From a virus, in the IMG/VR virus record IMGVR_UViG_3300023112_000106, positions 1 through 21,803 of that record: a stretch of 21,803 nucleotides of DNA; one strand, written 5' to 3'. Made by a program: the position numbers and the translations under genes. The notes beneath the pieces were generated by a model. That model was not told the DNA's origin, did not search any database, and saw only the letters and a list, made by a program, of their open reading frames with translations. Each line of letters opens with the position of its first letter. The stretch's first letter is position 1. Positions 1-21,803 of the stretch are shown one piece after another.

Positions 1-119
1 AAGATCCGGATAAAGAAATCAAAAGCCAGTTCCAATGGCTCGTTTCACAGTTCAGGTACGCTGACGAGATACCCGAATCGCTTGATTGCTCACATTTAAT
101 CGCGGAGATTTGTGAGTAA
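1..119 (+). CDS. 3' end of an unidentified gene (last 38 codons)
   Basis: An open frame enters from the left edge (first full codon at position 3) and ends with TAA at 117-119. The visible tail begins DPDKEIKSQF and ends HLIAEICE. It is mixed charged and hydrophobic, with no recognisable motif. The stop overlaps the start of the helicase gene in a TAATG junction, so the two are probably translationally coupled. Its place before a replicative helicase suggests a replication protein such as a primase or polymerase subunit, but this is inferred from position only. Confidence 0.55.
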   Translation, partial: DPDKEIKSQFQWLVSQFRYADEIPESLDCSHLIAEICE

Positions 120-1438
120 TGAGTGATCAGCCAAATAATAAAAAAGTCGAAATGGCCGTTCTTGGGTCTTTAATGCAGGACGCTCGCAAGAATCTAAGCA
201 GCGTGATTGATCAGAAGATTACCGAGGCTCATTTTTACGATGGGCGAAATCGTGATATTTTTATGGCGATTGAAGGCATCGGCGATTCGTGCGATTACAG
301 AATCCTAATCGGGCATCTTGAAAAGGCAGGAATACTAGACCAGATCAGCATTGAGCATCTTGAAGAGTGCTTTGAAACAAGCATGGCCTTTGATTTACCA
401 GATTATTGTGACGTGTTGCATGAGATGAAACAAAGGCGAGATGTGATTTCATCGGCGCGTCAGGCGATTAGAGACTGTCAAGGCGAGCATAACCCAAAAG
501 AGGTTGCTGCGAGGTTGAGCGAGGAGTCATTCAGGGTTTTTGATGTTACGCCAACAATCGACAAGCATACGATAATCAAGGAGAGTCTTCAGCTCTTTGA
601 CAATGCGTTTGCTGGAATCGTTTCCGGTGTTCCGATGCCTTGGGATGGTTTTTCAAAGATGACTGGCGGGATTCAGAAGCGATGTGTCTGCCCGCTTATG
701 GGACGCGATGGCGTTGGAAAATCATTCATGGTCTCAAAGATATTGCATTATCTCGGTGCGCGTGGCATTCCTGCGTTGTCTATTCCATTCGAGGATGGAG
801 CAGACCGGCAACTTCGACGGATCGCCGGTTGTCATGGCGGGTATTCAACCGGAGAGATTGAGCGGGCGTTGTATAAAGATATGAACGAAAAATGGAAAAA
901 GATGGATTCGGTCTTGTTCCAAAAGCGTCGAAATCTAGCCGAGCAGTGCTTAAATGAGTGCGCTGATATGCCGATTTATTTCGAGGATACAGCGATGACT
1001 GTTGAGCAGATACGAGCGGTCGCCGGAAAGCACAAGCGCAAGCATGGCATTGAAATCATGTTTGTTGATGGTGTTAAGGATGTTGTTCCATCAAAGGGCG
1101 AGAACGCAACAAAGCAGGAGGAGCATATCAGCAGGGTTCTAGTTCAGACCGCAAAGGAGCTGAATATTGCGATTGTTCCTGTTTGCCATTTGACAGATGT
1201 TCCTGATGATATCAGGCTTTCTCGGCGCAACATGCGAGGAGCAAAGAGCCAGTTTCATAACGCCCGCCAGGTTCTTATTTATCAGAATGCAGGAGTTGAG
1301 AGTCCGAAACATATAGTCGGGCCGGAAACGGTTGTGCTGCATATGGAAAAAAATAACTACGGAAAAGAAGCTATGTGTTTTCTTGAAAAAGACTTTGATA
1401 AATGCGACTTTTCAGAGACTAAAAAACATAACTGGTGA
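119..1438 (+). CDS. DnaB-family replicative DNA helicase
   Basis: The 439-residue product has the layout of hexameric DnaB helicases, which unwind DNA at the replication fork using ATP and contact primase through the N-terminal domain. Residues about 8-110 fit the helical DnaB N domain (AVLGSLMQDA near the start, then AHFYDGRNRDIF). Walker A is GRDGVGKS at about 195-202 and a Walker B-like strand, IMFVDGV, is at about 313-319. The following segment KELNIAIVPVCHL matches the sensor strand, and RNMRGAKSQFHNARQVLIY matches the conserved C-terminal motif. The Walker B region reads VDGVKD where bacterial DnaB usually has IDYLQL, so this is a divergent phage form. The ATG at 119 overlaps the preceding stop. 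The length is close to the usual 440-470 residues. Confidence 0.93.
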   Translation: MSDQPNNKKVEMAVLGSLMQDARKNLSSVIDQKITEAHFYDGRNRDIFMAIEGIGDSCDYRILIGHLEKAGILDQISIEHLEECFETSMAFDLPDYCDVLHEMKQRRDVISSARQAIRDCQGEHNPKEVAARLSEESFRVFDVTPTIDKHTIIKESLQLFDNAFAGIVSGVPMPWDGFSKMTGGIQKRCVCPLMGRDGVGKSFMVSKILHYLGARGIPALSIPFEDGADRQLRRIAGCHGGYSTGEIERALYKDMNEKWKKMDSVLFQKRRNLAEQCLNECADMPIYFEDTAMTVEQIRAVAGKHKRKHGIEIMFVDGVKDVVPSKGENATKQEEHISRVLVQTAKELNIAIVPVCHLTDVPDDIRLSRRNMRGAKSQFHNARQVLIYQNAGVESPKHIVGPETVVLHMEKNNYGKEAMCFLEKDFDKCDFSETKKHNW

Positions 1439-1445
1439 GGAAAAA

Positions 1446-1547
1446 ATGACATGGAACCCGCTAAAACACTACATAATAATCGGCATTTGCGCTTGTCTAA
1501 ATCTCGCGCTTTTGCTTTATATTCTATTTGTGAACTTTAGGCGTTAG
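1446..1547 (+). CDS. 33-residue single-pass membrane peptide
   Basis: A short frame opens with ATG 7 bases after the helicase stop. A GGTGAGG ribosome-binding site (about 1434-1440) lies at good spacing. The peptide starts MTWNPLKHY, runs through about 21 hydrophobic residues (from YIIIGIC to YILFV) and ends FRR, giving a predicted transmembrane helix with a positively charged end. The positive-inside rule would put the C terminus in the cytoplasm. No family is recognised. Small membrane peptides in phage replication blocks may alter the host envelope or block superinfection, but nothing here shows which. The good ribosome-binding site and clean helix are the evidence that it is real. Confidence 0.55.
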   Translation: MTWNPLKHYIIIGICACLNLALLLYILFVNFRR

Positions 1548-1596
1548 TGATAAGGCTCAAATTTAAAAGATGCGAAATTAAAAGGGATGGTGAGAA

Positions 1597-1839
1597 ATGA
1601 TGAAACTGCAAAAAACATGGGTGAGCGATCAGGAATATGTACCTGCGAACGTGAAGGGTAAACTGCGCGGATATTGCAAACGCTGCGGGATGATGATTAT
1701 TGACGGCAAGGAGTCTAGTTGTCCGAAATGCGGTGGCGTGAGTTTGACAAGTAAAGCACCTGAAGAGAAGATGCGTATTTATGCGACCGGAATGACGGCA
1801 AGCACTAAGGGGCATCCTAATCAGGATGATAAGGTTTAA
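1597..1839 (+). CDS. Small zinc-ribbon protein
   Basis: The 80-residue product has two CxxC knuckles, CKRC at residues 27-30 and CPKC at 42-45. The 11-residue gap holds a short basic turn, the classic zinc ribbon of about 20 residues. The rest is polar and has no enzyme motif. ATG codons at 1597 and 1600 are both possible; AAGGGA at 1582-1587 is placed for either. Zinc ribbons of this size bind nucleic acid or partner proteins and are often found as solitary phage proteins. A role in transcription or replication control is plausible but is inferred only from the fold and from position after the helicase. Confidence 0.7.
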   Translation: MMKLQKTWVSDQEYVPANVKGKLRGYCKRCGMMIIDGKESSCPKCGGVSLTSKAPEEKMRIYATGMTASTKGHPNQDDKV

Positions 1840-1857
1840 CCGCCTGATTTGAGCGGG

Positions 1858-1874
1858 GCGTATTCGCAATACGC
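1858..1874 (+). other. Perfect 7-bp hairpin between two zinc-protein genes
   Basis: GCGTATT (1858-1864) and AATACGC (1868-1874) are exact inverted repeats around the loop CGC. The element sits in the 72-base gap between the two Cys-rich genes. There is no T-run after it, so it is not a standard intrinsic terminator. It could be an mRNA-stabilising or processing hairpin, or a small operator. Confidence 0.4.
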
Positions 1875-1911
1875 TCTAAATGATGGTTCAATTAAAATTA
1901 AAGAGATACTA

Positions 1912-2220
1912 ATGAATATTAAAAGTAAGTGTGGACATACATTCAAAGGCGGCCTCGGGGGAGGAGACATTCTTTTCACTTGCCCTGTTTGTGGCTACGA
2001 AGAGCCAAAGCCGCCGCCTCAACCTAAACCAACTAGCAAACAGGTGGAAATAGAAGGGAAATGGTATTTACCTGTCGAGTTGTTAGAAGAGCAGGGGCGA
2101 CGGGTTTATCTCGGTGGTCACCGTGGAATGAGGAGATTCTGTCAATGCGGAGGGTGGGGATGTGTGTTTTGTTGTAGAGATCACACAGAGTGGAGACAGA
2201 AAGGCGGTGTTTTTTCTTAA
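1912..2220 (+). CDS. Cys-rich putative zinc-binding protein
   Basis: I start this gene at the ATG at 1912 (102 residues), preceded by AAAGAGA. The frame is open upstream to a TTG at 1849, but that region contains the hairpin and has a weaker start. Cys-7/His-9 with the CPVC knuckle (24-27) can form one metal site. A proline-rich linker (about 32-40) follows. A second cluster, FCQCGGWGCVFCC (76-88) plus His-91, can form another. Eight cysteines in 102 residues strongly suggest bound zinc. The segment from about 43 to 68 (EIEGKWYLPVELL) looks like a small beta unit. No named family is recognised. Together with the previous gene it forms a pair of small zinc proteins after the helicase. Confidence 0.65.
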   Translation: MNIKSKCGHTFKGGLGGGDILFTCPVCGYEEPKPPPQPKPTSKQVEIEGKWYLPVELLEEQGRRVYLGGHRGMRRFCQCGGWGCVFCCRDHTEWRQKGGVFS

Positions 2221-2315
2221 ATTGAACGCTACCAGTGAGACTGAGGAAAGCTAGAGGCATCCCAGTCGATTTCGATTCGATGGTTAGATTCTTAATTTTA
2301 AAAAGGAGAGCATGG

Positions 2316-2699
2316 ATGAAAACACTTTATATTGTAAGAGGGTTGCCTGGTAGCGGAAAATCGACACTTGCCAAGAGGCTGGTTAAATCATCGCGTCATT
2401 TTGAGGCAGACATGTTTCACATTGTTGACGGCGAGTATAAGTTTGATTTGGATAAGATCAAAGAAGCGCATGAGTGGTGCCAGAGGTCGGCAGAAGATGC
2501 CATGAAGGAGCCCATCGACATCGCGGTATCGAATACGTTTACTAGGCGGTGGGAATATCAGCACTATATTAACATGGCAAAAACAGCAGGCTTCGCCGTT
2601 CAGGTGGTTGATTGTCATGGAGAATGGAAGAGTATCCACGCAGTACCAGTGCAGACACTAAAAGACATGAGATGCCGATGGGAGAATCATGAAAACTAA
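2316..2699 (+). CDS. Small P-loop kinase (polynucleotide kinase-like, AAA_33 type)
   Basis: The 127-residue product begins with a beta strand running into a perfect Walker A motif, GLPGSGKST (residues 9-17). This is the signature of small NTP-binding kinases related to the kinase domain of T4 polynucleotide kinase and to zeta toxins. Later elements fit the family: a short acidic strand with EADMF, a helix rich in charged residues and the strand DIAVSNTFTRR, resembling the VxDNTN region of such kinases. The usual arginine-rich lid is short. The start is the ATG at 2316, with AAGGAG at 2303-2308; an upstream in-frame extension lacks a good ribosome-binding site. The substrate (nucleic-acid end, nucleotide or small molecule) cannot be read from the sequence. 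Confidence 0.75.
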   Translation: MKTLYIVRGLPGSGKSTLAKRLVKSSRHFEADMFHIVDGEYKFDLDKIKEAHEWCQRSAEDAMKEPIDIAVSNTFTRRWEYQHYINMAKTAGFAVQVVDCHGEWKSIHAVPVQTLKDMRCRWENHEN

Positions 2700-2766
2700 C
2701 AACAATTTGAGCATGAAGGAACGGAGTGACTGATAGGCTCCAAAAACTGGTTAGGAGAAAATTATT

Positions 2767-2985
2767 ATGAAAACTGTATTAGAAGATATGCGTAAAATTA
2801 AGGCACTACACTGCGACCTCGGGGAAGAAACACACTCCTTTTTCGTTGGAGAGGGTGGCATCACGAGAATTGAGGCTTATGCGGAGAATGGACACATGGC
2901 CTTGGTTCCTTGGTTTGCTGTCTACAAAGGAGAAGAGATCGCCGTTAGAATGGACGGGCTAGGCAAAACAGTCTGCTACTCCTAA
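2767..2985 (+). CDS. Unknown small protein
   Basis: A 72-residue frame has a good ribosome-binding site (AGGAG near 2754) and an ATG start. The sequence has the alternating pattern of a small beta-rich protein (FFVGEGGITRIEAY, then MALVPWFAVYKGEEIAVRM). No family is recognised. It is the last gene before the hairpin and promoter at 2989-3063, so it closes the replication-side block. The segment around 2700-2766 between the kinase and this gene has only a 14-codon frame, not worth calling. Confidence 0.55.
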   Translation: MKTVLEDMRKIKALHCDLGEETHSFFVGEGGITRIEAYAENGHMALVPWFAVYKGEEIAVRMDGLGKTVCYS

Positions 2986-2988
2986 CAC

Positions 2989-3026
2989 CCTGTTGAGCCG
3001 TCAGTATCCTGATCGGCTCTAACGGG
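2989..3026 (+). other. Long 16-bp hairpin with two bulged T's, upstream of terS
   Basis: The top of the stem is GAGCCGTCAG paired with CTGA-T-CGGCTC around the loop TATC (3005-3008). The stem continues outward as CCTGTT with AACGGG, leaving T3013 and T3020 as single-base bulges; one pair is G-U. There is no T-run after it, so it is not a textbook intrinsic terminator. It separates the replication block from the terminase block. It may act as a transcription barrier, an RNA-processing site or part of a packaging (pac or cos) recognition region, which in many phages lies near the terminase small-subunit gene. Confidence 0.6.
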
Positions 3027-3035
3027 CGGTTAGAC

Positions 3036-3063
3036 TTGACACGCACCGATAAACGTGTATTTT
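3036..3063 (+). promoter_or_regulatory. Sigma70-like promoter for the terminase block, with internal dyad
   Basis: TTGACA (3036-3041) is a perfect consensus -35 box. It is followed after 16 bases by TATTTT (3058-3063), and the ATG of terS is at 3089. The spacer carries an inverted repeat, ACACG (3039-3043) with CGTGT (3054-3058), placed where a repressor could bind between the two boxes. The element lies in a non-coding gap of about 100 bases, which supports it. Confidence 0.6.
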
Positions 3064-3088
3064 ATACGGGAATTTAAAGGGAGTGATT

Positions 3089-3457
3089 ATGGCGAGGCCG
3101 ACGAAGTACGAAGAGAAGTTTTGCGGGCAGGTTGAAGACCTTTGCTTGCTTGGTGCTACCGATGAGGAGGTGGCGCATTTCTTCAATATCTCGACCTCGA
3201 CTTTTTACAACTGGAAGAAAGAATACCCTGAGTTTTTGGAGGCCATAAAGGACGGGAAGGAGAATGCAGACGCAAAAGTTGCGAAAAGCCTATACCAAAC
3301 CGCGCTTTCTGGAAATACGACCGCTCAAATCTTCTGGCTTAAAAACAGACGGACGCGTGATTGGAGAGATAAGCAGGACATCGACGTGAAATCAGACGGC
3401 GACAAGATAACCGGCCTCTCGATCAACTTTGTCGATCCGAAGAAAGGGAGCGAATGA
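3089..3457 (+). CDS. terS: Terminase small subunit
   Basis: The 122-residue product begins MARPTKYEEKFCGQV and carries a helix-turn-helix at about residues 22-46 (GATDEEVAHFF then STSTFYNWKKEYPEF). This is the common N-terminal DNA-binding pattern of phage small terminases. Such proteins form rings that recognise the packaging site and stimulate the large subunit. The second part (AKVAKSLYQTALSG to KNRRTRDWRDKQ) also fits the family: a helical stretch before the RTRDWRDK segment that is frequent in these proteins. The start is the ATG at 3089 with AAAGGGAG ahead of it, rather than the GTG two codons upstream. It is the first gene after the promoter at 3036. The large subunit is unusually far away, nine genes downstream. 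Confidence 0.87.
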   Translation: MARPTKYEEKFCGQVEDLCLLGATDEEVAHFFNISTSTFYNWKKEYPEFLEAIKDGKENADAKVAKSLYQTALSGNTTAQIFWLKNRRTRDWRDKQDIDVKSDGDKITGLSINFVDPKKGSE

Positions 3458-3768
3458 CCCTCGGACGCAGACCAACCGGCATCGTCATTGGAACGCGCAA
3501 GGTTTCGGACTGGAAAGACAAAGAGATCGTTGCGTACATCTCTGCACGTGGGTTTGTTGAATATGACAACATCGAGAAGCAGATTCTCAATGATCCGTGG
3601 GTTGATGGCTGGGAAACGCGCGAAAAAGGCGGGACATTAATGGACTTGCCTTTAGACTCACAGTTTTCTAGGGTTGCAGACAGAAGCGAACGTTATGCCC
3701 TGAAGGTGAAGGGTTGGGGCGATTGCGAAAAATGGCTGAAGAAACAAGAACGAAAGGAAAAGGTATGA
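3454..3768 (+). CDS. Unknown protein, coupled to terS
   Basis: The start codon overlaps the terS stop (ATGA at 3454-3457), so the 104-residue product is probably made by coupled translation. It has a basic N terminus, a central aromatic-acidic region (DPWVDGWETREKGG) and a highly charged lysine-rich C-terminal helix (EKWLKKQERKEKV). No family is recognised. The first half (RKVSDWKDKEIVAYISARGF) could hold a small helical domain. Its place between terS and the phosphoesterase suggests an accessory in packaging or nucleic-acid metabolism, but this is inference from position. Confidence 0.6.
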   Translation: MTLGRRPTGIVIGTRKVSDWKDKEIVAYISARGFVEYDNIEKQILNDPWVDGWETREKGGTLMDLPLDSQFSRVADRSERYALKVKGWGDCEKWLKKQERKEKV

Positions 3769-4547
3769 AAAGAGGCGTAATACTATCAGACCTGCATTGT
3801 GGGCATTTGGCTGGCTTAACACCTCCCGAATGGCAAGTAAACGGCGATGGATGGCGAGAGAAGATCCGCGAGACACAACGGCAAGCATGGAGCTGGTTTG
3901 ATGACACGATGAACGCTTTACCTGCTTTAGACTTCATGTTCTGCAATGGTGATGCGGTAGACGGAACCGGTCATCGCTCAGGTGGTAGCGAGCAAATCAC
4001 AACCGACATGAACATCCAATCAGAGATGGCTTCGTATATCCTTTCGCGGTACTCAAACCGAGACACGAAAATATACATGACCTACGGAACGCCGTATCAC
4101 ACAGGAATCGTCTCAGATGCCGAATATAACATCGCCAAAGACGTAAACGCTGAAGAGATCGGCGGGCAGGTGTTTGTTGACGTAGATGGCGTTGTGTTTG
4201 ATCTGAAACATAAGGTTGGCTCGTCAGGCATCCCACACGGACGCGCAACGGCTTTAAAGAAGGCTCAATTATGGAATAAGATATGGGCAGAAGCAGACGA
4301 GCAACCGCAGGCCGATGTTCTTATCCGCTCGCATGTTCACTATCATTCGGCCTGTTACGATCCAGATTTTGGCTGGACGATGACGACTCCTGCGCTCCAG
4401 GCGTTCGGGTCAAAGTACGGATCGCGTCAGTGTGAAGGGCGCGTCCATTTCGGGTTGATTTATGTAGAAATAGATAAGGGAGAACTATCATGGAAACCGG
4501 TATGTGCAAAACTAGAAGCTCACAAAAGCAAAGTATCAAAGGTGTAG
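3765..4547 (+). CDS. Calcineurin-like metallophosphoesterase
   Basis: The 260-residue product shows the metal-binding motifs of the calcineurin-like superfamily in order. SDLHCGH (residues 8-14) supplies the DxH pair, NGDAVDG (about 61-67) is the GD motif, YGTPYH (about 107-112) takes the place of GNHE/D, and RSHVHYH (about 188-194) is the GHxH-type motif. Enzymes of this superfamily hydrolyse phosphomono- or phosphodiesters with two bound metal ions; substrates range from nucleic acids to cyclic nucleotides and proteins. The start is the ATG at 3765, overlapping the previous stop (ATGA) and preceded by GAAAGGAAAAGG; a longer TTG-started frame has no support. The missing Asn in the third motif is unusual. 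Its location inside the terminase block suggests a DNA or RNA role, not proven. Confidence 0.83.
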   Translation: MKRGVILSDLHCGHLAGLTPPEWQVNGDGWREKIRETQRQAWSWFDDTMNALPALDFMFCNGDAVDGTGHRSGGSEQITTDMNIQSEMASYILSRYSNRDTKIYMTYGTPYHTGIVSDAEYNIAKDVNAEEIGGQVFVDVDGVVFDLKHKVGSSGIPHGRATALKKAQLWNKIWAEADEQPQADVLIRSHVHYHSACYDPDFGWTMTTPALQAFGSKYGSRQCEGRVHFGLIYVEIDKGELSWKPVCAKLEAHKSKVSKV

Positions 4548-5032
4548 TGATAAACCATGTTGAGGTATCAATCCAAGATGAGACTCCGATTGAAAAGGCA
4601 ATGGCGAATATATTGTCAGCTGTTAGTGAAAACGGAGGTTTTATAACATTAAGGGATCTGGAACGAAGAAACGGTATTGATAAAGCAACAGCACTAGAAG
4701 TCGCGCGAAGAAGTAACGGCGAGATAGTTATAGAAAAAATAAAAACAAAAAAAGCTGGAAGGCCGTCAGTTATTATAAGTAGTTGTATGAAAAAAGAGGC
4801 AATACAAATGGTTGACTGGGGTCTTGTAGACCAATTCACTGAACCAGTCGCGCCAACAATCCCAGAGAACGCAATCACGCGCCAGAAGATTGAGGAGCGA
4901 TACGGCATCAAACAGTGTCAAGCTGGCCGGAAGATGCGAATCCTGCGCGATAGTGGAAAGTTTGACGTGTTCCGATATCAGCCGAGCGGTTTGGGTGGCG
5001 TGAGTTACTATCTGGTTCCAAAGGAGGCTTGA
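4490..5032 (+). CDS. Putative DNA-binding protein with two winged-helix-like regions
   Basis: The 180-residue product starts at an ATG inside the end of the phosphoesterase gene, a 58-base overlap. I keep this start because AAGGGAGA stands at proper spacing. Residues about 37-95 look like a winged helix: helices around EKAMANILSAVSENGG, then a recognition-helix pattern (ITLRDLERRNGIDKATALEVARR), a basic strand and the turn KKAGRPSVI. A second similar unit lies at about 125-180 (ITRQKIEERYGIKQCQAGRKM, then the wing GVSYYLV). The basic GRP turn is common in DNA-contacting wings. It may be a regulator of the packaging block or a DNA-packaging accessory. No named family is assigned. Confidence 0.65.
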   Translation: METGMCKTRSSQKQSIKGVVINHVEVSIQDETPIEKAMANILSAVSENGGFITLRDLERRNGIDKATALEVARRSNGEIVIEKIKTKKAGRPSVIISSCMKKEAIQMVDWGLVDQFTEPVAPTIPENAITRQKIEERYGIKQCQAGRKMRILRDSGKFDVFRYQPSGLGGVSYYLVPKEA

Positions 5033-5033
5033 T

Positions 5034-5207
5034 GTGCCACTAAACGAACCAAGAATCTTTACACCCCGCCCGAAGTGGCTAGTATTGGAAGAACTGAGCC
5101 GGTCTGATGCTGGCGTATGGTTCAAGACTCGCAGCGGACGGATTATGGTTCCGCTTAAATATGTAGAAAAATACGAACAGGAGCAGGAAAATGCCAAAAA
5201 GAGATAA
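5034..5207 (+). CDS. Small unknown protein with GTG start
   Basis: A 57-residue frame starts with GTG at 5034, six bases after a perfect AAGGAGG (5021-5027) that lies inside the end of the previous gene. The ATG two bases earlier reaches a stop after three codons, so GTG is the only sensible start. The product is short and basic with an SH3-like beta pattern (WLVLEELSRSDAGVWFKTRSGRIMVPL) and a charged helical tail. It overlaps the next gene by 17 bases. No family is recognised. The excellent ribosome-binding site is the main reason to call it. Confidence 0.65.
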   Translation: MPLNEPRIFTPRPKWLVLEELSRSDAGVWFKTRSGRIMVPLKYVEKYEQEQENAKKR

Positions 5208-5445
5208 ATTGCCAGAAACAGTTGAGGAGTTAGTGCGGGATGGAATTGATGAGTTGAAGGCTCGCAAGCATCTGATCAAACGCATGGAGATCACAGAAGA
5301 CAAGATCAACAAGAAACAGGCCGAGCTGAAAGAGATCCAGAAAGAGCTGTCAGAGCTGCAATGCTACGGCTTAAATGCCAGCCAACTACTTGCCAATGAA
5401 ATCGAGAAGCGAGCGGTCGCGGAACTCGATGACGATGCCGATTAG
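5191..5445 (+). CDS. Small coiled-coil protein
   Basis: The 84-residue product is almost wholly helical and highly charged. A heptad-like region runs from about residue 18 to 58 (KRMEITEDKINKKQAEL and the following KEIQKELSEL), predicting a two-stranded coiled coil, and it ends with an acidic tail (ELDDDAD). CAGGAG and CAGGAAA upstream serve as ribosome-binding site. It overlaps both neighbours by 17 bases or so, part of a tightly packed chain. No catalytic motif is seen. It could be an oligomerisation or adaptor protein. Confidence 0.65.
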   Translation: MPKRDKLPETVEELVRDGIDELKARKHLIKRMEITEDKINKKQAELKEIQKELSELQCYGLNASQLLANEIEKRAVAELDDDAD

Positions 5446-5611
5446 TGCAGAGGAAATCGCGAAGGGCGTGTTTGATATGCTTACGTCAAACCGCCTCTTC
5501 TGCGTTTATCAGGTGACGGAAGATGATTGCATAATCGTCTGGTCATCTGCGACACTTGAGATTTTAGAGGCAAGGATTCGGGAGGGGATTGATGCGGGAA
5601 AAACTGATTAA
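5429..5611 (+). CDS. Small unknown protein
   Basis: I place the start at the ATG at 5429 (60 residues, MTMPISAEEIAKGVF), five bases after a weak GCGGA; ATG 5435 is an alternative. A longer frame from 5375 would overlap the coiled-coil gene by 71 bases and has no ribosome-binding site. The product has an alpha-beta pattern with a beta hairpin around LFCVYQVTEDDCIIVW and a final helix (ATLEILEARIREGI). No family is recognised. It ends 20 bases inside the next gene. Confidence 0.5.
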   Translation: MTMPISAEEIAKGVFDMLTSNRLFCVYQVTEDDCIIVWSSATLEILEARIREGIDAGKTD

Positions 5612-5759
5612 CGGTGATGAGGTGGACGCTGTATGGGCGCGAAAGCTCTTGTGCGTGTTTCAGAGGGCGCGTGTTGCGTCAAAGACAAAGAGACGCATCA
5701 GGAAGCGCAGACGGCGCGGAGACAAACTAATGATTCAACTGGAGGCTGGGAATGACTAG
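5592..5759 (+). CDS. Small arginine-rich basic protein
   Basis: A 55-residue frame is preceded by GGGAGGGG at five-base spacing, a very strong ribosome-binding site. The centre, from about residue 25 to 43, is extremely basic (SKTKRRIRKRRRRGDK), flanked by an amphipathic N-terminal helix. A cluster this dense suggests contact with DNA or RNA. It resembles arginine-rich RNA-binding peptides such as N-type antiterminators in composition only. It overlaps the genes on both sides by 20 and 8 bases. The function is not known. Confidence 0.6.
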   Translation: MREKLINGDEVDAVWARKLLCVFQRARVASKTKRRIRKRRRRGDKLMIQLEAGND

Positions 5760-5940
5760 TAACCGATTCAGGATAAACGGCCTGTCTCCAGAATGCGTTG
5801 ACCATGAGTGGACGGGTTGCGGTTGGGGCGATAAGGGCAAAGGCAAGACGTATTCAGACGTTGACTCGTTTCTGCTTGAAAGGCGCATGAATCGCGCGGG
5901 GAATATGATGGATTGGGTAGCTTGGAGGGTTGAGGTATGA
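5752..5940 (+). CDS. Small unknown protein
   Basis: The 62-residue product begins at ATG 5752 with GGAGG at 5741-5745, and overlaps the preceding stop by 8 bases. It is rich in tryptophan, glycine and charged residues (DHEWTGCGWGDKGKGK, then MDWVAWRVEV) with two cysteines. No family is recognised. It ends in an ATGA overlap with the next gene, so the two are probably coupled. Confidence 0.55.
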   Translation: MTSNRFRINGLSPECVDHEWTGCGWGDKGKGKTYSDVDSFLLERRMNRAGNMMDWVAWRVEV

Positions 5941-6200
5941 GGCTTAACAATAAAGAGGCAGAGATTGTTCGACTTAGAATAATTGAAATGAATGACGAGC
6001 TTATGGAGCTTGGTTGCGATTCAACGCAAATAGTCGTCACAGCTCCGCTTGCTGGCGATCTATGGGCAAGAACAGCTCTTGGTAAAGGCAATCTATACGC
6101 GAGGATTGGAGCTTGTGAGGATTGGTTAAAAACTCAGGACGGCATTGTTTTGGCGCATGAGATAGCCTGTGCGATGCCAGATGAGGGGTTTGACCAATAG
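5937..6200 (+). CDS. Small unknown helical protein
   Basis: The 87-residue product starts in an ATGA overlap with the previous gene. It is mainly helical: a charged N-terminal helix (NKEAEIVRLRIIEMNDELMEL) is followed by a short beta segment and two helices ending ACAMPDEGFDQ. No family is recognised. It is the last small gene before terL, and the chain of coupled starts suggests it is made with the terminase proteins. Confidence 0.55.
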   Translation: MRLNNKEAEIVRLRIIEMNDELMELGCDSTQIVVTAPLAGDLWARTALGKGNLYARIGACEDWLKTQDGIVLAHEIACAMPDEGFDQ

Positions 6201-6231
6201 ACATCACCGTCCAGATGCCTCGTTGGACTGA

Positions 6232-7503
6232 GTGCCTGATTATATGAATGTAGACGTAAATATGCCCTCATGGGCGCGGTTTCTGTTTGATCAGTACCGA
6301 TACAAGGTCGCACACGGCGGGCGCGGTGGAGCCAAGTCCTACGCGTTCTCTGACGCCCTTGTGATTCAGTCAACGCAAGAGAAGCTGTTTATTTTGTGCA
6401 CACGCTCGATTCAACTACGAATACGAGACTCATCAAAGCGGATAATCGAAGGATCAATCAAGCGCATGAAGCTCGACGATGAGTTTATAATCACGAACGA
6501 GTATATCAAGCACAAGAAAACTGGGTCTGAGTTCATATTTATCGGCCTAAATGACTTTAAATCAATCGAGGGGCTTGACCGCGTGTGGATTGATGAGGCC
6601 CATTCTGTAACACGCAGGCAGTGGCGCGAGCTTGTTCCGACCATCCGGAAGCATGGATCTGAAATATGGGTTTCATTTAACTCACGTTTTGAGACAGATG
6701 TTGTTTATGATGAGTTTATTTTAAACGAACCGCCAAAACGCGCGAAGGTTCTGCACGTAAATTATGACCAAAACCCGTTCTTCGGCGGTGAGCTTCAGGA
6801 TGAAATGGAGGATTGTAAGCGTCGAAAGCCGGATGACTTCGCGCACATCTGGCTAGGAGGACTTGAGCAACACAACGACGCGCAAATATTTAAAGGGTGC
6901 TGGCGGGTTGCTAAAAAGGGAGAAATTCCAGAACCACCAAGCGGAACGCGCTTCTATTTCGGCTGCGACTGGGGATTCTCGCAAGACCCTACAACATTCG
7001 GCAGGTGTTGGATTGACGGACGAAAGCTATATATTGATCGCGCTGTTGGCGGGGTCGGGGTTGAAATTGACCAGACTCCCGCGCTATTCAATAACATTGA
7101 GGGCGCGCAAAGCTGGCCAATAACGGCAGACTCGGCGCGACCGGAAACAATCAGCTATATGAAACGCAACGGCTTTGCGCGCATGAGAGGGTCAAAAAAG
7201 GGCAAAAACTCAATCAAGGACGGAATCGCATTCATGAAGCAATACGAAATCATCATTGCGCCAGAGGCAGAGCATATGCCCGACGATGCAACTCATGAGC
7301 AGAAGCGCCAAATAAACAACGGGCTGAAGGATGTTGCTGAAGAGTTCATGATGTATTCATTTAAGGTAGACAAACAAACTGACAAAGTGTTGCCAATAAT
7401 AGTTGACTCTTTCAATCATTACATCGACCTCTACAGGTATGGCCTTGAGGAGCTTATGCGCCGAGAACGGAGCAAGGGTTCGGGCGCGGTTGTGATTAAC
7501 TAA
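6232..7503 (+). CDS. terL: Terminase large subunit
   Basis: This is the packaging motor and headful nuclease, about 423 residues, of the PBSX-like Terminase_3 group. The ATPase domain has Walker A GGRGGAKS (29-36) and Walker B VWIDEAH (118-124). A coupling-type segment, IWVSFNSRFETD, follows, as in other large terminases. The nuclease domain carries the acidic residues of the RNase H-like fold: D246 in CDWGFSQDPT, D300 in ITADSARPE and D392 in VDSFNHYID, the last matching the common DAFNHxIDALRY ending. The start is uncertain. GTG 6232 and ATG 6244 are both possible and neither has a strong ribosome-binding site. A 10-codon frame ending exactly over ATG 6244 might couple translation to it. 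Confidence 0.95.
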   Translation: MPDYMNVDVNMPSWARFLFDQYRYKVAHGGRGGAKSYAFSDALVIQSTQEKLFILCTRSIQLRIRDSSKRIIEGSIKRMKLDDEFIITNEYIKHKKTGSEFIFIGLNDFKSIEGLDRVWIDEAHSVTRRQWRELVPTIRKHGSEIWVSFNSRFETDVVYDEFILNEPPKRAKVLHVNYDQNPFFGGELQDEMEDCKRRKPDDFAHIWLGGLEQHNDAQIFKGCWRVAKKGEIPEPPSGTRFYFGCDWGFSQDPTTFGRCWIDGRKLYIDRAVGGVGVEIDQTPALFNNIEGAQSWPITADSARPETISYMKRNGFARMRGSKKGKNSIKDGIAFMKQYEIIIAPEAEHMPDDATHEQKRQINNGLKDVAEEFMMYSFKVDKQTDKVLPIIVDSFNHYIDLYRYGLEELMRRERSKGSGAVVIN

Positions 7504-7531
7504 TTGACAACCCAGCCGAATCTGCCACAAT
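7504..7531 (+). promoter_or_regulatory. Extended -10 promoter for the gene at 7559
   Basis: TTGACA (7504-7509) begins directly after the terL stop. After 16 bases comes CACAAT (7526-7531), preceded by TGC, the TGn of an extended -10. The ATG of the next gene is 27 bases downstream, with AGAAAGGA between. A perfect -35 in a 55-base non-coding gap is good evidence that this gene can be transcribed on its own. Confidence 0.55.
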
Positions 7532-7558
7532 ACGCGAACCAAAAAGAAAGGAATCGAG

Positions 7559-7981
7559 ATGAGCGATAAGAAAATGACGGACAGAGAGATATTGGAGAAG
7601 ATGCTTAAGGACGGGGGTTGTGTTGTCCGGAGTGACGAATGCCCTCTTCGCAAATTAATTGGAAAGTGCGATTGCTTTAGCGCAATCCTATTCAATAAAA
7701 GAATCAAATCCAGGCTAGCCGAGATGGACGAAGCTGAATGCGCTGTGCCGGAGCTTAAAGGCGTGAAGATGTTGGTTTCTGCCAACAAAGAGTACTGGAA
7801 AAAAGCATATGTGTACGGAAAGGTATCAGGAAGTACGCGTCCGTTTATTACAGCATTTCGTTCTTACGAGTTCGCCAAACCCCTCCCAACCACCAAAACC
7901 GCCGAAGACTTACGGGACCACACACTAGGCGAGGTGATGGAGCTGGGTTATGTTGTGACAATTGAGGAAAAGAGCGACTAA
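7559..7981 (+). CDS. Unknown protein, lone gene between terL and portal (moron-like)
   Basis: The 140-residue product starts MSDKKMTDREILEKML. Four cysteines in the first third (CVVRSDECPLRKLIGKCDC) could bind metal or form disulfides. The middle is lysine-rich and mixed (MLVSANKEYWKKAYVYGKVSG). The C-terminal part from about residue 110 is acidic and helical. No family is recognised. It has its own promoter ahead (7504) and terminator-like elements after it (8000-8165). It interrupts the normally adjacent terL and portal genes, which is the arrangement of a moron, a cargo gene expressed independently of the lytic programme. The function cannot be read from the sequence. Confidence 0.65.
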   Translation: MSDKKMTDREILEKMLKDGGCVVRSDECPLRKLIGKCDCFSAILFNKRIKSRLAEMDEAECAVPELKGVKMLVSANKEYWKKAYVYGKVSGSTRPFITAFRSYEFAKPLPTTKTAEDLRDHTLGEVMELGYVVTIEEKSD

Positions 7982-7999
7982 TTTAACCGCGTTGTGGTG

Positions 8000-8050
8000 C
8001 GTCGGGAGATCCGGCGACGAGGCTTTTTGGAGTTGTTCTCCTTTGTTTTT
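8000..8050 (+). other. Two hairpins with T-runs after the 7559 gene
   Basis: CGTCGG (8000-8005) pairs with CCGGCG (8011-8016) around GAGAT, with one G-U pair. It is followed after 7 bases by five T's. Next, GGAG (8029-8032) pairs with CTCC (8038-8041), followed by TTTGTTTTT. Each alone is a weak terminator: a T-run that is too distant, or a stem that is only 4 bp. Together they may end transcription of the upstream gene. Confidence 0.35.
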
Positions 8051-8092
8051 GGCCTGTTGAATCAGAGCGGTACTTTTTAAACCCTAATTTCG

Positions 8093-8128
8093 AGCCGGTG
8101 GCATGTTGCCACATAAATCGTATCGGCT
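8093..8128 (+). other. Nested stem in the terL-portal gap, possible structured RNA
   Basis: GTGGCA (8098-8103) and TGCCAC (8107-8112) form a perfect 6-bp hairpin. It is enclosed by AGCCG (8093-8097) with CGGCT (8124-8128). Just downstream lies the strong terminator at 8140. The 278-base gap 7982-8259 holds this element, the hairpins before it, the terminator, and the promoter at 8189. I see no gene in it and no clear promoter for a separate RNA. Confidence 0.3.
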
Positions 8129-8139
8129 TGATTGGTTTG

Positions 8140-8165
8140 GCCTCGCAGAAATGCGGGGCTTTTTT
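8140..8165 (+). terminator. Rho-independent terminator
   Basis: GCCTCGCA (8140-8147) pairs with TGCGGGGC (8152-8159), 8 bp with one G-U pair. The stem is closed by the stable GAAA tetraloop and followed at once by six T's (8160-8165). This is a textbook intrinsic terminator. It separates the terminase side from the structural operon, which restarts at the promoter 24 bases downstream. Confidence 0.88.
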
Positions 8166-8188
8166 GTACGCTATTCCGTACAGATTTC

Positions 8189-8224
8189 AGCTCCCTAGAC
8201 AGAATCCACGCTATGTAGTATTTT
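8189..8224 (+). promoter_or_regulatory. Repeated late-promoter element, copy 1 (before portal)
   Basis: AGCTCCCTAGAC (8189-8200) is identical in three places in the window. Reading TAGACA (8196-8201) as the -35 box, a 17-base spacer leads to TATTTT (8219-8224). It starts 24 bases after a strong terminator and 36 bases before the portal ATG, the expected place for the first structural promoter. Confidence 0.72.
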
Positions 8225-8259
8225 CTCTGCCGATTTAAATCAGTAGGGAAATTTCTATT

Positions 8260-9795
8260 ATGGCAGACTACACCGGAACCGGTTCGGAAGGCGTATTTGG
8301 CAAGGTTGTGAACCGCGCAAAATCATTCTTCGCAACCTCGGAGCAGGATAATCAACCGATCGAGATGACTAGACAGCATCCCGACTATGAAATCCGCGCC
8401 GAGCAAATGACCATCAACATCATGTCGCTTCGTGGCGGGCGCAATTACGTCGAGAAGCGATTGAGCCGGTTTGCTGGCGAATCCCGCATTGACTGGGACG
8501 GTGGCGAGCGGGCTGACGGCTCAAAGGCAACCGGACGCAAGGAGCAATCCCACGTTTTCCCATATCCGCGCCGAATCGCTGACAAGCTCAACCAGTACGT
8601 TTTCCAGACCGCGCCAACCCGTGAAGGAATCAATGAGGAGTTTGAACTCGATGCGTCTGCCGACGGGCGATCTTTAAATGACCTGATGATTGAGGCAAAC
8701 GACTACATCACCGCCGCTGGTTGGTGCTGGATTGGTGCTGATATGCCCAAGCAAGAGGGGCAAATCTCAGTAGCCGACGCCCAACGCATGAAGATCCGGC
8801 CTTACATTTGCGTTTATTCGCCGGTTTCAGTTGTTGACTGGAAGTTTAACAGCATCGGCGAGCTTGAGTGGCTTATCACTGAAGGCATGGATTATCAGAC
8901 ATCTACTCCGAACGAGTATCCCGTTCTCGTAAAGGTTCGGCGCATTTGGGTTCCTGGTGAAGTCCGCGTAATAGAATCGCAGACAGACGATCAGGGCAAG
9001 TGGGTGGTTGTATCAGATGAGACTATGCCGAGCGGATATGCTGGCGTTCCGTTCATTCTGGTCGGCAAAACATTTGCTCACGGTTACAGCTTCGATGATA
9101 TTGAGTCAATCAATCGCTCAATCATGGACATCGAGAGCGTGAACCGCGCGAACTTTTTTAAAGCAAGCTATCCCCAGCCGGTTTTGCCTGCTTCTGTGCT
9201 TCAAAATTGCGCGGATGCGTATCAGGTTGACGATGCCGGTGCCGCTGATCTTCTGTTTGGCATGAATTATCCAATCCTTATTTCAGAGGGTGACGCCAAC
9301 CCGTTCTACCTAATGCCGGACTCAAGCGCGTTAAAAGCACCGCGAGAGGAGCTTGAATATCTAAAGCGCAATATGTTCGATGCAGTCGGGTTGATGCTTC
9401 AGAACGAGTCAAAGCAGGTTGCAAGCGCAGAATCTAAAGCGTGGGACTTCTTAGACGTTGCTCAGGTGATGAAGGCGAGAGCGCAGGTTTTGGAAGATGC
9501 AGAGACTCGCCTCGCTGAAGTAGTCAACGGCTTCGACTCAAATATGCCTTTGTGGACTCCTGTTTATAACCGCGACTTCGACATCGGCGACTTCAATCAG
9601 GAAATCCAAGCTCTTATAATGACGCTTAACGCACCGATGCCGGTTGAAATGACGCGCATCGCACAGGAAAAACTACTTGACCGCATGGATCGTATCGGAG
9701 CTGGCATCACCACAGAACAGCGAGAAACCGCGCTTAAAGCGATTAAGGAGTATGACCCGACCGTTCATACGTTTGGCGAACTAGAAACACTTTAA
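8260..9795 (+). CDS. Portal protein
   Basis: The 511-residue product is called portal from size, fold-like composition and position: it follows the terminase block and precedes scaffold and capsid. Portals form the 12-fold ring through which DNA enters and leaves the head. The N-terminal part has an HPDYEIRAEQMTINIMSLRGG segment and a basic-aromatic region (HVFPYPRRIADKLNQYVFQ) like SPP1-type or DUF4055-type portals. The central region (IYVYSP-like VCVYSPVSVVDW, then VPFILVGK) is followed by a long helical stem region (REELEYLKRNMFDAVGLML) where a portal's crown-stem helices lie. The start ATG 8260 has only AGGGA upstream, but it follows the promoter at 8189 directly. Confidence 0.85.
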   Translation: MADYTGTGSEGVFGKVVNRAKSFFATSEQDNQPIEMTRQHPDYEIRAEQMTINIMSLRGGRNYVEKRLSRFAGESRIDWDGGERADGSKATGRKEQSHVFPYPRRIADKLNQYVFQTAPTREGINEEFELDASADGRSLNDLMIEANDYITAAGWCWIGADMPKQEGQISVADAQRMKIRPYICVYSPVSVVDWKFNSIGELEWLITEGMDYQTSTPNEYPVLVKVRRIWVPGEVRVIESQTDDQGKWVVVSDETMPSGYAGVPFILVGKTFAHGYSFDDIESINRSIMDIESVNRANFFKASYPQPVLPASVLQNCADAYQVDDAGAADLLFGMNYPILISEGDANPFYLMPDSSALKAPREELEYLKRNMFDAVGLMLQNESKQVASAESKAWDFLDVAQVMKARAQVLEDAETRLAEVVNGFDSNMPLWTPVYNRDFDIGDFNQEIQALIMTLNAPMPVEMTRIAQEKLLDRMDRIGAGITTEQRETALKAIKEYDPTVHTFGELETL

Positions 9796-9803
9796 CGGCA
9801 TCA

Positions 9804-9827
9804 CCCGCGCCGTAAAGCGGGCGTTTT
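9804..9827 (+). terminator. Terminator-like hairpin after portal
   Basis: CCCGC (9804-9808) pairs with GCGGG (9817-9821), followed by CGTTTT. It stands 9 bases after the portal stop. The T-run is only four long, so it may be a partial terminator or attenuator. A second inverted repeat follows it, AACACA (9832-9837) with TGTGTT (9848-9853), and the gap to the scaffold gene is otherwise empty. Confidence 0.5.
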
Positions 9828-9899
9828 GGCGAACACAGGCCATTGATTGTGTTATTGGTTAGCGCGTAGACCATGACAACGCGAGAAACAGGAAGAATG

Positions 9900-10523
9900 A
9901 TGGCAGATAAAGACGACAACAATACAGACGCAAGGAAAGCACTCGAAGAGAAAATGTCAGCGATGCAGGCAACTATGCAGGCAAAGATCGACGCTCTTGA
10001 GGGCAAATCTGCGGGTATATTGAGCGACAAAAAGAAGGAGCAGACTGCAAAGGATGCGCTACAGGCCGAACTTGATGAGCTGAAATCGAAAGATCTTGGC
10101 GAGGTTGAGAAGCTGAAACTTGAAAATGAACGGATGCAATCGCGTGTAGACGCTGCGGAACTGAAGGCGCAAGAAGCCTCGGAAACGTTGTCAAGCACAC
10201 AGCGCAAAAATGCGCTTAATGACATCTCTAAAAAGTTCAAGTGGATGGATAGCGTACCGGAAAACCTGCGATCACTTACGTTGCAGAACGAGTTCGACGG
10301 CATTGATCTTGGAAACGAGGTTCTTGTTGCGGATAAGGTCAAAACCATCACGGAATCCTACGCTGGATTGCTGGCTTCAGATGTGCCGAGTGGCACAGGC
10401 TCGCATCCTGGCAACCCGTCAGCCCCACAGCAAAAGGCAACGGCTGAACAGATCGCGAATCCAGACTTGAGCAAGGTGGCAAGTGACCCCTTGGCGTATG
10501 TTCTGGCTTCGACAGAAGCGTAA
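9900..10523 (+). CDS. Scaffolding protein
   Basis: The 207-residue product is mostly a long charged coiled coil (residues about 10-110, rich in Lys, Glu, Ala and Leu, such as LQAELDELKSKDLGEVEKL). A short alpha-beta region and a flexible Gly-Ser-Pro stretch (SGTGSHPGNPSAPQ) follow before the C terminus. This fits phage scaffolds of the gp20/DUF4355 kind, which direct capsid assembly and then leave. Its place between portal and major capsid supports the call. I choose ATG 9900 because AGGAAG (9890-9895) is spaced for it; ATG 9873 and 9897 are alternatives. Confidence 0.82.
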   Translation: MADKDDNNTDARKALEEKMSAMQATMQAKIDALEGKSAGILSDKKKEQTAKDALQAELDELKSKDLGEVEKLKLENERMQSRVDAAELKAQEASETLSSTQRKNALNDISKKFKWMDSVPENLRSLTLQNEFDGIDLGNEVLVADKVKTITESYAGLLASDVPSGTGSHPGNPSAPQQKATAEQIANPDLSKVASDPLAYVLASTEA

Positions 10524-10545
10524 CCAGTAATAAAAGGAATATATC

Positions 10546-11424
10546 ATGGCTATTAGCACAAAAACTCTCGGCGACATCACTCCTGAAGTGTGGCGCAACG
10601 TTGTATTATCCGGTCTTCGTAAAGACTTGGTTGGTGAACTCGTATGTAACAAGAACTTCAAACAAGAGTTCTGGGGCAAGGGTGACACTCTGAACATCAG
10701 CTCAATGGGAACGTTGACAGATGCTCAGTACACCGACGCAAACATCACTTATGAGGCTCTGACTGACTCCAAAGTTCAGCTCGTAATTGATCAGGAACAG
10801 TACGTTGCATTCAAAGACGAAGACGCAGAACGTAACAACATCTCCGTAAATTACATGACTGAGGTTATGACGGACATGGGTTATCAGCTCGGCGACTTCT
10901 GGGACAACAAAATCATGGCAGAATTTGCGAATGCCGGTTTGGATTCTTATGCGACCGGAACTACATCATGGCAGATCACCGCCACGACCGCCGCGAACCT
11001 GCCCGCAATGATGGGCGCACTGAAGCGTCAGTTGAAGGTTGCAAGCGCACCTGCTGGTTCTGTTTACTTCATCGCACCGCCGGAAATCGAAGAAGCAATT
11101 ACGCTTTACTTCGGAAGCAAAGGTCCGGCATCTCAGTATAGCGATGACTATGCAAAGAACGCTAAATATGCCGGTCGTTTCTTCGGCGTTGAAACATTCA
11201 TCAGCAACAACTGCTCAGACGATGACACTACAGTTCACGGTCTGGCTGGTGTTGTTGGCACTTCTATCGCGTTGGCGAATGATGTGATCACCGACGAAGC
11301 TCTGCGTCTTGAAGGACGTATTGCTAACGGTTATCGCGCGTTGTCCATCGGTGGAGTTAAAACTTATCGTCCTGCCATCAGCATCGACGTTAATATCAAC
11401 TCAACCGTAATCGCAACCTCGTAA
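10546..11424 (+). CDS. Major capsid protein
   Basis: The 292-residue product has the size and composition of an HK97-fold major capsid protein. It begins with an N-terminal arm (MAISTKTLGDITPEVWRNVV). A beta-rich stretch (KGDTLNISSMGTLTDAQYTD, then VQLVIDQEQYVAFKDED) and a helical region (MTEVMTDMGYQLGDFWDNKIM) follow. A later segment with VYFIAPPEIEEAITLYF and IALANDVITDEALRL fits the A domain of such proteins. AAAGGAA gives the ribosome-binding site. Codon use is very even, as expected for a gene translated at high level. It follows the scaffold, and a terminator-like hairpin stands directly after it. No prohead protease is seen, so maturation cleavage is probably not used. Confidence 0.88.
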   Translation: MAISTKTLGDITPEVWRNVVLSGLRKDLVGELVCNKNFKQEFWGKGDTLNISSMGTLTDAQYTDANITYEALTDSKVQLVIDQEQYVAFKDEDAERNNISVNYMTEVMTDMGYQLGDFWDNKIMAEFANAGLDSYATGTTSWQITATTAANLPAMMGALKRQLKVASAPAGSVYFIAPPEIEEAITLYFGSKGPASQYSDDYAKNAKYAGRFFGVETFISNNCSDDDTTVHGLAGVVGTSIALANDVITDEALRLEGRIANGYRALSIGGVKTYRPAISIDVNINSTVIATS

Positions 11425-11431
11425 ATGAATC

Positions 11432-11458
11432 GGGCGGGACGACCACCGCCCACTTTTT
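11432..11458 (+). terminator. Intrinsic terminator or attenuator after the major capsid gene
   Basis: GGGCGG (11432-11437) pairs with CCGCCC (11446-11451) around an 8-base loop, followed two bases on by five T's (11454-11458). The next gene's ribosome-binding site begins at once after the T-run. The genes beyond have no repeated promoter of their own before 14801, so the element probably reduces transcription and does not stop it fully. Confidence 0.68.
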
Positions 11459-11470
11459 AAAGGAATTACT

Positions 11471-11716
11471 ATGAAAAAATTATTCGTTTTTCTCGTATCA
11501 TTGTCAGTCGGCCTCGCTGTTTTGAGCGTGGACTATACGCCGGTCACATCTGAAAAGGGCGCACAAGCAGTCCAGATTACCACGACCACTAACGCTGTTG
11601 ACGCTACCGAGTTCACTCCGGTATTTGTCGGCCAGATGTTGATCGGTTCTGTAAGCAATGACGTTTATGTTGCTGAAGACCTGACCACAAACGGTTGGAT
11701 TCAGTTATCTAACTAA
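11471..11716 (+). CDS. Small protein with signal peptide, after the capsid gene
   Basis: The 81-residue product starts MKKLFVFLVSLSVGLAVLSV: two lysines, then about 16 hydrophobic residues. This is a good Sec signal peptide or membrane anchor, with possible cleavage before DYTPVTSEKG. The rest is Thr- and Val-rich, beta-like and lacks cysteines; its tail (DVYVAEDLTTNGWIQLSN) looks like a small sandwich. In other phages this position often holds a capsid decoration protein, but an export signal on a virion protein is unexpected. AAAGGA precedes the ATG. It is enclosed by two similar GC-rich hairpins. No family is recognised. Confidence 0.65.
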   Translation: MKKLFVFLVSLSVGLAVLSVDYTPVTSEKGAQAVQITTTTNAVDATEFTPVFVGQMLIGSVSNDVYVAEDLTTNGWIQLSN

Positions 11717-11725
11717 TCAGCACCG

Positions 11726-11759
11726 GGGCGGGAATCCAAACCGCCCACCACCTCTTTTT
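11726..11759 (+). terminator. Second GC-rich attenuator-like hairpin
   Basis: GGGCGG (11726-11731) pairs with CCGCCC (11741-11746) around a 9-base loop; five T's are at 11755-11759. The stem is identical to the hairpin at 11432. The T-run is 8 bases from the stem, so this copy is likely weaker as a terminator. It too lies just ahead of a ribosome-binding site. Confidence 0.5.
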
Positions 11760-11772
11760 GAAAGGATAAATC

Positions 11773-11919
11773 ATGGGCGACTATACACCGACGACCAAGT
11801 ACAAGCACGAAGCACCGAAAGCGGAAACACCCGTTGCAGAAAAGCCAAAGGTGGCGAAGAAAGCCACAGCTAAAAAACCAGTTGCGAAGAAAAAGGCTCC
11901 TATCAAAAAGGATGACTGA
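11773..11919 (+). CDS. Histone H1-like Lys/Ala/Pro-rich peptide
   Basis: A 48-residue frame starts at ATG 11773 with AAAGGA ahead. After a short polar beginning (MGDYTPTTKYKHEAPK), residues about 20-46 are almost only Lys, Ala, Pro and Val (VAKKATAKKPVAKKKAPIKK), the composition of a histone H1 C-terminal tail. Such tails are unstructured and bind DNA through charge. Here the peptide sits among head genes and its stop overlaps the connector start (TGATG). It might coat packaged DNA, neutralise charge in the head or act at the portal. It is a low-complexity sequence, so homology cannot be inferred from composition alone. Confidence 0.65.
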   Translation: MGDYTPTTKYKHEAPKAETPVAEKPKVAKKATAKKPVAKKKAPIKKDD

Positions 11920-12296
11920 TGGCGTACACAAAAGACATAGACGACGCAAACACTTATTTCGGAGTAGGTAATCATGTCAAAACCTATGACTGGACAAGCT
12001 ATGAGACCGCCGAGAGAACCGCCAGCCTCGCACAAGCACAGCGAGAGCTTGAAGTATTTCTTAATCGGGATCTCAGCGATCCGGCAGACTCTGACAGATA
12101 CCGCGACGACTACGCATGTTTTGAGCAGGCTCTTTTCATCTTGGAAGAGACTATTCGACAACGCGAAAGCGAAACGGGAGCGCAGTTGATTGAAACCGTG
12201 GACAGCGAAAACCGCGATAAATATTACGGCGTGACGATAAGTCCGATGGCTCAGAGATACCTTGCCAAGCGTCGAGTGAAGTTTGTGCGGGGTTAG
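11919..12296 (+). CDS. Head-tail connector (gp6-like adaptor)
   Basis: The 125-residue product is mainly helical with a compact charged beginning (YTKDIDDANTYFG) and a run of helices (AERTASLAQAQRELEVFLNRD, ACFEQALFILEETIRQ). It is followed by a beta hairpin and the basic end LAKRRVKFVRG. This fits adaptors of the HK97 gp6/SPP1 gp15 type, which form the ring below the portal. The segment YYGVTISPMAQRYLAKRR is typical, as many of these proteins end with a statement that the C-terminal strand sits against the portal. The start overlaps the previous stop. Confidence 0.72.
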   Translation: MAYTKDIDDANTYFGVGNHVKTYDWTSYETAERTASLAQAQRELEVFLNRDLSDPADSDRYRDDYACFEQALFILEETIRQRESETGAQLIETVDSENRDKYYGVTISPMAQRYLAKRRVKFVRG

Positions 12297-12299
12297 GTA

Positions 12300-13259
12300 A
12301 TGGCTGAAAAGGGTTCAAAGAAACTCCGCAGGCAGATCAAGGATGGCGAAAAAGAACTCGCTAAAATCCTGAAAGACGCCAAGGCAGAGGTCGAGCGGAA
12401 GATTCAGAAGGCCGTCAGTAAGGGAAACTTTGCGACGGCTGCTTCTGTTCGTTCTGGTCTGTATCGCGGAATTGTTTCGGAATACGTCAAGCTAAACCGC
12501 AAGTTTGATGTATATGTGAACGAGCAGGGAAAGCGTGTTGCTAAGGAATGGGGCAAAGAGCTTGCTGACGACCTGCCAAAAGGCGCGAAACTTATCTCTT
12601 TCGGCACGTTCTCAAAGAAGTATCTTGACGATATCATCGAAAAGGTAAGCCCGTCCACGTCTGACAAGCGCGTTCTTCTAAACGCCCGCTTTGGTTCGAT
12701 GGCTAAGGGTGACGTTGACGAGATCCGCGGGATTGTTGTTGATACGCTTCGGGCTGGTGCTGCGTCCGGCATGACAACGCCAGAGATGGCGAACGAAATG
12801 AATCGCAGAGTCAGCGCGTATAAGCCCGGACTCGTTCTCCGCGATAAGAACGGGCGCAGAATGGCGGTCGATTCATACTTCGCAATGATCAACAGAACCG
12901 TTTCCGCAAACGTAGCGCGGGAAACTTACACAACCATGAGCGCAGAGGCGGGTTATGATTTACAGCAAGTTGAAGGCGGTATTACAGCAGGTAGCTTGCA
13001 ACCGGGCGATCCGTGTTCGAGATGGGCGGGGAAGATTCTTTCGATGTCTGGCAACAACCCGAAGTATCCAAGTTACGCCGATGCAGTCGCGGACGGGCTA
13101 TTCCACCCGAACTGCGTCCACACGCTCTCAGTCGTCACGCCGTCGGGATTACCTGAAGCTAAAAAGGAACGAGCGGAGACAGGTAAAGAGGGCGCAGAGG
13201 GACGCGCTGAGGTTCAGAAGGAACGCAAAGAGGACGGTTTGAAACCGGCGAAGTTCTAA
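12300..13259 (+). CDS. Minor capsid protein (SPP1 gp7/Mu F-like)
   Basis: The 319-residue product starts with a charged helical region (KKLRRQIKDGEKELAKILKDA). The most telling part is the later half: NRTVSANVARETYTTM, then GDPCSRWAGKILSMSG (residues about 236-251) and HPNCVHTL (269-276). These correspond to the DxxCxxxxGK and HPNCRH motifs of minor head proteins of the Phage_min_cap2 and Mu gpF group. These proteins bind the portal inside the procapsid, and some are ejected with the DNA. The C-terminal tail is highly charged (KKERAETGKEGAEGRAEVQKER). The gene begins three bases after the connector stop and overlaps the next start (TAATG). Confidence 0.85.
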   Translation: MAEKGSKKLRRQIKDGEKELAKILKDAKAEVERKIQKAVSKGNFATAASVRSGLYRGIVSEYVKLNRKFDVYVNEQGKRVAKEWGKELADDLPKGAKLISFGTFSKKYLDDIIEKVSPSTSDKRVLLNARFGSMAKGDVDEIRGIVVDTLRAGAASGMTTPEMANEMNRRVSAYKPGLVLRDKNGRRMAVDSYFAMINRTVSANVARETYTTMSAEAGYDLQQVEGGITAGSLQPGDPCSRWAGKILSMSGNNPKYPSYADAVADGLFHPNCVHTLSVVTPSGLPEAKKERAETGKEGAEGRAEVQKERKEDGLKPAKF

Positions 13260-13744
13260 TGGCTGGCGATGTAACCATAGACGACCGCGAACTTGTGCGC
13301 CTGATGAAGAAGCTCCGGAAGGCCAGCAAAGGCAATCAAAAGATCATCAATAAGATGTTTAAAAAGATTGGGGCGATTATTTTGGGCGTATCGAGAGCCT
13401 ATGCACCGCGCTCAATGACAAAGGGCGAATACCTGTCAACGCTCAAAGGCGGTGTTACAAAGCGCAACACTTCGTCTTTCACAACCGGCAATCTAAAGAA
13501 ATCCATCACGGTCGAGGTAAAAAGCGACCGCGTGGAAATCGGAGTGCCGTCAAACTCTCCAGCCGGTAAATATGCAGAGAAAATGCACGACGAAAAGGGC
13601 AGATCATGGAGGCGCTTAGGCTGGCAGAACGACCAAAAAGCAACAGATAAATTCATTTTCAAGGCGTTCGCGGATAAGCGGAGAGAGATAAACAAAGAGG
13701 TCGAGACCATGCTCGACGACGTAATTAAGGGGATCATACAATGA
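13259..13744 (+). CDS. HK97 gp10-like neck/tail-completion protein
   Basis: The 161-residue product begins with DVTIDDRELVRLMKKLRK and then has a long helix ending AIILGVSRAYAPRS. The pattern is followed by TTGNLKKSITVEV and YAEKMHDEKG. This series (a helix with AxxxAP, then TGxLxxSI, then YAxxxH) is the signature of HK97 gp10-like proteins, which act in head completion or tail joining. Strands with VEIGVPSNSPAGKYAE fit the fold. A C-terminal helix (FADKRREINKEVETMLDDVI) closes it. The ATG overlaps the minor capsid stop, and the end is coupled to the next start by ATGA. Confidence 0.82.
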   Translation: MAGDVTIDDRELVRLMKKLRKASKGNQKIINKMFKKIGAIILGVSRAYAPRSMTKGEYLSTLKGGVTKRNTSSFTTGNLKKSITVEVKSDRVEIGVPSNSPAGKYAEKMHDEKGRSWRRLGWQNDQKATDKFIFKAFADKRREINKEVETMLDDVIKGIIQ

Positions 13745-14802
13745 GCGCAAAACCGATCTATGAATTTGACAAACGAACAAGCTCAACGGATGCGGTTCCT
13801 TCCGCGCTTCAGGGTTCCGTTTATTGGTACGACACCGGCACAACCTTGAACGGCGAGTCTGTCTATTATGAATCAACCGACACTTACGCGCTATGGTACA
13901 ACGGCACAAATAGAGTCATTTCAGCCATTGCAGATGTTGATGGAAGCCCGACTGATTACTTTTACGAGTACTCAGACACAACCCAGATCGAAGGGCGTAC
14001 TGTTACGGATAACGTGGAGGTCGTCGGGTTTGATTATGACACCGGCACTCTTGATGCGGTTTATGACCGATCTGGGATGTATAACGACCGACCGCAATGG
14101 TATGCAGAAATAAACTATCTCGGATCGCTTCAGGATTTCTATGTTAGGTATGATTCTGCGACAAATAAATGGCTTATTTACTGGGACGACCTTTCAACGG
14201 TCGCAGCGCAGGTCGAGTCAACAGCATTCACTCCACCAAAAGACGGGTGGGAGGCGCAGATTGTTGGCCTTGATGATCCGTCGGTTCTTGTTGGCTTTAT
14301 TCCACAGGGCGCATGGTCTGGTGATGTTGTAATTAACGAGAACACAATCGCCGAATCATGGAACAAGGCCGAGCGCAACGTGTTTGAGTCGCTAATTGAC
14401 TTTCTAGGATGCACCGAGAATTCAAACGCATTCCGTGGCAGATACCCGACGAACGAGGACGGGAACCCGAAGTGGCGCAACGTGTGGATGATCAACTCAG
14501 GCGGATCTGCGGGCGCGTATGACACCGAGCGCACATACGGACTTGATGGAAACTGGTGCAACGCGATGATTAACTGCGAGGTGCGCGGATTGTTCAGGAC
14601 GCGCGTTTTGGCAATGAACTTTGCCTCCTCTGTTCTGGCATGGCTCAAGCATACTAACAACATGAACGAAACCGGAAACGTCGGCTGGTGTATGCTAACC
14701 GACCTACCGAGCGCACCGGAGCCGATTGTTATTGAGAACGACCTGCAATGGGAAGTAATCATACCGCTTCAAATTCTATACTTGACAGAGGGCGAATACT
14801 AG
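13741..14802 (+). CDS. Tail terminator-like protein with N-terminal beta-module extension
   Basis: The gene lies between the gp10-like protein and the major tail protein, the position of the tail terminator that caps the tail tube. The C-terminal half (from about residue 200: helix WNKAERNVFESLIDFL, then NVWMINSGG, strands, and a final QWEVIIPLQILYLTEGEY) fits tail terminators in length and its closing strand. The product is 353 residues, about twice the usual size. The first 200 residues hold two related beta units of about 60 residues: one around SVYWYDTGTTLNGESVYYES and YALWYNGTNRVI, the other around GMYNDRPQWYAE and FYVRYDSATNKWLIYWDD. Such Tyr/Trp-Gly modules are known from tail-fibre proteins. 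The start overlaps the previous stop (ATGA), and the TAG stop lies in the repeated promoter copy 2. Confidence 0.7.
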   Translation: MSAKPIYEFDKRTSSTDAVPSALQGSVYWYDTGTTLNGESVYYESTDTYALWYNGTNRVISAIADVDGSPTDYFYEYSDTTQIEGRTVTDNVEVVGFDYDTGTLDAVYDRSGMYNDRPQWYAEINYLGSLQDFYVRYDSATNKWLIYWDDLSTVAAQVESTAFTPPKDGWEAQIVGLDDPSVLVGFIPQGAWSGDVVINENTIAESWNKAERNVFESLIDFLGCTENSNAFRGRYPTNEDGNPKWRNVWMINSGGSAGAYDTERTYGLDGNWCNAMINCEVRGLFRTRVLAMNFASSVLAWLKHTNNMNETGNVGWCMLTDLPSAPEPIVIENDLQWEVIIPLQILYLTEGEY

Positions 14803-14836
14803 CTCCCTAGACGAAACCCGCAACCGGATTTATATT
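14801..14836 (+). promoter_or_regulatory. Repeated late-promoter element, copy 2 (before major tail protein)
   Basis: AGCTCCCTAGAC (14801-14812) is the same 12-mer as at 8189 and 19062. TAGACG as -35 (14808-14813), a 17-base spacer and TATATT (14831-14836) repeat the same geometry. The element overlaps the stop of the previous gene. The leader ends with GGAGGAAGAATC before the ATG, identical to that of copy 3. Confidence 0.72.
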
Positions 14837-14862
14837 ATTAAGCAATCAACGGAGGAAGAATC

Positions 14863-15618
14863 ATGGCAGACGCATCAGTAGCATTAGAAGCAAGCAATCT
14901 TTTCAGCTTGTCGGCAAATTTTAACACAACCGCATCGACTACATCCGAAGGCTCAACGGCAGTCAACGTGATGGATGAGGTCGGCAATGTAGCCTGTGAA
15001 ACAATCATCACAGATATTACAAACTACACCCAGAGCGCGTCATATTGCGGATCTGATTTCATGACCGATATCGGAACCTTCCTGACCGAGTTTGGAAACG
15101 CGCAGAACTCCAAAGTTGTGACAGGTTTATCGATCAACATGACCGCAGGTGGATACGTCACGACTGACATCACCGGCCATAATCATGCCGAGAACGCTCA
15201 CGTAGCCGGTCTGACTCTTGGTTACGCCGACGTTTCAGACTTCCTTCCGCACGAAGTCGGTGAAGCGTTCGCATCTTGGGACGGGTTCGGAATCCCTGCC
15301 GATTACGACATCACAACCGGCACAGATTCTTCGGCATCAAGCGCGTCAGTTACATTTGCAATGAATCACGTTGACCAGATCGACGAAACCGGCGATCACC
15401 TTGTCGGAAAGAACATCACTCCGCGCTGTGAACTCAGCATGGACTTTGTTGGAATCCCGACGAGCAATACGCAGGCTCTTTTGAACGCCGACTTTGCAGC
15501 GGCGACGAACGATATGCTCGGATGCGTTTGGGACTCTGACGATTCAAACGACTCAAACAGCGACTTCGATACGTTTGCCTTAACCGGACACGCCCACACT
15601 GATCTTGCAACTGCATAA
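14863..15618 (+). CDS. Major tail protein (tail tube)
   Basis: The 251-residue product is beta-rich and acidic, with high Ser, Thr, Ala and Asp, as for siphovirus tube proteins. It lies between the tail terminator-like gene and the tail chaperone and tape measure, the conserved position. Strands such as VVTGLSINMTAGGYVTTDITG and ITPRCELSMDFVG alternate with flexible loops. The ending (DSDDSNDSNSDFDTFALTGH) is a striking Asp/Ser/Asn-rich acidic loop that could bind calcium or stay exposed. It has its own promoter and a perfect GGAGG ribosome-binding site, fitting high expression. The assignment rests mainly on order and size. Confidence 0.78.
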   Translation: MADASVALEASNLFSLSANFNTTASTTSEGSTAVNVMDEVGNVACETIITDITNYTQSASYCGSDFMTDIGTFLTEFGNAQNSKVVTGLSINMTAGGYVTTDITGHNHAENAHVAGLTLGYADVSDFLPHEVGEAFASWDGFGIPADYDITTGTDSSASSASVTFAMNHVDQIDETGDHLVGKNITPRCELSMDFVGIPTSNTQALLNADFAAATNDMLGCVWDSDDSNDSNSDFDTFALTGHAHTDLATA

Positions 15619-15629
15619 AGGGGCTGATT

Positions 15630-15776
15630 ATGGGTAAACATGGACTAGCAAGTTGCGAAAAAGGGCGCGTGAAAAGCCCAGAAAAAGAGGTTGACGATGC
15701 AGGAACTGACGAAGAATGCGATATCGAATCTGCAACGCACAACCGGACATGTTCTGACTGTCGCGGATTGGGATGA
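15630..15776 (+). CDS. Small Cys-containing frame overlapping the tail chaperone gene
   Basis: A 48-codon frame starts with ATG at 15630, six bases after AAGGGG. It runs 80 bases into the next gene in another frame. The product (start MGKHGLASCEKGRVK) is hydrophilic and ends CSDCRGLG, a single copy of the CxxCxGxG repeat of DnaJ zinc fingers. One copy alone cannot form the four-Cys DnaJ site unless the other two cysteines help. The ribosome-binding site is better than that of the following gene, so it may really be translated and couple expression of the chaperone. It could also be a chance frame. Confidence 0.42.
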   Translation: MGKHGLASCEKGRVKSPEKEVDDAGTDEECDIESATHNRTCSDCRGLG

Positions 15777-16413
15777 TCTCGAAGCCCTTGACTCGTTAGC
15801 CGAAAAGGTCGCCGGTGTTTCTACAATAGAGCGCCGGCTACTTAATTCTCCGTTTGAGCTGTGCGGTATTAAATTTTACCCGCTGACGGTTGCGAAATCC
15901 CTATGGTTCTCTGAAAAGTGCAATGATTGGGAGATTGCATCCGAGCATCAAGACGCATTTATGTTTTGGGTTTTGACTTTTCCGTTAACTGAAGCTCCGT
16001 TTGATGAATACTCAACCAAGCGTAAAGCTGACCGCGCGATGACAAAGTTCGCGCGAAAACTTCACATGACTCACTGCGAAATAAACCAAGTTTGCAACAA
16101 GTGCCTCGGATTGATTGATTCAGGCGACGGTGATGGGTCAAAATCAAGCGCAACGGGCTTCGGCGGGATGGTTGCGTGTCTCATCCGAGAGTACGGTCAA
16201 AGCCCCGATTACTGGCTAAACGAAGCGCCGATTGAAAAGGTCACAGAGATGTACGACCAGATTGTTTTGCGCGTGGTTGCGGAAGAGGACGCTGGGCGGA
16301 GCGCATCAGCAAGCAACGGACAAGCAAAAGCACCAAGCGCATCGCCAAAGTTACTAGCGTTTAAAGCATTTCGTGATAAGGCGCAGGAATTAAGCGAAAA
16401 ATGGAGCGCATAG
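15697..16413 (+). CDS. Tail assembly chaperone
   Basis: The 238-residue product lies between major tail protein and tape measure, the place of the chaperones that bind the tape-measure protein during tube assembly. It has a hydrophilic start, a mixed region with LLNSPFELCGIKFYPLTVAKSLWF, a helical domain (YSTKRKADRAMTKFARKLHM) and a flexible Ser/Ala/Lys-rich C-terminal region (ASASNGQAKAPSASPK). The start is ATG 15697 with AAGAGG at proper spacing. The second chaperone frame that is usually reached by a slip near the end (the G/GT arrangement) is not visible, because the tape-measure ATG follows the stop by one base. Confidence 0.66.
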   Translation: MQELTKNAISNLQRTTGHVLTVADWDDLEALDSLAEKVAGVSTIERRLLNSPFELCGIKFYPLTVAKSLWFSEKCNDWEIASEHQDAFMFWVLTFPLTEAPFDEYSTKRKADRAMTKFARKLHMTHCEINQVCNKCLGLIDSGDGDGSKSSATGFGGMVACLIREYGQSPDYWLNEAPIEKVTEMYDQIVLRVVAEEDAGRSASASNGQAKAPSASPKLLAFKAFRDKAQELSEKWSA

Positions 16414-16414
16414 A

Positions 16415-17893
16415 ATGACAACAAAGAAAGTAAATCTTGTAATCAGCCTGAAAGATGGCGTTTCTGCCGGTCTTCAGAAGATCGGGAAAGGCGTCAAGAC
16501 GCTTGGTGGCTCGTTCAAGCTAATGGCGAAGGTGGGCGCTACGGCATTCGCTGCGGTCGGGGCTGCTGCGTTCGCTGTAAGCAAGACGATTAAGAGGTCG
16601 TTTGAGTTTGAGACGGCAAAGGTTCAGTTGAAAAGCCTTCTCGGATCAACAGATGCAGCGACAAAACGGTTTAATGAGCTTAGAGATTTCGCAGCGTCAA
16701 CACCATTTCAACTTCCAGAGCTTCTTGATGCGTCAAAAAAGCTTACTGTTTTCACAGAGGGCGTTCTTGGTGGCGCGAAATCATTAAAGATTATCGGCGA
16801 CGCTGCTGCTGCGGTCGGAACACCAATCGAAGAGGTTTCATTCTGGATTGGTCGCGCTTATTCAATGCTAAAAGGTGGCAAGCCGTTTGGTGAAGCTGCG
16901 ATGCGGTTGCAGGAAATGGGAATCCTAACGCCGAAAGTACGCGACGAAATGGAGAAGATGCAGGAATCTGGCGCGTCGTTTGAGGATGTCTGGAAGAAGA
17001 TGAATGGCGAGATGGGTAGATTCAGTGGCTCAATGGAGGAGCTTTCCCAAACCGGCGCTGGCAAATGGTCAACGCTAATGGACAATATGGGAATCGCAAT
17101 GGCTGAGTTCGGAAACGAACTGCTTGAGGTTTCAAAAGACGGCATTGACGGGCTTACTGAATCGATTAAGACGCTCGTTGCTGACGGAACGCTGGAGCGA
17201 TGGGCGAGGAACGTAGCTGATGCAATCGCCAGCATTGTCGCCCAGATGCGAGCAGCAATGGACACATTTGACAACATGAGGAAGTCGCGCAATGCTTATG
17301 ACAAGGCCACAAAGGATATTATGGGGGCGGACGGCGGAACCAAAATTGGGCGGGCAAAGAATGCGGATTTGATTCGTGCGCGAGCTGAACAAATAATCGC
17401 CGAAGACAAAGCAGTCGAACAGCTAAAAAAGCGCATGGCATTAGAAGAGAAAATGCTTGCAAGGAAAGCCGAGGCTGACGCGAAGCGCAAAAAAGCCGAT
17501 GACGAGCACTGGGATAAGCTTCTTTCCGAGACGCGCAAGGCAGATATTGCGGCGGGCCTGACCCCTGGCCCGCAAAACGACAAAGATGGCGCAGAGAAAG
17601 AAGGCGTTGCGCAGCTTGCCGAAAAAGTCGCAAAATCAGTTCAGCCCAAAAGGAAAGAAGAAGAGGAAACAAATGCCTCCAGGGACGCAGAGGTTGAGAA
17701 AAAACCAACGGTTTCACCATCGACGCTTGAACTGTTCAAAGACCTAAGCAAGGGCAGATCATTCGAAGGCGCAACATCTGCGCTTAGTCAAGTGACAACG
17801 GCGATGGAGGGCGAGTCCATTAAAAAGGTCGCGGTGCTTCTCGAAGACCAAAACAAGATTTTAACTGAACGGCTCGGTGGCGTCAGTTCATAA
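16415..17893 (+). CDS. Tape-measure protein
   Basis: The 492-residue product begins with a short beta segment (KKVNLVISLKDGVSAGLQK), then a hydrophobic stretch at about residues 36-56 (LMAKVGATAFAAVGAAAFAV). The region SFEFETAKVQLKSLLGSTDAA and STPFQLPELLDASKKLTVF is typical of the conserved N-terminal part of tape-measure proteins. A Gly-rich loop with KGGKPFGEAAMRLQEMG follows. The C-terminal third is highly charged coiled coil (from about 320: EQLKKRMALEEKMLARKAEADAKRKK). The tape length sets tail length. At the commonly seen ratio of about 0.15 nm per residue, 492 residues suggest a tail near 75 nm, short for a siphovirus. The gene starts one base after the chaperone stop. Confidence 0.88.
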   Translation: MTTKKVNLVISLKDGVSAGLQKIGKGVKTLGGSFKLMAKVGATAFAAVGAAAFAVSKTIKRSFEFETAKVQLKSLLGSTDAATKRFNELRDFAASTPFQLPELLDASKKLTVFTEGVLGGAKSLKIIGDAAAAVGTPIEEVSFWIGRAYSMLKGGKPFGEAAMRLQEMGILTPKVRDEMEKMQESGASFEDVWKKMNGEMGRFSGSMEELSQTGAGKWSTLMDNMGIAMAEFGNELLEVSKDGIDGLTESIKTLVADGTLERWARNVADAIASIVAQMRAAMDTFDNMRKSRNAYDKATKDIMGADGGTKIGRAKNADLIRARAEQIIAEDKAVEQLKKRMALEEKMLARKAEADAKRKKADDEHWDKLLSETRKADIAAGLTPGPQNDKDGAEKEGVAQLAEKVAKSVQPKRKEEEETNASRDAEVEKKPTVSPSTLELFKDLSKGRSFEGATSALSQVTTAMEGESIKKVAVLLEDQNKILTERLGGVSS

Positions 17894-17905
17894 CAGGGGA
17901 CAATC

Positions 17906-17983
17906 ATGGCAGAAACTTCAGGCTGGATGTGGGAATCAATCAACCGAAAAGAGACTCGTCTTATCAGGGCGCAACCTTGTTGA
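17906..17983 (+). pseudogene. Well-initiated 25-codon frame, apparent N terminus of the next gene
   Basis: ATG 17906 follows AGGGGA at ideal spacing and reads MAETSGWMWES before stopping at TGA 17981-17983. The gene proper continues in the neighbouring frame from the same stretch, whose only start is a GTG at 17929 with a poor ribosome-binding site. A -1 shift at the AAAA run (17947-17950) would join the two frames into one protein of about 223 residues. It may be a programmed slip, a one-base assembly error or a real mutation. Confidence 0.5.
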
Positions 17984-18579
17984 CCAGAAACAATTGGGTA
18001 ATCATAAGAAAGCGCATCAGTGACGACGATTATGACTCGGAACTCGGGGAGGAGGAAAGCTCCCTCAGCGCATATAATGGAGGCGTTACGGAAACGATTG
18101 CAGGCCCAGTGATCTCAGGCTACACAATCGGGCCAACCGTCAGAAACTACACAAACACAACCGATGTCTGTATTCCAACTGGTCAAATCCAGAACGGATC
18201 GGCTGTTTATGCGACCCCATCAACCATAACAAACATCCCAGACAGCGAAAAACGCAACGTGTTGCATCTTGTAGCAGTTGGCAGCGAGCTTAACTGGTCT
18301 TATGGCGAATTCACGCAGGCGGAGGTTGATACTCTGACGGTTCCTGACTCGCGTGGCACAAGCTATGTTTACGACGACAGCAACAAACCGGCTGGATCTT
18401 TGCCGGTTTCGCTAAACATGAACCTATATGGCGGAACATTTGTCGGAAGCAACGGCGCGATTGCATCGACTTACGCTTACCCGTTCACATGCACAGGCGA
18501 CAATCAAGTTTATGAGCAACAGAGTGTTGATTGGTATACACAAAGACAAACATGGGTGTTTAAAGATGGGTGGCAGTAA
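17929..18579 (+). CDS. Tail protein downstream of tape measure (distal-tail candidate)
   Basis: From the GTG at 17929 the product is 216 residues, or about 223 if joined to the well-initiated frame at 17906. It is rich in Ser, Thr, Asn and Tyr, with many predicted beta strands: NNWVIIRKRISDDDYDSE near the start, VLHLVAVGSELNWSYGEFT in the middle and YTQRQTWVFKDGW at the end. No cysteine pair or enzyme motif is seen apart from single Cys residues. Proteins right after the tape measure in siphoviruses are usually distal tail or tip components, so this one may be part of the tail tip. No family is recognised. The stop overlaps the next ATG (TAATG). Confidence 0.6.
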   Translation: MGINQPKRDSSYQGATLLTRNNWVIIRKRISDDDYDSELGEEESSLSAYNGGVTETIAGPVISGYTIGPTVRNYTNTTDVCIPTGQIQNGSAVYATPSTITNIPDSEKRNVLHLVAVGSELNWSYGEFTQAEVDTLTVPDSRGTSYVYDDSNKPAGSLPVSLNMNLYGGTFVGSNGAIASTYAYPFTCTGDNQVYEQQSVDWYTQRQTWVFKDGWQ

Positions 18580-18887
18580 TGGCATCTAAATTCAAGCACG
18601 ACTTTGAAGGCACGGGCACTTTTGTGGAGTTTGTCTCTGCTTGCAACAGGTTATTCGAGGCGATGAGCAACATAACAGTTGTCATGCCGGTTGATTATAG
18701 GGGAACAGAGCCGACTCTTGTCGCATCAACAGACGGCACAATCACATTCGACATGGGTGACGCTTTAATATTTACAACAAACAATATTGATTGGGAACTG
18801 TCAGGAGATGCGACGTTTGAAAGTTACAGCGCGGAAGTTGTTAACGGCAAGCTAGTCATCAGCGTTGAGGCGAACAACACACCATAG
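18579..18887 (+). CDS. Small tail protein, paralog A
   Basis: The 102-residue product (MASKFKHDFEGTG...) starts in a TAATG overlap. Residues about 9-35 (FEGTGTFVEFVSACNRLFEA) match the start of the next gene (FEGSGCMIELVDEWNKLFEA), so the two are tandem paralogs. The C-terminal half is a beta-rich region that the next gene lacks (LIFTTNNIDWELSGD, then VNGKLVISVEAN). No named family is recognised. Position suggests a tail-tip or fibre-attached component. Confidence 0.6.
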   Translation: MASKFKHDFEGTGTFVEFVSACNRLFEAMSNITVVMPVDYRGTEPTLVASTDGTITFDMGDALIFTTNNIDWELSGDATFESYSAEVVNGKLVISVEANNTP

Positions 18888-18896
18888 GGAGGGGTT

Positions 18897-19058
18897 ATGG
18901 CTTTTGAGGGTTCAGGGTGCATGATCGAGCTTGTTGACGAATGGAACAAGCTGTTTGAAGCATCAGAAAACACGGTCGTAATTCAGCGACAGACAATTTC
19001 TGGAATCGCGTCAATGTCAATCGGTGGTGGGGAGTGGATAGTCACAATGGGCGAATAA
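18897..19058 (+). CDS. Small tail protein, paralog B (short)
   Basis: The 53-residue product starts at ATG 18897 with AGGGAGGGG just ahead, one of the best ribosome-binding sites in the window. Residues 3-22 (FEGSGCMIELVDEWNKLFEA) align to paralog A, and the product ends with MGE at the place where paralog A has MGDA and goes on. It may be a deletion derivative of a duplicated gene, or a real shorter partner. The four bases after the stop lead into promoter copy 3. Confidence 0.6.
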   Translation: MAFEGSGCMIELVDEWNKLFEASENTVVIQRQTISGIASMSIGGGEWIVTMGE

Positions 19059-19061
19059 ACT

Positions 19062-19097
19062 AGCTCCCTAGACGATCAAACAAGCATAGTTTAAATT
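19062..19097 (+). promoter_or_regulatory. Repeated late-promoter element, copy 3 (before small beta protein)
   Basis: AGCTCCCTAGAC (19062-19073) is the third copy. TAGACG (19069-19074) plus a 17-base spacer reaches TAAATT (19092-19097). The leader then gives GGAGGAAGAATC before ATG 19120. The sequence before this copy (GGGCGAATAA, then ACT) resembles that before copy 2, suggesting that the element spread as a larger block. Confidence 0.72.
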
Positions 19098-19119
19098 ATA
19101 GCAAATTGGAGGAAGAATC

Positions 19120-19413
19120 ATGTTATTGAATGGCGAAGGCAATCAGGCGACCGCAACAAGCTCATCGGCTCGTTGGGAAGTATCAAAATCTGGCGCAAAC
19201 TCTTTGGGCGTTGACGTAGAAGGCACAGCTTCTGTTTATGTCGCCGTTAACTGCACAACCGCAGAGTTCGATATTTTACATGCTGCGAATAAGACGATTA
19301 AAGTTCGTCAGAATATCCCGTTCAGTTACTACGGCGATCAGGTTGAAAACATAAAAAGCATTTGCTACCAGTCTGCCGGTGCCGATTCTGCTGTCAATTT
19401 CGCAGCATTTTAA
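19120..19413 (+). CDS. Small beta-rich tail protein
   Basis: The 97-residue product begins MLLNGEGNQATATSSSARW and continues with alternating hydrophobic residues (SVYVAVNCTTAEFDIL, then IPFSYYGDQVENIKSICYQS), as in a small beta sandwich. Two cysteines, in VNCTT and SICYQ, could pair. It has no signal peptide. It is the first gene of the third repeated-promoter block and has a perfect GGAGG, so strong expression is likely. The proteins after it are large and exported-looking, so this may be an adaptor or a small spike-like protein. No family is recognised. Confidence 0.6.
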   Translation: MLLNGEGNQATATSSSARWEVSKSGANSLGVDVEGTASVYVAVNCTTAEFDILHAANKTIKVRQNIPFSYYGDQVENIKSICYQSAGADSAVNFAAF

Positions 19414-19427
19414 TCGGAGGCAAAAAC

Positions 19428-21419
19428 ATGATGAAGAAATTAACGCTTTTACTCGCGTTGGTGTCGATTGCTTGTAGCTCGTTTGGGTATGGTGGCGGGT
19501 TCACTCCTGGATATGGAAATCTAGGAGGCAAGGGCAGTTATATCTGGCCGATTGTTGTCGGTGGTGCTGATGTAAATCCGCTCGATTATGACCCGCTACA
19601 ATGGCTTTTTGGCTTCACCGCACCTGTCACCATCGAGGACGAAACAACAAACAACATCACGGCTCTTGCTGTGAATAGTGCTTGCTTGTATGTCGAATCC
19701 GCAACAACTCTTGACATCGCAGAGCTAACAGGAAGCGAAACAGTTGTAACAAACCACGGAACAGCAGTGCTTACAATAGGCGCTGGTCAGATTACCGTTA
19801 GTACAGTTGGGACGGTGAGCGGGCTGGAGCTTTCGAATGGTTCAATTTATCCATGCGTTGCCAACTCAGGCACCACGCTTTATGATGTTGTTAATAGATA
19901 CGATGCGTCGCTTGGCGTTGGTGCCGGTGGAGAATCCGTTGCTTATGGCTCACTTATAGACGGCTACCACTACATGAAAGAATATGGCGGGTCTGTGATT
20001 GTATCCTTCACGGAGGCAGAAGGCACAATAGGCACATACGGAGACGATGATACAGTCGCCGTTACGAACGACCTTATCCTTACGAATGTTCGTGCATTGT
20101 CAGACGACGACACCACAATCTGCTACTCCGATACGAACAATCTTGTCTGGCTTGACTGGGCCGGTGGAGACAGCTACCAGCTCAAATACGACACTGATGT
20201 CATCATTGACAACGTAGCCAAGGGCAGTTTGTTTTCAGCAACCGTAACGAACTTTGTTATGGGAACGGACTTCTACGTTGGAGGCAACTCTTCGGCAATG
20301 AGATTTGATGTAGAGTCTATTACGCAGGAGGGCAATGGTGGTTGGTACGCAAGCACTCTGAAGAATTCGTTCTGGCGTAACGAAGACAGCAATGGTGCCG
20401 ATCTCATAAAAGGAGAGTACTCGGCAGACGTTATTCAGTACCCAGCAGTCTCTACGTCGAACGATGTTGCGAACCTCGGACTGCTGAACCCTCCGAACGG
20501 ATTGCACAATGGTGGCATCTATATGGTTAAACAACAGGGCGCACCGTTCGAGCTTACTATCCGCACAACCGGAGCAGCTGAGACATTCACAATGCCAACC
20601 CGTAGCGGATATAGCTACGATTGCACGGCGGATTGGGGCGACGGTAATATCGAAACCTTATCTGGATATGACGACTCCAGATGGGCGCATGAGTATGCAA
20701 CGGTTGACGATTACCAGATTAGTATTTCCGGCCAGTTTGGTGGGCTCTACTTCAACAACTCAGCAGAAGCCGATAAGGTGATTACGATTGACAACCTCGG
20801 CGCTGTTGGTTGGGAGCCGGGCGGTCTTGGCGATGGGTTTGAGGGGTGCGGGAATCTAACCAGTGCTACATGGGGTTATTCGGATGCTCATATTGCAGTG
20901 AATACACTCAGATCTTTGTTTAGAAATTGTCCGAACCAGACAAGTACATTTGAGGTGATGCCGTTCACGTTGGTGGCTAGTCTGAGCGATGTGTGGTCTG
21001 GGAATACGGCGCTGTTGACAGTTCCTGACATATCACTGATGCAGAAAGTTACAACCTACGAGTTTTGCTTCCAATTGCTAACCAGCATCACCTCGTTCCC
21101 GACTTTCACTGCAACATCCCCAGTTGCAATAAGCATGAGAGGAATGCTTATTAATTGCGGAACAATGCCACGGATCGACTTTAGCAACTGGCGTTTTGAC
21201 CTTGTTGCCAACATGGATTTATTCCTAACAGGCTCCACCATTAACAACGACGACTACGGCACCCTGCTCAAGACGATCTATAATGGAACGCACCTGTCTC
21301 AAGCAGTTGATTTCGATGCTCCCAATCAGCAGATTGATAGCGGAGATGCGGCGGCAGTCACGGCAAGGGCCGGACTGATAACTGATGGCTGGATAATTAA
21401 CGATTTAGACACACCATAA
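19428..21419 (+). CDS. Large exported protein with PKD-like and BspA-like LRR regions (putative host-binding)
   Basis: The 663-residue product starts at ATG 19428, 6 bases after GGAGG; an upstream TTG frame has no support. It begins MMKKLTLLLALVSIACSSFG, a Sec signal peptide in which SIAC16 may serve as a lipobox. Residues about 80-150 are a Thr/Val-rich beta region with a short motif, SNGSIYPC. Residues about 375-440 hold a PKD-like domain (YDCTADWGDGNIETL, then HEYATVDDYQISISG). Residues about 440-640 show repeats of the BspA/DUF285 leucine-rich kind (FEGCGNLTSATW, LFRNCPNQTSTFEVMPF, MLINCGTMPRIDFSNW). The end (AAAVTARAGLITDGWIINDLD) fits the usual closing unit of such proteins. It may be a tail-tip adhesin or a host-surface protein. 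Confidence 0.72.
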   Translation: MMKKLTLLLALVSIACSSFGYGGGFTPGYGNLGGKGSYIWPIVVGGADVNPLDYDPLQWLFGFTAPVTIEDETTNNITALAVNSACLYVESATTLDIAELTGSETVVTNHGTAVLTIGAGQITVSTVGTVSGLELSNGSIYPCVANSGTTLYDVVNRYDASLGVGAGGESVAYGSLIDGYHYMKEYGGSVIVSFTEAEGTIGTYGDDDTVAVTNDLILTNVRALSDDDTTICYSDTNNLVWLDWAGGDSYQLKYDTDVIIDNVAKGSLFSATVTNFVMGTDFYVGGNSSAMRFDVESITQEGNGGWYASTLKNSFWRNEDSNGADLIKGEYSADVIQYPAVSTSNDVANLGLLNPPNGLHNGGIYMVKQQGAPFELTIRTTGAAETFTMPTRSGYSYDCTADWGDGNIETLSGYDDSRWAHEYATVDDYQISISGQFGGLYFNNSAEADKVITIDNLGAVGWEPGGLGDGFEGCGNLTSATWGYSDAHIAVNTLRSLFRNCPNQTSTFEVMPFTLVASLSDVWSGNTALLTVPDISLMQKVTTYEFCFQLLTSITSFPTFTATSPVAISMRGMLINCGTMPRIDFSNWRFDLVANMDLFLTGSTINNDDYGTLLKTIYNGTHLSQAVDFDAPNQQIDSGDAAAVTARAGLITDGWIINDLDTP

Positions 21420-21429
21420 AGGAAGCGTT

Positions 21430-21803
21430 ATGAAAAAACTTTTTATACTATTAGGATTGATTGTGGCGACATCTGCAACATGTGCGGTGGACACGAACTG
21501 GTTTAGCAATGCGTTCTGGTTTGATGAGTACGGCGCTCCACTTGAGAAGACCAACCTCGACTTCTGGCTCCACTACAACTGGGACAGAAATGTAGTTGTC
21601 AATGGCTCTGCTCCTGACGACATAGAAGGTGCGTTGACATGGGCTCAGGATTACGAATGGCTACCTGCTCCGTATGCTGGCGTGAAAAGCTGGCTAACAA
21701 GCGAAGGGAGCGTTATTCCATGCCTTGAGCCAGTGGAGGTGACGAGTGGCGGTATAGGTGTTGATGGTGCTGACGGGTGGCTGTCAGGAGATAATGGTCA
21801 GAT
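21430..21803 (+). CDS. Second exported protein, 5' part only
   Basis: The frame opens at ATG 21430 with AAAGGAAG ahead and runs off the right edge with no stop (124 codons seen). The start MKKLFILLGLIVATSATCA is a Sec signal peptide, with cleavage likely before VDTNWF. The mature part is rich in Trp, Tyr and Asp (NWFSNAFWFDEYG, DFWLHYNWDRNVVVNG). It has a segment SEGSVIPCLEPVEVTSGG that resembles SNGSIYPCVANSGTT in the previous protein, so the two may share a module. No family is recognised. It is probably an exported partner of the previous protein. Confidence 0.6.
   Translation, partial: MKKLFILLGLIVATSATCAVDTNWFSNAFWFDEYGAPLEKTNLDFWLHYNWDRNVVVNGSAPDDIEGALTWAQDYEWLPAPYAGVKSWLTSEGSVIPCLEPVEVTSGGIGVDGADGWLSGDNGQ

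Follow-up and report, generated by a model that had tools for sequence, protein, structure and literature searches.

What reads a short box that recurs, letter for letter, ahead of three gene blocks of an uncultured tailed phage, and how much of that box belongs to an ordinary promoter? The question is raised by the window analysed here (the whole 21,803-bp viral fragment of one IMG/VR record, to which all box counts refer), where the 12-mer AGCTCCCTAGAC was initially annotated as part of a late-promoter family that a phage-coded activator or a special sigma factor may serve. The explanation favoured here, with a probability of about 0.75, is that the copies are late promoters for the housekeeping sigma factor that open virion operons, the AGC-N3 part of the box perhaps being bound by an additional protein. 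The sites are largely of the ordinary sigma70 kind, apart from the extra upstream part of the box. For an uncultured phage family without an isolate, this provides a concrete late regulon of three operons, each with predicted start sites. In addition, the occurrence of a weak -35 with an AGC box alongside a strong -35 amounts to a small natural experiment in late-promoter tuning by phages, and the orthologous set lets the search for the missing regulator be judged.

Gene context and relatives

The genes for a DnaB-like helicase, the small and large terminase subunits, portal, scaffold, major head protein, minor head protein, neck protein and tape measure (16415-17893) all lie on the + strand of the window, and intergenic gaps make up 7.9% of its length. 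Relatives were gathered from IMG/VR by protein-based scans, in which their head and tail proteins were ~50-85% identical to those of the window; they comprise L004 (record G001, 36 kb), L014, L015, L016, L017, L018, L020, L021, L023 and L024 (G012). No DNA match to the window was found among isolated phages, whose MCP and portal protein matches all fall below 60%, and two GTDB scans yielded no prophage relative. Two small proteins with no assigned function (window 3454-3768 and 5752-5940) are kept near terminase in much of the family; their genes precede the large terminase gene in the window and are located between large terminase and portal in several relatives.

Occurrence and geometry of the box

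Exact copies of the 12-mer occur on the + strand only, at 8189-8200, 14801-14812 and 19062-19073, each before a gene. After 18 intervening bases, the copies are followed by the -10-like boxes TATTTT (8219), TATATT (14831) and TAAATT (19092), respectively, and with TAGACR taken as -35 the spacer is 17 nt in all three. The arrangement first noted, namely three exact + strand copies before genes with TAWWTT at a fixed offset, is thus confirmed on the record, and no other copy, inside genes or elsewhere, exists at zero or one mismatch in the 21,803 bp. The accompanying statement that the copies always lie in a gap needs correcting for copy 2, which covers the last two bases of the TAG stop of the upstream gene (14800-14802).

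Only two 12-mers are present three times in the window, AGCTCCCTAGAC and the start-codon context AATCATGGCAGA; of 300 dinucleotide shuffles, 5 had some 12-mer in three copies. The + strand has 25 TAWWTT matches. The 17-nt spacers of the three sites are unrelated whereas the 12-mer is identical, and copies 2 and 3 have 17 nt in common (ACTAGCTCCCTAGACGA). Exact identity of the three copies might suggest recent duplication of a short mobile or recombination-prone sequence with no promoter role, but this is very improbable: just 12-17 nt are common, the spacers differ, and the age of the sites is shown by relatives with 50-85% protein identity, in which each position has a version of its own.

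In a sigma70-type promoter scan of the window, copies 1 and 2 scored 9 of 12 matches. By count the scan is at background (19 found versus 15.8 expected), and it is therefore position and conservation that carry the promoter case. The site search at one mismatch also gave background, with reversed-pattern controls scoring equally. The search for the exact 12-mer plus TAWWTT in relatives, suggested in the initial annotation, returned nothing from IMG/VR; within that collection, no phage but this one has the exact box. Rfam gave no match, and a literature search for CTAGAC promoters gave nothing.

The three predicted promoters and their genes

The elements and genes described in this section are all on the + strand. 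Immediately upstream of promoter 1, the preceding block closes with an intrinsic terminator (GGCCTCGCAGAAATGCGGGGCT-TTTTT, 8139-8165), and L016 has a similar hairpin at the same place (GCCTCGCTTAACGGCGGGGCTTTCTTG). Box copy 1 (8189-8200) is accompanied by the -35-like TAGACA (8196-8201) and the -10-like TATTTT (8219-8224), with a predicted start at ~8231. The gene that follows (8260-9795) opens the head block and is firmly assigned to the portal protein (phrog_145, E=1.4e-44), as had been claimed.

Box copy 2 (14801-14812) has its first two bases inside the stop of the 13741-14802 gene. Its -35-like TAGACG (14808-14813), recovered in the scan, and its -10-like TATATT (14831-14836, predicted start ~14843) are both covered by the footprint against L016. 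The downstream gene (14863-15618, 251 aa) opens the tail block and lies two genes upstream of the tape-measure gene; the claim that it encodes the major tail protein (MTP) is kept as putative, by synteny only. Its product is 62% identical to that of L004, 71% to those of L015/L016 and 67% to that of L024; it has no PHROG, Pfam or PDB match, and its fold model has a pLDDT of 32. The leader shared by copies 2 and 3, to which attention had been drawn, is present before this gene (GGAGGAAGAATC, 14851-14862) and before the 19120 gene, and it reads as a Shine-Dalgarno sequence; its GGAGG is kept in L015/L016 and L004, and it is an ordinary ribosome-binding site.

Box copy 3 (19062-19073) comes with the -35-like TAGACG (19069-19074), read from the sequence and replaced by TTTGACT at the orthologous site of G001, and with the -10-like TAAATT (19092-19097, predicted start ~19104). 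The 97-aa protein whose gene opens the third block (19120-19413) was put forward as a small tail protein and has no assignable function; an orthologue 47% identical in L004 (15220-15513) is also preceded by a promoter-like site.

Orthologous sites in relatives

In relatives, the portal gene and the predicted MTP gene are preceded by AGC-N3-CTAGAC and, 17-18 nt further on, by a TATA-like box. Before portal, where CTAGAC is found in L014/L016, L004, L018, L020, L021 and L023, the sites read AGCAAACTAGAC-17-TATAGA in L014/L016, AGCTAACTAGAC-18-TATAGG in L004/L018/L023 and AGCTGACTAGAC-18-TATAGC in L020/L021, compared with AGCTCCCTAGAC-18-TATTTT in the window. At the MTP position, the window has CTAGCTCCCTAGACGAAAC and L015/L016 have CTAGCAACCTAGACGAAAC, with TATATTA at equal distance after both; in an ungapped comparison of the window with L016, the box is conserved at 10 of 12 positions and the -10 and ribosome-binding site are kept, whereas the mid-spacer has diverged. 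The same pattern emerges from the seven distinct TAGAC sites, in which AGC and CTAGAC are invariant, N3 is variable, the mid-spacer is unconserved and a TA-rich -10 returns.

Canonical TTGAC takes the place of TAGAC in some relatives. It is found at the L017 portal (AATTTGACA), at the L024 portal (TAGCAAATTTGACA), which aligns with the TAGAC site of L014 (ATAGCAAACTAGACG), and before the MTP and 97-aa genes of G001 (CTAATTTGACTTT..TTTAAAT), a genome in which TAGAC and TTGAC types coexist.

As to frequency, the non-redundant set has 7 occurrences of AGC-N3-CTAGAC against a mean of 1.3 for permuted patterns, some of which are found as often as 8 times; the number in itself is thus unremarkable, and the argument rests on position. 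In the 13 records, AGCNNNCTAGAC is matched exactly 12 times, always on the coding strand and ahead of a portal, MTP or 97-aa gene; sites at one orthologous position share ancestry and are not independent, and independent sites are few. With this support from orthologous sites, the promoter reading stands well, and the three copies are very probably promoters.

Which sigma factor reads the sites

A spacer of 17 nt (16-18 nt being usual), a TATAAT-like -10 (TATTTT, TATATT and TAAATT match the consensus at only 4-5 of 6 positions) and a -35 near TTGACA are all found, as expected of sigma70-type promoters. The -35 itself, TAGACA or TAGACG, agrees with the sigma70 consensus at 4-5 of 6 positions. 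A housekeeping sigma factor is favoured because TAGAC and TTGAC exchange at one position, also within one genome.

Host RNA polymerase with this factor would thus read three late promoters (-35 TAGACR, one base off TTGACR; spacer 17 nt; -10 TAWWTT), each presumably starting a virion-gene operon: the head operon from portal, the tail operon from the putative MTP gene and a third from the 97-aa gene. The predicted leaders would be ~16-30 nt long, with the Shine-Dalgarno sequence at the end.

Use of AGC-N3-CTAGAC as the own element of a phage or alternative host sigma factor, or of a phage RNA polymerase, was considered because the conserved block exceeds a sigma70 -35 and the -35 is non-consensus. 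This is unlikely, and the special sigma factor of the initial annotation is disfavoured: orthologous sites can have canonical TTGAC instead of TAGAC, with both types present in G001; neither the ORFs and family searches of the window nor the translated ORFs of the 36-kb G001 and of G012, examined by eye, revealed a gene for a sigma factor or RNA polymerase; and consensus T7-type, T4-late and sigma54 motifs are absent.

The AGC-N3 extension and a possible regulator

Compared with the housekeeping consensus (TTGACA-17-TATAAT), the sites share the 17-nt spacing, an AT-rich -10, a -35 one or two bases off and, in relatives, TTGAC itself; they differ by a conserved AGC-N3 directly upstream of the -35 and by a -35 fixed as TAGAC. 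A sigma70 site does not require this upstream part. At the three window sites N3 is always TCC, and at the two L016 sites it is AAA or AAC; it changes from phage to phage but stays the same, or almost the same, within each, a pattern that would fit a class II-type activator or an operator protein. An extra DNA-binding protein may contact AGC-N3 just upstream of the -35, in the simplest form a phage activator that, class II-style, would make up for the weak -35; we put the existence of such a protein at about even odds. Contact of a class II-type activator with AGC and the -35 edge is the simplest account, with an operator or inheritance as alternatives. The suggestion of a phage-coded activator is compatible with the AGC, invariant at a fixed distance in 7 of 7 TAGAC sites, and with the phage-specific N3, but no activator was found. 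A fuller version, in which AGC-N3-CTAGAC would be the operator of a new phage late activator, set against a weakened -35 and co-evolving with its sites, with a partial switch to strong TTGAC sites in some relatives, is offered tentatively.

It is likewise conceivable, if doubtful, that the sites are sigma70 promoters pure and simple, in which the AGC-N3 is inherited or constrained for some other reason such as stop codons or DNA bendability. Left-edge bases are indeed set by overlapping stop codons in several copies (TAG or TAA, in copy 2 and G001), and sites at one locus have common ancestry; this account has more difficulty with a full 12-mer that is identical at three non-orthologous window sites with unrelated spacers, and with an AGC that never varies among the 7 distinct TAGAC sites. 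Phage-specific bases constant within a phage could also be accounted for by an operator overlapping the -35, at which a phage repressor would hold back the late genes until late infection or during lysogeny. It is improbable, as the box has no consistent inverted repeat across phages, no integrase or repressor was recognised in the window, and direct repression of several late operons is rarer than activation.

The search for the regulator gave one weak and speculative candidate, to be taken as a lead only: a 180-aa protein (4490-5032, + strand) with an N-terminal winged-helix-like domain. Residues 33-97 are modelled, with moderate confidence, as helix-helix-helix-strand-strand; the MarR_2 match (E=0.017) is below cut-off, no significant fold match was obtained, and G001 and G012 contain no convincing relative.

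Comparison with known promoter systems

Late promoters of Mu are activated by protein C, occur several per phage, and have a poor -35 with an activator site upstream of or overlapping it (PMC4461284). The sites described here are similar in being several late promoters with a non-consensus -35 and an element adjoining it. The inverted repeat bound by Mu C is TTAT-N6-ATAA near -35; it is absent at 7 of 7 sites here, and no Mor/C family activator gene was recognised in the window fragment. In T4 middle promoters, the MotA box, used with AsiA, has the sequence TGCTT and is centred at -30, with 12 bp between it and the -10 (PMC2988021). There, as here, a host -10 is combined with a phage element that adjoins the -35 or takes its place, but the present sites have a -35-like hexamer at 17 nt and no TGCTT. 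The P2 late promoters, dependent on Ogr, are comparable in that one box is common to several morphogenesis operons. Their motif is TGT-N12-ACA near -55, to which no consistent match was found upstream of the sites.

Altogether, motifs for Mu C, P2 Ogr, MotA, T4 late, sigma54, CII and T7 were negative or inconsistent at the sites. The sites are filed under none of these types and stand as a late promoter family of sigma70 type.

Other sites in the phage family

Further elements were seen in the window and its relatives. Canonical TTGACA promoter-like sites devoid of an AGC box lie at 3036-3065 (before the small terminase gene) and 7504-7531 (before the 7559 gene) in the window, which suggests two promoter classes in one phage. 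Inverted repeats of the TTTGACA..TGTCAAA type occur near the portal promoter in L024 (3017-3060) and upstream in L014. In L004 (1868-1896) and L020, the only sub-group concerned, the portal box is flanked by a GTCTA-N11-TAGAC inverted repeat and a direct repeat, TCTAAACAA.

In L023, a RusA-like gene is separated from the small terminase gene by a 570-nt non-coding gap (434-1004), with a AGCTAGGTAGAC-18-TATATT site at 541. Positions 586-1004 correspond to a strongly structured RNA (-127.5 kcal/mol, z -3.7) that includes a GAGGTTCGCCGGAAG/CTTCCGGCGAGCCTC hairpin and a T-run; Rfam gave no match to it, and neither the window nor the related records searched have it at full length. Finally, TCAAGACAATTC is kept upstream of the small terminase gene in L004/G001, L023 and L017; it may represent a further variant of the -35 (AAGACA) or a site connected with packaging.
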